Part shown: positions 1 to 64,000 of the stretch, piece by piece
Layout: every line of letters begins with the position of its first letter
Numbering within the stretch: position 1 is the first letter of the stretch
Assembly (NCBI GenBank): GCA_028817895.1
Contig: JAPPOQ010000033.1
Span: 186,001-250,000 of the forward strand
Length of the DNA: 64,000 nucleotides
Origin: Ahrensia sp.
GTDB taxonomy: Bacteria > Pseudomonadota > Alphaproteobacteria > Rhizobiales > Rhizobiaceae
Direction: 5' to 3'
Notes under the pieces: generated by a model
Database searches by the model: none
Seen by the model: only the letters and a program-made list of their open reading frames with translations
Told to the model about the DNA's origin: nothing
Program-made: the position numbers and the translations under genes

Positions 1-939
1 GAAGGCGACGATCTTTATCAGGTTACGATGTCCGGCAACCGCTCGGAGCTGGAGCAGGGCATTGCCACCTTCAATGCGTATCTGTTCGGTTTTCTCGGGC
101 TGTTTGGTATCGGGACCATCTCTGTGACCCTGTTGATCATGAGACTGGGCTTTCGACCTCTCAACGAAGCAACCAAGGCGTTGATTGCGGTTCGTCATGG
201 CGAGGCGGAACGTGTCCAGGGGCATTTCCCGCGTGAGATTGAACCATTCGTGCGCGCAACTAACGATCTGATTGACGCCAACAGAAGCGTTCTTGAGCGG
301 GCACGGACACAAGTCGGCAATCTCGCACATGCGCTCAAGACACCGCTGGCAGTGATCATGAACGAGACGGGATTTCACAAACGCGCCTCGGAGGTGCGCA
401 TCGCAGAGCAGGCCAAAGAGATGCGATCCCAGATCGCGACCTATCTTTCGCGGGCACAGGCCTCTGCCCAGCGTCGCACGATCACCGCGCGCACTCTTGT
501 AGACCCCGTCGCCTCAAAACTTGTCTCCACACTGTCAAAAATTTTTCCCAAGATTGATTTTGACTCCGACCAGTTAGATGACCAACTCGTCTTTCGGGGC
601 GAAAAACAGGATCTGGAAGAGATCATCGGCAACTTGCTTGAAAATGCTGCGATCCATGCAAGATCCCGAGTGAAGATCAGCACCGCTGCGGTCGATAGTG
701 ACCAGGGTGAGTTGCGCATAACCATCGAAGATGACGGGCCCGGTATTGATAAAGATCAGCGCGAGGCGGTGCTTGAGCGAGGTGTGCGGTTGGATCAGAA
801 GAAGCCGGGCTCCGGTCTTGGCTTGTCGATTGTCAACGACACGGTTGGTGATTATGGCGGCAGACTTGCACTTGACCAAAGCGCGTTGGGCGGCGTGAGG
901 GCGACGGTCTATCTGCCAAGAAGGGTTGCAGCATCATGA
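1..939 (+). CDS. Sensor histidine kinase, 5'-truncated by the window edge (FeuQ/PhoQ-like)
   Basis: Frame is open from base 1 (EGDDLYQVTMSGNRS...); HisKA-like 'VGNLAHALKTPLAVI'; HATPase motifs 'NLLENAAIHA', 'DDGPGI', 'GSGLGLSIV'. Lies just upstream of the ccm genes, as feuPQ does in rhizobia (recalled). Confidence 0.85.
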   Translation, partial: EGDDLYQVTMSGNRSELEQGIATFNAYLFGFLGLFGIGTISVTLLIMRLGFRPLNEATKALIAVRHGEAERVQGHFPREIEPFVRATNDLIDANRSVLERARTQVGNLAHALKTPLAVIMNETGFHKRASEVRIAEQAKEMRSQIATYLSRAQASAQRRTITARTLVDPVASKLVSTLSKIFPKIDFDSDQLDDQLVFRGEKQDLEEIIGNLLENAAIHARSRVKISTAAVDSDQGELRITIEDDGPGIDKDQREAVLERGVRLDQKKPGSGLGLSIVNDTVGDYGGRLALDQSALGGVRATVYLPRRVAAS

Positions 940-1385
940 TCACCTTCATCACGATAGCTGGCGCTCTTGAAAAGCGTTGCGCTCGCGGGGGTAGGGTTGC
1001 CAGCGTTTTCGCGTCCGTGGCATTGTTCCTGTCAGGATGCTCCGCTTTGTTGAACGATGATCGAAGTTCGTCTTCGATTACGCCGTCGCAGGCGCTGATA
1101 CTGGAGGTGATGCCTGACTTTGACAAAGAGCTGTCGCGCGCTGGGCGAGGCAGCCTCGCTGCGGCGGAGCGTCGCGCTTTGAATGTTGGGCGTGCCGGTC
1201 AAGCCATCGAATGGCAACAATCGCGTGGCGACGCGCGGGGTTCGGTGACTGCATTTCAGCATTTTCGTGTTGGAGAAGCCAATTGCCGACAGTTTCGCCA
1301 CGATTTGGCGATAGGCGGAAAACAACGGTCGGCCAGTGGCACGGCCTGCAAGCGTCAAAATGACGTTTGGAGGATTGTTCGCTAA
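936..1385 (+). CDS. Small lipoprotein-like / 17-kDa surface-antigen-like protein
   Basis: ATGA overlap with the upstream kinase; lipobox-like 'LFLSGCSAL'; C-terminal pattern 'ALNVGRAGQAIEWQ...VGEANCRQFRH...GTACKRQNDVWRIV' resembles RT0821/Lpp0805-type surface proteins. Confidence 0.6.
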   Translation: MITFITIAGALEKRCARGGRVASVFASVALFLSGCSALLNDDRSSSSITPSQALILEVMPDFDKELSRAGRGSLAAAERRALNVGRAGQAIEWQQSRGDARGSVTAFQHFRVGEANCRQFRHDLAIGGKQRSASGTACKRQNDVWRIVR

Positions 1386-1488
1386 TTAGTTGTGATATGC
1401 GGTCATTCGCTTCAACATTCACCCTTTCCTGCGCTTTTCAAGCTTGTGATCGGACCTTGGTTGGCTAAATAAACGGCATGGTGACGAC

Positions 1489-2640
1489 ATGGTGATGTGG
1501 GCAATTATTGGCTTGATGATTGCGGCGGCCGTTCTATGCGTGCTCATCCCTTTGTCGCGCAAACCGTCGATGGGCGAAACCAACGAACGCGCAGCAGTCT
1601 ATGAAGAGCAGTATCGCGCGCTGGAAGGCGAGGAGATCGCAGACCCTACCGAACGCGCGCGCATCGGGCGCCATCTCCTTTCCGAGATCGATGGAACGGG
1701 CGAGCGCTCACGCGCCACAAGTCGAAAGGCGGTCATAGCCGCCAGCATTGGCTCGCTGGTGTTCCTTCCCGGCTTCACCCTTGCAATATATGCGGTTCAA
1801 GGTTCGCCGGGCTTTGAAGCACGCATGGCTGATGCGGCCAAGGTTCCGCTGGAACAGCAGAGCATTGAGAGCCTGGTCGCCCGAGCGGAGGCAGAGCTTG
1901 CAAAGAACCCAGACGACATTCAGGGATGGTCGGTTCTGGCAGATGTCTATCGTCGAACGGGCCAGGAAGAGAAACTTGTAAGAGCCTGGCGCAATATCAT
2001 CCGGTTGGGTGGTGAGAATTCAGCGGCGTTGACCGAACTCGCTGAGGCGCAGGCGAGGCTCGCCCGCGGTTTCATCTCACAAGACACGCTCAAACTGTTT
2101 GAGCGCGCGGTGAAGCTTGATGCGACCAACATGAAGGCGCGCGCTTTCACGCTGGTTGCGATGGAGCAATCGGGTGATATCGCTGCCGCAATCGCTGCGT
2201 GGGAAGCGTTGGGCAATGAAGTTTCCGACCAAAGCCCTGTCTGGAAGGAGCGCATTGCGCAGAGAGTGGCGATGCTGCGAGACCAGCAGGGGCGAACCGC
2301 AGGCGCTCGCGATTCTGCCGGGCAGCCGGGACCGGATCAGGACGATATCAATGCTGCACAAAGTCTGACGCCTCGCGAACGCACTCATATGATCGAGGGC
2401 ATGGTGTCGGGTCTCGCGCGGCGACTTCGAGATGAACCCGATGATGTCGAAGGCTGGATTCGTTTGATACGATCCTATCACGTGTTGAATCGGTTGGATG
2501 ATGTCGGTGAGTCATGGCGCATGTCGTCGGCAATATTCGGGCCAGGCACCGAGGAGCGTAACCGGATTGTGGCGATGCTGGAGACACTTGGCTACAAGGT
2601 TGATATTACGGGAACGCTATTGCGGGGTGCATCGCAGTGA
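1489..2640 (+). CDS. ccmI: Cytochrome c biogenesis protein CcmI (CycH)
   Basis: N-terminal TM segments, 'YEEQYRALE' region, TPR-like C-terminus; first gene of the ccmI-E-F-H order. Confidence 0.93.
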   Translation: MVMWAIIGLMIAAAVLCVLIPLSRKPSMGETNERAAVYEEQYRALEGEEIADPTERARIGRHLLSEIDGTGERSRATSRKAVIAASIGSLVFLPGFTLAIYAVQGSPGFEARMADAAKVPLEQQSIESLVARAEAELAKNPDDIQGWSVLADVYRRTGQEEKLVRAWRNIIRLGGENSAALTELAEAQARLARGFISQDTLKLFERAVKLDATNMKARAFTLVAMEQSGDIAAAIAAWEALGNEVSDQSPVWKERIAQRVAMLRDQQGRTAGARDSAGQPGPDQDDINAAQSLTPRERTHMIEGMVSGLARRLRDEPDDVEGWIRLIRSYHVLNRLDDVGESWRMSSAIFGPGTEERNRIVAMLETLGYKVDITGTLLRGASQ

Positions 2641-3086
2641 GCAGGCGCGCGAGCCGTCTTTTGTGGATTGTGGTGATTGGCGTCGTTCTATCCGGCGCGG
2701 TCGGTCTCTCGATGTTTGCCTTGAGAGACGGCATATCCTTTGCCATGAGCCCCAGCGAGTTGAAGCAGGCGCAGTTTGCGCCGGGTCAGCGAGTGCGACT
2801 GTTCGGATTGGTGGAAGAAGGGTCGGTCAAGCGCGGTGAAGGCATCGATGTCAGCTTTCGGTTAAGCGACGAGGAAACCTCCTACACCGTGCATTATGAC
2901 AACATTCTCCCTGACCTGTTTCGCGAAGGGCAGGGCATCATCACAGAGGGCAGTCTCGCGGCGGATGGCAGTTTTGTAGCCGAGACCGTTCTTGCCAAGC
3001 ATGACGAAAACTATGTGCCTGCCGAGATGGCAGACAAGCTGAAGGAATCGGGTCGCTGGAAAGGCGGCGTGGTAGCCACGCAATGA
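2637..3086 (+). CDS. ccmE: Heme chaperone CcmE (CycJ)
   Basis: 'SRRASRLLWIVVIG...LVEEGSVKRG...LPDLFREGQGIITEG...VLAKHDENYVPAEM', containing the conserved heme-binding H-D-E-N-Y. Confidence 0.97.
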   Translation: MSRRASRLLWIVVIGVVLSGAVGLSMFALRDGISFAMSPSELKQAQFAPGQRVRLFGLVEEGSVKRGEGIDVSFRLSDEETSYTVHYDNILPDLFREGQGIITEGSLAADGSFVAETVLAKHDENYVPAEMADKLKESGRWKGGVVATQ

Positions 3087-5068
3087 CAGTCGAGCTCGGT
3101 CATGTCGCGCTGATCATCGCCTGCGCGCTTGCGCTCTATCAGTCTGTTGTGCCGATCTTCGCCGCCTCCCGAGGTGATGTTCGCTTGGCCGCAACGGCGG
3201 ACTGGACCAGCACCGGCATTCTGGTGTTCACGGGCCTGTCTTTTGCAAGCCTCGTTTATGCCTACGCGCTGTCTGATTTTTCGGTCATCAATGTCTGGCA
3301 AAACTCTCACAGCCAGATGCCATATCTCTACAAGCTGACCGGAACCTGGGGCAATCACGAAGGCTCCATGCTGTTATGGGTGCTGATTTTGGCCCTTTTT
3401 GCAGCAGCCGTAGCAGTGTTTGGAGGCAATCTCCCCTTCAGGCTGAAAGCCTATGTCCTGGCTGTGCAGGGATGGCTTCTCAGCACTTTCTTCCTGTTTA
3501 TTCTGCTGACATCCAACCCGTTTTTGCGTCAGCCGCCGGCGCCGGAAGGTCGGGATCTCAACCCCATCCTCCAGGACATCGGGCTCGCGATCCATCCGCC
3601 CATGCTGTATCTTGGTTATGTCGGGTTTTCGATCACATTCGCCTTTGCCGTCGCCGCCTTGCTTGAAGGCAAGATCGAACCTGCATGGGCGCGTTGGGTG
3701 CGGCCATGGGCCCTCGCGGCCTGGGTATTCCTCACAGCCGGGATCTCCATGGGTTCCTATTGGGCCTATTATGAGTTGGGCTGGGGCGGATGGTGGTTCT
3801 GGGACCCGGTTGAAAATGCGTCCTTCCTTCCCTGGTTAACTGGGACCGCGTTACTGCATTCCGCGTTGGTGATGGAACGGCGCGATGCGATGAAAATCTG
3901 GACGGTCCTGCTCGCCATTTTGACCTTCGGCCTGTCACTGCTTGGAACTTTTCTGGTTCGCTCGGGCGTTCTTACCTCGGTTCACAGTTTTGCAAGTGAC
4001 CCGCAACGGGGTCTGTTCATTCTTGCCATTCTCGTCGCTTTTGTCGGTGGCGCGTTGCTGCTCTTTGCCTGGCGCAGTCCGCGTCTTCAGATTGGCGGCA
4101 TGTTTGCCCCAATTTCTCGTGAAGGGGCGCTTGTGGTGAACAATCTGCTGCTGTGCGCTGCCGCGGGCACTGTTTTGCTGGGAACGCTCTATCCGGTGGT
4201 CTATGAGGCCGTAACCGGCGGCAAGATTTCGGTCGGACCACCGTTCTTCAATCTGACATTTTCACCCTTGATGCTGCCGCTTATTTTTCTCGTTCCCTTC
4301 GGCCCGCTTCTGGCCTGGAAGAAGGGCGATTTGAACGGCGCGGCACAACGCTTAGGGTTCGCGCTTCTGGCAGCTCTGCTCGTTATAGTGTTGGTTGGCG
4401 GTTTCGTTAAGCCCGGAAACTGGCTTGCGCCTCTGGTCATGGGGCTTGCTGTTTGGCTGATGGTTGGAGCTTTCGCAGAAGTCTGGCAGCGCAGCACGGC
4501 CGGTGGTTCGGGTGCTTCGCTCATTCTGCGACGCGCCAGCGGTTTGCCGCGCTCGATGTGGTCAACGGCTTTGGCTCATTTTGGTGTGGGTGTGACACTG
4601 ATGGGCATTGTCTGCGTCACAGCCTACGAAACCGAAACTGTGGCAGTCATGAAGCCCGGCGATGTGGTGCAGGTGAATCGCTATGCGCTTCGCTTTGAAT
4701 CCGTCGAAAAGGTTGATGGTCCGAACTTCACCGGGGAGAAGGCTGTTCTGACTGTCCTTGATGGTGATCGCAATGTAGCAACTGCGCTTCCATCCAAACG
4801 CTTTTATCCGGCCCGCCAGATGCCAACCAGTGAAGCCGCAATTGAGACGTTTGTCTTCTCGCAACTTTACATCGCGCTGGGAGAAGTGCGTCCGGACGGG
4901 TCGGTTAGTCTGCGCATCTGGTGGAAGCCGCAGGTCGTACTCATCTGGCTGGGGTCCATCTTTATGGTAGTCGGAGGTGCCTTCTCGCTGTCAAAGCGTC
5001 GGGCGTCGGTTCGTGCCAAGTCGCGGTCAGCCGCTGTTGCGCCGCAGGGTGCCGAACATGCGACTTGA
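3083..5068 (+). CDS. ccmF: Heme lyase CcmF (CycK)
   Basis: Polytopic protein with the WWD domain 'WGGWWFWDPVENASFLPWL'; ATGA overlap with ccmE. Confidence 0.97.
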   Translation: MTVELGHVALIIACALALYQSVVPIFAASRGDVRLAATADWTSTGILVFTGLSFASLVYAYALSDFSVINVWQNSHSQMPYLYKLTGTWGNHEGSMLLWVLILALFAAAVAVFGGNLPFRLKAYVLAVQGWLLSTFFLFILLTSNPFLRQPPAPEGRDLNPILQDIGLAIHPPMLYLGYVGFSITFAFAVAALLEGKIEPAWARWVRPWALAAWVFLTAGISMGSYWAYYELGWGGWWFWDPVENASFLPWLTGTALLHSALVMERRDAMKIWTVLLAILTFGLSLLGTFLVRSGVLTSVHSFASDPQRGLFILAILVAFVGGALLLFAWRSPRLQIGGMFAPISREGALVVNNLLLCAAAGTVLLGTLYPVVYEAVTGGKISVGPPFFNLTFSPLMLPLIFLVPFGPLLAWKKGDLNGAAQRLGFALLAALLVIVLVGGFVKPGNWLAPLVMGLAVWLMVGAFAEVWQRSTAGGSGASLILRRASGLPRSMWSTALAHFGVGVTLMGIVCVTAYETETVAVMKPGDVVQVNRYALRFESVEKVDGPNFTGEKAVLTVLDGDRNVATALPSKRFYPARQMPTSEAAIETFVFSQLYIALGEVRPDGSVSLRIWWKPQVVLIWLGSIFMVVGGAFSLSKRRASVRAKSRSAAVAPQGAEHAT

Positions 5069-5531
5069 CACGCCTTTGGCCATGTTCGCCGCGCTTGCGA
5101 TGATGCTGTGCACGGCCTTGCCCGCATTTGCGCAATCAGCCGCAGATGACGAGCGCGCCAAAGCCCTGTTTGGAGAATTGCGCTGCGTGGTCTGTCAGAA
5201 CCAGTCGATCCTCGATTCGGATGCCGATGTGGCGCGCGACCTGCGCTCAATTGTGCGTGAACAGCTCGATGCCGGGCGTACGGACGATGAAATCAAGACT
5301 TTTCTGGTTGACAGATATGGTGAGTTTATTCTGCTCAAGCCGGTGTTTTCCGCGCATACGCTTTTGCTGTGGATCGCGCCGCTCTTGTTCATCGGCGTGG
5401 GCGGGTTTCTGGTTCTGCGGGTTCTGGCGCGACGCAGCAGTACCGAGCAGCCCGCCGCCGCATTGAGCGCTGAGGAAGAACAGCGCATCGCTGTCCTTCT
5501 TCAAAGAGGCGATGGCGATCACGCATCATAG
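5058..5531 (+). CDS. ccmH: Cytochrome c-type biogenesis protein CcmH (CycL)
   Basis: In-frame ATG at 5058 overlapping the ccmF 3' end; signal peptide; 'LRCVVCQNQSI' (LRCxxCQ). Confidence 0.95.
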   Translation: MRLDTPLAMFAALAMMLCTALPAFAQSAADDERAKALFGELRCVVCQNQSILDSDADVARDLRSIVREQLDAGRTDDEIKTFLVDRYGEFILLKPVFSAHTLLLWIAPLLFIGVGGFLVLRVLARRSSTEQPAAALSAEEEQRIAVLLQRGDGDHAS

Positions 5532-5661
5532 CCGATTTTGACATCGGTCTGGCCTTACGAAGCTTTAATTTCCGCGCCCTTCCGCCTCCGCAATTGCGTT
5601 CTCATATCGGTGTCACCGGAGCGCAGGGTACTGCGTGAGATCAGAATTTCATGAGGTGGAC

Positions 5662-7137
5662 ATGTCCCTTTCCAAGTTTCGAAATCAAATGCTGTGCGGT
5701 GCCGCGATTGCAGGTGTCGCAGGCGCAGTTGTCATTAGCGGTGTTGCCAGCACTGCTTCACCTGTTTTGGCAGATGCGGTTCGTGTCGAAGCGCCACAAG
5801 CACCCAGCTTTGCAGATGTGGTGGAAGCCGTTTCGCCCGCAGTTGTAAGCGTGCGCGTTAAGGCCAATGTGCAACCAACGTCAGATAGCTTTTCGCGCGG
5901 TTTCGGCTTTGACAATCTTCCCAAAGACCACCCGTTCCGTCGCTTTTTTGAGTTTGGTCCGCGTGGTGACAACAACAATCCGTTCCGCAACCGTCGCGGA
6001 GCCACGTCACAGGGGTCGGGCTTCTTCGTGTCCGATGATGGCTATATCGTCACAAACAATCATGTGGTGTCGGGCGGGTCGACCTTCACCGTCATTTTGA
6101 ATGATGGAGAAGAGATCGATGCCAAGCTGATCGGTACCGATCCAAAGACAGATCTTGCCGTTCTCAAGGTCGATGACGACCGCGATTTCACCTATGTTGA
6201 GTTCGACAGCGACAAGACCAGAGTCGGCGAGTGGGTCGTCGCGGTCGGCAATCCGTTCGGTCTCGGCGGCACGGTGACTGCCGGAATCGTATCGGCAGCC
6301 AATCGCGATATCGACTCTGGGCCCTATGATGATTTCTTGCAGATTGATGCAGCTGTCAACAAGGGCAATTCAGGCGGGCCGGCTTTCAATTTGAGTGGCG
6401 AGGTGATCGGCGTGAACACAGCGATATTCTCGCCATCGGGCGGCAATGTCGGCATCGCGTTTGCGATTTCGGCCAAGAGCGCCAACGAGGTGGTGACTGA
6501 TCTGATCAAGAATGGTTCCGTCACACGCGGTTGGCTTGGTGTGCAGATTCAACCGGTTACGGAAGATATTGCCGCCTCTCTCGGCCTGGACGAGGCTACA
6601 GGGGCGATTGTGAGTGAGACCCAGGCCAACAGCCCGGCCCTGCGCGCGGGTCTTGAAAGTGGTGATGTGATCGTCTCCGTTGACGACACCAAAATCGACA
6701 GCCCCAAGACGCTTGCTCGAGTCATCGCAGGATATGCGCCGCAGGAAACGGCCAATGTCACCATCATCCGTGATGGCGAAGCGCAGGGGATCGACGTGAC
6801 GCTCGGCAAACTGCCTGAGGACGAGCGGCAGGCTTCGCTGAATGTGCCGTCGCCGACGTCCGGTGATACGGTAGACATAGAGCAGTTCGGCCTTGAAATT
6901 TCCGCCGGGCGCGATGGTGTCGTCGTGTCAAATGTGACGCCGGGAAGTGAAGCTGCCGAGAAAGGTGTTCGCTCGGGCGATCGCATTCAGTCGATCAATG
7001 GTGCTGACATCGCCTCGATCAATGATGTCGGTTCGGCAATCGCTGAGGCGATGGAAAATGAGCGAAAGGCCGTTCTGTTTCAAATGAAACGCGGCGACCG
7101 AAGCCGTTTCGTTGCTCTGCCGGTCGAAAGAGGCTGA
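5662..7137 (+). CDS. degP: DegP/HtrA periplasmic serine protease
   Basis: Catalytic triad contexts 'TNNHVV', 'TDLAVLKV', 'GNSGGPAFN'; two PDZ domains; ATG at 5662 preferred over the GTG at 5635. Confidence 0.95.
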   Translation: MSLSKFRNQMLCGAAIAGVAGAVVISGVASTASPVLADAVRVEAPQAPSFADVVEAVSPAVVSVRVKANVQPTSDSFSRGFGFDNLPKDHPFRRFFEFGPRGDNNNPFRNRRGATSQGSGFFVSDDGYIVTNNHVVSGGSTFTVILNDGEEIDAKLIGTDPKTDLAVLKVDDDRDFTYVEFDSDKTRVGEWVVAVGNPFGLGGTVTAGIVSAANRDIDSGPYDDFLQIDAAVNKGNSGGPAFNLSGEVIGVNTAIFSPSGGNVGIAFAISAKSANEVVTDLIKNGSVTRGWLGVQIQPVTEDIAASLGLDEATGAIVSETQANSPALRAGLESGDVIVSVDDTKIDSPKTLARVIAGYAPQETANVTIIRDGEAQGIDVTLGKLPEDERQASLNVPSPTSGDTVDIEQFGLEISAGRDGVVVSNVTPGSEAAEKGVRSGDRIQSINGADIASINDVGSAIAEAMENERKAVLFQMKRGDRSRFVALPVERG

Positions 7138-7158
7138 GCCAAAACTGAAGAGCTTATT

Positions 7159-7179
7159 GGGCTGACCTCGCGTCAGCCC
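7159..7179 (+). terminator. Hairpin between degP and the response regulator gene (weak terminator or processing site)
   Basis: GGGCTGAC-CTCGC-GTCAGCCC, 8-bp perfect stem followed by cATTTGTGTTT. Confidence 0.45.
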
Positions 7180-7217
7180 CATTTGTGTTTGAAGCCCGAA
7201 CCTCACGAGGAAGAGCC

Positions 7218-7910
7218 ATGCGCATTCTGGTTGTCGAAGATGATGCCGATGTCGGCCGACAACTGGTCGATACATTGCAGGACGCCGATCATCAAGTGAC
7301 ATTGCATACCGATGGGGCCAGTGGACTGACCGCTGCCCTCAAAGGTGATTTTGACGTTTTGGTTGTGGACCGCATGCTGCCGAAAATGGATGGACTTTCA
7401 CTGCTTCGCGAGCTGCGTGAACGCGATGTTACGACACCTGCCTTGATCCTTTCCGCATTGGGGCAGGTCGATGATCGCGTAATCGGTTTGCGTGCAGGTG
7501 GCGATGATTATTTGCCCAAACCCTATGCGGCGGCAGAGTTGCTGGCACGGCTTGAGGTCCTCGGCAGGCGCACGGTGAGCCGATCGGCAGATACAATGCT
7601 TCAGGTTGGCGATCTGGAGCTGGATCGCATTTCTCATGGCGCAAAGCGCAATGGGCAGAGCATTGTCTTGCAGCCGCGCGAGTACAAACTGCTTGAATAT
7701 TTGATGAGCAATGAAGATCGACTGGTGACGCGAACCATGTTGTTGCAGCATGTCTGGAACTTGCATTTCGACCCGCAAACCAATGTGATCGACGTGCATA
7801 TTTCGCGATTGCGCGCGAAAATCGACAAGGGCTTTGATGAACCCTTGTTGCACACTGTGCGCGGGAAAGGCTATCGGCTGGGCAAACTGGCCGTTGAGGA
7901 GACTGCATAG
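7218..7910 (+). CDS. OmpR-family response regulator
   Basis: Receiver 'MRILVVEDDADVG...VVDRMLPKMDG', winged-helix 'DVHISRLRAKID...VRGKGYRL'. Confidence 0.95.
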   Translation: MRILVVEDDADVGRQLVDTLQDADHQVTLHTDGASGLTAALKGDFDVLVVDRMLPKMDGLSLLRELRERDVTTPALILSALGQVDDRVIGLRAGGDDYLPKPYAAAELLARLEVLGRRTVSRSADTMLQVGDLELDRISHGAKRNGQSIVLQPREYKLLEYLMSNEDRLVTRTMLLQHVWNLHFDPQTNVIDVHISRLRAKIDKGFDEPLLHTVRGKGYRLGKLAVEETA

Positions 7911-9323
7911 TTGGAACGCTTCAGACGGCTGCTGAGCACCACGGCGGTTCGTCTCACGATCATTTACACAGTGCTGTTCGGGCTGCTCGCCTTGGGTGTG
8001 GTTGCCTATATCAGCCTGAACACATCGCGACTGCTCCAGAGCCAGTTTCAGGCCGCAGTTGATGAGGAAGTGCGGCAGATCTCCGGCGTGGTGCGTACTT
8101 TGGGGCTGCGTCGACTGATTCCCACGGTAGAAGGGAGGTCCAGGCGACCGGGAGCCAATCTCTATCTCGTCGCAGATGCCAATGGTCGCATCATTGCCGG
8201 CAATGTCCGAGATCTTGATCGCGCATTGTTGGGTCATGAGGGCTGGCGGTCACAGCCTTTCGAGTATCAGCGATTTGAAGACGGTGACGAAGAACTGTAC
8301 CGCGCGATTGCGCGGGTGTTCACACTGCCTGGCGGGTTGAAGTTGCTCGTGGGGCGCGATGTGGGAGACGCAACGCGCTTTTCCCAGATCGTCATTCAGG
8401 CGTCAGCGGTTTCATTGATCGTTCTGATCGGCGTTGCACTTCTGCTGTGGTTTTTTGTCGGCCGTCGCGCCTTGCAGCGCATCGACGAAGTGTCAAAACG
8501 CAGCGAGAAAATCATCGCCGGAGACCTCTCCCAGCGCCTGCCCACATCAGGGTCGGGCGATGAATTCGACCGCCTGTCCGGCAATCTCAATGCCATCATC
8601 GCGCGCATTGCAACGTTGGATGCCGGCGTTCGTAACATGTCTGACAGTATCGCGCATGATCTAAAGACGCCACTGACCCGTCTGCGCAATGCCGCCGAAA
8701 GCGCCCTCGGTGCCAAGTCTTCGAAGGCGCGGAATGCTGAGCTTGTGCGCATTGTGGAAGGTGCCGGCACCCTCATTCGCACATTTGACTCTTTGCTCAT
8801 GATTTCCCAGGTCGAGTCGGGCGCAAGACCGGCCCAGATGGAGGAGACAGAGCTTCGATCGGTTCTCCATGACGTCTACGAACTGTTCGAGCCGACCGCA
8901 GAGGAATCGAACGTCACCTTTCTGTGCGAAATCGAGACAAGGGCAAAAGTCCACGCAAACCGCCAGTTGCTTGCCCAGGCGCTGCACAATCTGCTCGAAA
9001 ACGCCTTCAAATATGCCGTCGACGTGAACGCTCCGCGGATCACTCTGTCGGCGTCTCAAGAAGGAAACAGGGTGGAGATAGCCGTTACCGACAACGGCCC
9101 GGGAATACCGCCGGACTCGCTGGAAAAGGTGCGGGAGCGCTTCTTCCGTCTTGATGAGAGTCGTCATCATCCAGGATCAGGACTTGGATTGTCGCTGGTT
9201 GATGCCGTCATGCGATTGCATGGAGGGGAACTGCGCCTCGAGGCAAGCGAACCTGGCAAGGGCGTCGAGCGACATGAGACCTCCGGTTTGAAAGCAGTGC
9301 TGGTGTTGCCCACCATTGGCTAA
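7911..9323 (+). CDS. Sensor histidine kinase, partner of the preceding regulator
   Basis: TTG start abutting the regulator stop; two TM segments, HAMP, 'SIAHDLKTPLTRLRN', 'NLLENAFKYA', 'GSGLGLSLVDAV'. Confidence 0.93.
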   Translation: MERFRRLLSTTAVRLTIIYTVLFGLLALGVVAYISLNTSRLLQSQFQAAVDEEVRQISGVVRTLGLRRLIPTVEGRSRRPGANLYLVADANGRIIAGNVRDLDRALLGHEGWRSQPFEYQRFEDGDEELYRAIARVFTLPGGLKLLVGRDVGDATRFSQIVIQASAVSLIVLIGVALLLWFFVGRRALQRIDEVSKRSEKIIAGDLSQRLPTSGSGDEFDRLSGNLNAIIARIATLDAGVRNMSDSIAHDLKTPLTRLRNAAESALGAKSSKARNAELVRIVEGAGTLIRTFDSLLMISQVESGARPAQMEETELRSVLHDVYELFEPTAEESNVTFLCEIETRAKVHANRQLLAQALHNLLENAFKYAVDVNAPRITLSASQEGNRVEIAVTDNGPGIPPDSLEKVRERFFRLDESRHHPGSGLGLSLVDAVMRLHGGELRLEASEPGKGVERHETSGLKAVLVLPTIG

Positions 9324-9340
9324 AAGGCAAAACTGGAAGC

Positions 9341-12271
9341 ATGAGCAGAACCGCCACGCTTTCAGGTATTAAGGCCAGCATCACGACCAGCGCCGAAGAT
9401 GCACGGCTCGATGATCCGGTCATCAGCGTTTCCCCGGGCAAGAAGTCGGGTGATCTGCCGGAACGATTGAAGCGATTGCGGGATGATCATCCGCGCACCG
9501 CAGATTTTCTTGCTGCCATTTCGAGCCAGTCTCCCCATCTGGAAACAGCGCTTACGACTTTTCCAGATATCGTATTTGAATGCCTTCAACACCCCTTTCG
9601 CAAAGTCCTTTTTGACACGCAGGAGGCAACTTGGTCCGCGCTTTCAAGCGAAACGGACCGCAATGCCGTGATGTCCGGCCTGCGGCACCTCAAGCGAAAA
9701 GCGGCGCTGGTCATCGCTCTGGCCGATCTGGGCGGCTGGTGGAGTGCAGCGGATGTCGGGTTTGCCCTGGCGCGTGTTGCCGATGTTTGCGTTGAACTCT
9801 GCGTGAGACATTTGCTTGCCGACCTTCATCTGCGCAACAAGATCGCATTGCCGGCTCCCAACGATCCTTGTCTCGGCAGCGGATTTGCTGTCATCGCCAT
9901 GGGCAAACATGGCGCTCGTGAATTGAATTATTCCAGCGATATCGACCTCGTTGTGATCTTCGATCCAGACAATGGGGTGCTCGTGGATCCGGATGAAGGC
10001 GTAAAGCTGTTCGTGCGATTGACCCGCGAAATGATGCGCATGATGCAGGAGCGAACCGCGGATGGATATGTGTTTCGCACCGATCTGAGGCTGCGGCCCG
10101 ACCCATCCGCCATGCCGCTTGCGATACCGCTTCCGCTCGCTCTGACCTATTACGAAGCCCGCGGGCAAAATTGGGAACGCGCCGCGATGATCAAGGCACG
10201 TGCTGCCGCGGGTGATCTGACAACCGGCGAAGCTTTCCTGCGCGATCTCAAGCCCTTCATATGGCGCCGCTATCTCGACTATGCCGCCATCGCCGACATC
10301 CATTCCATAAAGCGTCAACTTCAATCGCATCGCGGATATGACTCGATTGAGGTGCCCGGTCACAATGTCAAACTTGGGCGGGGCGGCATTCGCGAGATCG
10401 AGTTTTTTGTTCAGACGCAGCAATTGATTGCCGGAGGTCGCACTGAGCAGCTTCGCGGGCGATCCACCTTGGATATGCTGGACCAACTCAGTGCATTGAA
10501 ATGGATCAGCGCGCAGGTGAGTGATGAACTCACGGAGAGCTATCTCTTTCTGCGCGATGTTGAACATCGCATCCAGATGTTGCGCGACGAACAGACCCAT
10601 GATGTTCCCACCCAGAAGGATGATCAGGAACGGCTTGCCGCGCTTTGCGGCCACACGTCGTTTTCCGCTTTTGCCAAAGTGGCGCTGGCACATCTGAAGC
10701 GGGTCCACGCACACTATGGCGATCTGTTTTCCAGTGAAGAGGACCTCGCGGTCAGCGCCGGAAGCTTGTCCTTCACCGGAGATGGCGAGAACCCGGCAAC
10801 GCTGAAAACATTGCAGGAAATAGGGTTTGCCGAGCCGGAAAAAGTCGTTCGAACCATCCGCAACTGGCACTACGGGCGCATTCCGGCGATGCAGTCCACC
10901 GAAGCGCGCGAAGTGTTGACCGAACTCACGCCGCACCTGCTGGCAAGCATTGCTGCCACCGGCAAAGGCGATGCGACATTCTCCTTGTTTGAAGATTTCA
11001 TCGAGGGCCTGCCTGCGGGCATTCAGCTGTTCTCAATTCTCAACCGGAACCGCCATCTGCTGAAACTGTTGCTTGATCTGCTGGCATCCGCGCCTCGTCT
11101 GGCCGAGTTGGTGCGTCGTCGTCCGCATGTTTTCGACGCCTTTCTCGAGCTTGGTCGGAGGGGCGGCACACCGGATGAATGGGAGCTTGCAGAGGCATTG
11201 CATCTGAGCCTTGGGCAAGCCCTGAGCGTTGAGGACGAGTTTGACCGGATCAGACAGTTTGTTGCCGAGCATCGTTTCCTCATTGGCCTCAACTTGTTCG
11301 GCAAGGTTCTGACGCCTGCGGAAGCAGGAATGGCCTATGCACAGCTCGCACAGCTGGTGCTGCGAGAGGCCTTTGAGCGGGTCATCGTTCACTTTGAAAC
11401 GCTGCATGGAAAGGTGGAGGGGGCATGCCTTGCGGTCTTCGCCCTGGGCAATTTTGGGGAAGGGCATCTCACGGCGACGTCCGATCTCGACCTCCTGGTT
11501 ATCTACGAGTTTGGCGAGGACAATGACACGTCCGATGGTGCAAGACCTTTGCACGCGTCTCAGTATTTTGGGCGGCTGACGCAACGCTTCATAGCCGCGA
11601 TGAGCGCACCGACCGCGGAAGGCGTGGCCTATGAGATTGATATGAGACTGAGGCCATTCGGTACGGATGGACCGGTGGCGACCAGCCTGCGCGCATTGCT
11701 GCGACATCATGAAGGACCCGCCGAAACCTGGGAAAAGCTCGCCCTAACACGAGCCAGGTTCGTCTATGGCGATCAGGTTTTCGGCGAGCGGGTGACGCAG
11801 AGCATCAAAGAGATTTTGGCGAGCGCGAAGCAGCCCGGCATGGCTGGAGACGTTCTCGACATGCGCAAATTGATGAACCGCGAACGCGCAGCGCAAAGCG
11901 TGTGGGATGTAAAACTGGCCAGTGGCGGGCTGATCGATCTGGAGTTCCTCGTTCAGTGGGGACGTCTTGAAGGGCGGGTGCCGCTGCATATGAGCGAACG
12001 CGACGCCCTCTTGGAACTGGCGGGTGACGATGGAACGCATCTTGTCGAAGCTCTCGATGCCTACCGGAGCACAATCCAGCTGATGCGCCTTTGCGTCGGA
12101 GACCTCAATGAAAAGGACTGGCCAGCCGGCTTTGTGATGGCTCTGTGCGAGCAGTTCGGCGCACCATCACTTCGTGAAGCGCAGGATCGGCTTGCGAAGC
12201 AGCAAGCAGCGGTCCGAGCGACGTTCAACCGCGTTTTGGGCGCACCGCCGGAGAAACTTCAAAGCGCTTGA
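9341..12271 (+). CDS. glnE: Bifunctional glutamine synthetase adenylyltransferase/deadenylase GlnE
   Basis: Two nucleotidyltransferase motifs: 'GFAVIAMGKHGARELNYSSDIDLVVIFD' and 'LAVFALGNFGEGHLTATSDLDLLVIYE'; 'NVKLGRGGIREIEF'. Confidence 0.97.
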   Translation: MSRTATLSGIKASITTSAEDARLDDPVISVSPGKKSGDLPERLKRLRDDHPRTADFLAAISSQSPHLETALTTFPDIVFECLQHPFRKVLFDTQEATWSALSSETDRNAVMSGLRHLKRKAALVIALADLGGWWSAADVGFALARVADVCVELCVRHLLADLHLRNKIALPAPNDPCLGSGFAVIAMGKHGARELNYSSDIDLVVIFDPDNGVLVDPDEGVKLFVRLTREMMRMMQERTADGYVFRTDLRLRPDPSAMPLAIPLPLALTYYEARGQNWERAAMIKARAAAGDLTTGEAFLRDLKPFIWRRYLDYAAIADIHSIKRQLQSHRGYDSIEVPGHNVKLGRGGIREIEFFVQTQQLIAGGRTEQLRGRSTLDMLDQLSALKWISAQVSDELTESYLFLRDVEHRIQMLRDEQTHDVPTQKDDQERLAALCGHTSFSAFAKVALAHLKRVHAHYGDLFSSEEDLAVSAGSLSFTGDGENPATLKTLQEIGFAEPEKVVRTIRNWHYGRIPAMQSTEAREVLTELTPHLLASIAATGKGDATFSLFEDFIEGLPAGIQLFSILNRNRHLLKLLLDLLASAPRLAELVRRRPHVFDAFLELGRRGGTPDEWELAEALHLSLGQALSVEDEFDRIRQFVAEHRFLIGLNLFGKVLTPAEAGMAYAQLAQLVLREAFERVIVHFETLHGKVEGACLAVFALGNFGEGHLTATSDLDLLVIYEFGEDNDTSDGARPLHASQYFGRLTQRFIAAMSAPTAEGVAYEIDMRLRPFGTDGPVATSLRALLRHHEGPAETWEKLALTRARFVYGDQVFGERVTQSIKEILASAKQPGMAGDVLDMRKLMNRERAAQSVWDVKLASGGLIDLEFLVQWGRLEGRVPLHMSERDALLELAGDDGTHLVEALDAYRSTIQLMRLCVGDLNEKDWPAGFVMALCEQFGAPSLREAQDRLAKQQAAVRATFNRVLGAPPEKLQSA

Positions 12272-12280
12272 TGTAACGAT

Positions 12281-14656
12281 CTATCCATCGACTGGATCGC
12301 CGAGACAGGGCTGTTCCACGCAGGTCAATGGCAGGCGGACGGCAACCATTGTTCCCTGACCGACTTCCGAACGGATTTTCAATGTTCCGCCATGCAAGCC
12401 GGCAAGCGAGCGGGCGATTGCCAAGCCGAGGCCGCTTCCCTTGTGATCCTTTGTAAACTGGTCCTGCACCTGTTCGAAAGGCTGTCCAAGTCGCTTCAAT
12501 GACTCTTTGGAAATGCCGCGTCCATCGTCCCGCACCACAATCACGATGGATGATTTCAGTTTCTTGGCAATGACCGCAATGTGCCCGCCTTCCGGTGTGA
12601 ACTTCACCGCATTGGAAAGAAGGTTGAGCATAATCTGCTTCACCGCGCGACGGTCAGCATTCACCTCCAGCCCGCTTGGCACATTCTTGTCAACGGTGAT
12701 TTTTGAGCTCTCCGCCTGAACATGCACGATGCGCAGCGTCTCTTCCATCAGCACATCCACATCGACCATCTCCGGCGAGAGCTGCATGCGGCCGGCTTCA
12801 ATCTTTGACATGTCGAGCACGTCATTGATGACGCCCAGCAGGAAGTTGCCGGAATTGTGAATGTCCGTCGCGTATTCTTCATATTTGTCCGAGCCAAGCT
12901 CTCCAAACATCTGGCTGCGCATAATGTCGGAGAACCCGATGATCGCGTTTAGCGGCGTGCGCAACTCATGCGAGATGTTGGCGAGAAAATGCGACTTCGC
13001 GTCATTGGCGGCATTGGCGCGGGATTTTTCTTCCTTCAGCGTATCAGCAAACTCGACGAGTTTCTGGGCTTGGCGTTCCAGTTCCTGCTTGGTGTTTCGA
13101 AGGTCAGCGATCGTCGCCATGTGACGGCGTTCGGAATCGACCAGCTTCTCCTCGTTGCGCTTGATCTGAGTGATGTCCGTGCCGATTGAAACGAAACCGC
13201 CGTCTCGAGTGCGCTTTTCGTTGATCTGGAGCCAGCGGCCATCTTCGATTTGAGCCTCGAAGACCTGTGTGTCGAGGTCCTGGCGCACATCGGGTGTCAT
13301 GGGAGTGCGCACGCGCGGTTTGCGGCTGAGGCGCTGAATGTCCTCATAGGAGGTGCCGCTTTCAACTGCCGTGTTAGGAAGCGCATAGAGCTGTTGATAC
13401 TTGGTGTTGCAAAGAACAAGACGCTTGCCGGCATCCCAAAGCACGAAGGCTTCCGAAATGTTTTCAATGGCGTCGCGCAGACGTATGTCGGCGTTGCGGT
13501 TCTGCTGCTTTAGCGCTTCCTGTTCGCTGATATCGACGGCAATGCCGATCAGGTGAGGATGTCCGCTTCGATGCTTGACGAGTTCAGCGCGCAGGCGCAC
13601 CCACACCCAACTTCCCGACGCGTGCATCATGCGGAAACGATGGTCGATCTGCTTGGAATCGGAGCGAAATATGCTGTCGGCCAGCGCAAGCATGTCACCA
13701 TCATCTGCGTGGAGAAGGCGCTTCAGCTCTCCAAAGCTCACGATGCTCTCGCCTGAGTTGATGCCGAGCATCTCAAACATGGACCGTGACCAGATCACAC
13801 GCCCCCGCGCCAGGTCCCAATCCCACATGCCGCAATGGCCTCTGGCGAGCGCCGTGTCGAAGCGTGTGTTGGTTTCCGAGTAGAGCCGCTCGGCGGCGCG
13901 ACGTCTCGCGTCCTGTGCGAAATAGGCGTAGAGCACGACGAAGATGACGAAGCTCATGGCGAGGAACAGGATCAGATTGATGCGAACCATGCGGTTCCAT
14001 TCCGCAAACACGGCATCGGTTGAACGCGCGATGATGAGTGTGCCCAGCGGGCTTTCCACGTCACCGATGGGCTTCTGCAAGGCCAGCACGGGCTGCACGC
14101 CGTCCAACGAGATTTCCTCGGGGGCCGCGCCCAATGTGGCCGCCTTAATGCCCAGCAGTCGTGTTGCAAAAACGCCTTGCAAGCCCAATGCGCCGGGAAG
14201 GTGCGATACCACCTTTCCATTCTGGTCAATCAGGTAGATTGATAGTCCCGGCGCCATCAATTCGTCCGGCACGGACGCGGCCAAGTAGGTGTCAACGAGC
14301 GAAGGTGCTTCAAGCGCAAAGTCTACGCCGGGCCGACTTTCCAGCCTTGTTGCGATCAGATGCGAAAGGGTGGCCAATTGAAGTTTGGCGGAGTATTCGA
14401 TGTTGCTTGCGCGGTCGGCGAGTGAAACGAACCGGGTTGCAGCGACGAGTACAAGCAAAGCCACGATCAGGGTGGGAATGAGACGCCGCAGAAACGTCTC
14501 GGTGCGATTGCTCACGGTCAGTCTCGTATCGCCACGTGATTCAGCGATCTTTCTGCGGATGATATCGCTGACTGATGCGGTCAGATTGTCGCCGAACTGG
14601 CGGAAAGAGGGGTCTTGGCGCTGATGCGCGGCGCTTCCTGCCTCATTTGGCTTCAT
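12281..14656 (-). CDS. pleC: PAS-containing hybrid-less sensor histidine kinase, PleC/DivJ/PdhS-like
   Basis: N-terminal TM/periplasmic region, PAS domains, 'KSHFLANISHELRTPLNAIIGFSDIMRSQMFGELGSDKYEEYATDIHNSGNFLLGVINDVLDMSKIEAG', typical of the alphaproteobacterial PleC group. Position between glnE and pepN matches S. meliloti pleC as I recall it; orthology not verified. Confidence 0.75.
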   Translation of the reverse strand: MKPNEAGSAAHQRQDPSFRQFGDNLTASVSDIIRRKIAESRGDTRLTVSNRTETFLRRLIPTLIVALLVLVAATRFVSLADRASNIEYSAKLQLATLSHLIATRLESRPGVDFALEAPSLVDTYLAASVPDELMAPGLSIYLIDQNGKVVSHLPGALGLQGVFATRLLGIKAATLGAAPEEISLDGVQPVLALQKPIGDVESPLGTLIIARSTDAVFAEWNRMVRINLILFLAMSFVIFVVLYAYFAQDARRRAAERLYSETNTRFDTALARGHCGMWDWDLARGRVIWSRSMFEMLGINSGESIVSFGELKRLLHADDGDMLALADSIFRSDSKQIDHRFRMMHASGSWVWVRLRAELVKHRSGHPHLIGIAVDISEQEALKQQNRNADIRLRDAIENISEAFVLWDAGKRLVLCNTKYQQLYALPNTAVESGTSYEDIQRLSRKPRVRTPMTPDVRQDLDTQVFEAQIEDGRWLQINEKRTRDGGFVSIGTDITQIKRNEEKLVDSERRHMATIADLRNTKQELERQAQKLVEFADTLKEEKSRANAANDAKSHFLANISHELRTPLNAIIGFSDIMRSQMFGELGSDKYEEYATDIHNSGNFLLGVINDVLDMSKIEAGRMQLSPEMVDVDVLMEETLRIVHVQAESSKITVDKNVPSGLEVNADRRAVKQIMLNLLSNAVKFTPEGGHIAVIAKKLKSSIVIVVRDDGRGISKESLKRLGQPFEQVQDQFTKDHKGSGLGLAIARSLAGLHGGTLKIRSEVGQGTMVAVRLPLTCVEQPCLGDPVDG

Positions 14657-14672
14657 GATCGCTCCTACCTGC

Positions 14673-14812
14673 GAATCAAGTGCCGAATCGCCAGAAAACG
14701 CTTCACGAATGTGACGGGCGAATCACCTGTGGACTCCCTTATGAATCAGCTTGAATCCGCTTGTCCAGACTCCGCGAATCACTTGCGCAAAAAAGGTATG
14801 GGACAGCGAGTC
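14673..14812. promoter_or_regulatory. Cluster of nine GANTC (CcrM) sites in the 5' region of the PleC-like kinase gene
   Basis: GANTC at 14673, 14685, 14720, 14732, 14743, 14753, 14768, 14776, 14808; the 8-mer GCGAATCA occurs three times (14671, 14718, 14774). Confidence 0.85.
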
Positions 14813-14832
14813 GCAGCTTAAGTTCTGCCACT

Positions 14833-17466
14833 TCAGGTCAAGCACCGCTCCACAATTTCACTCGTGTCGCGCGAAAGTCCGTCCGTTTCGGCGATGCGCT
14901 TGAGTGCGGATTGAGCGCTTTCACGGCGCGTCGGTTCAAAAATACGCCAGTTGTTGAGCGCCGTCAGCAAACGGGCCGCAAGCTGCGGATTGCGCGCATC
15001 CAGCGCCAACACCTGATCAGCAAACAGAGTGTGGCCGCGACCATCAGCCAAGTGAAACGCACTCAGATTCTGCGTGGCAAACGGTCCCAAAAGCGAGCGC
15101 GCACGATTGGGGTTCTCCAAGGTATAAGCCTCGTGGGTGAGCAATTGGGTAACTCTTTCAAACCCGGCCACACCCTCGATTGTTGCCTGAAGTGAGAACC
15201 ATTTGTCGACAACCAGCGGTTCCTGTTCAAAGCGCTGGTAGAAATCTTCCAACAGATCGGCGCTGTCGCCGGCGCCCTGTTGCAATCGAACCAGCGATGT
15301 CAGCGCGCCAAAGCGATCCGTCATCGTTTGTGCCGATCCATACTGATCTCGGGCGAAAGCGATGGCGGATGCATCGCCAGTCGCCAATATCACCGTCAGA
15401 AGCGCGTTCTTCAAAGCGCGATTTGCCGCGTTTGCCTCCGTCGCAGTTTGCAGATGCTTGTCGAGAATGTGGCCATCGCTCCCCAAACGGTTGCACAGTT
15501 GCACGAGTGCCGAGCTTCGCGCTTCGGCAAGAGCATCGGGATCAACATTCTCGCCAACGTATTGAGCAAGGTCGGGCAGGCTCGGCAGTGTCAGTATTTG
15601 CGCGCGAAGAGCCATGTCCAGCTTGTTGTCGAGTACCGTTCTGCAAACCGCCTCGACCAATAACTCGGTGAGCGGGCCGGTTCCGGCGGCTTTGCCACCG
15701 GTATTCCCCGCGCTGATCTGCTTCAGCAGCAACCCATTGAGCGCGGACCATCGCGCATAGGGATCACTGTCGAAACGCGCTTTGTGAAGGCTGTCTGCCT
15801 CGCTCTGATCGTGGCGAAGTGTGATGGGCGCAGAGAACCCGCGCAGCAAAGATACGACAGGGCGTTGTGCGAGGCCCTCAAACGTCACGGTTTTGCGTTC
15901 GCTGTCCAACAGAATGCAGTCACCACCCAGCAAATGAGTGTCGCTTGTCGGCTTAATGTTGTTGCCATTCGCGTCGATCAGGCCGAAGCGCAGCGGAATG
16001 ACCACAGGTGCTTTGTCGGGCTGACCGGGCGTTGCCGGTGTTTCCTGGGCGAGCTCCAGTGTCAGGCTCCGGCTGGCTTCGTCATACCGCTCTTCCACCG
16101 TGACGACCGGGGTGCCCGCTTGTTCGTACCACAGTGAAAACTGAGAAAGATCGCGACCGCTGGTTTCCGCGAAGCAGGCGAGGAAGTCTTCAACACGCGC
16201 GGCGTCGCCATCGTGCCGCTCGAAATACAGGTCGATCGCTTTGCGATAACCGTCGGGGCCGACCAGCGTGGCAAGCATGCGCACCAGTTCCGCGCCTTTC
16301 TGATAAACTGTCGCCGTGTAGAAATTATTGATCTCACGATAGCTTTGCGGCCGAACAGGATGGGCGAGGGGGCCAGCATCTTCGGGGAATTGCGTGGCCT
16401 TCAGGCGCCTGACTTGCTCGATACGCTGCACGGGACGCGAGCGCATGTCGGCTGAGAATTCCTGGTCACGATAGACCGTCAACCCTTCCTTCAAACACAG
16501 TTGGAACCAGTCCCGACAGGTGATGCGATTCCCGGTCCAGTTGTGGAAATACTCATGCGCAACAATGGCTTCGATGTTCTCGAAATCGGTATCAGTCGCC
16601 AGTGTTTCGTCCGCCAGCACATATTTGTCGTTGAAGATGTTGAGGCCCTTGTTTTCCATGGCCCCCATATTGAAGTCCGAAACGGCAACGATGTTGAAAA
16701 CGTCGAGGTCGTACTCGCGGCCATATGTCTCTTCATCCCAACGCATGGACCGCTTCAACGCACCCATGGCGTAAGTGGCCAAGGACGCTTTGCCCTTCTC
16801 GACATAGATTGCGAGATCAACGTTGCGTCCGGATGCTGTGGTGAAACCGTCCGTCAGAAGGTCGAGACTACCCGCCACCAGCGCAAAGAGGTAGCAAGGC
16901 TTGGGATGCGGATCATGCCATTCGGCAAAGTGGCGATTGCCAGCAAGCTGCCCCCGATCACCAGGATTGCCGTTTGACAGCAATATCGGGCAATCGTCAC
17001 GGTCCGCTTCAAGGCGGACACGATAGGTTGCCAACACGTCCGGGCGGTCGAGGAAATAAGTGATACGGCGAAAACCTTCCGCCTCGCATTGCGTGCAGAA
17101 GTTGCCGCCGCTTCGATACAGCCCCATCAGCTTGGTGTTGGCCTGTGGCGCAATTTGCGTCTCGATTCTGATCTTGAAGCGCTCATCCTTCGGTAGGGTT
17201 GAGATGGTCAGACCGTCTTCATCCGTCTCATAGACCAGTCCGTCTTTATCGATACCCCGCACACTGAGTGACCGCAGGGTCAATTCATCGCCATCCAGCC
17301 GCAGTGGCGTGTCGACAACAGTGTTGGGGTCGCGCCGAACGCTAAGCGTGGAGGTCACGAGTGTCGCATCCGGGTGGAGATCAAAGGTCAACTTGACATC
17401 ATCAATCCAGTAGGGCGGCGGCGAGTAGTCCTTCAGGCGGATAAGGGGGGCTGTTTGTGTGCGCAT
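14833..17466 (-). CDS. pepN: Aminopeptidase N (M1 family)
   Basis: 'GAMENKGLNIFN', zinc motif 'HEYFHNWTGNRIT'; start at the MRTQTAPLIRL methionine. Confidence 0.96.
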   Translation of the reverse strand: MRTQTAPLIRLKDYSPPPYWIDDVKLTFDLHPDATLVTSTLSVRRDPNTVVDTPLRLDGDELTLRSLSVRGIDKDGLVYETDEDGLTISTLPKDERFKIRIETQIAPQANTKLMGLYRSGGNFCTQCEAEGFRRITYFLDRPDVLATYRVRLEADRDDCPILLSNGNPGDRGQLAGNRHFAEWHDPHPKPCYLFALVAGSLDLLTDGFTTASGRNVDLAIYVEKGKASLATYAMGALKRSMRWDEETYGREYDLDVFNIVAVSDFNMGAMENKGLNIFNDKYVLADETLATDTDFENIEAIVAHEYFHNWTGNRITCRDWFQLCLKEGLTVYRDQEFSADMRSRPVQRIEQVRRLKATQFPEDAGPLAHPVRPQSYREINNFYTATVYQKGAELVRMLATLVGPDGYRKAIDLYFERHDGDAARVEDFLACFAETSGRDLSQFSLWYEQAGTPVVTVEERYDEASRSLTLELAQETPATPGQPDKAPVVIPLRFGLIDANGNNIKPTSDTHLLGGDCILLDSERKTVTFEGLAQRPVVSLLRGFSAPITLRHDQSEADSLHKARFDSDPYARWSALNGLLLKQISAGNTGGKAAGTGPLTELLVEAVCRTVLDNKLDMALRAQILTLPSLPDLAQYVGENVDPDALAEARSSALVQLCNRLGSDGHILDKHLQTATEANAANRALKNALLTVILATGDASAIAFARDQYGSAQTMTDRFGALTSLVRLQQGAGDSADLLEDFYQRFEQEPLVVDKWFSLQATIEGVAGFERVTQLLTHEAYTLENPNRARSLLGPFATQNLSAFHLADGRGHTLFADQVLALDARNPQLAARLLTALNNWRIFEPTRRESAQSALKRIAETDGLSRDTSEIVERCLT

Positions 17467-17635
17467 TTTGCTCGTGCCGGTCTGTGCATCTATCGGCGTT
17501 CTATGCCAGAGGTCGTACGCTCGTTCCATCATCTTGGACTGCGGGCGAGCGTTTTAGCGAAGAGGGCAGGGTGCGCATGTCGCAAGACGGCGCTATGCTT
17601 CGGCAACTCCAAAAGATGCGATGCGAGACCCGCTT

Positions 17636-19270
17636 ATGATTGAGCCTACGAAGAAACAACTTTCCCGTTTGAAAGCCCATCGCGACGCCACCGCGGGGAC
17701 AACGATCTCGCAGCTCTTTGAACAGGACGAAACTCGGTTCGACACGTTCTCCGCCCGCTGCGGAGATATTCTCTTCGACTATTCAAAGACCGCCATCGAT
17801 GAGGAAGCCCGCGCGCTGCTGTTTGATCTTGCCGAGGCGGCGAAGCTTGAAGACAAGCGCGCAGCACTTTTTGCGGGTGAGCCCATAAACGTAACCGAGG
17901 GGCGAGCCGTTCAACATATGGCCCTGCGCCGATCGGGTGAAGAGCCGGTCATGATCGATGGTGAAGACGTCATGCCCGGCATTCGCGAAGTTCGGCGACG
18001 GATGGTGGAATTTGCCAATGGTGTTCGAAACGGAAGCATCGCGGGAACAGGGGGTGCGTTCACCGATATCGTCAATATCGGCATTGGCGGATCGGATCTC
18101 GGCCCGGCCATGGTGACCCTCGCGCTTGCCCCATATCACGACGGCCCGCGCACCCATTTCGTGTCCAATGTGGATGGCGCGGACATCGCATCCGTGCTGG
18201 CCAGGGTTACCGCGGCAACCACGCTGTTCATCGTGGCTTCCAAGACCTTTACCACGCAAGAGACCATGACTAATGCGCAAACGGCCCGGGCCTGGTTTGT
18301 GGAACAGGTGGGTGAAGAGGCGGTTCGTCAGCACTTTGCCGCATTGTCCACCGCTCTCGACAAAACGGATGCGTTTGGCATCGATGAGGAACGCACCTTC
18401 GGGTTTTGGGACTGGGTGGGGGGACGCTACTCCGTCTGGTCGGCGATCGGGCTTTCCGTCATGCTTGCGGTCGGCCCGGAACGTTTTGACGAGTTTCTCG
18501 CTGGTGCGGAGGCGGTGGACCAGCACTTTCGCGACACGGACATCGCCAGCAATGTGCCCATTCTGATGGCGCTGGTCGGTATCTGGCATCGCAATGTCTG
18601 CGGCTACGACACCCATGCCGTTCTTCCGTATGACCAGCATTTGTCGCGCTTTGCAGCCTATCTCCAGCAGCTTGATATGGAGTCAAACGGGAAACGCATC
18701 GATCTGGGCGGAAACGAGGTTGACCACCAAACAGGGCCTGTCGTTTGGGGCGAGCCGGGCACCAATGGACAACACGCCTTTTACCAACTGATTCACCAGG
18801 GCACTTCGGTCATTCCGGCGGACTTTCTGATTGCCGCGCGTGCCAATCAGAAAACCGGAGATCACCACGAGAAACTTGCCGCCAACGCCTTTGCGCAAAC
18901 AGAAGCGCTCATGGTCGGCAAATCCAAGGAGCAGGCGAGAAACGAATTGCTGGCCAAGGGCACGAGCAAGGAGGATGCTGACCGGCTTGCACCGCACAAG
19001 GTTTTTCCGGGCAATCGACCGACGTGCACCTTCCTCTATCCCAAGCTGACGTCCTTCATCCTTGGGCAGTTGATCGCCCTTTATGAGCACAAGGTGTTCG
19101 TGCAAGGTGCGATTTGGGACATCAATTCATTCGACCAATGGGGCGTGGAACTTGGCAAGGAACTCGCAGGCGAGCTTTTACCCGTGGTCAAGGGTGAAGC
19201 GAATGCCGAGGGTCGTAACGGGTCCACGCGCGGATTGATTGACGCGTTCCACGCTATGCGCGCAGGCTGA
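17636..19270 (+). CDS. pgi: Glucose-6-phosphate isomerase
   Basis: '[15 protein letters not shown]', '[10 protein letters not shown]', '[19 protein letters not shown]'; in-frame upstream ATG at 17621 also possible. Confidence 0.97.
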
Positions 19271-19279
19271 AATGGTGAG

Positions 19280-20212
19280 TCACATATTGGTGTAGCCGCG
19301 ACCGTCTGGCGACCGTGCGAGTGCACGGTTCTTCGCTCGCTCGCGCTGCACCGTGTAGATTGATGCGCCGATGATCACCACTGCACCCGCCCAGGTGTAT
19401 GCGCTGGGAAGCGTTGAAAAGACCAGCCATCCGAAGAATGCGGCGTAGAGCAATCGCACATAGTCGAGCGATGCGAGCACCGACGCTTCGCCAAACTTGA
19501 ATGCATAGATGTTCAGCATCTGCGCGACGTAGGAAACGACTCCGACTGCGATCAGCAATACCCATTCCCACATTGTTGGCGTCTGCCAGTAAAAGTAGGC
19601 AGGAACCGAAATGCAGAGGCCAACCAGAAAGGCTTGATAACTCAATATGGTAGCCGGTTCGTCGGTTTTGGAAAGTTTGCGAATGATGACCATGACCAGC
19701 CCGGCGGAGGCCGCCGCGATCAGAGCGTAGATGCTGTTGGGATCAAACCCTTCGGACCCGGGTCGCATCATGATGAGAACGCCGATAAAGCCGACGATCA
19801 CCGCGGCCCAGCGGCGCATGCCAACGGCTTCGTGCAAAATGATGATTGCGAAGATCGTGACGAAGAAGCTTTTTGCAAAGCCAATAGCGACAGCATCTGC
19901 CAGCGGCATTTCAATGACGGCGTAAAAGCCACAAAGCATGGCGATCAGCGCAAAAAACACGCGAACGATCTGCAAGTCGAGGCGGGTGGTGCGTAGGGCG
20001 CCGGGAAAATGGTCGACGATCTTGGGCATCACGATCAGCATCATGATCACCTGACGCACGAGCAGAATCTGCGTCACATGCAAACGTTCACCGGCAAGCT
20101 TGATGAGCAGGGTCATTACCGCAAATCCGAAGGCAGCGAAAGCGATCAGCACGGCCCCTTTCAAGTTTCCGGGAAGGCCGGAAAACTGCTGTCGCAGTTG
20201 TTCAAATATCAT
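19280..20212 (-). CDS. DMT/EamA family transporter
   Basis: About ten hydrophobic helices in two EamA-like repeats. Confidence 0.88.
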   Translation of the reverse strand: MIFEQLRQQFSGLPGNLKGAVLIAFAAFGFAVMTLLIKLAGERLHVTQILLVRQVIMMLIVMPKIVDHFPGALRTTRLDLQIVRVFFALIAMLCGFYAVIEMPLADAVAIGFAKSFFVTIFAIIILHEAVGMRRWAAVIVGFIGVLIMMRPGSEGFDPNSIYALIAAASAGLVMVIIRKLSKTDEPATILSYQAFLVGLCISVPAYFYWQTPTMWEWVLLIAVGVVSYVAQMLNIYAFKFGEASVLASLDYVRLLYAAFFGWLVFSTLPSAYTWAGAVVIIGASIYTVQRERAKNRALARSPDGRGYTNM

Positions 20213-20433
20213 GGAGGATCGACCCGAAGCGTGCGTGATTGCCTAACGAGACTGGCAGGCAGACGCGTCTGCGACAAGCCGGGCCGATTTCACCGCGTTG
20301 CGATGCGATGGCGGCTTGCAAATCGGGCAAAAATGCAATTCTGTTGCCTTAATCAGATGTCAGGCACTGTTTGCTGACCAAACCCGCCCTATCTGCATTC
20401 CACATATGAGCAAAGCGAAGAAGGCCGAACATC

Positions 20434-22755
20434 ATGAACGCACATACGCCCCTGCAATTCGGCAAGAAAATTGGCATGGGACAGGCCGTAACCCGCACGG
20501 AGGATGCCCAGTTCATCACCGGGGCAGGCCGCTACACCGATGATGTGAAGCGCGACAACGCACTGCATGCGGCGGTTCTGCGTTCGCCCTATGCCCATGC
20601 GAAATTCACCATTGGTGACTTGGACGTCGCCCGAGGCATGGCAGGCGTCCATCTGGTCATGACCGCGTCGGACATTGAGGGACATCCCGGCATAACCTGC
20701 CAGGCGGTCCAGCAGCAGATCGACGGCACAAAGCATCCCGTCAAGGATATCCCGCTGCTTTGTGCGGATACGGTTCGCCATGTGGGCGACGCTGTTGCTT
20801 TCGTCGTGGCGGAGTCAATTGCTCAGGCTCAGGAAGCAGCCGAGGCAATTGAGGTCGACTATGAAATGCTCGATCCGGCAATCGATACGGAAGGCGCGCT
20901 GGCCGATGATGCGCCTCCGGTCTACGAAGATCGCCCCAACAACATCGCCTTCGAGACGGAGCACGGCAATTCCGACAAGACCGCTGAAATTTTTGCAAAC
21001 GCACCGAAAGTGACAGAGCTCAAGCTCATCAACAATCGCCTGGTGTGCAACTATATGGAGATGCGCGGCTGCGTCGCCGAATGGTCGGATGAAGAAGATC
21101 GCTACACTTTGACGGTGGGTTCGCAGGGCGTGCACGGCATGCGTGACGCGATTACGCCCTGTCTAAAAGTCGACAAGGCGCAACTGCGAGTCATCACGCC
21201 GGATGTCGGCGGAGGGTTCGGCACCAAGGTCTTCGCCTATCGAGAATATCCGTTGGCTCTGCTGGCTGCCAAGGCTCTCGGTCGCCCGGTGAAGTGGCGT
21301 TGCGACCGCAGCGAGCATTTCGTGGCTGATGCGCATGGCCGCGACAATGTCGTCACCATGAGAATGGCTATGGACGAGAATGGTCGCTTCCTTGCGCTCG
21401 ATGTTGATTTGATCGCCGCCATGGGCGCCTATCTGCATCAGTTCGCGCCCTACATTCCAACGCTTGGAACCACGATTGCGACGGGGGTCTACGATATTCC
21501 GGCCTGTCGCTTTCACATTCGCGGGGTCTACACTCACACCACGCCGACCGATGCCTATCGCGGCGCCGGGCGCCCCGAAGCGATCTATGCGTTGGAACGC
21601 CTGGTCGATCAATGCGCGCGCGATATGAGCATGAAGCCGGATGAGATTCGTCGGTTGAACGCGATTCCGGACAGCGCCTTCCCGTACAAGACCGTGTTCG
21701 GTCGTACCTACGACACCGGCGAAGTCACCGCCCATATGGATCAGTGTATGAAAGTTGCAGATTGGGACGGCTTCGACACACGCGCGGAAGAGTCTCGCAA
21801 ATCTGGCAAACTGCGCGGCATCGGCATGTCGACCTATATCGAAGCCTGCGCCTTTGCTGGTTCCGAACCGGCAAAGCTGGAACTCAAAGACGACGGCACG
21901 GTCCAACTGCTCATCGGCACCCAGTCGAACGGACAGGGGCACAAGACGGCCTACGCACAGTTTGTGGCTGAGGCGCTTGACCTCGATATGGGGTCGATCG
22001 AGGTGCGCCAGGGCGACACCGATGAATTGGAGAGTGGCGGCGGCACCGGTGGTTCGCGCTCCATCCCATTGGGCGGCGTTTCTGTGCAGCGCGGCAGCCA
22101 GGCGCTGGCCGAGATGATCAAGGAAGCAGCGGCAGAGAAGCTGGAAGCCTCTGTTGGCGATCTGGAACTGTCTGAAGGCAGTGTTCGCATCGTGGGAACC
22201 GACCGCAAGCTCACCTTTGCTGACGTGGCAGCGGCAACATCTGAGACGCTCAAGGCCACTGGTGAGTTCAAACAGGCGGAAGCGACATATCCAAACGGCA
22301 CGCATATCTGCGAAGTCGAGGTTGATGAGGCGACGGGCGAGACGCAGGTCGTCAAATACACGATCGTCGATGATTTCGGTGCAACCGTGAACCCGATCTT
22401 GCTGGCCGGTCAGGTGCATGGCGGGGTGGTGCAGTCCATCGGCCAGTGCATTATGGAAGAGACGGTCTATGACGATGACGGCCAGCTGATTTCGGCAAGC
22501 TTCATGGATTATCGCATGCCGCGGGCGGAAGACATCCCAGACTTTCACTTCGAAACACGCAATGTGCCTTCGACAACCAATGCGCTCGGCATCAAGGGTG
22601 CAGGCGAAGCCGGAACCATTGGCGCAACGCCCTGCGTGATGAATGCGATTGTAGATGCGGTTTATCGCAGCCACGGCATCGAACATGTCGACATGCCGGT
22701 GACCCCGCAATCGATGTGGCAGCTGATGTCTCAGGCGGCAAAGAAGGCAGCGTGA
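20434..22755 (+). CDS. Xanthine dehydrogenase/CO dehydrogenase-family molybdopterin-binding large subunit (form II CoxL-like)
   Basis: 'DVGGGFGTKVFAYREYPLALLAAKALGRPVKW', 'AYRGAGRPEAIY' (form II-type motif), 'GSGGGTGGSRS'-type loop, C-terminal 'GIKGAGEAGTIGATP' with active-site Glu. Confidence 0.9.
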   Translation: MNAHTPLQFGKKIGMGQAVTRTEDAQFITGAGRYTDDVKRDNALHAAVLRSPYAHAKFTIGDLDVARGMAGVHLVMTASDIEGHPGITCQAVQQQIDGTKHPVKDIPLLCADTVRHVGDAVAFVVAESIAQAQEAAEAIEVDYEMLDPAIDTEGALADDAPPVYEDRPNNIAFETEHGNSDKTAEIFANAPKVTELKLINNRLVCNYMEMRGCVAEWSDEEDRYTLTVGSQGVHGMRDAITPCLKVDKAQLRVITPDVGGGFGTKVFAYREYPLALLAAKALGRPVKWRCDRSEHFVADAHGRDNVVTMRMAMDENGRFLALDVDLIAAMGAYLHQFAPYIPTLGTTIATGVYDIPACRFHIRGVYTHTTPTDAYRGAGRPEAIYALERLVDQCARDMSMKPDEIRRLNAIPDSAFPYKTVFGRTYDTGEVTAHMDQCMKVADWDGFDTRAEESRKSGKLRGIGMSTYIEACAFAGSEPAKLELKDDGTVQLLIGTQSNGQGHKTAYAQFVAEALDLDMGSIEVRQGDTDELESGGGTGGSRSIPLGGVSVQRGSQALAEMIKEAAAEKLEASVGDLELSEGSVRIVGTDRKLTFADVAAATSETLKATGEFKQAEATYPNGTHICEVEVDEATGETQVVKYTIVDDFGATVNPILLAGQVHGGVVQSIGQCIMEETVYDDDGQLISASFMDYRMPRAEDIPDFHFETRNVPSTTNALGIKGAGEAGTIGATPCVMNAIVDAVYRSHGIEHVDMPVTPQSMWQLMSQAAKKAA

Positions 22756-22799
22756 CGCTGTAACTTGCTTCGCGCTGTTTGAACCGCTATCTCGCGATC

Positions 22800-22889
22800 A
22801 CTCTCATGGAGGTGCCGGAGGTCGGCTGAGAGGTGTGACGACACCAACTCCTTGAACCTGATCCGGTTCGCACCGGCGGAGGGAATGGG
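22800..22889 (+). ncRNA. TPP riboswitch (THI box) upstream of thiM
   Basis: 'ggaggtgccggaggtcggCTGAGAggtgtgacgacaccaactCCTTGAACCTGATccggttcgcaccggCGGAGGGAA': hallmark CUGAGA and CUUGAACCUGAU...GGAGGGAA elements. Confidence 0.95.
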
Positions 22890-23663
22890 ATGGTCGTGCA
22901 CCACTCAGCAATCGATGGCAAAAGACTGGCAGACTGTGTGGACGCGTTTCGCAGGCGACGTCCACATGTCCATTGCATCACAAACGCCGTCGCGCAGCAC
23001 TTCACCGCCAATGTGCTTCTGGCGGCGGGTGCTACACCGTCCATGACCATCAATCGTTCTGAAATCTCCGATTTTGTGCTCACTGCCGACGCGTTGCTGA
23101 TCAACCTTGGCACGATGGACGATGAGCGCAGCAAAGCGTCGGCGATCGCTGTGCAAGTGGCCAGTGCAATTGGCAAGCCTTGGGCGATGGACCCGGTCTT
23201 CGCCCACGCCTCAACTTCCAGGCTCCAGATCGCGAAGCACCTGTTGCGCAAAGGGCCCGATCTGGTGCGCTGCAACGCAACTGAGGCCGCCGCGCTTTTT
23301 GCGGAAAGCTCGTTTGAAAACAATGGTCAAGAGCACCCAGAAGATCTGAAGGGTTGCCTGGCGATCACGGGAGAAGTGGATCACCTGTCCACGCCAGAGA
23401 CAAATGTTGCCGTACATAATGGATCGCCGCTTATGGACCGTGTGACAGCAATGGGATGCGCATTGACCGCTCTTGCAGTCGGATTTCTGCCTCTGGATGA
23501 GGAGCCGATCGTCTGTGTTGCGGCAGCGCACTGTCTTTTCGGTCTTGCGGGCGAGACAGCGGTGGTTCGATCCTCCGGTCCCGGCAGTTTTGCGAGCAAT
23601 TTTCTCGATGCGTTGCACACTCTGTCAGGCGAAGACATTGGAGCTGGAGCGCAGCTGTCATGA
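22890..23663 (+). CDS. thiM: Hydroxyethylthiazole kinase
   Basis: 'RPHVHCITNAVAQHFTANVLLAAGATPSM', 'WAMDPVFAH', 'AMGCALTALAVGFL'; directly after the TPP riboswitch. Confidence 0.93.
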   Translation: MVVHHSAIDGKRLADCVDAFRRRRPHVHCITNAVAQHFTANVLLAAGATPSMTINRSEISDFVLTADALLINLGTMDDERSKASAIAVQVASAIGKPWAMDPVFAHASTSRLQIAKHLLRKGPDLVRCNATEAAALFAESSFENNGQEHPEDLKGCLAITGEVDHLSTPETNVAVHNGSPLMDRVTAMGCALTALAVGFLPLDEEPIVCVAAAHCLFGLAGETAVVRSSGPGSFASNFLDALHTLSGEDIGAGAQLS

Positions 23664-24307
23664 CCACTTGCGACATCTCTCTCTATGCAATTCTGGACCC
23701 GGCGCGAACCCGCGACCGGCCCTTGGCTCAGATGGCCTCCGCAGCCGCGCGCGGCGGGGCGACCATCCTGCAATATCGTGACAAATCTGCCGACACGCGC
23801 ACTTTGATCGACAATGCTCGCACAATTCGCGAAGCACTGGCACCGTACGACATTCCCCTGCTGATCAATGACCGTGTTGATGTCGCTCTGGCGGTGGGAG
23901 CCGCGGGAGTGCATGTCGGACAATGCGACATGGCGCCTCTCGATGCCCGGAGGTTGCTCGGTGACGATGCGATCATCGGTTTGACAATCAAAACGCAGGA
24001 TCACGCGCGAGCGGCACCCACGGAGCTGTTGGACTATGTCTGCATCGGCGGTGTGTTTGACACACTGTCGAAAGAAAATCGCCAATCGATCGGTCTGGAT
24101 GGTTGGCGTGATGTCGCGCAGCATTTCAGGACGGCTGCACCGAAAATGCCGGTGGGGGCTATCGCGGGAATTGATGCGGACAACGTGGTTTCCGTTCTGG
24201 ATGCAGGAGCGGACGGCGTTGCCATCATATCCGCCATATTCATGGCCGATGACGTGGAGGCCGCAACACGCCATTTGCGCAAAGCAGTCGAGGAAGCACA
24301 AAAATGA
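23660..24307 (+). CDS. thiE: Thiamine phosphate synthase
   Basis: 'GGATILQYRDKSADTR', 'LLINDRVDVALAVGAAGVHVGQCDM', 'GGVFDTLSKEN'; ATGA overlap with thiM. Confidence 0.95.
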   Translation: MTTCDISLYAILDPARTRDRPLAQMASAAARGGATILQYRDKSADTRTLIDNARTIREALAPYDIPLLINDRVDVALAVGAAGVHVGQCDMAPLDARRLLGDDAIIGLTIKTQDHARAAPTELLDYVCIGGVFDTLSKENRQSIGLDGWRDVAQHFRTAAPKMPVGAIAGIDADNVVSVLDAGADGVAIISAIFMADDVEAATRHLRKAVEEAQK

Positions 24308-25110
24308 CCGCGACAGCCCTGACAATTGCTGGTTCGGATTCCGGCGGGGGAGCCGGCATTCAGGCCGATCTGAAAACCTTCTCGGCCCTGGGCGTTTACG
24401 GCACCAGCGTCATCACCGCTTTGACCGCTCAGAACACGCGCGGCGTTTCGGCGATCCATGACGTTCCAGCCGACTTTGTCGAAGCGCAGCTGGCTGCGGT
24501 GTTCGATGACATCGTGGTTGACGCGGTCAAGATTGGCATGCTCTCACAGCCGGACATCATTGCGGCGGTTGCCGATGGTGTTCGCGACTATGAGCCGGAT
24601 TTTGTCGTGCTCGATCCGGTCATGGTTGCAGAAAGCGGAGATGCGCTGATCGCTGACATTGCGGTCGCATCTCTCGTTGAGAAGCTGTTTCCGCTGGCGG
24701 ATCTCATAACGCCCAATCTGCATGAGGCAGCACGTTTGCTTGACACCGACATCGCGACAGACCGCGATGAAATGGAGGAGCAGGTTGGTGCGCTTATCGA
24801 TCTTGGCGCTCATGCGGTGTTGCTCAAGGGCGGTCACGCGCAGGGCAAGAAAGCGGAGGACCTGCTGCTGACGCGCGAGGGGCTGCTGCAATGGTTCACC
24901 TCGCCCTTCGTCAAAACCAAGAACACGCATGGGACAGGCTGCACCCTATCATCCGCCATCGCGGCGCGCATGGCATTGGGCGATGAATTGGAAGAGGCGA
25001 TGAGCTTTGCCAAAACCTGGTTGTCGAAAGCCATCGCAGCGTCCGACACGCTGGATATTGGAGAGGGCGCAGGACCGGTCCACCACTTTCACGCCATCTG
25101 GAAGGACTGA
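24304..25110 (+). CDS. thiD: Hydroxymethylpyrimidine/phosphomethylpyrimidine kinase
   Basis: 'ALTIAGSDSGGGAGIQADLKTFSALGVYGTSVITALTAQNT', 'NTHGTGCTLSSAIAA'; ATGA overlap with thiE. Confidence 0.97.
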   Translation: MTATALTIAGSDSGGGAGIQADLKTFSALGVYGTSVITALTAQNTRGVSAIHDVPADFVEAQLAAVFDDIVVDAVKIGMLSQPDIIAAVADGVRDYEPDFVVLDPVMVAESGDALIADIAVASLVEKLFPLADLITPNLHEAARLLDTDIATDRDEMEEQVGALIDLGAHAVLLKGGHAQGKKAEDLLLTREGLLQWFTSPFVKTKNTHGTGCTLSSAIAARMALGDELEEAMSFAKTWLSKAIAASDTLDIGEGAGPVHHFHAIWKD

Positions 25111-25114
25111 CTGC

Positions 25115-26188
25115 ATGACGAAAACGACACGGCGCGCGGCTCTCGCAGGCCTGGCCACTGCGCCAGCCATGGCGCTTGCTTCACCATCCATCGCGCAATC
25201 GGTGATCGAATGGCGCATGGTGACGTCTTGGCCCAAAAACCTGCCTGGCCCCGGCGTGACGGCGCAGCGGCTGGCCGATTTCGTCACAACCATGTCCGGT
25301 GGTCGGCTGAGGGTAACGCTTTACGCAGCAGGCGAAATTGTGCCGCCTCTTGAGGTGTTTTCCGCAGTTTCGGATGGTGTCGCGCAAATGGCGCACACGG
25401 CTGCTCTGTTTTGGGGCGGAAAAGTGCCCGCTGCTCCGTTGTTCACCGCAGGGCCATTCGGCCTCACCCCGATTGAGCACATCACATGGATCGACCACGG
25501 GGGCGGGCAGGCGATCTGGGATGAGCTCTACGCTCCGCATGGCATCAAGCCGTTCATGGCGGGCAATACGGGCTTTCAGATGGGCGGTTGGTTCAAGCGC
25601 GAATTGCAGTCGCTTGCCGATCTGGATGGACTGAAAATCCGCATGCCCGGCCTCGGCGGTGCTGTAATGCGCAAGCTTGGTGCTGCCCCCGTCACGCTGC
25701 CCCCGGGTGAAATTCTCACCGCCCTGCAAACCGGCGTGATCGATGCAACCGAATTTCTGGGGCCATCGAGCGACTTCGCGATGGGATTCTACAAGGCCGC
25801 CAAGTTCTACTACGCGCCAGGTTTCCACGAGCCCAACGGCACGGGCGAGGCGCTCGTTTCAAAACAGGCCCTTGCGGATCTTTCGGACGACCTCCAGCAC
25901 ATCGTGGCGCAGGCTTGCGCGGCGGAGAACATTCGTGCCTTGGGTGAATCAGAATGGCAGAATGCGCAACGCCTACGCACGCTTGTCGAAGAGAAGGGCG
26001 TCGAACTGCGCGACTATCCTGCGGATATCATTGAGGCCGCCAGATCCGCGACCGAGGAAGTGCTCGATGAACTTGCCGCGACCGATGCGCTGACCGCACG
26101 TGCGGTTGAGAGTTATCGCGCCGCATCACGCCACCTCAACAGCTGGTCGAGAACGTCTATCCAGAAGTTTCTCGCGGCGCGCGCTTAA
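25115..26188 (+). CDS. TRAP transporter substrate-binding protein (DctP/TakP-like) with Tat-type signal
   Basis: 'TKTTRRAALAGLATAPAMALASPSIAQ' twin-arginine leader; 'WRMVTSWPKNLPGPG...GGRLRVTLYAAGEIVPPLEVFSAVSDG', 'DGLKIRMPGLGG'. Confidence 0.9.
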   Translation: MTKTTRRAALAGLATAPAMALASPSIAQSVIEWRMVTSWPKNLPGPGVTAQRLADFVTTMSGGRLRVTLYAAGEIVPPLEVFSAVSDGVAQMAHTAALFWGGKVPAAPLFTAGPFGLTPIEHITWIDHGGGQAIWDELYAPHGIKPFMAGNTGFQMGGWFKRELQSLADLDGLKIRMPGLGGAVMRKLGAAPVTLPPGEILTALQTGVIDATEFLGPSSDFAMGFYKAAKFYYAPGFHEPNGTGEALVSKQALADLSDDLQHIVAQACAAENIRALGESEWQNAQRLRTLVEEKGVELRDYPADIIEAARSATEEVLDELAATDALTARAVESYRAASRHLNSWSRTSIQKFLAARA

Positions 26189-27525
26189 GAACGCTTTTCT
26201 TCCTCCTGGCCCGCATAGCTCGTCGGAATATCGACGGGCGGTGGCATGGGCGGCAGCTCATCATCGTCTTCCAGACGATAGGCGTCTGGCGTAGACCTCG
26301 GGTCCAGCGCATAGCTTTCCGGCGTTTGCGTGCGGGCCGATCCGGTTGCGCGGAAATCGGTGCGGTCGACCTCACTTGCGCGGGCGCGGCGGAATGTTCT
26401 GTAGAGCGCATAGGCCGCAAAGATGATATGGGCGAGCGTGGTGGTGGTGAACACGCCTGATGGACCGAAAATCTCCATCAATTGCGCAGTGAGGAGTGGC
26501 CCCACCATGGTTCCGAAGCCGTAGAGGATCAGCAGGCCGCTCGAAATTTTCACGAAACTGTCGGCATCCGCATAGTCATTGGCATGCGCGACCGCGAGCG
26601 AATAGACCGAATAAATCACGCCACCGTAAGCAAAGACGCAAATGAAGAAGAGCGTGTCCAGGCTTCCGGCATTGGTGAGAACAGTCATGATGGAGCCGAA
26701 CAAAACCCCGATAACTCCTGCCAGCACCATGACGTAGCGGCGGTCGATCATATCCGAGAGCCTTCCCAGCGGATATTGAAAGACGATGGAACCGCCCATC
26801 GCAACGGCAAGCAGCGAGGCGATTGCGGCACTGCCAAACCCAACCTGCTGGCCAAAAACCGGCCCAAAATTTGTCCATGCGGCGGAGATCACACCCGACA
26901 TGATGGCCCCAACCGCCGCCGCTGGTGAATTGCGAAACAGGCCCGGCAGGTCGAGCTTCACATCGGTCAACGGGGCAGGGGACTGCGCCGTGGAAAGCGC
27001 AGTTGGGACCACGGCCAATGCGTAAAGGATCGCGCCGATCATGAAGAGCGTCTGTGTGGTCGGCGAGGCGATCACCAGCATGTATTGGCCAGCCGCCATC
27101 GCGACCATTGTGGTGATGGCGTAAATTGAAAACATCTGACCGCGTGCATCGTTTGAAACGCGTTCGTTTAGCCAGCTTTCCGCGACCATATAGCAACCAG
27201 CAAAGCAGAAGCCAGCCAAAGCGCGCAGGACGATCCAAAACAGCGCTTCCACAACCAGCCCGTTCAGCAAAACGCTGATCGATAGAAGAGCGACCAGCGT
27301 GCTGAAGGTACGCACATGGCCCGCCCGCCGCACCAGACGTGGCACGATGATGCATCCCACCGTAAAGCCGATGGCCCAGCCAGTGCCGATCCAGCCGAGT
27401 TCGAATGCGCTGAAGCCTTCGATTTCACCGCGCACTGGAATGACGATGGCCTGCAAGCCACCGCCAAGCATGAGAAAGATCATGCTGCCAAGAAGCGCGA
27501 GAATGGGAACGATCTGCCGCGTCAT
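26185..27525 (-). CDS. MFS transporter
   Basis: Twelve-helix-type hydrophobic profile, 'GWAIGFTVGCIIVPRLVRRAGHVRTF', 'GRLSDMIDRRYVM'; start at MTRQIVPILALLGS. Confidence 0.9.
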   Translation of the reverse strand: MTRQIVPILALLGSMIFLMLGGGLQAIVIPVRGEIEGFSAFELGWIGTGWAIGFTVGCIIVPRLVRRAGHVRTFSTLVALLSISVLLNGLVVEALFWIVLRALAGFCFAGCYMVAESWLNERVSNDARGQMFSIYAITTMVAMAAGQYMLVIASPTTQTLFMIGAILYALAVVPTALSTAQSPAPLTDVKLDLPGLFRNSPAAAVGAIMSGVISAAWTNFGPVFGQQVGFGSAAIASLLAVAMGGSIVFQYPLGRLSDMIDRRYVMVLAGVIGVLFGSIMTVLTNAGSLDTLFFICVFAYGGVIYSVYSLAVAHANDYADADSFVKISSGLLILYGFGTMVGPLLTAQLMEIFGPSGVFTTTTLAHIIFAAYALYRTFRRARASEVDRTDFRATGSARTQTPESYALDPRSTPDAYRLEDDDELPPMPPPVDIPTSYAGQEEEKRS

Positions 27526-27634
27526 GGGCTGTTCGCACTTCCGATGATGTAGTGCAGCATGCTGCAAATCGCCAAGTTGGCGAGATCTGCTCTAAATCGC
27601 GGCGCGACGAGCGCCTATCCCATGATGCGACACC

Positions 27635-28498
27635 TTATGTCTGTTTTGTTTGGGTATCCGCAGTTTCTTGCAGCCTTCTGGAGAGATTGAGCAGATCTCG
27701 CCAAGCATATCGCTTCTGCGCCGGCTGGCGCAGCAGAAAGGCAGGATGAAAGCTTGGCAGTGCTGGGATTGTTCTCTCACCCGCCTCAACCTCTTTCCAT
27801 GCGCCACGCAGGCGGGTGATACCGTCCGAGGTTTCAAGCAGGGCCTGCGACGGCGTGTTGCCGAGAAGAAGCAGCGTGTCGGGCGCCGCAAGTTCGATGT
27901 GACGGCGAATGAAGGGCAAGCAAATGTCCGTCTCTGCGGGTGTCGGCTTGCGATTGCCCGGTGGACGCCACGGAATGATGTTTGAGATATAGACCTTCGT
28001 GCGATCCAGACCGATTGCGGCAAGCATCTTGTCAAGCAGCTGGCCTGATCGACCCACAAAGGGCAGGCCCTGGGCATCCTCGTCCGCACCGGGCCCTTCG
28101 CCCACAATCATCAAACGGGCCAGTGGACTTCCATCAGCAAATACGGTGGAGCGGGCGCCAAATTTCAGGTTGCAGCCCTCAAAGCCGAGCATGGCTTCGC
28201 GCAACTCTTCCAACGAAGAGGCCTGCGCCGCAAGGGCCATCGCATCTTCGACTGCTTGGGTGTTCGGTATGGCCAGTTGAGGCGAGGGCACCCCAAGGTT
28301 TGGCGGTCTGTCGGCTGGTGAGGGTATCGCGCTGCTGGTTTGCCGCCTTGTCGCAGCTTGTCGCGACTTCTCTATCGACTTGAGCTTTGCCTCATGCTCA
28401 GCAAAGCGGTTGACCGGTTCATCGCGCAAGGGGACATCGACCCCGGCATCGGCATACCAGGCCAAGAGCTCTTCAAGGCGAACGGGTTCTGTCGACAT
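27635..28498 (-). CDS. Uracil-DNA glycosylase family protein (type 4/5-like)
   Basis: 'LMIVGEGPGADEDAQGLPFVGRSGQLLDKMLAAIGLDRTKVYISNIIPWRPPGNRKPT', 'LLLLGNTPSQALL', 'IPALPSFHPAFLLRQP'. Confidence 0.92.
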   Translation of the reverse strand: MSTEPVRLEELLAWYADAGVDVPLRDEPVNRFAEHEAKLKSIEKSRQAATRRQTSSAIPSPADRPPNLGVPSPQLAIPNTQAVEDAMALAAQASSLEELREAMLGFEGCNLKFGARSTVFADGSPLARLMIVGEGPGADEDAQGLPFVGRSGQLLDKMLAAIGLDRTKVYISNIIPWRPPGNRKPTPAETDICLPFIRRHIELAAPDTLLLLGNTPSQALLETSDGITRLRGAWKEVEAGERTIPALPSFHPAFLLRQPAQKRYAWRDLLNLSRRLQETADTQTKQT

Positions 28499-28611
28499 GG
28501 TCCTTCCTTACGATGTCAACATAGGGTGCGGTGTGCGCCCGCAAAAGGCCAGTTGGCGAGCCTGTGAATTTTCGTCTTGCTGTTGGCTGCTGTCAGCGCT
28601 GTATTGCAGAT

Positions 28612-30138
28612 ATGACTGCGCGCAAATTCAATCGCTTGTACGAACTGCTTTGCGACAAGGCACATGCCGCACCGAACGATGTCGGCCTCATCGACATTGA
28701 CGGCACCGCCACAACCTACGGAGAGTGGGAAAGCTCGGTCCAGCAAACCGCAAAACAACTCAGGGAATCAGGTTTGCGCCCGGGTGATCGCATGATGTTG
28801 ATTGCCGAAAACTGCGCTGCTTATGTGATCCACGTTTTCGCCGCCTGGCATTGCGGGGCATGGGTGATGCCCGTCAACGCCCGCATGAGCGATGGGGAGA
28901 TTGACCGTCTTGTCGCCCATGCCCAGCCCAGATTGATCGTTGCCACCTCAGCAGCATCGCAACCCGCGCGCAATCATGCCCAACGGCTGGGTGCGTCGCA
29001 GCACGCAGATGTCGCTATAGCGTCGCAAATGAACGTCAAGCAGGAGCCTGTCTTCGACGGACCCGATGAGCAAGTCGCCGCTTTGATGTACACGACGGGC
29101 ACAACCGGCGACCCCAAGGGCGTCATGCTCTCGCATGCGAGCCTTGAATGGTATGCGCGGGTGTCCTCGCAGTTTCGCGACATGACTCCGGCGGACCACG
29201 CCTATTGTCCGTTGCCGCTCACCCACATTTATGGTTTCGGCAATGCACTGCTCGGCAATCTTTGCGCGGGGGCAAAACTTGAACTCGCGCTGCGCTTTGA
29301 TTGCGCCGCGACATTCGATGCGATTGAGCGCGGTGCGACGGTTTTGCCGGCCGTTCCGGCCATGTATGCGCATCTTTTGGACTATGCACAGGAGAAAGGC
29401 TGGCAGAAAGCACCACCCAATCGGCTGCGCTACATCATGACAGGCGGAGCGCCGCTTGATCCGGACTGGAAGCGCCGTGTCGAGGCGTTTTTCGATCTGC
29501 CGCTCAACAATGGCTACGGCATGACGGAATGCTCTCCAGGCATCGCCTCTTCGAAGGGCATCGTGTTCGACCCGGCAAAGCCCGATGATGTGAGCTGCGG
29601 CCCGCCATTGCCCGATCTCGAAGTGCGCATTGTACCGCCGCCGGGGCAGGACTGCCTCGCAGATGGGGTCGGCGAGATCGTCGTGCGCGGGCCAAACATC
29701 ATGCTTGGCTATTACAAGAACCCGCAGGCCACCGCCCAGGTGCTTGAAGAAGACGGCACTTTTCACACGGGCGATCTCGGCCATTTCGACGATTTGGGCC
29801 GTCTGCATTTGGACGGTCGCTGCAAGGAACTGATCATCCGTTCGGGCTTCAATGTCTATCCGCCGGAGGTCGAGGCCGCGCTGACCAAACACCCCGCTGT
29901 CACATTGGCAGCTGTGATCGGCCGTAAGGTTCCGGGCAACGAGGAAGTGCTTGCTTTTGTCCAAAGGGTGCCCAGCGCCGATGTGAGAGAGGAAGAACTG
30001 GTCGCATTTCTCAAAGACGAGATCGCACCCTATAAGCGGCCATCCCGCATTATCATTGTTGATGCATTGCCGGTCTCATCTGCCAACAAGGTTTTCAAGC
30101 ACAAGCTGATCAATCAATTCGCAGACCGGTTGAATTGA
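28612..30138 (+). CDS. Class I adenylate-forming enzyme (acyl-CoA synthetase/AMP-ligase)
   Basis: 'ALMYTTGTTGDPKGVMLSH', 'NNGYGMTECSPG', 'FHTGDLGHFDDLGRLHLDGRCKELIIRSGFNVYPPEVE'. Confidence 0.93.
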   Translation: MTARKFNRLYELLCDKAHAAPNDVGLIDIDGTATTYGEWESSVQQTAKQLRESGLRPGDRMMLIAENCAAYVIHVFAAWHCGAWVMPVNARMSDGEIDRLVAHAQPRLIVATSAASQPARNHAQRLGASQHADVAIASQMNVKQEPVFDGPDEQVAALMYTTGTTGDPKGVMLSHASLEWYARVSSQFRDMTPADHAYCPLPLTHIYGFGNALLGNLCAGAKLELALRFDCAATFDAIERGATVLPAVPAMYAHLLDYAQEKGWQKAPPNRLRYIMTGGAPLDPDWKRRVEAFFDLPLNNGYGMTECSPGIASSKGIVFDPAKPDDVSCGPPLPDLEVRIVPPPGQDCLADGVGEIVVRGPNIMLGYYKNPQATAQVLEEDGTFHTGDLGHFDDLGRLHLDGRCKELIIRSGFNVYPPEVEAALTKHPAVTLAAVIGRKVPGNEEVLAFVQRVPSADVREEELVAFLKDEIAPYKRPSRIIIVDALPVSSANKVFKHKLINQFADRLN

Positions 30139-30160
30139 TGGCGGCGGGTCGAAGACCCGG

Positions 30161-31663
30161 CTACTGAAAGGCGGTCTCCGAAAAGGACCGCAACTTCCGG
30201 GAATGCAGCCGCTCCGGCGGCATGTCGCGCAATTCCTCCAGCGCCTGAATGCCGATATCAAGATGCTGCTTGACTTGCGTGTTGTAGAAATCCGTCGCCA
30301 TGCCGGGCAGTTTCAATTCGCCATGCAAAGGTTTGTCTGAGACGCATAGCAGCGTTCCGTATGGCACACGGAAACGAAAGCCGTTGGCCGCGATGGTTGC
30401 TGATTCCATATCGAGTGCAATGGCACGGCTTTGAGACAGTCTCTGGACCGGCCCGGTTTGGTCACGCAGCTCCCAGTTGCGGTTGTCGATTGTCGCAACG
30501 GTGCCCGTGCGCATGACGCGCTTAAGTTCGTAGTCTTCGTAGCCGGTCACGTCAGCAACCGCTGTCTCAAGTGCCTTTTGAACTTCAGCCAACGCGGGAA
30601 CGGGCACCCAAATGGGCAAGTCCTCATCAAGGACATGGTCCTCGCGCACATAGGCGTGGGCGAGCACATAATCGCCCAGTCTCTGGCTGTTGCGAAGGCC
30701 CGCGCAGTGTCCAAGCATCAGCCAGGTGTGGGGACGCAGAACCGCTACATGATCGGTCACTGTTTTGGCGTTGGAAGGGCCAACGCCGATATTGATCATC
30801 GTGATGCCGCAACCTTCCGGGCGCATCAGATGATAGGCTGGCATTTGGGGAAGTCGTCCAAGCGTCGAAGGCTGCGGCGCTTCGCCATGCCGGGTAATCG
30901 TGTTGCCGGGTTCTACAAAGGCGGTATAGCCGCTTCCCTCTTCGCCTAGCTTTTCATGCGCATAGGCGATGAACTCGTCGACGTAGAACTGGTAGTTGGT
31001 GAACAGGACATAGTTCTGGAAATGCTCTGGCGACGTCGCTGTGTAGTGGGAAAGCCGATGAAGCGAATAGTCGATGCGCTGAGCCGTAAAGGGCGCCAAT
31101 GCGGCGGTTTCATCAGGTTGCCGCAGCACTTGCGAATTGACGATGCGGTCATCGGTCGATGCAAGATCAGGCACATCGAACAGGTCTCGCAGCGGGCGGT
31201 CGAGCCTGTGCTCTATCGATCCCTCAATATAGGTCCCTTCAAGAAAAGCGAAGTGCAGCGGAATGGGGGTTGTTGAGGGGCCGATCGTCACGCCCGTGCT
31301 GTGGCTCTGCATGAGCAGCGCGATCTGCGTTTCCAGATAGTTGGCGAACAGATGCGGGCGGGTCACGGTGGTCGAATAAACACCAGGCCCGGAGACGTAG
31401 CCATAGGCCAGACGCGAATCGACCCTTGTATGGGACGAAGAGGTCAGACGTATTTCGGGGTAGAACGCTCGGTAGCGCTCCGAAACGGTGCCGCTCGCCA
31501 AAGCTTCGGCGAGCTTGTCGCGCAGAAACTGCGTTGCTTCGTCATAAAGCGCCTGTAGGCACTCAACCGCCGCCCTTGCGTCCGTGAAAACATGGCCAGC
31601 GTCCTGCGGTGGCGTCGATACCGGCAGGTCGTCAAGGGCGGCGAATTCGGATGTGTTTGTCAT
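30161..31663 (-). CDS. amn: AMP nucleosidase
   Basis: 'EIRLTSSSHTRVDSRLAYGYVSGPGVYSTTVTRP', 'MINIGVGPSNAKTVTDHVAVLRPHTWLMLGHCAGLRNSQRLGDYVLAHAYVREDHVLDEDLP'. Confidence 0.95.
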   Translation of the reverse strand: MTNTSEFAALDDLPVSTPPQDAGHVFTDARAAVECLQALYDEATQFLRDKLAEALASGTVSERYRAFYPEIRLTSSSHTRVDSRLAYGYVSGPGVYSTTVTRPHLFANYLETQIALLMQSHSTGVTIGPSTTPIPLHFAFLEGTYIEGSIEHRLDRPLRDLFDVPDLASTDDRIVNSQVLRQPDETAALAPFTAQRIDYSLHRLSHYTATSPEHFQNYVLFTNYQFYVDEFIAYAHEKLGEEGSGYTAFVEPGNTITRHGEAPQPSTLGRLPQMPAYHLMRPEGCGITMINIGVGPSNAKTVTDHVAVLRPHTWLMLGHCAGLRNSQRLGDYVLAHAYVREDHVLDEDLPIWVPVPALAEVQKALETAVADVTGYEDYELKRVMRTGTVATIDNRNWELRDQTGPVQRLSQSRAIALDMESATIAANGFRFRVPYGTLLCVSDKPLHGELKLPGMATDFYNTQVKQHLDIGIQALEELRDMPPERLHSRKLRSFSETAFQ

Positions 31664-31754
31664 GCACCTGTGTATCGCGCTCCTGTCGCTGCGACAATTG
31701 TCTTATCGGGTGAAATGACAGCGCAGGCGAAGTCTGCAATCCGACGCTTGGGTC

Positions 31755-31958
31755 TTACGAGTGGGTCCCGATCGCCTTGTCACAGGCCGCGTCGGTTGTG
31801 GCGCACGGAACCGCAAATTCCATTGTGCTCAGCCGCTTCAGTCTTTCATCGACATCAAGGTCCGAACCACCTTGCGACGTTGCCCGTACGACATTGACAA
31901 ACAGCACCGCGGTGGCGGCGATGACGATCGTGAGCAGAAAAAAGCGACGATACAGCAT
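31755..31958 (-). CDS. Small hypothetical membrane-anchored protein
   Basis: MLYRRFFLLTIVIAATAVLFVNVVRATSQGG... with one N-terminal TM segment; no family recognised. Confidence 0.4.
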   Translation of the reverse strand: MLYRRFFLLTIVIAATAVLFVNVVRATSQGGSDLDVDERLKRLSTMEFAVPCATTDAACDKAIGTHS

Positions 31959-32055
31959 GGCGAACTCCCTTTCCGCCACACTCGCACAAATGCGCTGAAC
32001 CGATGCTGAGCGGCCTGTTCATCGTGGGTTCAGCACCGCTCGCATTGGCTGATTG

Positions 32056-32424
32056 TCACCGTTTCCAGTTCTGTGTCTTGCAGAAGATCTTGAGGGCACA
32101 GCCGCGTAATTTCAGTGAAGCACCCGAGATGCGGGCGCTGCCCGAATAGGTCTTGTCGTCTCGCGGGTCGGTCACAGTGCCCGAATATCTGTTGCCTGAA
32201 CCTTTCATGCGGCCAATCGTCTTTCCCGCGAATTGTCCGCTAGCGATCGTGATGCAGAATGAACTGCCGCATTTGGCGATCCTGGCAGTTTCGCCTTCTT
32301 CTGTTATCCAATTGCCTTCGATGGGTTCAGCAGAGAAGGCGGAGCCGGAAAATACCAGGCTGGAAAAGGTGAGTCCGACCGCCAAGAAGGCGCATGAAGT
32401 CAGGGTTCTGATTGGATGTGTCAT
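32056..32424 (-). CDS. Secreted DUF2147-like protein
   Basis: Signal peptide; 'IEGNWITEEGETARIAKCGSSFCITI...TDPRDDKTYSGSARISGASLKLRGCALKIFCKTQNWKR'. Confidence 0.8.
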   Translation of the reverse strand: MTHPIRTLTSCAFLAVGLTFSSLVFSGSAFSAEPIEGNWITEEGETARIAKCGSSFCITIASGQFAGKTIGRMKGSGNRYSGTVTDPRDDKTYSGSARISGASLKLRGCALKIFCKTQNWKR

Positions 32425-32540
32425 GATTGTCTCCCAATAGCGTCTACAAAGGCCGCCTGCATTGACGTTTACGTCAGATGATGGGAAGGGACAACTCTAA
32501 TCGGTAACCAATCGGGGTGGACGTGGCGGAAGACAGATAA

Positions 32541-32570
32541 AACCCGCCGTCCGGGAGAAGACGGCGGGTT
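32541..32570 (-). terminator. Rho-independent terminator for the small minus-strand gene at about 32608-33010
   Basis: Perfect 11-bp stem AACCCGCCGTC/GACGGCGGGTT, 8-nt loop; the minus strand reads ...GACGGCGGGTTTTATCTG. Confidence 0.75.
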
Positions 32571-32607
32571 CCGATTTGCCGATGCCGATCCCCCCGACAC
32601 CGGCCCG

Positions 32608-33010
32608 TTACACCGTCTCCCTCACGTCGACGGTGCTGCACTGCCCAAGCATTTGGTCATGACCACAGGTTCTGCTGCCGTTGAACCTACAGGTGATGGC
32701 GACGACCATGCCGATGGCGGTGGCAGAAGCCCCCGCGGTGGCAGTGCCAGTGCCGGTGCGTGCGATGAATGCGACGGGTCCGGCGAAAACGACGATGGCG
32801 GAAACCGCGATGACGCCGAAAGCCACGACGGCCTCGACGCAGCCGCCGGTGGTGTACCTGCTGGACGCCAGCGCTTTCGCCACCGAGCATGGCAAGTGTA
32901 CTGACAAGGCCTTTGCCGGCAGTGCCCGTTCCGGCTGCGTTTGCTGACGGTGCTGCCAGCGAGATCATGAATCCCGCGATTGCCGCCATGATGATGGTTG
33001 ATGGTTTCAT
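32608..33010 (-). pseudogene. Small secreted hydrophobic protein gene split over two frames (apparent frameshift)
   Basis: ORF 33010-32687 gives a signal peptide (MKPSTIIMAAIAGFMISLAAPSANA); overlapping +1-frame ORF 32907-32608 carries alphaproteobacterial codon usage (GTC/ATC/GCC/GGC) and 'GGCVEAVVAFGVIAVSAIVVFAGPVAFIA'; terminator 38 bp after its stop. Confidence 0.5.
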
Positions 33011-33160
33011 GGTTGATTCCCTCCTCTTGGCCTACATCGGCAAAGTGTCAGGAGATGCGCTTCGCTTCTGTGTGAATATGCACATGGCGTGAATCTGCCG
33101 GCATCAATCAGCGGTTTGACTGTGCAATTTGCAGGCAACTAAGCGCGATGCGACTGAGCT

Positions 33161-36100
33161 TCAGCGTCCGCGCTTGTTCGCCTTGAAGCCGCCGCGTTGG
33201 CCCGGTTTGCCGCTCGAACTGCGCGGCAGCGGGCGTTTGTCGGGCGCTTTCCCATGCTCGGCCCCGTCCGTGGCCAGGCCCTTGCGGTTGTCTTCCAGCC
33301 AACTTTTGCGTGGCTGCTCCCAACCCTCCGGAGTCACGGGTTTCTCTGTTCGGCCGACTGTCATTTCATCAAGATCGGGCTTGTGGAAGTAGCTCGACTG
33401 CGTCGCGCCCTTATAACCGCCTGACGAGTTCCCCTTGTCGCGTCTGGCAGCTTGCTTGCGCTTGGCTTTGGTGTTCTCCACACCGGTATCACGCGCCAAA
33501 GGATCGTCGGCGACAAGCAATTCGGTCTCCTGCAAGCGTTTGATCTCGTCGCGCAGGCTGGCGGCACGCTCAAAGTCGAGATCGGCAGCGGCATCGCGCA
33601 TGTCTTTCTCCAGCGCGTCGAGATGCGCACGCAGATTGTTGCCAACCAGAGCGCCTTCTTCACTGAAGCCTGCATCGACGCGCACGTGATCTTGCTCGTA
33701 AACGGATTCCAGAATGTCGCCGACGTTTTTCTTCACGCTTTGCGGCGTGATGCCATTGGCTTCGTTATAGGCCTGTTGCTTCTCGCGACGCCTGTCCGTT
33801 TCCGCGATGGCCCGTTCCATCGATCCCGTCACGCTGTCGGCGTACAGAACAACCTTGCCGTCGACGTTTCGCGCTGCGCGTCCAATGGTCTGCACGAGGC
33901 TGGTCTCGGAGCGAAGAAAACCTTCCTTGTCGGCGTCCAGAATCGCAACCATGCCGCATTCTGGAATGTCGAGCCCCTCTCGAAGCAGATTGATCCCGAT
34001 CAGCACATCGAAGGCACCGAGTCTCAGGTCACGGATGATCTCAATGCGCTCCAGCGTGTCGATGTCGGAATGCATGTAGCGCACCTTGATGCCCTGTTCG
34101 TGCACATACTCCGTCAGGTCTTCCGCCATGCGCTTGGTCAGCACTGTGACAAGCGTTCGATAGCCTTTGGCTGTGACCTGGCGAATTTCATCGACGACAT
34201 CATCGACCTGCGTTTTTGCCGGCCGAATTTCCACGGGAGGGTCGATCAGGCCTGTGGGGCGGATCACCTGTTCGGCAAATACTCCGTCGGCCTGCTCCAT
34301 CTCCCAGCCGCCGGGCGTTGCGGAGACGGCAATGGTTTGCGGGCGCATTGCGTCCCATTCCTCAAAGCGCAACGGACGGTTGTCCATGCAGGAGGGCAGC
34401 CGGAAGCCATATTCAGCAAGCGTTGCCTTGCGGCGAAAGTCGCCACGATACATACCGCCGATCTGTGGAATGGTGACATGGGATTCATCGGCAAAAACGA
34501 TGGCGTCATCCGGCAGATATTCAAACAAGGTAGGCGGTGGTTCGCCCGGTTTACGACCGGTCAGATAGCGCGAATAGTTCTCGATTCCCGCGCAAGAACC
34601 GGTGGCTTCGATCATTTCGATGTCAAACCGAACGCGCTGCTCCAGTCGTTGCGCCTCGAGCAGGCGGCCAGCCCGGTTGAGTTCTTCCAGCCGCCAGGAA
34701 AGTTCCTTTTTGATCTCCTTCACAGCCTGGGTCAGTGTCGGTCGCGGCGTCACATAGTGGCTGTTGGCGTAGATTTTGACGCTTTTGAGTTCATCCGTCT
34801 TCTTCCCCGTGAGTGGGTCGAATTCGGTGATCTGCTCAATCTCATCACCAAACAGAGAAATGCGCCAGGCCCGGTCTTCTAGGTGGGCCGGGAAAATCTC
34901 GATTGTGTCACCGCGCACGCGAAACGAGCCGCGTTGGAAATCGGCATCACGACGCTTGTACTGCTGGGCAACAAGATCAGCCAGAAGCTGGCGTTGGTCG
35001 AGCCGATCACCAATCTTCATCTGGAAAGTCATGGCCGTATAGGTTTCGACTGAGCCTATGCCGTAAATGCAGGAGACGGAGGCGACGATCACCACATCGT
35101 CACGCTCCAGCAGCGCTCGCGTTGCGGAGTGGCGCATCCTGTCGATCTGTTCGTTTACGGAGGATTCCTTCTCGATGAAGGTGTCGGAGCGCGGCACATA
35201 GGCTTCCGGCTGGTAGTAGTCATAATAAGAGACGAAATATTCCACCGCATTGTCGGGTAGGAAGGATTTCATCTCGCCGTAGAGCTGCGCGGCAAGCGTC
35301 TTGTTGGGCGCCAGAATGAGGGCAGGGCGCTGCGTCTCCTCAATCACCTTAGCCATGGTAAAGGTCTTGCCGGAACCGGTTACGCCCAGCAGAACCTGCG
35401 TGCGCTCACCGCGATTAGCCCCAAAACTTGGTGCGGCGATTTTCGAAGCAGTTGAGGTTGGCTCCTTTCTCTCCCCTTGCGGGAGAGATGTCTGCGCAGC
35501 AGACAGAGAGGGGGCGAAGGCGTCTTGAACGTCCATGCCCTTCTCTCGTGATGCCGCTCCACGACCCCCCTCTGTCGCCTTCGGCGACATCTCCCCCTCA
35601 AGGGGGGAGAGTGGGGAGGAATTCCAGTCAATGCCATTGAGACCCGCGACAAGCTCGGCGATTGCCGTTGGCTGATCGCCCTTGGGTTCGAACTCGCTGA
35701 CAACTTTGAACGGCCTTTGATCTGGGTCCTTTTCAGGTCTATCGGGGCGGTGCGGGACCCAGACGTCGCCCTTGAGCTCCTCGCGCCCATGTTCGATAAG
35801 ATCGGAGAGCGCCTGTACTGTGGCGGTCACGCCTGACGTGCTGTCCAGCTTCAGCGCGTCCTCTGCAGAAACATCAAGTCCAGCGACGGGATTGAGACCC
35901 GCAGCGACCCGCTCCTTCACATCATTGGTACCGCCAATGGACACTCCGCCACCGGTGCGCTTGTTGCCGATCTGGGGCTTCTTGTCCGAGGGCAGGAGAC
36001 GGCCGGCCGAAGACGTGAAGGCGTGCGCTTTCGAAGCCGCTTTCTTTTTTGGCTTGTTGGGCTTGGCCTCTGCTTGTTCGGCCTCATCGCTGATCTCCTC

Positions 36101-36208
36101 AGCCCATGACGAAATGTCACCTGACAGCGGCGCGCCCTCAAACGGCGTCTGGGGAGCTTCGGACAAGCCGCGCGGTTTGGATTTGTCTGGATCGCTCATG
36201 ACAGCCAA
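33161..36208 (-). CDS. uvrB: Excinuclease ABC subunit B, with N-terminal extension and a repeat-derived insertion
   Basis: '[16 protein letters not shown]', '[36 protein letters not shown]', '[29 protein letters not shown]', C-terminal UVR motif. Confidence 0.97.
35468..35619. repeat. Inverted pair of double-hairpin palindromic repeats inside uvrB (rhizobial RIME-like)
   Basis: Copy 1 ~35468-35516: CTCTCCC-CTTGC-GGGAGAG and TGTCTGC-GCA-GCAGACA. Copy 2 ~35565-35619: TGTCGCC-TTC-GGCGACA and CTCCCCC-TCAAG-GGGGGAG. Copy 1 is a diverged reverse complement of copy 2. Confidence 0.85.
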
Positions 36209-36301
36209 TATGGGCTGGTCAGATCATGATTGAAAGGAGCGGCTGCGTCACCTCATGACATCGTTTGTCAGGAGCATGTCAGTCAGAAGCGCTGCTCGGG
36301 C

Positions 36302-36514
36302 TTATGTGTCAAGACAAGGGGCCGGCGGTGCGTGATTTGCCATAATGGCAGTCACCCATGCAGGCTCGCGTGTGGGTAGGTTCGCGAACTCTTCACGTCG
36401 AAGCGGACCGCGGCGGAACAGCATCTCCACGCGTGCCCGAGCCTCTTCGAGATCAGACTCTTTGGGTTTGCGGTTTTCTACCTCAGCAATAGTCTGCTGC
36501 ATCATCCTCATCAT
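36302..36514 (-). CDS. Short hypothetical ORF, possibly a gene remnant
   Basis: 'MMRMMQQTIAEVENRKPKESDLEEARARVEMLFRRGPLRREEFANLPTREPAWVTAIM': protein-like composition, no family recognised. Confidence 0.3.
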   Translation of the reverse strand: MMRMMQQTIAEVENRKPKESDLEEARARVEMLFRRGPLRREEFANLPTREPAWVTAIMANHAPPAPCLDT

Positions 36515-37085
36515 TCTGGCCTGGCTGTCGCGCTGTGGCAGATAAGCATCTGCGACATCGCCGCCCGCTGTTGCTCAACAAGTCTGCTGAAATTTGATAG
36601 GAAGTCGGCATTGCGGAAGTTGTTCGTGCGGGGCTCCTACATGCACAGGATGGGTCGAGCGCCACCCTTTGCAAAGTTGCGTTTTTCGACTGCCGCGTAA
36701 AGCTCGGCGCGTTTGCCGCGTTTCATGCCTGCTTGCATTTCGCATTCTTCACGCAATTTTGCCTAACGTGCCTCGCCGAGCGCGCCCTTTTTGCGGTCGA
36801 TCAGAAAACTTTTTGGGAGCATGGGTCGTGGTTTGCTTGGGTGGTCTCGGCCAACTTCGTCACCCATTCAGGAACGTTGCGGACAAAAATTTCGAAACAT
36901 CCAGAACTCTGTGTGGCATTCGGGCGGCGTCACAATGCAAAAGTCTCAGGTATCGGCTGTTTCCTTCCCGGCCAACTCTGCCATAATGCCGTTGAGCCCA
37001 TCCGTCTTTGTGCGTATTCGACAAATGCAACGGGGGCGCGAGTAAGAATGCTCAAACAAGCAGAGAGATACGGGAGTCTGGTGAC

Positions 37086-37496
37086 ATGATGAAATTGAAA
37101 GAACTGTTTGCGGTTGCCTGCTTGGCGGCCAGCGCATTTGTCGGTCTGTCGCTCATTTCGGCGAACTTGGCTGCGGCGGAGACAATCGCAAAGGGCACAT
37201 TCTTTGGCCAAAGCAATCATGTGACCACTGGCATCGCTGTCATCGAGAAGGATGGAGACAAGACACTTCTGATATTGGGCGATGACTTCAGCCTCGACGG
37301 CGCCCCAGCACCCACTATCGGATTTTCGAGCGGTGGCACTTTCGACAAGGCAACCGAGTTCACCAAACTGCAAAAGCTGACCGGTCGCCAGATTTACGAG
37401 ATGCCAGCGACAATTGATGTGTCCAAATATGACCAGGTCACAATCTGGTGTGCGGATTTTTCCGTACCTCTTGGTTCGGCTGATTTGAAGCGGTAG
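37086..37496 (+). CDS. Secreted DM13-domain-like protein
   Basis: Signal peptide; 'AKGTFFGQSNHVTTGIAVIEKDGDKTLLILGDDFSLDGAPAPTIGFSS...YDQVTIWCADFSVPLGSADL'. Confidence 0.75.
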   Translation: MMKLKELFAVACLAASAFVGLSLISANLAAAETIAKGTFFGQSNHVTTGIAVIEKDGDKTLLILGDDFSLDGAPAPTIGFSSGGTFDKATEFTKLQKLTGRQIYEMPATIDVSKYDQVTIWCADFSVPLGSADLKR

Positions 37497-37529
37497 AGTT
37501 CTCATGGCCAGTTGGGGAGGCAGTCTGCA

Positions 37530-38756
37530 ATGACCACGACCCAGAAGCTTGAATTCTCAGGCCACGATGGCGCATCGCTAGCGGCACGGCTCGATCTGCC
37601 TTGCGGGCCTGTGCGCGCCTATGCGCTGTTTGCCCATTGCTTCACCTGCTCAAAGGACATTGTAGCGGCGCGCCGCATAGCGGCCAATCTGTCGCGACAG
37701 GGCATTGCTTTGCTGCGTTTCGATTTCACTGGCCTTGGATCGTCGGATGGCGAGTTCGCCTCGACCAACTTCTCTTCCAATACGCAGGATCTCATCAGGG
37801 CGGCGGACCATCTGCGTCAGCATTTTGAAGCGCCATCCATTCTGATTGGTCATTCGCTGGGCGGCGCGGCAGTGCTTGCCGTCGCGGGCGAGATTGAGGA
37901 GGTGAGGGCAGTAGTCACCATCGGGGCACCATCCGATGTTGAACATGTGCTGCACAACTTTGCTGCTGATCTTTCGACGATTGAAAGCGAGGGTGCGGCC
38001 CAGGTGAGCCTTCAGGGGAGGGCTTTCACCATCCAGAAGCACTTTGTGGAAGACGCGCGCGGGGCGAGGCTGGGCGACAAAATCAAGTCTCTGCGCAAGG
38101 CGCTGCTGGTATTGCATTCACCTGTTGATGCAACGGTCGGCATCGGAAACGCGACCAACATTTTCCAGACAGCGCGGCATCCCAAGAGCTTTGTCTCGCT
38201 GGATCGAGCGGATCATCTGTTGTCAAAGCCGGAAGACGCTGAGTTCGCGGCGAACGTCATTGCCGGTTGGGCGGCGCGGTATATCGCAAGCGACGAACCG
38301 CAGGCCCAGAATAGCGTGGAGCAGGTTCTGGTGAGCGAGACGGGCGAGGGCAAGTTCCAGCAAACAGTTCTGGCCGGCAAGCACAGGCTCTTTGCCGACG
38401 AGCCTGAGAGTTATGGCGGGCTGGACACTGGGCCTTCGCCTTACGATTTCGTGTCGATTGCGCTCGGTGCCTGCACATCGATGACGCTTCGCCTCTATGC
38501 GGGCCATAAAGGTCTCAATCTCGGTCATGTCAGCGTTAGTGTGTCACATGGCAAGGTTCATACCGAAGACTGCGAGGGCTGCACGGACGATCAACGTGCA
38601 AAGGGCGGCAAGATCGACCGTTTCGAACGCGTCATCACAGTCGAAGGCGGCGTTTCCGACGAGATGCAGGCAAAATTGCTCGAAATTGCGGACAAATGCC
38701 CGGTCCACCGTACATTGGAAGCGACATCAGCAATCGCGACCCGTGTTCAAGGATAA
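37530..38756 (+). CDS. Bifunctional alpha/beta hydrolase-OsmC family protein
   Basis: N-terminal 'LIGHSLGGAAVL' hydrolase; C-terminal OsmC-like 'SPYDFVSIALGACTSMTLRLYAGHKGL...CPVHRTLE'. Confidence 0.92.
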   Translation: MTTTQKLEFSGHDGASLAARLDLPCGPVRAYALFAHCFTCSKDIVAARRIAANLSRQGIALLRFDFTGLGSSDGEFASTNFSSNTQDLIRAADHLRQHFEAPSILIGHSLGGAAVLAVAGEIEEVRAVVTIGAPSDVEHVLHNFAADLSTIESEGAAQVSLQGRAFTIQKHFVEDARGARLGDKIKSLRKALLVLHSPVDATVGIGNATNIFQTARHPKSFVSLDRADHLLSKPEDAEFAANVIAGWAARYIASDEPQAQNSVEQVLVSETGEGKFQQTVLAGKHRLFADEPESYGGLDTGPSPYDFVSIALGACTSMTLRLYAGHKGLNLGHVSVSVSHGKVHTEDCEGCTDDQRAKGGKIDRFERVITVEGGVSDEMQAKLLEIADKCPVHRTLEATSAIATRVQG

Positions 38757-38765
38757 GCCGGGATC

Positions 38766-39653
38766 ATGTGGCGACAAGAATGGGTTGGAGCCAATGGCCA
38801 GCAATTTCATGTGATGACGGCAGGGCCAAGGTCGGCCCCCACAATGGTCATGCTGCACGGCTTTCCAGAATATTGGGTGGCCTGGAAGGCTGTTGCCGAG
38901 CGGCTGTCGGGTGATTTTCACCTGATTCTTCCGGATCAGCGCGGCTTCAACTTATCGTCAAAGCCTGATGGTGTCGAAGTCTATGAGACCAAGCATTTGG
39001 TCGCCGATCTGGATTCTCTGCTTGATGTTTTGGCGCCTGATGATCCCATCATTTTGTGTGGCCACGATTGGGGCGCTTCGGTCGCCTATGCCTATGCGAT
39101 GCGACATCACAAGCGCGTCTCACATTTGGTCATCGCCAATGGGGTTCATCCCGTCTGCTTTCAAAGGGCGCTGCTGGCAGGCGGCGCGCAAACCGATGCC
39201 AGCCAGTATATGAACATTCTGCGCCGTCTTGACAGCGATAGAAGGCTGGCGACAGATGGCTTTTCCAAGCTCATGAACATGTTTGAGAGCTTCTCAAGCG
39301 CGCCATGGCTGGACGAAAGCACCAGGCAAGACTATCGCGAGGCTTGGGGACGGCCCGGTGCCCTGCCTGCCATGCTGAACTGGTATCGCGGGTCTCCCAT
39401 GATCGTGCCCGATAGCGGATCGAAGCCGAAAAGTCTGCCGATCACCGCCGAAATGCACCAAAAATACCGCATCCGCATGCCGCATCTTTTGTTGTGGGGC
39501 ATGGATGATGTCGCGCTATTGCCCGAGGCGAGAGCCGATCTGGGTCAGTTTTGTGATGATTTGACGTTGCATGAGATCAGCAATGCCAGCCATTGGATCC
39601 TGCATGAACAACCGGACCGCGTGGCGCGCCACATTCGAGATTTCCTGGCCTAG
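38766..39653 (+). CDS. Alpha/beta hydrolase (epoxide hydrolase-like)
   Basis: 'MVMLHGFPEYWVAWKAVAERL', 'ILCGHDWGASVAYAYAM', late 'SHWILHEQPDRV'. Confidence 0.9.
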   Translation: MWRQEWVGANGQQFHVMTAGPRSAPTMVMLHGFPEYWVAWKAVAERLSGDFHLILPDQRGFNLSSKPDGVEVYETKHLVADLDSLLDVLAPDDPIILCGHDWGASVAYAYAMRHHKRVSHLVIANGVHPVCFQRALLAGGAQTDASQYMNILRRLDSDRRLATDGFSKLMNMFESFSSAPWLDESTRQDYREAWGRPGALPAMLNWYRGSPMIVPDSGSKPKSLPITAEMHQKYRIRMPHLLLWGMDDVALLPEARADLGQFCDDLTLHEISNASHWILHEQPDRVARHIRDFLA

Positions 39654-39834
39654 CCTTTTGCGCCGGTTCTGGTTCCAACGTCGCACATCGCGACCTCAAA
39701 AGTGTCCGCTCAACACTCATGTGCAACAAGTCACAGACGCGTGAAGTGTCTCCCTCTAAATCAAAGCTCATCGAAGGCGGCTTGATCGCTTCGACAAACG
39801 CAACTTCGGGGCCGAGATACAGGAGTGAGGGACG

Positions 39835-40164
39835 ATGGCGATGGAATCGCTTTCTTTGATGCAGCTTTTCGGCCTGGCCGGTTTTGCAACCTATATTGGC
39901 GGCTTCACCGCCATTCAGTTCGGACTGATCGACGGCAACAGCCGTCTTTACAGCGCCATCAGCATTTTGGCTGCTTCGCTGGTTCTGGCCAGCCTCATGG
40001 AGCACTTCAATCTGGCGTCGGCGCTTATTCAGGTGAGTTGGATCACCATTGGTTGTGGCGGCATCATCTGGAAAACGGTCTCTGCAAAACGCACGCAGCC
40101 GGCAGGAACCGATCGCGAAGATTTTGTCACCCTATCGCGGCGTCTTTCACAAATGCGCGGATGA
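39835..40164 (+). CDS. Small membrane protein, CBU_0592-like
   Basis: Three TM segments: 'LFGLAGFATYIGGFTAIQFGLIDGNSRLYSAISILAASLVLASLMEHFNLASALIQVSWITIGCGGIIWK'. Confidence 0.65.
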   Translation: MAMESLSLMQLFGLAGFATYIGGFTAIQFGLIDGNSRLYSAISILAASLVLASLMEHFNLASALIQVSWITIGCGGIIWKTVSAKRTQPAGTDREDFVTLSRRLSQMRG

Positions 40165-40924
40165 TTTCGACGAGAATTTCAGGCTGCTCAACGCAAGGAA
40201 TGTGCGCCGCCCCCTTGATCATCTCATAACGACAGTCCGGGATCATGCGTGCGGTTTCCAGAACCAGATCCGGTGGTGTTGACCCGTCCTGATCACCGCT
40301 GATGCAAATTGTCGGAATCTTGATGACCGTTGCGGCCGGACGAAGATCAGCGTCACGCAAAGCGGCACATGTTGCCAGATACCCTGCCATGGGCTGACGT
40401 TGCACCATGGTTCGGTATCCGCGCAGATCGTTCGCCCTCTGGCTGTGAAAATCTGGCGTGAACCAAAGGCTCATGATCGTGTCGAGCATGGGTTCGATGC
40501 CATTGTCCTCAACCGCCTTTATGCGTGTATTCCAACTGTCGGCGTCGCCAATTTTGGCGGCTGTGCAACACAGCACCATCGCGCGAACCAGGTCTGGCCG
40601 CAGATAGAGCAGTCCCTGGGCGATCAAGCCTCCCACTGAAAGCCCGCAGACTATGGCCTGCGAAACTCCCAGATGGTCGAGCAGTCCTGCCAGATCGTTG
40701 ACGTGATCGTCGATCTTGTAGGGGGTCTCGCCCGTTTCGGAGAGGCCGTGTCCGCGCTTGTCATAAAGCACGATGGAAAAATCACCGACCAATCGTACGA
40801 TCACGTCGCGCCAAATGCGAAAATCCGTACCAAGTGAATTGGCAAAGACCAGGGTGGGTTTGTCATCTGCCGCACTGATGACTTGATAATGCAGCGTTAC
40901 GCCGTTGACGGTGGCAAATTGCAT
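40127..40924 (-). CDS. pcaD: 3-oxoadipate enol-lactonase-like alpha/beta hydrolase
   Basis: 'VNGVTLHYQV', 'LVFANSLGTDFRIWRDV', 'YDKRGHGLSE', 'VCGLSVGGLIAQGL', 'HIPCVEQPE'. Substrate not certain. Confidence 0.75.
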   Translation of the reverse strand: MQFATVNGVTLHYQVISAADDKPTLVFANSLGTDFRIWRDVIVRLVGDFSIVLYDKRGHGLSETGETPYKIDDHVNDLAGLLDHLGVSQAIVCGLSVGGLIAQGLLYLRPDLVRAMVLCCTAAKIGDADSWNTRIKAVEDNGIEPMLDTIMSLWFTPDFHSQRANDLRGYRTMVQRQPMAGYLATCAALRDADLRPAATVIKIPTICISGDQDGSTPPDLVLETARMIPDCRYEMIKGAAHIPCVEQPEILVEIIRAFVKDAAIG

Positions 40925-41006
40925 GTCGGCTCATGGGTTGAAGCGCCGAAGCGCGGTGTGCGAGCCAGACAGTCTCACCAAAAGACTGGTGCGGCAAGCG
41001 GTGTGT

Positions 41007-42302
41007 CTATCGCGCTTCGGGAACGACGCGACGCCAGAAATCGGAATTGATGAGCGGGTCGCGCGCATCTTCCAACTCTTGCCAACGGGGATATCTCGTT
41101 TTGAAGCTCGCTTCGGACATCGTTGCATCCTTTGCGGGATAAAGCCGCCCGCCATGGGAGACCGCAATGTCTTCGAGTCGCTTCATCAGGCGAAGCGAAC
41201 ATTCTCCCCGATTGGCAATGTCGAGCGCCAGACTGTAGCCCTCTCCACCAAAGGTCATGATGCCGGGCGAGTGCTCCGGTCCATAACGTTTCAGCACCGC
41301 AAGAAAGGACCCCTGTCCCGAATGGGTGATTGCTTCCAACAATTCACCGATAGCAGACTGCGCGGTTGCCAACGGTACCAATGATTGATGTTGGAAGAAG
41401 CCGCGACGACCGTAGAGACGGTTCCAATGCGCGACGGAATCAAGCGGAAACAAGAAGGGTGAGTAGGCCTGCGTTCCGCAATAGCTTGACGCCGGGCGCG
41501 CTGCATACAGCCTGTTGAAGGCCGAGACTGAGCGTCGATTGAGGAAAAAGTCTGGCAAGGAAAGGGGCAGAGAAATTTTCGGCTCGGACGGGCCAACCTC
41601 AATCGGACCATCCAACTGCGCGTGTCTTGCCCGCGTGAAAATGCCTTTGAGTCGATTGCCTTTCAGAGAGAAACAGTCGATCCAGGCGACGCTGTAGGGC
41701 CAGTCACTCTCCGCCTCGCTGAAGGCGACAAACTCCTCCAATGTCGCGAATGGCGTGTTCTCAACATCCATCAGGCTTGATGTGATGGGAGTGAGTTGCA
41801 GACCGACCCAATCCACAAAACCGGTTAGTCCAAGCCCAGCAATGGTCAGGTTGAACAATGTCTCGCCGGGTTTGAGCCGTATGGGATCCTCTCCGCCATC
41901 CGACCTGCGCAAGCCGATTTCCGTGACGCTGTGCCCGAAGCTTCCGACCTTGTGATGGTTCTTGCCATGCACATCATTGGCGACCGCGCCGCCTATGGAA
42001 ACAAAGCGCGTGCCGGGAACCACGGGCAAGAACCAGCCCTTGGGAACCGTTTGCGCAAGCACCTCGCCGAGTGTGACCCCAGACTGAACGATGATGCGCC
42101 CCTTCCTCCAATCCGCGGAGAGAATGGCGCTGTGATTGCGAGTTTCGGCCAAGACGCCATCACTGTTGAGGGCGACATCGCCATAGGACCGGCCCATGCC
42201 GCGATACAGGTGGGTTCTGCCCTTGCGACGGGCAAGTGCGGCCTCAATGTCGATGAGGTGCTGTTGGGGGCCGGGGAGGCGGCCCCAACCCGAGGAGATC
42301 AC
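41007..42302 (-). CDS. FAD-binding oxidoreductase, DprE1-like (decaprenylphosphoryl-ribose 2'-oxidase family)
   Basis: GTG start at 42302 overlapping the upstream TGA; 'RGMGRSYGDVALN', 'VVPGTRFVSIGGAVANDVHGKNHHKVGSFGHSV', 'FLFPLDSVAHWNRLYGRRGFFQHQSLVP', 'DIAVSHGGRLYPAKDATM'. Confidence 0.87.
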   Translation of the reverse strand: MISSGWGRLPGPQQHLIDIEAALARRKGRTHLYRGMGRSYGDVALNSDGVLAETRNHSAILSADWRKGRIIVQSGVTLGEVLAQTVPKGWFLPVVPGTRFVSIGGAVANDVHGKNHHKVGSFGHSVTEIGLRRSDGGEDPIRLKPGETLFNLTIAGLGLTGFVDWVGLQLTPITSSLMDVENTPFATLEEFVAFSEAESDWPYSVAWIDCFSLKGNRLKGIFTRARHAQLDGPIEVGPSEPKISLPLSLPDFFLNRRSVSAFNRLYAARPASSYCGTQAYSPFLFPLDSVAHWNRLYGRRGFFQHQSLVPLATAQSAIGELLEAITHSGQGSFLAVLKRYGPEHSPGIMTFGGEGYSLALDIANRGECSLRLMKRLEDIAVSHGGRLYPAKDATMSEASFKTRYPRWQELEDARDPLINSDFWRRVVPEAR

Positions 42303-43735
42303 AATATCTGTCCGGCGGCGATGACCGCGCCCATAGCCACAAGGACACAAAGGCTGGTGCGGTCTTTCAGCGCAAAGATCGTCGGATCGTGATGCATCTC
42401 GCCGCGATTGATGGTCAACCAGACATAACCCAGCCAGTAGGCCAGCAAGCTGCATGCTGCGAAAGCGAGCACCGGCTCGGAGATGATCGACTGGCCCGCA
42501 AAAAGGGCATAGATCATTGTGACGATGGCAGAGCCCAGCCCGGACGCCACGCCCAGCGCCATAACAACCGCATAGTCCTCAACTCGATAGCCGCGTCCTG
42601 ACAAATCCTTCTGCCCTGACGTCCTGGAAGCGCGCAGTTGCAGTTCGATCGCGCGTTTGCCCAGCGCCAGGCTGAAGAAGAACAGCGCGAGAGACGCCGT
42701 GAACCACGGTACGAGTTCAACATTGATGACCACGCTTCCGGCAATCACACGCCAGCAAAACAACAGGCTCAGAATCAAGGCGTCAAGAATGGGAACGCGC
42801 TTCAACCTCGTCGAATACAGCACAGAGATCGCCGCATAACCGACAAGCATGGCCAGAAACTCTGTGTCAGTTGCGGCGGCGAGGGCGAACCCAGCCACAA
42901 GCAGCAACACCATGCCGAGCAGCGCGTTCTTCAGCTTCAGTCGCCCGGATGCCAGTGGACGATTGCGTTTCTGCGCATGCGAGCGGTCCGCCTGCAAGTC
43001 GAGCAGATCGTTGAAGACATAGGTCGCGCTGGCCACCAGACCGAAAGCGATGAAGGTTGCCAGCAAGGCCAGGATCCATCCGGGCTGAACCCAATCGAGA
43101 TTGAGCAGCAACATCATGAAGACGAGCGCGTTTTTCGACCACTGATGCAGCCGCATCGTTTCGATGAAGGCAGAAAGCTGCGATGGGCGCGATTCCAGCA
43201 CTTCCAGATCGATGTCATTATCACGCGCCAGGCGCAGGGCACGTCTGGAGGGCTGCACGGCATAGGCGCGTTTCGCCGCCTTCCACACCGGGACATCGTC
43301 TACGCTGTCGCCGACATAGGCAAAGCCCTGCGGATACAGGCTGCGCAGCAGCTTTGCCTTTTCTTCTCCCACCAGATTGCGTTCGTGACAGCTTCCGCCC
43401 GACCATTCAAAGTCTTCCGAAAGCCCTGCGACCTGTTGGACGATCGTACCATGGCTGCCCGAAACGAGAACACGTTGCGAGGCGGTCTGATAGGCTTCCG
43501 TGTTTCGAAGCCGGTCATTTACGGGCAGCAAGGCGATATCAAGCGCGCCGTCCATCGCCGTGTGCAGATTGTGTTTGAGGGTGGCTTTTCCCTGCCAGGC
43601 CCAACGCAACACATAGAATGAACCGCGAAGCGGATGAGCCCTCACATAGTGCAGCAACATCTCCAGACTGACGTCTGATGTGACCCAGACGCCATCCATG
43701 TCGAAGACCAGAGGTAAGTCGGCGCGCGTAGTCAT
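42299..43735 (-). CDS. HAD-like phosphatase fused to UbiA-family prenyltransferase (DPPR-synthase-like)
   Basis: N-terminal HAD 'VFDMDGVWVTSD...YVGDSVDDVPVWKAA'; C-terminal UbiA 'RLHQWSKNALVFMMLLL...SATYVFNDLLDLQADRSHAQKRNRPLASG'. Confidence 0.88.
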   Translation of the reverse strand: MTTRADLPLVFDMDGVWVTSDVSLEMLLHYVRAHPLRGSFYVLRWAWQGKATLKHNLHTAMDGALDIALLPVNDRLRNTEAYQTASQRVLVSGSHGTIVQQVAGLSEDFEWSGGSCHERNLVGEEKAKLLRSLYPQGFAYVGDSVDDVPVWKAAKRAYAVQPSRRALRLARDNDIDLEVLESRPSQLSAFIETMRLHQWSKNALVFMMLLLNLDWVQPGWILALLATFIAFGLVASATYVFNDLLDLQADRSHAQKRNRPLASGRLKLKNALLGMVLLLVAGFALAAATDTEFLAMLVGYAAISVLYSTRLKRVPILDALILSLLFCWRVIAGSVVINVELVPWFTASLALFFFSLALGKRAIELQLRASRTSGQKDLSGRGYRVEDYAVVMALGVASGLGSAIVTMIYALFAGQSIISEPVLAFAACSLLAYWLGYVWLTINRGEMHHDPTIFALKDRTSLCVLVAMGAVIAAGQIL

Positions 43736-44187
43736 GGTGATTGATCGGTGTGTTGGCCTTGTGAGCGAGTTTCAGTCGGGCATTTTGTATCTTCAACTCG
43801 GATCATACCAATCCTGCTCAACAAATCGTAACGAATCTCCAAAAGCCCTTAATGCGAAGATTTGGCGCCACGGAGGGTTTTCATGCTTAGCGCGCTTGAT
43901 TCTGAGTTATCTCGGCCTTCGCAGTGGACGAAGTGCGAGTTTGGGCCCAATTTTGGGCGTAAATTCACGCATTGTTAACGCTGTTTCAGCCTGCACAGGG
44001 CAAAATTGTGACTTTTGCGCAACAAGGATTGTCGGAACTTTCCTCACCCACGTCAATCTGGCTCCCGCGCTGTTGCGTTAGACAGGTGGACTTGTAGTTT
44101 GCGCTCAGGGACAGGGCGATTGTGTCTGACCCTTCTTGGGGCAACCGCCCTCCTACCAAATTGGTTCTTTACTGGAGATCGACCAAA

Positions 44188-45240
44188 ATGAAACTCAAAG
44201 CTCTTCTTTTGGGTTCGGCCGCTGCAATGATGAGCGTCACTGGCTTTAGCGCTGCTAACGCTGCTGACGCTGTCATCGCTGAGCCGGAGCCCGTTGAGTA
44301 TGTCCGCGTTTGCGACATGTATGGCGCAAAGTGGTTCTACCTTCCTGGCACCGAGACCTGCATTCAGTTCGACGGTTACGTCCGCGTGACCTATGAGTAC
44401 AATGATCCGGACCAGCCGACTGTGAATCCTGACGGCAGCTCGCAGTCCTCTTCTGCAAACTTCGGTTACCGTGCACGTCTGAACGTTCGTACGCGCAACG
44501 AGACTGACTACGGCACGTTGGAAGGCTGGATTCGGTTCCAGGGCAACTCCAACTCTCCGTCCGATGCGACGGTTGGTGTCGACCGTGCTTTGATCAGCCT
44601 GGCTGGTTTCCGCCTTGGTTATTCTGACTCCTATGTCACGACGCACCATGGCTACGGTCTGTATTCCGACCGTCAGGACGGTATCTACGATTACCACCAG
44701 GCAACCTTCTTCGATTACACCTACTCGTCGAATGGTTTCTCCGGCACGATCGGTACGCAGCTTTCCGGCGGTTCGCTCGGTCTGGCTCATGATGCCCGTT
44801 CGCTCGACTACTACATCGGCGTCGGTTACTCCGGCTCTTGGGGTGGTATCGCTCTGTCGGCTATCCACGACAATGAGCGTGACGCCGAAGCATACAAGAT
44901 CTCGGTTGACCTCAACCTGATCGAAAACCTCAGCGTTCGTGGTTGGTACCACTTCGACGATGGTGATTCCAAGTATGTGACTGGTTCCTACGGCCCGTTC
45001 TTCGCTGGTAGCACGCTGATCGACCAGCAGTGGGGTATCGGCATGCAGTACAAGTTCAACGACATGTTCGCTTTCCGCGCCGGTTACACCGCTGCTGACA
45101 GCGACGTTGCTGGCCTGGACACCGATTATGTGGCTGTTGGATTGGACATCCGTCCGGTTCCTGGCCTCATCATTCGTCCTGAAGCAGCCTTTGCTGACGA
45201 AGGCGAGCAGTACAGCGTTCGCGTTTACCGCACGTTCTAA
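44188..45240 (+). CDS. Rhizobial-type outer-membrane porin (Omp2/RopA-like)
   Basis: MKLKALLLGSAAAMMSVTGFSAANAADAVIAEPEPVEYVRVCDMYGAKWFYLPGTETCIQFDGYVRV...; ends in aromatic residue YRTF. Confidence 0.95.
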   Translation: MKLKALLLGSAAAMMSVTGFSAANAADAVIAEPEPVEYVRVCDMYGAKWFYLPGTETCIQFDGYVRVTYEYNDPDQPTVNPDGSSQSSSANFGYRARLNVRTRNETDYGTLEGWIRFQGNSNSPSDATVGVDRALISLAGFRLGYSDSYVTTHHGYGLYSDRQDGIYDYHQATFFDYTYSSNGFSGTIGTQLSGGSLGLAHDARSLDYYIGVGYSGSWGGIALSAIHDNERDAEAYKISVDLNLIENLSVRGWYHFDDGDSKYVTGSYGPFFAGSTLIDQQWGIGMQYKFNDMFAFRAGYTAADSDVAGLDTDYVAVGLDIRPVPGLIIRPEAAFADEGEQYSVRVYRTF

Positions 45241-45266
45241 TCGAACCTTACAGGTTTGATGCAAAG

Positions 45267-45300
45267 AGGCCTGGCAGGAAACTGCCGGGCCTTTTTCTTT
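45267..45300 (+). terminator. Rho-independent terminator of the porin gene
   Basis: AGGCCTGGCAG-GAAA-CTGCCGGGCCT (11 bp, one G-U) then TTTTTCTTTT. Confidence 0.93.
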
Positions 45301-45562
45301 TCGGGCTGCCGGTCAATCATCGTTGGCAAGTATCGGGAAACACGCTCCTGACCGCGAGACGGCCCGGAAAAGCTGCGCACTACGACGGCATGCAAATTGG
45401 GCGCGCGAGATGAAACTGATTGACGGCCGTCTTACATTGGTTTCGCCCGAGCCGTTGGTCTCGCCCGCCCCAGTCAAAGGCATGTCTGTGACGCCCATCT
45501 TGATGCGAGTCCTGCGATGGTGTCCAATGTCGGAAAACGCAGCTCACCAACCTCCTTGAATT

Positions 45563-46495
45563 ATGGATTTGATCGGATTGCCGCCGATATTCGTCATCTT
45601 CGCGCTGACTATCGCAATCGTCGTTCTGATCTATGTGTTGCGCGGGCTTTATTCGCGCGCATCGGACAGCAGAACCAGCATAAAGCCGGTCGCGGAAGCA
45701 GTTGTCGAACCCGCGCCCAGAAACACCGCGATCACCAACGCCAAAGCAGCGGTGGAGCCTTTGGTGGCGACATCTTTGCCGCCTTTGCCAAGGCCCCCAA
45801 TGCCTCCAAGTCTGACAAGCAGCGGAACAAACAAGGTGCGCGAAAGCAGCGCCGCAAAGGCCAAGCCCGCAAACGCGCAGGCCTCAAGGCGCCAGTCCGC
45901 CAGCAAAAGATTCACCAAACCAACCGATGCAAGGGTCCAATCGTCGGTCTCAAAGGCCAATCCGCGCGAGCAGATGCCAAAGACCGATGATCTGACCACA
46001 ATTCGAGGGATCGGACCCCAAAATGCAGCAAAATTGAGGGCGTTGGGCGTGCGTCGAATCGCGGATATCGCCGCATGGAGCGCGAAGGATGAAGCGCGCT
46101 TTGGCGAAGCGTTGCGTTTTGCAGGTCGAATTGAACGCGAAAAGTGGGTCGCTCAGGCGCGCGCTCTAAGCAATGATAATGTCGCCCCGGCTGATGCCGT
46201 GTCATCATATGAGCGGGTAAGCGGCACCACGCCGCGCAAGCCGCGGCGCTTGCTTGAAAAAGCGCGTCGGGGAAGACCAGATGATCTCACAGTTATCAAA
46301 GGGATCGGACCGATCATGGAGGCCAAGCTGAACGCAATCGGCATTTTTCATGTCGACCAACTCGCCAGGCTTGGACCCGCCGAGCTGACTTGGCTGGGCG
46401 ACGCTGTGGGGCAAAGCGGCAGGCCACAAAAGCAGGACTGGCAGGGGTCCGCCGAACGACATTTGGCGATCCAATCCGCAGGCAAAGCGACGTGA
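45563..46495 (+). CDS. Membrane-anchored protein with two helix-hairpin-helix-like 'DDLT.I.GIGP' domains
   Basis: N-terminal TM; 'DDLTTIRGIGPQNAAKLRALGVRRIADIAAW' and 'DDLTVIKGIGPIMEAKLNAIGIFHVDQLARL'. Confidence 0.75.
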   Translation: MDLIGLPPIFVIFALTIAIVVLIYVLRGLYSRASDSRTSIKPVAEAVVEPAPRNTAITNAKAAVEPLVATSLPPLPRPPMPPSLTSSGTNKVRESSAAKAKPANAQASRRQSASKRFTKPTDARVQSSVSKANPREQMPKTDDLTTIRGIGPQNAAKLRALGVRRIADIAAWSAKDEARFGEALRFAGRIEREKWVAQARALSNDNVAPADAVSSYERVSGTTPRKPRRLLEKARRGRPDDLTVIKGIGPIMEAKLNAIGIFHVDQLARLGPAELTWLGDAVGQSGRPQKQDWQGSAERHLAIQSAGKAT

Positions 46496-48033
46496 CGGAC
46501 TGGCATCCATCAGGCCAGGTGCTGTCAGCCGGTGGGGCCACAGTTAGAGGGATGTTCGCTTCCTCCGTTTGCGCGCATGGCGAGCGAACAGCCGTAACGG
46601 ATGGTACCCGCTCGGTTGCCTATACCGAGCTTGATCGTCGCAGCTCCGCGCTTGCCTGCTCGCTTGATGCGCAAGGCGTCTCCGTCGGCGATCGCATCGG
46701 CGTTCTCGCGCATAATTGCCTTGAATATGTGGAGATTGAACTCGCCGCTGCGAAGCTGGGTGCAATCGTGGCCGCGTTGAACTGGCGGCTTGGCCCGCGC
46801 GAGCTGACGCATTGCATTGCTCTGGCTGCGCCCAAGGTCATGATTGTCCAGCCGCATCTCACAGCACTTCTTGGCCAATGTGACGTCGATCTCACGAATG
46901 TGGTCACGGTGGGCCATGCCTACGAAGCGCTGATGTCGAATGGGGCAGAAAGCCGGACACTCAGCGAACTCGACCCCGAAGCTGGTCTGATGATCTTGTA
47001 CACGAGCGGCACGACAGGGCTGCCGAAAGGCGCTTTGATCAGCCATCGCGCTTTGGTTGCTCGCGCCGCTGCCTTCTATGCGGAGTTGCGATTGCCGCAT
47101 GATTGCGACTTCATCGCCTGGGCGCCGTTTTTCCATATGGCTTCGACCGACCATGCACTCGCGACGCTCATGCGTGGTGGCACCGTTCACGTGGTGGATG
47201 GGTACCAGGCCGATCGGATTTGCGATCTCGTTGAGCGCAACACCATTGGGTGGCTCGTCTTGATGCCCGGCATGATCGAAGATTTCGCCGAGCATTGTCG
47301 CAAAAGATGCGTTTCACCGAAGGGGATATCGGTTTGCGGCGCGATGGCGGACCTCGTGCCTCGTGAGCATATCGCCGCGATCACATCCGTTCTAAACACG
47401 CCCTATCTCAACTCCTTTGGCTCCACTGAAACCGGGTTACCACCGGCGACGGGGCTGATTTTGCCTCAGGACGGCGCGCCAACCGATCTGCGCAAGCGGC
47501 AAAGCTGCTACTGCGAGTTACGACTGGTTGATCCGCAAGACAATGATATCCCAATCGGTACGCCGGGCGAAGCTGCCTTGCGCGGCCCGACGCTGTTTAG
47601 CGGGTATTGGCAGGCAAATGAGACCAACGAAAGGGAGTTCCGCGGTGGTTGGTTTCACATGGGCGATGTTTTGCGTCGCAATGATGATGGAACGCTGGAT
47701 TATGTCGACCGCGTTAAGTATCTCATCAAGTCGGGTGGCGAAAATATCTATCCGGTTGAGATTGAGCAGGTCGTGCTCGCTGACAACAGAGTGGAAGAGG
47801 CGATTTGTGTGAGGCGCCCGGATGCGAAATGGGGCGAAGTGCCGGTATTGTTTGTCGTCAAGCGCGATGAAAGCCTTTCGGCAGGAGATCTGACCCGGCT
47901 TTGTGAGGGCAACCTGTCACGCTACAAGCGTCCCAAACAGGTCCATTTTCTGGAGGCAGATGAGTTGCCGCGCTCAACAACCGGCAAGATTCAAAGGCAT
48001 CGGCTCGAGGAACGCCTTGTGCAGCAGGGCTGA
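46492..48033 (+). CDS. AMP-dependent acyl-CoA synthetase/ligase
   Basis: GTG start overlapping the upstream TGA (GTGA); 'MILYTSGTTGLPKGALISH', 'NSFGSTETGLPP', 'FHMGDVLRRNDDGTLDYVDRVKYLIKSGGENIYPVEIEQV'. Confidence 0.92.
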   Translation: MTDWHPSGQVLSAGGATVRGMFASSVCAHGERTAVTDGTRSVAYTELDRRSSALACSLDAQGVSVGDRIGVLAHNCLEYVEIELAAAKLGAIVAALNWRLGPRELTHCIALAAPKVMIVQPHLTALLGQCDVDLTNVVTVGHAYEALMSNGAESRTLSELDPEAGLMILYTSGTTGLPKGALISHRALVARAAAFYAELRLPHDCDFIAWAPFFHMASTDHALATLMRGGTVHVVDGYQADRICDLVERNTIGWLVLMPGMIEDFAEHCRKRCVSPKGISVCGAMADLVPREHIAAITSVLNTPYLNSFGSTETGLPPATGLILPQDGAPTDLRKRQSCYCELRLVDPQDNDIPIGTPGEAALRGPTLFSGYWQANETNEREFRGGWFHMGDVLRRNDDGTLDYVDRVKYLIKSGGENIYPVEIEQVVLADNRVEEAICVRRPDAKWGEVPVLFVVKRDESLSAGDLTRLCEGNLSRYKRPKQVHFLEADELPRSTTGKIQRHRLEERLVQQG

Positions 48034-48051
48034 ACGGCGTATGGGGATTGC

Positions 48052-48123
48052 ATGATGTGTCGCATCCTTCTGCTTAGCCTAGGCCTTCCGCTTATCAGCG
48101 GCCGTCGGCTCATGCGCATCTAA
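48052..48123 (+). CDS. Putative leucine leader peptide upstream of leuA
   Basis: ATG ATG TGT CGC ATC CTT CTG CTT AGC CTA GGC CTT CCG CTT ATC AGC GGC CGT CGG CTC ATG CGC ATC TAA = MMCRILLLSLGLPLISGRRLMRI; 7 Leu and 3 Ile in 23 residues; GGGGA upstream as possible SD. Confidence 0.65.
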   Translation: MMCRILLLSLGLPLISGRRLMRI

Positions 48124-48286
48124 CAGGGGCGCCCGGCGGTCGAGATGCTCCCGCCCAATTTGCGGACCTGCCCCTTACCACAATTGTCTTGTTTGCTGCG
48201 GTGACATCTGTAGACGGATGTTGGATGCGAAGGTCAAACCGGCCAGCCGTCCAAAGCCGCGCTCGAATCGTCAAGGATGACGTCCC

Positions 48287-49975
48287 ATGTTGATGGAAGC
48301 TTCGAAAAAGTACCAACCCTATTCACGTGTAGATCTGCCGGACCGTATCTGGCCCACGCGTCAGATCGAACAGGCGCCGATCTGGTGTTCGGTCGATCTG
48401 CGCGACGGCAATCAGGCCCTCATTGATCCGATGGGCCATGAACGCAAGGCGCGCATGTTTCGCTTGCTGCTGGATATGGCGTTCAAGGAAATCGAGATCG
48501 GCTTTCCCTCTGCCAGCCAAACAGACTTCGACTTTGCGCGCTGGTGCGTGGAAGAAGGTAATGTAACCGATGACGTCGATTTGCAGGTTCTCGTCCAGTG
48601 CCGACCGGAACTGATCACGCGCACATTTGAGAGTCTGGAGGGTGCGAAAACGCCCATCGTGCACTTTTACAACTCGACCTCCGAGTTGCAGCGACGCGTC
48701 GTGTTTCGCCAGGACCGGGCGGGAATACGAACGATTGCAACGGATGCCGCCAAGATGATCGTCGATATGGCGTCAAAATCTCCGGGCGGAAAGTCGAATT
48801 ATCGCTATCAATATTCGCCGGAGAGCTTTACCGGAACCGAACTCGATTTCGCGCTGGAAATCTGCAACGCGGTCATCGAAGTGGTGGAGCCAACGCCTGA
48901 GGAAAAGCTCATCATCAATCTGCCGGCAACGGTGGAGATGTCGACGCCCAACATCCATGCTGACCAGATCGAATGGATGGGCCGCAACATTGACAGGCGC
49001 GACAGCGTGATCATTTCGCTGCATCCCCACAATGATCGTGGGACCGGTATCGCAGCTACGGAACTGGGCCTCATGGCGGGCGCTGACCGGGTGGAAGGCA
49101 CGCTGTTCGGCAATGGCGAACGCACGGGCAATGTCGATCTCGTCACGCTGGCCTTGAATATGATGACGCAGGGTGTCGATCCAAATCTCGACGTTTCGGA
49201 TATTGAGCGCATCAAGGGCGTTTATGAGTATTGCAACCAGCTGCGCATTCCCGAGCGCCACCCTTACGTCGGCGAGCTCGTCTACACGGCCTTTTCCGGT
49301 AGTCATCAGGACGCCATCAACAAGGGTATGAAGGCGATTGAGACGGCCAATAAGGAGCTTTGGGAAGTGCCCTATCTTCCAATCGATCCGCGTGATGTCG
49401 GACGCACCTATGAGGCGATCATCCGCATCAACTCGCAGTCTGGCAAAGGCGGCGTTGCCTATGTGATGGAGGCGGATTACGGGCTGAAACTGCCGCGCAA
49501 CCTGCAGGTTGAAATGCGGGATGACGTACAGCGTATCACAGATGATGAGGGCAAAGAGCTTCCATCCTCCGCCATTCATGCCCGTTTCATGGAGCGCTAT
49601 ATCGACCAGCCGGACGGGCGCGTCCGCTATGTCGATCACGCGACGTTTACGGATGCGGAAAGCGGTGGTCGGCGCGTGGAGCTGAAAATCGCCGATTCCG
49701 GCATCGAACGTGTCATTGAAGGTCGCGGAAATGGCCCGGTCGACGGGGCGGTGGCGGCCCTGAATGCCGCCTTTGAACTGTCTTTGTCTGTGGCGGATTA
49801 TTCGGAGCATTCGCTCCAGCAGGGCAGCGATGCGACGGCGATCTGCTACATGGAAATCGAAGATACGGAGACGGGCAAGCGCTGGTTCGGTGCAGGCATC
49901 AACTCCAACATTGTGGCTGCCTCTCTGGAAGCGCTCATCTCGGCCGCGAACCGTGCTCTTTCCGGCGACATCTGA
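48287..49975 (+). CDS. leuA: 2-isopropylmalate synthase (LeuA type 2)
   Basis: 'WCSVDLRDGNQALIDPM', 'SLHPHNDRGTGIAATELGLMAGADRVEGTLFGNGERTGNVDLVTLALNM', C-terminal regulatory domain. Confidence 0.97.
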   Translation: MLMEASKKYQPYSRVDLPDRIWPTRQIEQAPIWCSVDLRDGNQALIDPMGHERKARMFRLLLDMAFKEIEIGFPSASQTDFDFARWCVEEGNVTDDVDLQVLVQCRPELITRTFESLEGAKTPIVHFYNSTSELQRRVVFRQDRAGIRTIATDAAKMIVDMASKSPGGKSNYRYQYSPESFTGTELDFALEICNAVIEVVEPTPEEKLIINLPATVEMSTPNIHADQIEWMGRNIDRRDSVIISLHPHNDRGTGIAATELGLMAGADRVEGTLFGNGERTGNVDLVTLALNMMTQGVDPNLDVSDIERIKGVYEYCNQLRIPERHPYVGELVYTAFSGSHQDAINKGMKAIETANKELWEVPYLPIDPRDVGRTYEAIIRINSQSGKGGVAYVMEADYGLKLPRNLQVEMRDDVQRITDDEGKELPSSAIHARFMERYIDQPDGRVRYVDHATFTDAESGGRRVELKIADSGIERVIEGRGNGPVDGAVAALNAAFELSLSVADYSEHSLQQGSDATAICYMEIEDTETGKRWFGAGINSNIVAASLEALISAANRALSGDI

Positions 49976-50068
49976 ACCTGCGGCACTCGGTCAGGCTCAG
50001 TTCATCTTGGGGTGTGGTAAATTGCCGGTCTGATTCGATTGCGCGCAGAGTTGCGACTAAGGCTTGCC

Positions 50069-51658
50069 ATGATTCTCTCTCACGCCAGAACCCTGACTGT
50101 CGTGCTCGCCCTGTGTGCGGGTTTTGCGCTCAATCCCGCCGCTGCTGCTTCGCCCGAAGCGGTGTCGGCGGCGTTGCAGTCCAATTCTGTCACCTGGGCC
50201 GGGCGCAATTTCAATACGGATCGTCTGCGCGCCAGCTATGAGGCGCGCGGACATGCCCCGATCTGGATGAGCGGCACACGGCTCAACAAGGCAGGGCAAC
50301 AACTTGTCGACGAATTCGCGCAGTCCTATCGCGACGGGCTTGAACCCGGCGACTATGTGGCCTGGGTGCGTGGCTTCACCAATGTGGCCTCGTCCCAAGA
50401 GGCCGCGAAGCTTGAGCTTGCCCTCAGCCACGCCTTTTTGACGCTTGCGCGCGATCTTTATTCCGGGCTCACAACACCTTCGGTCACCGATCCGAACATC
50501 GTCATCGCACCAAAGAAAACCGATGTGCGCCAATGGCTTGATGGTGCGGCGGCCATAGGGCCCAAGGCTATGTATGTGACACTTCGGCCAAACCACCCGC
50601 AATATGCGCAATTGCGGTCCATGCTGAACGGTTATCGCAATCTGCTTCTGCGCGGCGGTTGGTTGCCCATTTCGGAAGGCCCGACCTTGAAACCGGGTAT
50701 GGATGAACCACGCATCGGCGAATTGCGCAACAATCTGGGCGCTCGCGGATATGATGTGCTGGACACAAACCAACCAGATATTTTCGATGACGGCCTGGTG
50801 GATGTCGTCAAGCACTTTCAGAAGCGCCACGGACTGGACGTTGACGGTGCGGTTGGGCCGGCGACCCTGCGCGCGCTCAACGTTTCGGCGCAGCAGCGCG
50901 TCGATCAGCTTGTGATCAATCTGGAACGGTGGCGCTGGTTGCCGCGCAAGCTTGGCCGCAACCATATTCTGGTCAATCAGGCCGGGTTTGAGCTCTTCAT
51001 GATTGCGGATGGTAAGACCGTCGACCGCCGCCGGGTGATCGTCGGCAAACCGTTTCACCAGTCTCCGATGTTCTCTGATGAGATTGTCTATGCGGAATTC
51101 AATCCGACATGGACGGTGCCGACCTCCATCGCCACTAAGGAGATGCTGCCCAAGATCCGTAACAATCCCAACTATCTGGATTCGAAGGGCTACAATCTCT
51201 ATCGCGGCTGGGGCGCCAATGCGACGCCGGTTAGCCCCTATGCGGTGGACTGGAGCACGGTATCACGGCGCAACTTCCCATTCCGCATCGTTCAACCGCC
51301 GGGGCCGACCAATGCGCTGGGTCAGGTGAAGTTCATCTTTCCCAACAAATTTGCGGTTTACCTGCACGATACGCCGTCACGACAGCTTTTCTCACGCACG
51401 GGCCGTGCCTTCTCGCATGGCTGCATCCGGGTGGAGAAACCGCTTGAGTTTGCCCAGAAGATGTTTGCCCAACAGGGAGGGTTGAGGCCAAGCCGAGTGG
51501 GACCGATTGTGGAAAGTCGCAAACAGACGCGGGTCAATCTCAAGCAAAGATTGCCCGTTCACCTGGCCTATTTCACCGCCTGGATTGATGACGGCGTGCC
51601 GCTGTTCTTTGAAGACGTCTATGAGCGCGACCGTCTGGTTTCAAAATACCTATTTTAG
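50069..51658 (+). CDS. L,D-transpeptidase (YcbB-like) with peptidoglycan-binding domain
   Basis: Signal peptide, 'VKHFQKRHGLDVDGAVGPATLRALN', catalytic 'RAFSHGCIRVEKP'. Confidence 0.93.
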   Translation: MILSHARTLTVVLALCAGFALNPAAAASPEAVSAALQSNSVTWAGRNFNTDRLRASYEARGHAPIWMSGTRLNKAGQQLVDEFAQSYRDGLEPGDYVAWVRGFTNVASSQEAAKLELALSHAFLTLARDLYSGLTTPSVTDPNIVIAPKKTDVRQWLDGAAAIGPKAMYVTLRPNHPQYAQLRSMLNGYRNLLLRGGWLPISEGPTLKPGMDEPRIGELRNNLGARGYDVLDTNQPDIFDDGLVDVVKHFQKRHGLDVDGAVGPATLRALNVSAQQRVDQLVINLERWRWLPRKLGRNHILVNQAGFELFMIADGKTVDRRRVIVGKPFHQSPMFSDEIVYAEFNPTWTVPTSIATKEMLPKIRNNPNYLDSKGYNLYRGWGANATPVSPYAVDWSTVSRRNFPFRIVQPPGPTNALGQVKFIFPNKFAVYLHDTPSRQLFSRTGRAFSHGCIRVEKPLEFAQKMFAQQGGLRPSRVGPIVESRKQTRVNLKQRLPVHLAYFTAWIDDGVPLFFEDVYERDRLVSKYLF

Positions 51659-51662
51659 GACA

Positions 51663-52592
51663 CTACGGCGGCGATTGCAGGGTCCGCTCCGCGATGAGCG
51701 AGACTTCCTTGTCGCCATCGCGAAAGCCGTATTCTTCCATTTGGCAACGCCATCCCCCCGGCGCTCCATTGATGGCAAAGAGGTTGTAACGGGCGCCCGG
51801 ACGACGCTTTGCAGTGTCGCTCTCCGGTCTCTGGTCCCGTGGCGCCACGCTGGCTGACGGAACGCCGACGATCGGAACCAGGCCATCTGGACCGTCAATG
51901 GCCTCGACACTGTCTATATGCGTGTGGCCGTGAAGGACGAGCTCAGCCCCGTGTTCGGCGATCATCATTCGAAATCGACTGGAGCCGATCAAGCGTTTGC
52001 TCCAAGCCGTCGCGTTTTCAAATGGAGGGTGATGGATCATCACGATGCGGAACAAGCCCTCGTCGCGTGTCTTATCGAGAAGTCGCGCCGTATCGTACGC
52101 TTGCTGAGAACGAAACGAACCGGTGGCCATGAAGGGCATGGTTGCGCGACCCGAATTTGTGCCAATCAATGCCATGGGTCCACGGCGTCGCAGATAGGGA
52201 AACGGGTTTCCATCCGCAGCATCGTCGCCGCTCATGAAGGGACGCCATAGTTCGAGGATGTCCTTCAATGCGCCCGGCACATAGGTGTCGTGATTGCCGG
52301 GCACCGCAGAAACACTGTCGGCGTCCCCGAGCGTTTCGAGCCAGGCTCGTGCCAGCCGCATTTCTTCGCGCAATGCCAAATTCACCAGATCGCCGGTGAC
52401 GGCAATGTGATCCGGCTTCGCCGCAAGCATATGCGCCACCAAGGCATCGAGAAAACCGTCATGCATCGCGCCCTTTCGATTGAGGCGCCAATTTGCGTAG
52501 CCAGTGATGCGCTTCGACAGCAACTCGCGTCGCTTGATCGCGGGCAGGGGACCGAGATGGATGTCAGACAGATGCGCGAGGCGGAATAGCAA
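51663..52592 (-). CDS. Metallophosphoesterase
   Basis: 'LAHLSDIHLG', 'VTGDLVN', 'VPGNHDTY', 'MIHHPPF', 'VLHGHTHID'. Confidence 0.95.
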   Translation of the reverse strand: MLFRLAHLSDIHLGPLPAIKRRELLSKRITGYANWRLNRKGAMHDGFLDALVAHMLAAKPDHIAVTGDLVNLALREEMRLARAWLETLGDADSVSAVPGNHDTYVPGALKDILELWRPFMSGDDAADGNPFPYLRRRGPMALIGTNSGRATMPFMATGSFRSQQAYDTARLLDKTRDEGLFRIVMIHHPPFENATAWSKRLIGSSRFRMMIAEHGAELVLHGHTHIDSVEAIDGPDGLVPIVGVPSASVAPRDQRPESDTAKRRPGARYNLFAINGAPGGWRCQMEEYGFRDGDKEVSLIAERTLQSPP

Positions 52593-52600
52593 GAGTGACG

Positions 52601-53584
52601 TCAGCCAAATCGGTCGCGGTCATGTGGTTGCGTATAGTCGATATCCGGTCCAACGGGAACCACGAGTGTGGGATTGATGGTTTCATGGCTGCCATAGTAG
52701 TGGCACTTGATATGCGTCATGTTGATTGTCTCGGCCACACCCGGATGCTGGTACAGATCGCGCGTATAGTTTGACAGATTGGGATAGTCGGCGATGCGCT
52801 TCTTGTTGCATTTGAAATGGCCGACATAGACCGGGTCGAACCGCACCAGCGTTGTGAACAGGCGCCAATCTGCTTCCGTCATTTGATCGCCAACGAGATA
52901 ACGCTGCCGGTCAAGCCGCGCTTCAAGCATGTCCAGCGTTTCAAACAGCGGGCCGAAAGCCTCTTCATAGGCCTCCTGAGAGGTCGCAAATCCACATTTG
53001 TAGACGCCATTGTTGACGGTGTGGTAGATGCGTTCATTGATCTCGTCGATCTGTGGCCGCAGCGCTTCTGGATAGTAGTCGGCGTCATCGTCCGTAATTT
53101 CGGCAAAGGCCGAGTTGAACATACGAATGATTTCACTCGACTCATTGGAGACGATAGTAGCGCGTTTCTTGTCCCACAAAACAGGAACCGTTACGCGACC
53201 CGTATAGTCGGACTTCGCTGCGGTATAGACCTTGTGCATCCGATCGAAGCCGTGAATGTGGTCTTGTGTGCCGCCGCGTTCCGCGCCTTCGAAGGTCCAG
53301 CCTTCCGATCCCATATACCAGTCGACGATGGACAGGCTGATCGCATCGTCCAGCTTTTTCAGCTTGCGAAAGATCGCTGTGCGGTTGGCCCACGGACAGG
53401 CGTGAGAGATGTAAAGATGGTAGCGTCCGGCCTCTGCCTTGAAGCCGTCTTCGCCACTAGGGCCGGCGGACCCGTCAACCGTCACCCAGTTGCGAAATCC
53501 GGCATCCTTGCGCACGAACTTTCCGCCCGTCGACTTGGTGTCGTACCACTGATCTTTCCATTGGCCATCTACAAGCAGTCCCAT
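52601..53584 (-). CDS. Glutathionyl-hydroquinone reductase (YqjG/ECM4-like)
   Basis: 'GRYHLYISHACPWANRTAIFRKLKKLDDAISLSIVDW', 'VPVLWDKKRATIVSNESSEIIRMFN'. Confidence 0.92.
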   Translation of the reverse strand: MGLLVDGQWKDQWYDTKSTGGKFVRKDAGFRNWVTVDGSAGPSGEDGFKAEAGRYHLYISHACPWANRTAIFRKLKKLDDAISLSIVDWYMGSEGWTFEGAERGGTQDHIHGFDRMHKVYTAAKSDYTGRVTVPVLWDKKRATIVSNESSEIIRMFNSAFAEITDDDADYYPEALRPQIDEINERIYHTVNNGVYKCGFATSQEAYEEAFGPLFETLDMLEARLDRQRYLVGDQMTEADWRLFTTLVRFDPVYVGHFKCNKKRIADYPNLSNYTRDLYQHPGVAETINMTHIKCHYYGSHETINPTLVVPVGPDIDYTQPHDRDRFG

Positions 53585-53802
53585 CGCAGCGTGTCCTTTA
53601 TGTCGTTTCAATCTGACCTCAAGCCGTTCGCATCAGGATAGACGTCATGCTTCTGGCATGATAGGCAAAATCGGGAAGAGGGGAATTGTTCCATGACGAG
53701 CACTGCGCTTCGACGATTTCGATGATGCATCGCGCCGCTTGATCGCGGCATCGTTGATTTGCGCGCCAGTACAAAGCATCTGGCCAGCCTCTGGAATACC
53801 CC

Positions 53803-54324
53803 ATGTCTCACATATTGCCTGTCATTCGGCCTGAAAAACCGGCCGAGAAACTCCTCGTCGATCAACTTACCCGGAGCATTTTTGGACCGGGTGCGGCCAC
53901 GCGCGCCGCCGCCGCGTTGCGAGAAGGGGTCCCGCATTGTCCGTATCTGGCCTTTGTTGCGGAACTGGATGGAGCGTTGATTGCAACCATTCGCTTCACG
54001 CCAGTTCGATGGGGCAGTGACGAGGTCTTAATGCTAGGCCCGCTTGGCGTTTCAAAGGCCTTTGTAAAAAAGGGCGTCGGACGCTCGCTCATGCAGGCTG
54101 GCATGGAGGTGGCGCAAAGGGCTGCCCGGTCCGATGGGCATGATGTTGTCATTCTGGTCGGCGATCTGCCCTACTACCAACCTTTTGGCTTCAATCGCAT
54201 TCCGCCTGAGAGGATTTCATTGCCAAGGCCGGTTGATCCTGCCCGTGTCCTGGGTTGCGCTTTGAGCACGGGAGCTCTCGACCGTTTTTCTGGTGCGGTG
54301 GAACCCGTTCTGCGAACCCAATAG
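53803..54324 (+). CDS. GNAT family N-acetyltransferase
   Basis: 'LGPLGVSKAFVKKGVGRSLMQAGMEVAQ...VILVGDLPYYQPFGFNRIPPERI'. Confidence 0.9.
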   Translation: MSHILPVIRPEKPAEKLLVDQLTRSIFGPGAATRAAAALREGVPHCPYLAFVAELDGALIATIRFTPVRWGSDEVLMLGPLGVSKAFVKKGVGRSLMQAGMEVAQRAARSDGHDVVILVGDLPYYQPFGFNRIPPERISLPRPVDPARVLGCALSTGALDRFSGAVEPVLRTQ

Positions 54325-54336
54325 AAGGGCAAACCG

Positions 54337-56433
54337 CTACCGCCCCTCGCGCGCCCAGGTTCCGGCGAGCATCATCAACAACGCTGCCAGCCCCAGAATT
54401 CCCGCGAAAAGAGGCAGTGTGGTGATACCCTTCAAAACGCTGGATTCAGTTGTGCGAAAGCCCATCCAGCCGGATCCGGAAGCAGTGCCACTGCTGCGCA
54501 CTGGCACGATACGCGGCAATGACCGTGCGGGATTTTCTTTTGCGATGCGTGTCACCAGCCCACCGGTTTCAGTGGCAATGGGTGAGATGGCCTGGGTGGT
54601 GGAAATGATTTGCGAGTATTCCCGGGGATTAGCAGGCCCGACATTTGTCAGCGCTGTCAGATCGCCATTTGCGATGCGGTACAATCCAAGCGCGTCTGCC
54701 TCATATTGGGCAACAAAGCGACCATCACCCTCGTCGGAGAAGCCGAGCGTGATGGTCTCGCCGCCGGGCGTGATCATCTGAACGTTGCCGGGGGCATCGC
54801 CCATCGTCTGGCGCTCAATGATGATGCGATTGCCTTCCGCAGTGGCACGCAAGGCTTCCTCGTCGAGCTCCGGCTCCTTCATCAACCAATGGCCGAGACG
54901 GCGCAGCAATTGCGTATGCGGTCCACCGCCTTCGAAGCCACGCGCCCACAGCCAGACGTGATCTGACATCAGCATGGCGACGCGGCCTTCTTCCGTTCGA
55001 TTCAGCACCAGCAAGGGCGCATCGCCGGGGCCTTCCATGACGATGTCGCCCTGCGGGTTTGCACCTTCGATGAGGCGGAACCATCGGCTCCAGTCCGGCG
55101 GTACGTTTGATCCGCGCGGCTGCAAGCCGTCGAGATCACGGGTTACGGGGTGACGCCGCCCGGCATCCGACACGCGCGCGCGAAATGGTTCCTCGATCAC
55201 GTTCCCGGTTGGTTCAAGCGGCAGAACGCTTGCCAGCGGCGTGCGGTGAATGCTCGAAATATCGGCATGTTCTGGTCCGGCAGCGACAAGTATGGCACCA
55301 CCATCGCTGACATAGCGGGCGATATTGTCGAAATACAAAACTGGCAACACGCCGCGACGCTGATAGCGGTCAAAGATGATCAGATCGAATTCGTCGATCT
55401 TCTCGATAAACAATTCGCGGGTTGGAAAGGCGATCAGCGAAAGCTGATTGATCGGCGTTCCGTCCTGCTTCTCGGGTGGTCGCAAAATGGTGAAATGCAC
55501 CAGATCGACCGAGGCATCAGATTTCAACAGATTGCGCCAGGTTCGCTCGCCCGCATGGGGCTCCCCCGAGACAAGCAGCACGCGCAAATTCTCGCGAATG
55601 CCGTCCATCACGGTGAATGCCGAATTGTTGACATCAGTGAGCTCGTTTTCGGCAAGTTCGGCGCGAAACTCGATGATGGTTTTGCCGCCATGCGGCACAT
55701 CGAAATAGAACTTCGCTTCTTCGCCGGGCTGAATCTGTTCCACGGAAACCACTTCGCCATCAATCAGCACGGTGACATCGACAAAACCGGCTTCGTCGAT
55801 ATTGGCGTCTGACACCCTGTAATCGATCTGATGGCTCTGGCCGACAATGCCGAAGCGTGGGGCCTGCAGGATTTCAATGCGACGATCGCGATCTTCCTGC
55901 GCTCCCGTGATCAGGGCATGAACCGGCGCGTTAAAGCCAAGCTGAGACGCGGCTTCCGGGATGTCGTGAACCTGCCCGTCCGTGATCATGACAACGCCGC
56001 CGATCTGGTCCGGCGGAACATCCTGAAGGGCAGACTTTACAGCGGTGAACAGGGCGGTCGATGCGTCGTTCTTGTCTCCAATGCTCGCATTGCGAAACGG
56101 CACCTGGCGCAATTCAAACTGCGGAAAGCGCTGCATCAAGGCGTTGAGGGAATCCCGCGTCGCGATGGACTGTTCCTCGCGTCCATCCAGCTTCTGGCTG
56201 TCGGAAAAATCGGTCACCACAGCAACAACGGTTTTGAGTGGTTCGCGCTCTTCGCGGATGACAGATGGGTTGGCGAGCGCCAGCGCCAGCGCAGCCCATG
56301 CTGCAAATCGCAACCATCCACCCCGCAGCTTTCGGAAGAGACCGTACAGCGCCAGCAAGCCCGCCGCAGCGACGATGGCAGCGATGACGGGCCACGGGAA
56401 AAGGGGCGCGAAGCCGATGGTGAAGTCGCTCAT
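54337..56433 (-). CDS. Membrane protein of the MoxR/DUF58/DUF4159 cluster, glutamine amidotransferase-like/VWA-like
   Basis: N-terminal TM pair, 'TDFSDSQKLDGREEQSI', 'GVVMITDGQVHD', C-terminal TM; last gene of an overlapping cluster. Confidence 0.75.
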   Translation of the reverse strand: MSDFTIGFAPLFPWPVIAAIVAAAGLLALYGLFRKLRGGWLRFAAWAALALALANPSVIREEREPLKTVVAVVTDFSDSQKLDGREEQSIATRDSLNALMQRFPQFELRQVPFRNASIGDKNDASTALFTAVKSALQDVPPDQIGGVVMITDGQVHDIPEAASQLGFNAPVHALITGAQEDRDRRIEILQAPRFGIVGQSHQIDYRVSDANIDEAGFVDVTVLIDGEVVSVEQIQPGEEAKFYFDVPHGGKTIIEFRAELAENELTDVNNSAFTVMDGIRENLRVLLVSGEPHAGERTWRNLLKSDASVDLVHFTILRPPEKQDGTPINQLSLIAFPTRELFIEKIDEFDLIIFDRYQRRGVLPVLYFDNIARYVSDGGAILVAAGPEHADISSIHRTPLASVLPLEPTGNVIEEPFRARVSDAGRRHPVTRDLDGLQPRGSNVPPDWSRWFRLIEGANPQGDIVMEGPGDAPLLVLNRTEEGRVAMLMSDHVWLWARGFEGGGPHTQLLRRLGHWLMKEPELDEEALRATAEGNRIIIERQTMGDAPGNVQMITPGGETITLGFSDEGDGRFVAQYEADALGLYRIANGDLTALTNVGPANPREYSQIISTTQAISPIATETGGLVTRIAKENPARSLPRIVPVRSSGTASGSGWMGFRTTESSVLKGITTLPLFAGILGLAALLMMLAGTWAREGR

Positions 56434-59261
56434 TGGCCCAGTCTCTCCAGCAGAGCCGGGATATGCACCTGATCGGACTTATAGTTGCCCGTGAGCGTGT
56501 ACATCACGATGTTGACCCCCGTGCGATAGGCATAGACGCGTTGCGTTGGGTTGGGCGGCACGATGGGGAGAGACGGTGCGCCGTCCGCCTCCACTGCCCA
56601 CGCCCCTGCGAGATCGTTCGACGTGATCATAATGGACGAGACACCATCACCCAGCCTTGTTGGTCGGTCTGGAGAAGCTTCCTCTTCGACCGCGGAGCTT
56701 TCCACCCACAACTGTCCGTCGAGATAGCGCCCGGGAAAGACGTTGAGCAGATAAAAGGCACGCGTCAGCACGTGATCCTCAGGGACCGGCTCAAGCGGCG
56801 GCACATCCAGCGCGGCCAGAATGTCGCGCAGGCGCTGCGTGGCCGGGGTCACGCCGCCACCTCCGAAGCCTCCGGAAAGCTGGTCGCGCGTGTCGAAGAT
56901 CACGCTGCCGCCCTGTTTCATGAACGCATCAACGCGCGCCATTGCATCGGCGTCGGGCACAGGGGAGTCGGCATCAACCGGCCAGTAAAGTAGCGGGTAA
57001 AACACCAGTTCGTCGCTTGCAATATCGACACCAACCGGTTCTCCAGGCTCCAGCGAGGTGCGCGAAGCGATGAAGGCGGTGAGGCCAACAAGGCCCTTAC
57101 GGCTAACCTCGTCCAGTCGGCCGATGCCGGTTTGCACATAGGCAAGCCGGGTGCGCAATGTGTTCTCAAAATCGACGACCGCATCGGCCTCTGCCGCGCT
57201 TTGCGCCCACGCTGATTGCGGGGTGAACATCATGAAGGCGAGCGCCATCGCGGCCGCACCACCGGCAAGCTGCGCCCGCCGCCGCAAAGCTCCGCCCATC
57301 CACAAGACGGCCAGACAATCCAGCGCAAGCAGCAGCACCGCGGCAGCAAGCAGCCAAGGTCGCATGTTGAGAGCCTCCGTCGCTGTCATCGATCGCTCTA
57401 CGGCACCATCGGGCAGGGTGTCTGTGTCGAAAAGCGTCAACTCCGCATCGCCGCGAAACAGATTAAGGGCAACGAACGCGTCATTCGTGCCATACAGGCC
57501 GGGAGGGTTCTCGAGGGAAACAGGTGTGGTCAGAGCCGCCGAAGCGAGCAGGGGCCGTGCCTGTGCATCCGGTTGCCCGAGCTGTCCGAAGCCGTCAAGC
57601 AAGCGAAGTGGCGGCAGCGCGACATCGTCTTGATTGTTGGAACCTTCGCTGTTTAGTCGTGCCCGGTCTGCTGCTATCGCGCCATTGGATACGGCCACAA
57701 TGCGTCGCAGCATGTCCACGAAGGCGCCAGAAAGCGGAAGGTTTGACCAGCCCGCATCGGCGCTCACATGAAACAGCACGATCCAACCCTGGCCGCGCTG
57801 CGTTGCCGTTACGAGTGGTGTCCCGTCGGCCAGACTCGCCCAGGTTTTGCGCTCAAGATCGATCGATGGCTCTGCCAAAACCTGCCGAGACACGGTGACA
57901 TCCGGCGGGACGGTGAGGCCGTCAAACGGGCTTTGTACGCTGAAGGCCGCAAGCGGCTGCGCTTCACCCCAGGTTAGCGTACCACCGAGGCTTCGGTCAC
58001 CGCGCCGAAGGTCCACGGGCACGAGGCGGTCGTCGCTGGCTGATGCGAGACGGGGCCCCGCAAACCGCACCAGCATACCGCCGCGTTCGATCCAACTTTC
58101 GATGCTGCGCAAAGCGGCGTCGGGCAGGGTGCCAATATCGGCGAGGACGAGTGTTGACGCGCCTTCTTCGATCAGTTGGGGGATGGATTCGGTGAGATTG
58201 GCGGAATCGCTTTCCCGCACCTCGCTGAAGGGGCCGAGTGCACGCGATATGTAATAGAGCGGCGAAAGCAGGGGTTGTTCAGCCTGATCCGCCTTGGCGC
58301 CAGAGATCAACCCGACCCGCCGCCGCCGGAAACGCTCGTCCAGCAGTTGAACGGCGCCAGCATGATCGGCATCGTCAATGGCAACGCGCACCACTTCGTT
58401 GCGCAACTCAACGGGCAGGTCGAAAGGCGCTTGGGCTTCGGTCTGTCCACTTTCAAAGGCGAAGTCCGCCTGCGACAGAGAGCGGCCCTGAGCATCAAAG
58501 GCGGTGATGCGACCGCTCTGCAAACTTGCGGAGGCGGCGCGGCGAAGCGCAACGGTTAGGGAGTCAGGATTGTTGGCGACTGATGAAGCAGCGACCAGAT
58601 CGTTTCCTGCACCATCGAAGAAGAAGATTTGCTGCGCATTCAATCCGCCAAGTGCCCGCGCGAATTGCTCGCTACCGGCCTGACTTAACCCGCTGGACAG
58701 CCAAATCACCGTCTCGAAGCTTCCCTGCGGCAATTCACTCAGCTTTCCAGCGAGTGGCGCATAGTCGGTACGCAGGGGAGTGGGGGCGGCTGCGGCCAGC
58801 CTTCGGGTGGCTTCAGCGGCATCTGTTGCGGCAAGGCTGGCCTTTGCACCTTCGCTCGTCATCGTCAGAACAACTGGACGCGAAGACTGGTTTGCTTCTT
58901 CCAGCAATTGCGCTGCCGTATCGCTGCGGGCTTGCCAATCGGCACCACTTTCCCATCCATTTTCAACCACGATGAGAACCGGCCCGTCGCCCGAAAGTGT
59001 CTTGTCCTGCGCGTTCCAGACCGGTTCTGACAGAGCGAGGATGATCAAAGCTGCCATTGCAAGGCGCAGCAGCGTCAACCACCAGGGGCTGTGCGCCGGA
59101 GTCTCTTCCTTTTTGGGAAGTTCCATCAGCAACCGTGTCGGCGGAAACACTTCTTGTTTGGCGCGCGGCGGGGTCAACCGCAGCAGCCACCAGATCACGG
59201 GCAAGGCCAAAAGGCCGATCAGGACTGCCGGCGCCAGAAAGGTGAAACCGAGCAGGGTCAC
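56430..59261 (-). CDS. BatA-like N-terminus plus DUF4159 C-terminus membrane protein
   Basis: 'FLAPAVLIGLLALPVIWWLLRLTPPRAKQEVFPPTRLL'; C-terminal 'TRLAYVQTGIGRLDEVSRKGLVGLTAFIASRTSLEPGEPVGVDIASDELVFYPLLYWPV'. Confidence 0.88.
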   Translation of the reverse strand: MTLLGFTFLAPAVLIGLLALPVIWWLLRLTPPRAKQEVFPPTRLLMELPKKEETPAHSPWWLTLLRLAMAALIILALSEPVWNAQDKTLSGDGPVLIVVENGWESGADWQARSDTAAQLLEEANQSSRPVVLTMTSEGAKASLAATDAAEATRRLAAAAPTPLRTDYAPLAGKLSELPQGSFETVIWLSSGLSQAGSEQFARALGGLNAQQIFFFDGAGNDLVAASSVANNPDSLTVALRRAASASLQSGRITAFDAQGRSLSQADFAFESGQTEAQAPFDLPVELRNEVVRVAIDDADHAGAVQLLDERFRRRRVGLISGAKADQAEQPLLSPLYYISRALGPFSEVRESDSANLTESIPQLIEEGASTLVLADIGTLPDAALRSIESWIERGGMLVRFAGPRLASASDDRLVPVDLRRGDRSLGGTLTWGEAQPLAAFSVQSPFDGLTVPPDVTVSRQVLAEPSIDLERKTWASLADGTPLVTATQRGQGWIVLFHVSADAGWSNLPLSGAFVDMLRRIVAVSNGAIAADRARLNSEGSNNQDDVALPPLRLLDGFGQLGQPDAQARPLLASAALTTPVSLENPPGLYGTNDAFVALNLFRGDAELTLFDTDTLPDGAVERSMTATEALNMRPWLLAAAVLLLALDCLAVLWMGGALRRRAQLAGGAAAMALAFMMFTPQSAWAQSAAEADAVVDFENTLRTRLAYVQTGIGRLDEVSRKGLVGLTAFIASRTSLEPGEPVGVDIASDELVFYPLLYWPVDADSPVPDADAMARVDAFMKQGGSVIFDTRDQLSGGFGGGGVTPATQRLRDILAALDVPPLEPVPEDHVLTRAFYLLNVFPGRYLDGQLWVESSAVEEEASPDRPTRLGDGVSSIMITSNDLAGAWAVEADGAPSLPIVPPNPTQRVYAYRTGVNIVMYTLTGNYKSDQVHIPALLERLGQ

Positions 59262-60172
59262 GAGGCGAACCCTCCGCCCTGACCAGTCAGCCGCATGTGA
59301 AGTGCCACAAGCGCTGTCGAAGCCAATGATCCAGTGCTGTGGCGCACGAAGTTCCAGCCGAGGCGTTTGCAGTGCCGAGCAAGCGTCTCGCTGCGCGCAG
59401 AGAACAGAGCTGTGTAGTCGTCACGAATTGTTTCGGCCCGCCCATAGGTCAATTGTTCGCCGGTCTCAGGGTCGCGAAACTGCGTGCGACCCGTGAAGGG
59501 AAAGCGTTGTTCCGCTGGATCATAAACCTGCACCAGAGCGCCGTTGATGCCATCACGAGCCAATCGATTGACCCGGTCCAGCGTCTCTTCAAGCGGCGTC
59601 AGAAAATCGGAAATCATGACAAAATGAGCGCGATTGCGCAGTTGCGACGTTTCTGGAAAGCCGCCATCGGCAGACTTCGCCAGCACCAATTCGGCTGCTA
59701 TCCGTTCAGCGGCGTTTCTGCTGCTGATCGCGCGGGTCACGCCCGGCCAGCCGACCTTTTCGCCGCTCTTTGCGAGAACCTCAATCAGCGCCAGCGCCAG
59801 CACCAGCGCGCGTGACTGTTTCGAGACTTCGACCGTTTCTGAGCGATAAAGCATGGAGGGCGAGGCATCCGCCCAAACCCAGACGGTTTGCGCGGCCTCC
59901 CATTCCTGGTCGCGCACATAAAGCGAGTCTTCGCGGGCAGAGCGACGCCAGTCGATGCGTGCCGTGCCTTCAGTTGCATCATAGGGTCTAAACTGCCAGA
60001 ATGTGTCGCCAATTCCGCGACGTTTCCGGCCATGCCAACCACCGGTCACGCTGTTTGCAATGCGCTGCGCTTCGACCAGCAGATCGGGGATCAGAGCGGC
60101 GCGCGCACGGGATCGCGCCAGAACTTCCGGCCCGGTTTGCGTCTCAGCGGTTGATCCGATGGATACGGCCAA
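59258..60172 (-). CDS. DUF58 domain protein
   Basis: 'GWHGRKRRGIGDTFWQFRPYDATEGTARIDWRRSAREDSLYVRDQEWEAAQTVWVWADASPSM'. Confidence 0.93.
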   Translation of the reverse strand: MAVSIGSTAETQTGPEVLARSRARAALIPDLLVEAQRIANSVTGGWHGRKRRGIGDTFWQFRPYDATEGTARIDWRRSAREDSLYVRDQEWEAAQTVWVWADASPSMLYRSETVEVSKQSRALVLALALIEVLAKSGEKVGWPGVTRAISSRNAAERIAAELVLAKSADGGFPETSQLRNRAHFVMISDFLTPLEETLDRVNRLARDGINGALVQVYDPAEQRFPFTGRTQFRDPETGEQLTYGRAETIRDDYTALFSARSETLARHCKRLGWNFVRHSTGSLASTALVALHMRLTGQGGGFAS

Positions 60173-60175
60173 GGC

Positions 60176-61198
60176 TTACATCCAGGCCTTTTTCAATTCT
60201 GCAATCACTTGTCGAACGCCCACACCTTCTGCTCTCGCGGCAAAGTTGAGCGCCATACGGTGCTGCAAGACCGGTTCTGCAAGCGCGACCACGTCGTCGA
60301 CGGAAGGGGCCAGACGCCCGTCGAGCAAAGCGCGGGCGCGTACGGTGAGCATCAAGGCCTGCGAAGCGCGCGGACCCGGACCCCAGGCGATATGCCGGAT
60401 TGGATCATCATCGGCGACGTCCGTTCCGTCCTCAGCCGGTCTCGCGGAGCGCACCAGTCCGAGTATGGCTTCCACGACGCTTTCACCAACGGGCATGCGC
60501 CGCACCAGCGCCTGGATTTCGGCAAGCCGTGCCGTGTCCATTGCCGGGCTGGCCGTTGCCTCGCCGCTGCCGGTGGTTTCAAGCAAAATGCGCCGTTCGG
60601 TTTCGAGATCGGGATAGCGCACGTCAATCTGCATCAAAAAGCGGTCAAGCTGCGCTTCGGGAAGGGGATAGGTGCCTTCCTGCTCAAGGGGGTTTTGCGT
60701 GGCCAGCACATGAAACGGCGCAGGCAGATCGTGGCGTTTGCCCGCAATCGTGACGTGATATTCCTGCATGGATTGCAGTAGAGCCGACTGAGTGCGCGGG
60801 CTGGCACGGTTGATCTCGTCCGCCATCAGCAGTTGGGCAAAAATCGGCCCCTTAACGAAGCGGAAGGACCGCGAGCCATCGCCATCCCGATCAAGGATCT
60901 CTGACCCCAGAATATCGGACGGCATCAAATCGGGTGTGAATTGGATGCGGCTTGAATCAAGCCCCAGTACAGTGCCCAGCGTGTCCACAAGCTTGGTTTT
61001 GGCAAGGCCTGGCAGACCGACGAGCAGCGCGTGACCGCCAGCCAGGATGGTAACCAGCGCATTATTGACCACCTCTTCCTGTCCGAATACCACAGACCCG
61101 ATGGCGGCTTTGGCCTCAGCCACGCTTGCTACGGCAGATTCGGCCTGTGCAACCAGTTCCTTGTCGTCAACAACTGGTGTGTTGCTCATATCGCTCAT
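60176..61198 (-). CDS. MoxR-family AAA+ ATPase
   Basis: 'VFGQEEVVNNALVTILAGGHALLVGLPGLAKTKLVDTLG', 'LMADEINRASPRTQSALLQSMQE', 'VLATQNPLEQEGTYPLPEAQLDRFLM'. Confidence 0.96.
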   Translation of the reverse strand: MSDMSNTPVVDDKELVAQAESAVASVAEAKAAIGSVVFGQEEVVNNALVTILAGGHALLVGLPGLAKTKLVDTLGTVLGLDSSRIQFTPDLMPSDILGSEILDRDGDGSRSFRFVKGPIFAQLLMADEINRASPRTQSALLQSMQEYHVTIAGKRHDLPAPFHVLATQNPLEQEGTYPLPEAQLDRFLMQIDVRYPDLETERRILLETTGSGEATASPAMDTARLAEIQALVRRMPVGESVVEAILGLVRSARPAEDGTDVADDDPIRHIAWGPGPRASQALMLTVRARALLDGRLAPSVDDVVALAEPVLQHRMALNFAARAEGVGVRQVIAELKKAWM

Positions 61199-61358
61199 GT
61201 GGCAATTGTCCTTGCTGCGCCTCGGGCTTTCGGGGCAAGTATCGTGCATCCGAAGGCGATTGTCCTTGCGTCAGTTTGACATGCAAGCGTTCCAGACAAT
61301 AGCCACTATTTGGCCAGTGTGCCCAGTTTGAGGCGGGGGCTGAAAGGCTGCCCGATTA

Positions 61359-61967
61359 ATGTTCATGAACGCGAGCGAGGAAAGTCCGACCGCCGCATTG
61401 GAAGCCCTTGTCGCCAGGGCCAAACATGCCGGCGACGGCTTGCCGCCGGTCGACAAATGGAATCCGGACTTTTGCGGCGACCTCGATATGGAAATCAAGC
61501 GCGACGGGACATGGTTTTACATGGGAACGCCCATAGGGCGGGCGCCACTGGTGCGGCTGTTTTCGACTGTTCTGCGTAAGGATGAAGACGGAAAGACCTA
61601 TCTTGTTACGCCCGTTGAAAAGGTTGGAATCCGGGTGGAGGACGCCCCCTTTTTGGTGGTCGAAATGAATGTTGCAAAGGCTGAGAATGAACAGGTCATC
61701 ACGTTCCGCACCAATGTTGGCGATCTGGTGGAAGTCGGACCGGACAATCCTTTGCGCTTTGAAATCATTGGTGAAACCGATCAGCTCAAGCCTTATGTTC
61801 TGGTTCGCGGACGGCTGGAAGCGCTTTTGGCGAGGCCCGTGATGTATGAGCTTGTCTCGCATGGAGAGGACATCACGGTCGATGGTGAAACCATGTTTGC
61901 GCTTCGCTCAAAGGGCGCGGTGTTTCCCATCATGCCAAGCGATGAACTGGCGAGGTTGGCTCGTTGA
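61359..61967 (+). CDS. DUF1285 family protein
   Basis: 'LPPVDKWNPDFCGDLDMEIKRDGTWFYMGTPIGRAPLVRLFSTVLRKDEDGKTYLVTPVEKVGIRVEDAPF'. Confidence 0.93.
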   Translation: MFMNASEESPTAALEALVARAKHAGDGLPPVDKWNPDFCGDLDMEIKRDGTWFYMGTPIGRAPLVRLFSTVLRKDEDGKTYLVTPVEKVGIRVEDAPFLVVEMNVAKAENEQVITFRTNVGDLVEVGPDNPLRFEIIGETDQLKPYVLVRGRLEALLARPVMYELVSHGEDITVDGETMFALRSKGAVFPIMPSDELARLAR

Positions 61968-62635
61968 GGGACACGAGCTTCGATCGGGACGCCTACAGCT
62001 TTGAGGGCTTTGCCAAGCGTGTCCAGGAGCGCTTTGAATCGCGAGCCGACGTTATGGCGGCGATTGGCGGGGACCACATGCTCAATCCGGGATCGAAGCC
62101 CGGTCTGGTCCAACGCAGCTTTCGCGATGCTGCGGTTTTGATTGCGGCATTTGAACGGGACGGTGACGCTCACATTTTGTTGACCCAGCGCACGGATCAT
62201 CTCAATTCGCATTCGGGGCAGGTGGCGTTTCCCGGTGGCAAGATCGATGATGGCGAATCGGCGCAGCAGGCGGCGCTTCGAGAGGCGCATGAGGAAGTTG
62301 GCCTCGATCCGGGCTCGGTTGAAATACTGGGAACATTTGGAACCTATTATTCGGGTTCTGGCTACAGCATCGCGCCGGTCGTCGGGCTGGTCAGCGGATC
62401 GCCCGAACTGAACGTCAATGAAGATGAGGTCGCCGCCGCATTTGAGGTTCCTCTGCGCTGGTTGATGGATCAGAACCGTCACACGGTCGAAAGTCGCATG
62501 TGGCAAGACGTTGAGCGCTTCTTCTACGTGATGCCCTATCTGGATGAGGCCGTGGCCCCGCCCGTGGAGCGGCGCATATGGGGCGTGACAGCCGGCATGA
62601 TCCGCATGATGCAGGAGCGTCTCTATGGCGGATGA
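61964..62635 (+). CDS. NUDIX hydrolase, CoA pyrophosphatase-like
   Basis: 'GQVAFPGGKIDDGESAQQAALREAHEEVGLDPGSVEILG'; TTG start overlapping the upstream TGA. Confidence 0.94.
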   Translation: MRDTSFDRDAYSFEGFAKRVQERFESRADVMAAIGGDHMLNPGSKPGLVQRSFRDAAVLIAAFERDGDAHILLTQRTDHLNSHSGQVAFPGGKIDDGESAQQAALREAHEEVGLDPGSVEILGTFGTYYSGSGYSIAPVVGLVSGSPELNVNEDEVAAAFEVPLRWLMDQNRHTVESRMWQDVERFFYVMPYLDEAVAPPVERRIWGVTAGMIRMMQERLYGG

Positions 62636-63833
62636 AGTGCTGCTGGATTGGCTCGATGATGAACTGGTTCAAGGTCTGCTGGCACTTTTGAATTCAGGTG
62701 GTGAAGAAGCACGCGTCGCAGGGGGAGCGGTTCGCAATGCGCTGATGGGGCAGCCTGTGGCGGATATCGACATTGCCACGACGATGCTTCCGGATGCGGT
62801 GTCCATGTTGCTCGAGAAGGCCGGCTACAAAATCGTTCCGACCGGAATCGCCCATGGCACGGTCACCGCTGTCGCGAAGGGCCGCGCCTTTGAGATTACG
62901 ACCTTACGGCGCGATGTCGCCACCGATGGACGCCACGCCCAAGTTGCGTTCGGTCGCGACTGGGAGGCCGATGCCAAAAGGCGCGATCTCACGATCAACG
63001 CACTCTATATGGATGCAGACGGCAAGGTGCTTGATCGGGTTGGCGGACTGGCAGACATCGAGGCGCGGGTGGTCCGGTTTGTGGGGGATGCGGACCGGCG
63101 CATCCGCGAAGACTACCTGCGGATTTTGCGGTTTTTCCGTTTCTTTGCCTGGTATGGCCAGCATCGACCAGATGCAGACGGGTTGAAGGCCTGCACCCGG
63201 TTGAAGGGCGGCTTGTCCCATCTCTCAGCCGAAAGGGCCTGGCAGGAATTATCGAAGCTGTTGGCTGCGCCCGACCCCTCCAGAGCGATCTTATGGATGC
63301 GTCAGACAGGCGTGTTGAGCGCGGTTCTGCCTGAATCGGAAAAGTGGGGGATCGATGCGTTGCCGGGCTTGATGGCGGCGGAGCGTGACGAGAAATGGCC
63401 GCCCGATCCGCTGCTGCGCCTGATGGCGATCATACCTCCACGTGTGGACGTCATTGAAGGAATGGTTGCTCGCCTCAAGCTGCCCAACAAGGTTCGAGAC
63501 CGCCTCCATGCCTGGTCGAACCATGCCGTGCCCGACGCGCGTGGCGAGCCCGACCAATTTCGGCGATTGCTGTATCGATCGGATGTCGCGGCGATCACGG
63601 ATAGGCTTCGTCTTGCCATCGCACGACAGGACGAGCACGCCGCGAGCTATCGCAGGCTCTTGACTGAGGCTGAAACTTGGGAAAAGCCGACATTTCCACT
63701 GTCCGGCAAAGACTTGCTCGCGTCGGGCATGGAAGCGGGGCCGCAGGTTTCCAAACGCCTCACGGAACTGGAAGAAGCCTGGATGGAGAGCGACTTTACG
63801 CTCTCCAAAGAGGCGCTATTGTCCCTGTCTTGA
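62625..63833 (+). CDS. cca: CCA tRNA nucleotidyltransferase
   Basis: 'ARVAGGAVRNALMGQPVADIDIATTMLPDAV', 'FGRDWEADAKRRDLTINALYMD', 'RRIREDYLRILRFFRFFAWYG'. Confidence 0.95.
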   Translation: MADEVLLDWLDDELVQGLLALLNSGGEEARVAGGAVRNALMGQPVADIDIATTMLPDAVSMLLEKAGYKIVPTGIAHGTVTAVAKGRAFEITTLRRDVATDGRHAQVAFGRDWEADAKRRDLTINALYMDADGKVLDRVGGLADIEARVVRFVGDADRRIREDYLRILRFFRFFAWYGQHRPDADGLKACTRLKGGLSHLSAERAWQELSKLLAAPDPSRAILWMRQTGVLSAVLPESEKWGIDALPGLMAAERDEKWPPDPLLRLMAIIPPRVDVIEGMVARLKLPNKVRDRLHAWSNHAVPDARGEPDQFRRLLYRSDVAAITDRLRLAIARQDEHAASYRRLLTEAETWEKPTFPLSGKDLLASGMEAGPQVSKRLTELEEAWMESDFTLSKEALLSLS

Positions 63834-63894
63834 AGGGCCGTGCCCTGAATGTACAGTGCGCATGCGGTGCCATGCACACAGCGGAGGTGATTTG

Positions 63895-64000
63895 ATGCAG
63901 TTGAGGACGTTGGACCATATCAATGTGCGCACGAACAATCTGGACGCAATGGTCGTCTGGTACATTGACATTCTGGGCATGAGCCGCGGAGACCGGCCAA
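63895..64000 (+). CDS. VOC/glyoxalase family protein, 3'-truncated by the window edge
   Basis: 'MQLRTLDHINVRTNNLDAMVVWYIDILGMSRGDRP', open to the end. Confidence 0.85.
   Translation, partial: MQLRTLDHINVRTNNLDAMVVWYIDILGMSRGDRP

Follow-up and report, generated by a model that had tools for sequence, protein, structure and literature searches.

The 176-bp gap upstream of a PleC-like kinase gene contains nine GANTC sites, and it is probably a CcrM-methylated, GcrA-activated pleC promoter whose layout is kept across the order Hyphomicrobiales and has undergone a lineage-specific expansion to nine sites. We infer promoter identity, methylation, GcrA binding and timing alike. The gap lies in the 64-kb stretch of DNA analyzed here (the window), and its features are given in Table 1.

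Table 1. Features of the pepN-kinase gap and its two borders (window coordinates; B+n, distance in bp from site B)
Feature	Position	Strand	Remarks
PleC-like sensor histidine kinase, 791 aa	12281..14656	-	two PAS folds, HisKA, HATPase_c
AGGAG, likely ribosome-binding site of the kinase	14662..14666	-	seen directly in the sequence
GANTC (TGATTCG)	14673..14677	-	near start codon; matches YGAKTCG
GANTC (CGATTCG)	14685..14689	-	near start codon; matches YGAKTCG
GANTC (TGATTCG)	14720..14724	-	B+23; matches the GcrA motif YGAKTCG
GANTC (GAGTC)	14732..14736	-	B+11
Site B, GATTC	14743..14747	-	10 bp after A; most conserved site; approximately at the expected -10 position
Site A, GATTC on the kinase strand	14753..14757	-	10 bp from start of TGGACA; conserved, N clade-dependent
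TGGACA, -35-like box	14762..14767	-	conserved along with A, B and C in 75/97 orthologous gaps
GANTC (GAGTC)	14768..14772	-	abuts the -35-like box; placed likewise in 4 other orthologs
GANTC (TGATTCG)	14776..14780	-	upstream; matches YGAKTCG
GANTC	14808..14812	.	farthest upstream; matches YGAKTCG on the + strand
pepN, aminopeptidase N	14833..17532	-	upstream neighbour, same strand as the kinase; TIGR02414 above cut-off

The gene context given in the initial annotation is correct, with the kinase start and the pepN stop, both on the minus strand, bordering the gap. The kinase has HisKA and HATPase domains together with PAS domains and occupies a conserved locus adjoining pepN, as expected of a PleC; orthologs with E < 1e-100 were found in 51 of 60 relatives, and pepN followed by the kinase is the usual order in Hyphomicrobiales. 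NCBIfam holds no PleC model, its nearest to the kinase being DivJ, below cut-off, and a PDB search returned general histidine-kinase cores only. By locus context (synteny) and similarity we regard the kinase as a putative PleC ortholog; in S. meliloti, pleC (SMc02369) is essential (PMC4254191). Two small genomes placed in the same family, G014 (0.9 Mb) and G020 (1.1 Mb), were without a full-length kinase ortholog, and G014, which is placed in the source genus, may perhaps be misassigned.

All nine GANTC sites listed in the initial annotation are present, in DNA where this sequence is scarce: the window contains 112 GANTC as against a shuffle mean of 307.7 (sd 17.6), or 1.75 per kb versus about 4.8 expected. 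At this local background some 0.24 sites are expected per 140 bp, and the Poisson chance of at least nine is about 3e-12, or about 1e-9 with the intergenic rate doubled. The excess claimed earlier against about 0.5 expected sites is therefore borne out, but that figure was generous because GANTC is depleted in the DNA of the window. When the full 3.54-Mb assembly was scanned for triples of GANTC no more than 30 bp apart, about 30 other places were retrieved, each with 3-4 chained sites; the pepN-kinase gap holds the only longer chain, and no other region in this triple-pattern scan reaches a similar density. The nine-site cluster is not random.

We compared the gap with its orthologs in a set composed of the pepN loci of named genomes and the kinase loci from the 60 relatives. 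At least three GANTC occurred in 68 of the 72 gaps for which both borders could be placed, these being counts that take in as much as about 150 bp coding for the kinase N terminus; once that part was trimmed, GANTC density in the orthologous gaps was 21.5 per kb, versus 1.34 per kb elsewhere in the same loci. The sites recur at a characteristic spacing, two GANTC 10 or 11 bp apart and a third 14-16 bp further, and form a core element of TGGACA-N4-GANTC(A)-N5/6-GATTC(B)-N9/10-GATTC(C), usually followed by G. A scored search found this core with at most three mismatches in 75/97 orthologous gaps and without any mismatch in 39/97, versus 0/97 with at most three mismatches in reversed sequences, where the best score had four. 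The box and sites A and B had near-maximal column information, C was fairly informative, and most flanking columns held 0.0-0.5 bit, even though many of the kinases share no more than about 45% identity. Since the core columns are informative while most of their flanks are not, the core is not due to shared ancestry alone. The cluster is thus kept at the pepN-kinase gap in relatives, with a core layout fixed across the order.

The genome under study keeps the -35-like box, A and B, and lacks C at its usual place (B+14 to B+16), where the sites at 14732 and 14720 stand instead; a further five flanking GANTC are extra. Those at 14776, 14808, 14685 and 14673 are additions of this lineage, and the added sites are not conserved in position. 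With nine sites this gap is at the top of the range, equalled by two Brucella-type gaps in which the sites were counted over a longer stretch.

The core is also largely specific to this one gene. TGGACA followed by A and B was found in 19/37 relatives, in 21 places, 18 of which lie directly upstream of the kinase ortholog, and the reversed control yielded none. In an even sample of the order, 68/298 genomes matched (70 places), with 28 of 30 examined loci upstream of a kinase ortholog, while a class-wide sample gave matches in 4/285 genomes outside Hyphomicrobiales. Variants such as TAGACA or a lost A site were counted in the mismatch search of the 97 gaps only, and these whole-genome scans hence refer to the exact pattern. 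Exact TGGACA + A + B is a minority form within the order that occurs about once per genome having it, almost always upstream of the kinase, and where present it marks the putative kinase promoter.

The three sites vary in different ways. Site A appears as GAATC, GATTC, GACTC or GAGTC with GA and TC constant, and the use of all four bases at N is as expected for a site of the GANTC methylase. Site B is GATTC in 61/64 cores. Site C is no longer GANTC in 12/64 cores, of which 10 retain TTC, so that a different cause must lie behind the conservation of part of C. C sites without GA (GGTTC, TATTC, CATTC) but with TTC kept were seen at L038, L042, L043, L050, L052, L053, L028 and L131, and loci with a degenerate C often have another GANTC 34-35 bp after B, as if compensating. 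Neither the near-constancy of B nor the TTC kept at C is explained by methylation alone; both point to bases beyond GANTC being recognized at these two sites, whether by RNA polymerase, by GcrA or by some other regulator.

Both a CcrM-type methylase (N6_N4_Mtase + RAMA) and GcrA (PF07750, E 9.8e-50) are encoded in the source genome, so that GANTC in the promoter region, conservation of the sites at orthologs and the presence of ccrM and gcrA, as expected of a CcrM/GcrA promoter, are found together. Among orthologs, YGAKTCG, the extended context proposed for GcrA, surrounds A in 45/58 and C in 41/52 cases, as compared to a background of 158/1200 (13%), and B in 1/62; in this gap it is found at five of the nine sites, A and B not among them. 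In Brevundimonas, GcrA does not prefer an extended motif (PMC7987155); for Rhizobiales, the same paper names popZ and not pleC, and another counted GANTC upstream of cell-cycle genes without drawing a conclusion (PMC2877005). Upstream of gcrA itself, this genome carries a group of three GANTC at a distance of about 190-240 bp (G000 contig C46:199320-199374, locus L157), and one further GANTC lies near the gcrA start.

The closest known parallel is the pleC promoter of Caulobacter crescentus (Fioravanti et al. 2013, PMC3667746), which likewise combines the same kind of gene with a promoter GANTC, GcrA and CcrM: PpleC-lacZ becomes less active when GcrA is depleted or when GANTC is mutated, and GcrA binds at pleC in a CcrM-dependent manner. 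The putative promoter described here differs in having nine sites, with the box and three GANTC at fixed distances of 10/11 and 25 bp, a contrast that rests on the class-wide scan and on two Hyphomonas (Caulobacterales) gaps, in which the core layout was not seen. GcrA-dependent promoters of the mipZ, podJ and ftsZ type also carry GANTC inside the presumed core promoter, and the GcrA context at the A and C sites of relatives follows the same pattern; A and B of this genome, in contrast, are without the full extended context, and 4-5 GANTC fall here within 50 bp and nine within 140 bp. For comparison, among the 96 Caulobacter cell-cycle starts with a GANTC inside 50 bp, just 11 have two or more (PMC4287350). 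In the same study, a GANTC placed between -10 and -35 is the mark of promoters that are switched on 40-60 min into the cycle. The TGGACA box and the spacing fit a position of A between -35 and -10, but sigma-70 promoter and terminator scans found nothing, including no -10 hexamer. We read the gap as a CcrM/GcrA pleC promoter because A falls in that interval if TGGACA is the -35, because both A and C of the conserved core have the context proposed for GcrA, and because of the Caulobacter precedent. The absence of any similarly dense region, the conserved core and the presence of ccrM and gcrA make methylation-tuned transcription of the kinase likely.

Under this model, the gap would be the promoter region of the PleC ortholog, a phosphatase/kinase of DivK in the CtrA pathway. 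TGGACA would serve as the -35 of a weak sigma-70 promoter, with A in the spacer and B at about -10, and in most relatives C would lie near the transcription start. CcrM would methylate A, B and C, and the methylated or hemimethylated DNA would recruit or retain GcrA with sigma-70 RNA polymerase, so that pleC transcription would answer the passage of the replication fork and remethylation in late S phase. The two sites replacing C and the five flanking ones should then offer more m6A marks usable by GcrA.

Alternatively, the block may be the operator of a sequence-specific regulator, for example of the OmpR type, binding GATTC direct repeats 10-11 bp apart, with the CcrM sites incidental. The A-B distance of 9-11 bp is compatible with direct repeats of the OmpR type, and the near-constancy of B and the TTC mostly kept at C would agree with such an operator. 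However, A takes all four N bases with GA and TC fixed, the GcrA context is present at A and C, further GANTC with other N bases (GAGTC, GACTC) accumulate in the same gap, and the gap-wide GANTC density, 16x background, is beyond the need of one operator; we therefore consider this explanation unlikely.

The sites might instead block or delay pleC, if the promoter is repressed when fully methylated or when shielded by a protein such as MucR, and is released by the passing fork. Both C. crescentus and S. meliloti have hypomethylated GANTC sites shielded by MucR (PMC5172544), and in Caulobacter a GANTC outside the -35/-10 region goes with low mid-cycle expression (PMC4287350). We find repression quite improbable, since A is placed between the -35-like box and the expected -10, as in the activated class, and Caulobacter pleC is activated through its GANTC (PMC3667746).

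A chance origin or mutational hot spot is very improbable, and for the core, which nothing favours attributing to chance, it is refuted by uniqueness in the genome and conservation across the order; only the additional sites of this lineage, with their unconserved positions, speak for it, and the five additions may in part be neutral. That the cluster is an origin-like or repABC-like element for replication or partition is hardly credible: GANTC clusters have been reported at repABC loci (PMC11514494), but the neighbours here are chromosomal housekeeping genes (degP-like, response regulator, kinase, glnE, kinase, pepN, pgi-like) with no adjacent repA, repB or repC, and the conservation centers on a promoter-like box tied to one gene.

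The initial annotation also proposed that the sites might be phased along one face of the helix, and this is not supported: the A-B distance is 9-11 bp, but C follows A by 24-26 bp (about 2.4 turns), and all nine sites together show weak periodicity (p ~0.03 with the period left free, the best lying within 9.8-11.2). RNA structure was rejected, since the fold did not outdo shuffled sequences (z -0.57) and Rfam offered no credible family; tRNAs were absent from the 64-kb window. The cluster is no duplicated unit either, as a search for tandem and direct repeats yielded nothing beyond short partial ones around GCGAATCA.

Control of pleC by CtrA has been studied in related bacteria. In S. meliloti, pleC is bound by CtrA yet unchanged on CtrA depletion (PMC4433202), which leaves room for another activator, and according to work cited in PMC2877005 the Brucella pleC promoter is bound by CtrA as well. 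These promoters belong to the same gene as the one described here, and a CtrA-like box is present in the gap of many genera: TTAA-N7-TTAA is exact in 7/97 gaps (L034, L045, L050, L060, L124, L134 and L143) and has at most one mismatch in 42/97. No such box with at most one mismatch was found in this gap or in the gaps of its genus. Tentatively, Hyphomicrobiales pleC may possess its own fixed multi-mark promoter, in which several GANTC marks, located in the spacer, at the -10 and at the start, act as one combined signal and the number of methylated sites sets how sharply transcription follows the fork, lineages without a CtrA box having replaced it with more methylation sites; we regard this extension as possible but doubtful.

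That pleC is a GcrA/CcrM target is already known from Caulobacter. In the literature that we searched, mostly without subscription papers, we found neither a fixed multi-site layout across Hyphomicrobiales nor a nine-site promoter, nor any paper in which GANTC occurs together with the phrase "pleC promoter", although an earlier description is possible. PleC heads the DivK-CtrA switch. GcrA regulons have been described as extensively rewired from one species to another, and the cell-cycle promoters of S. meliloti have, to our knowledge, shown no enrichment for GANTC; one promoter whose layout persists throughout an order would be a clear exception. GANTC-based control of pleC could also explain why S. 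meliloti pleC expression is unchanged on CtrA depletion, and the core of the putative pleC promoter offers a concrete target for studying epigenetic timing outside Caulobacter.
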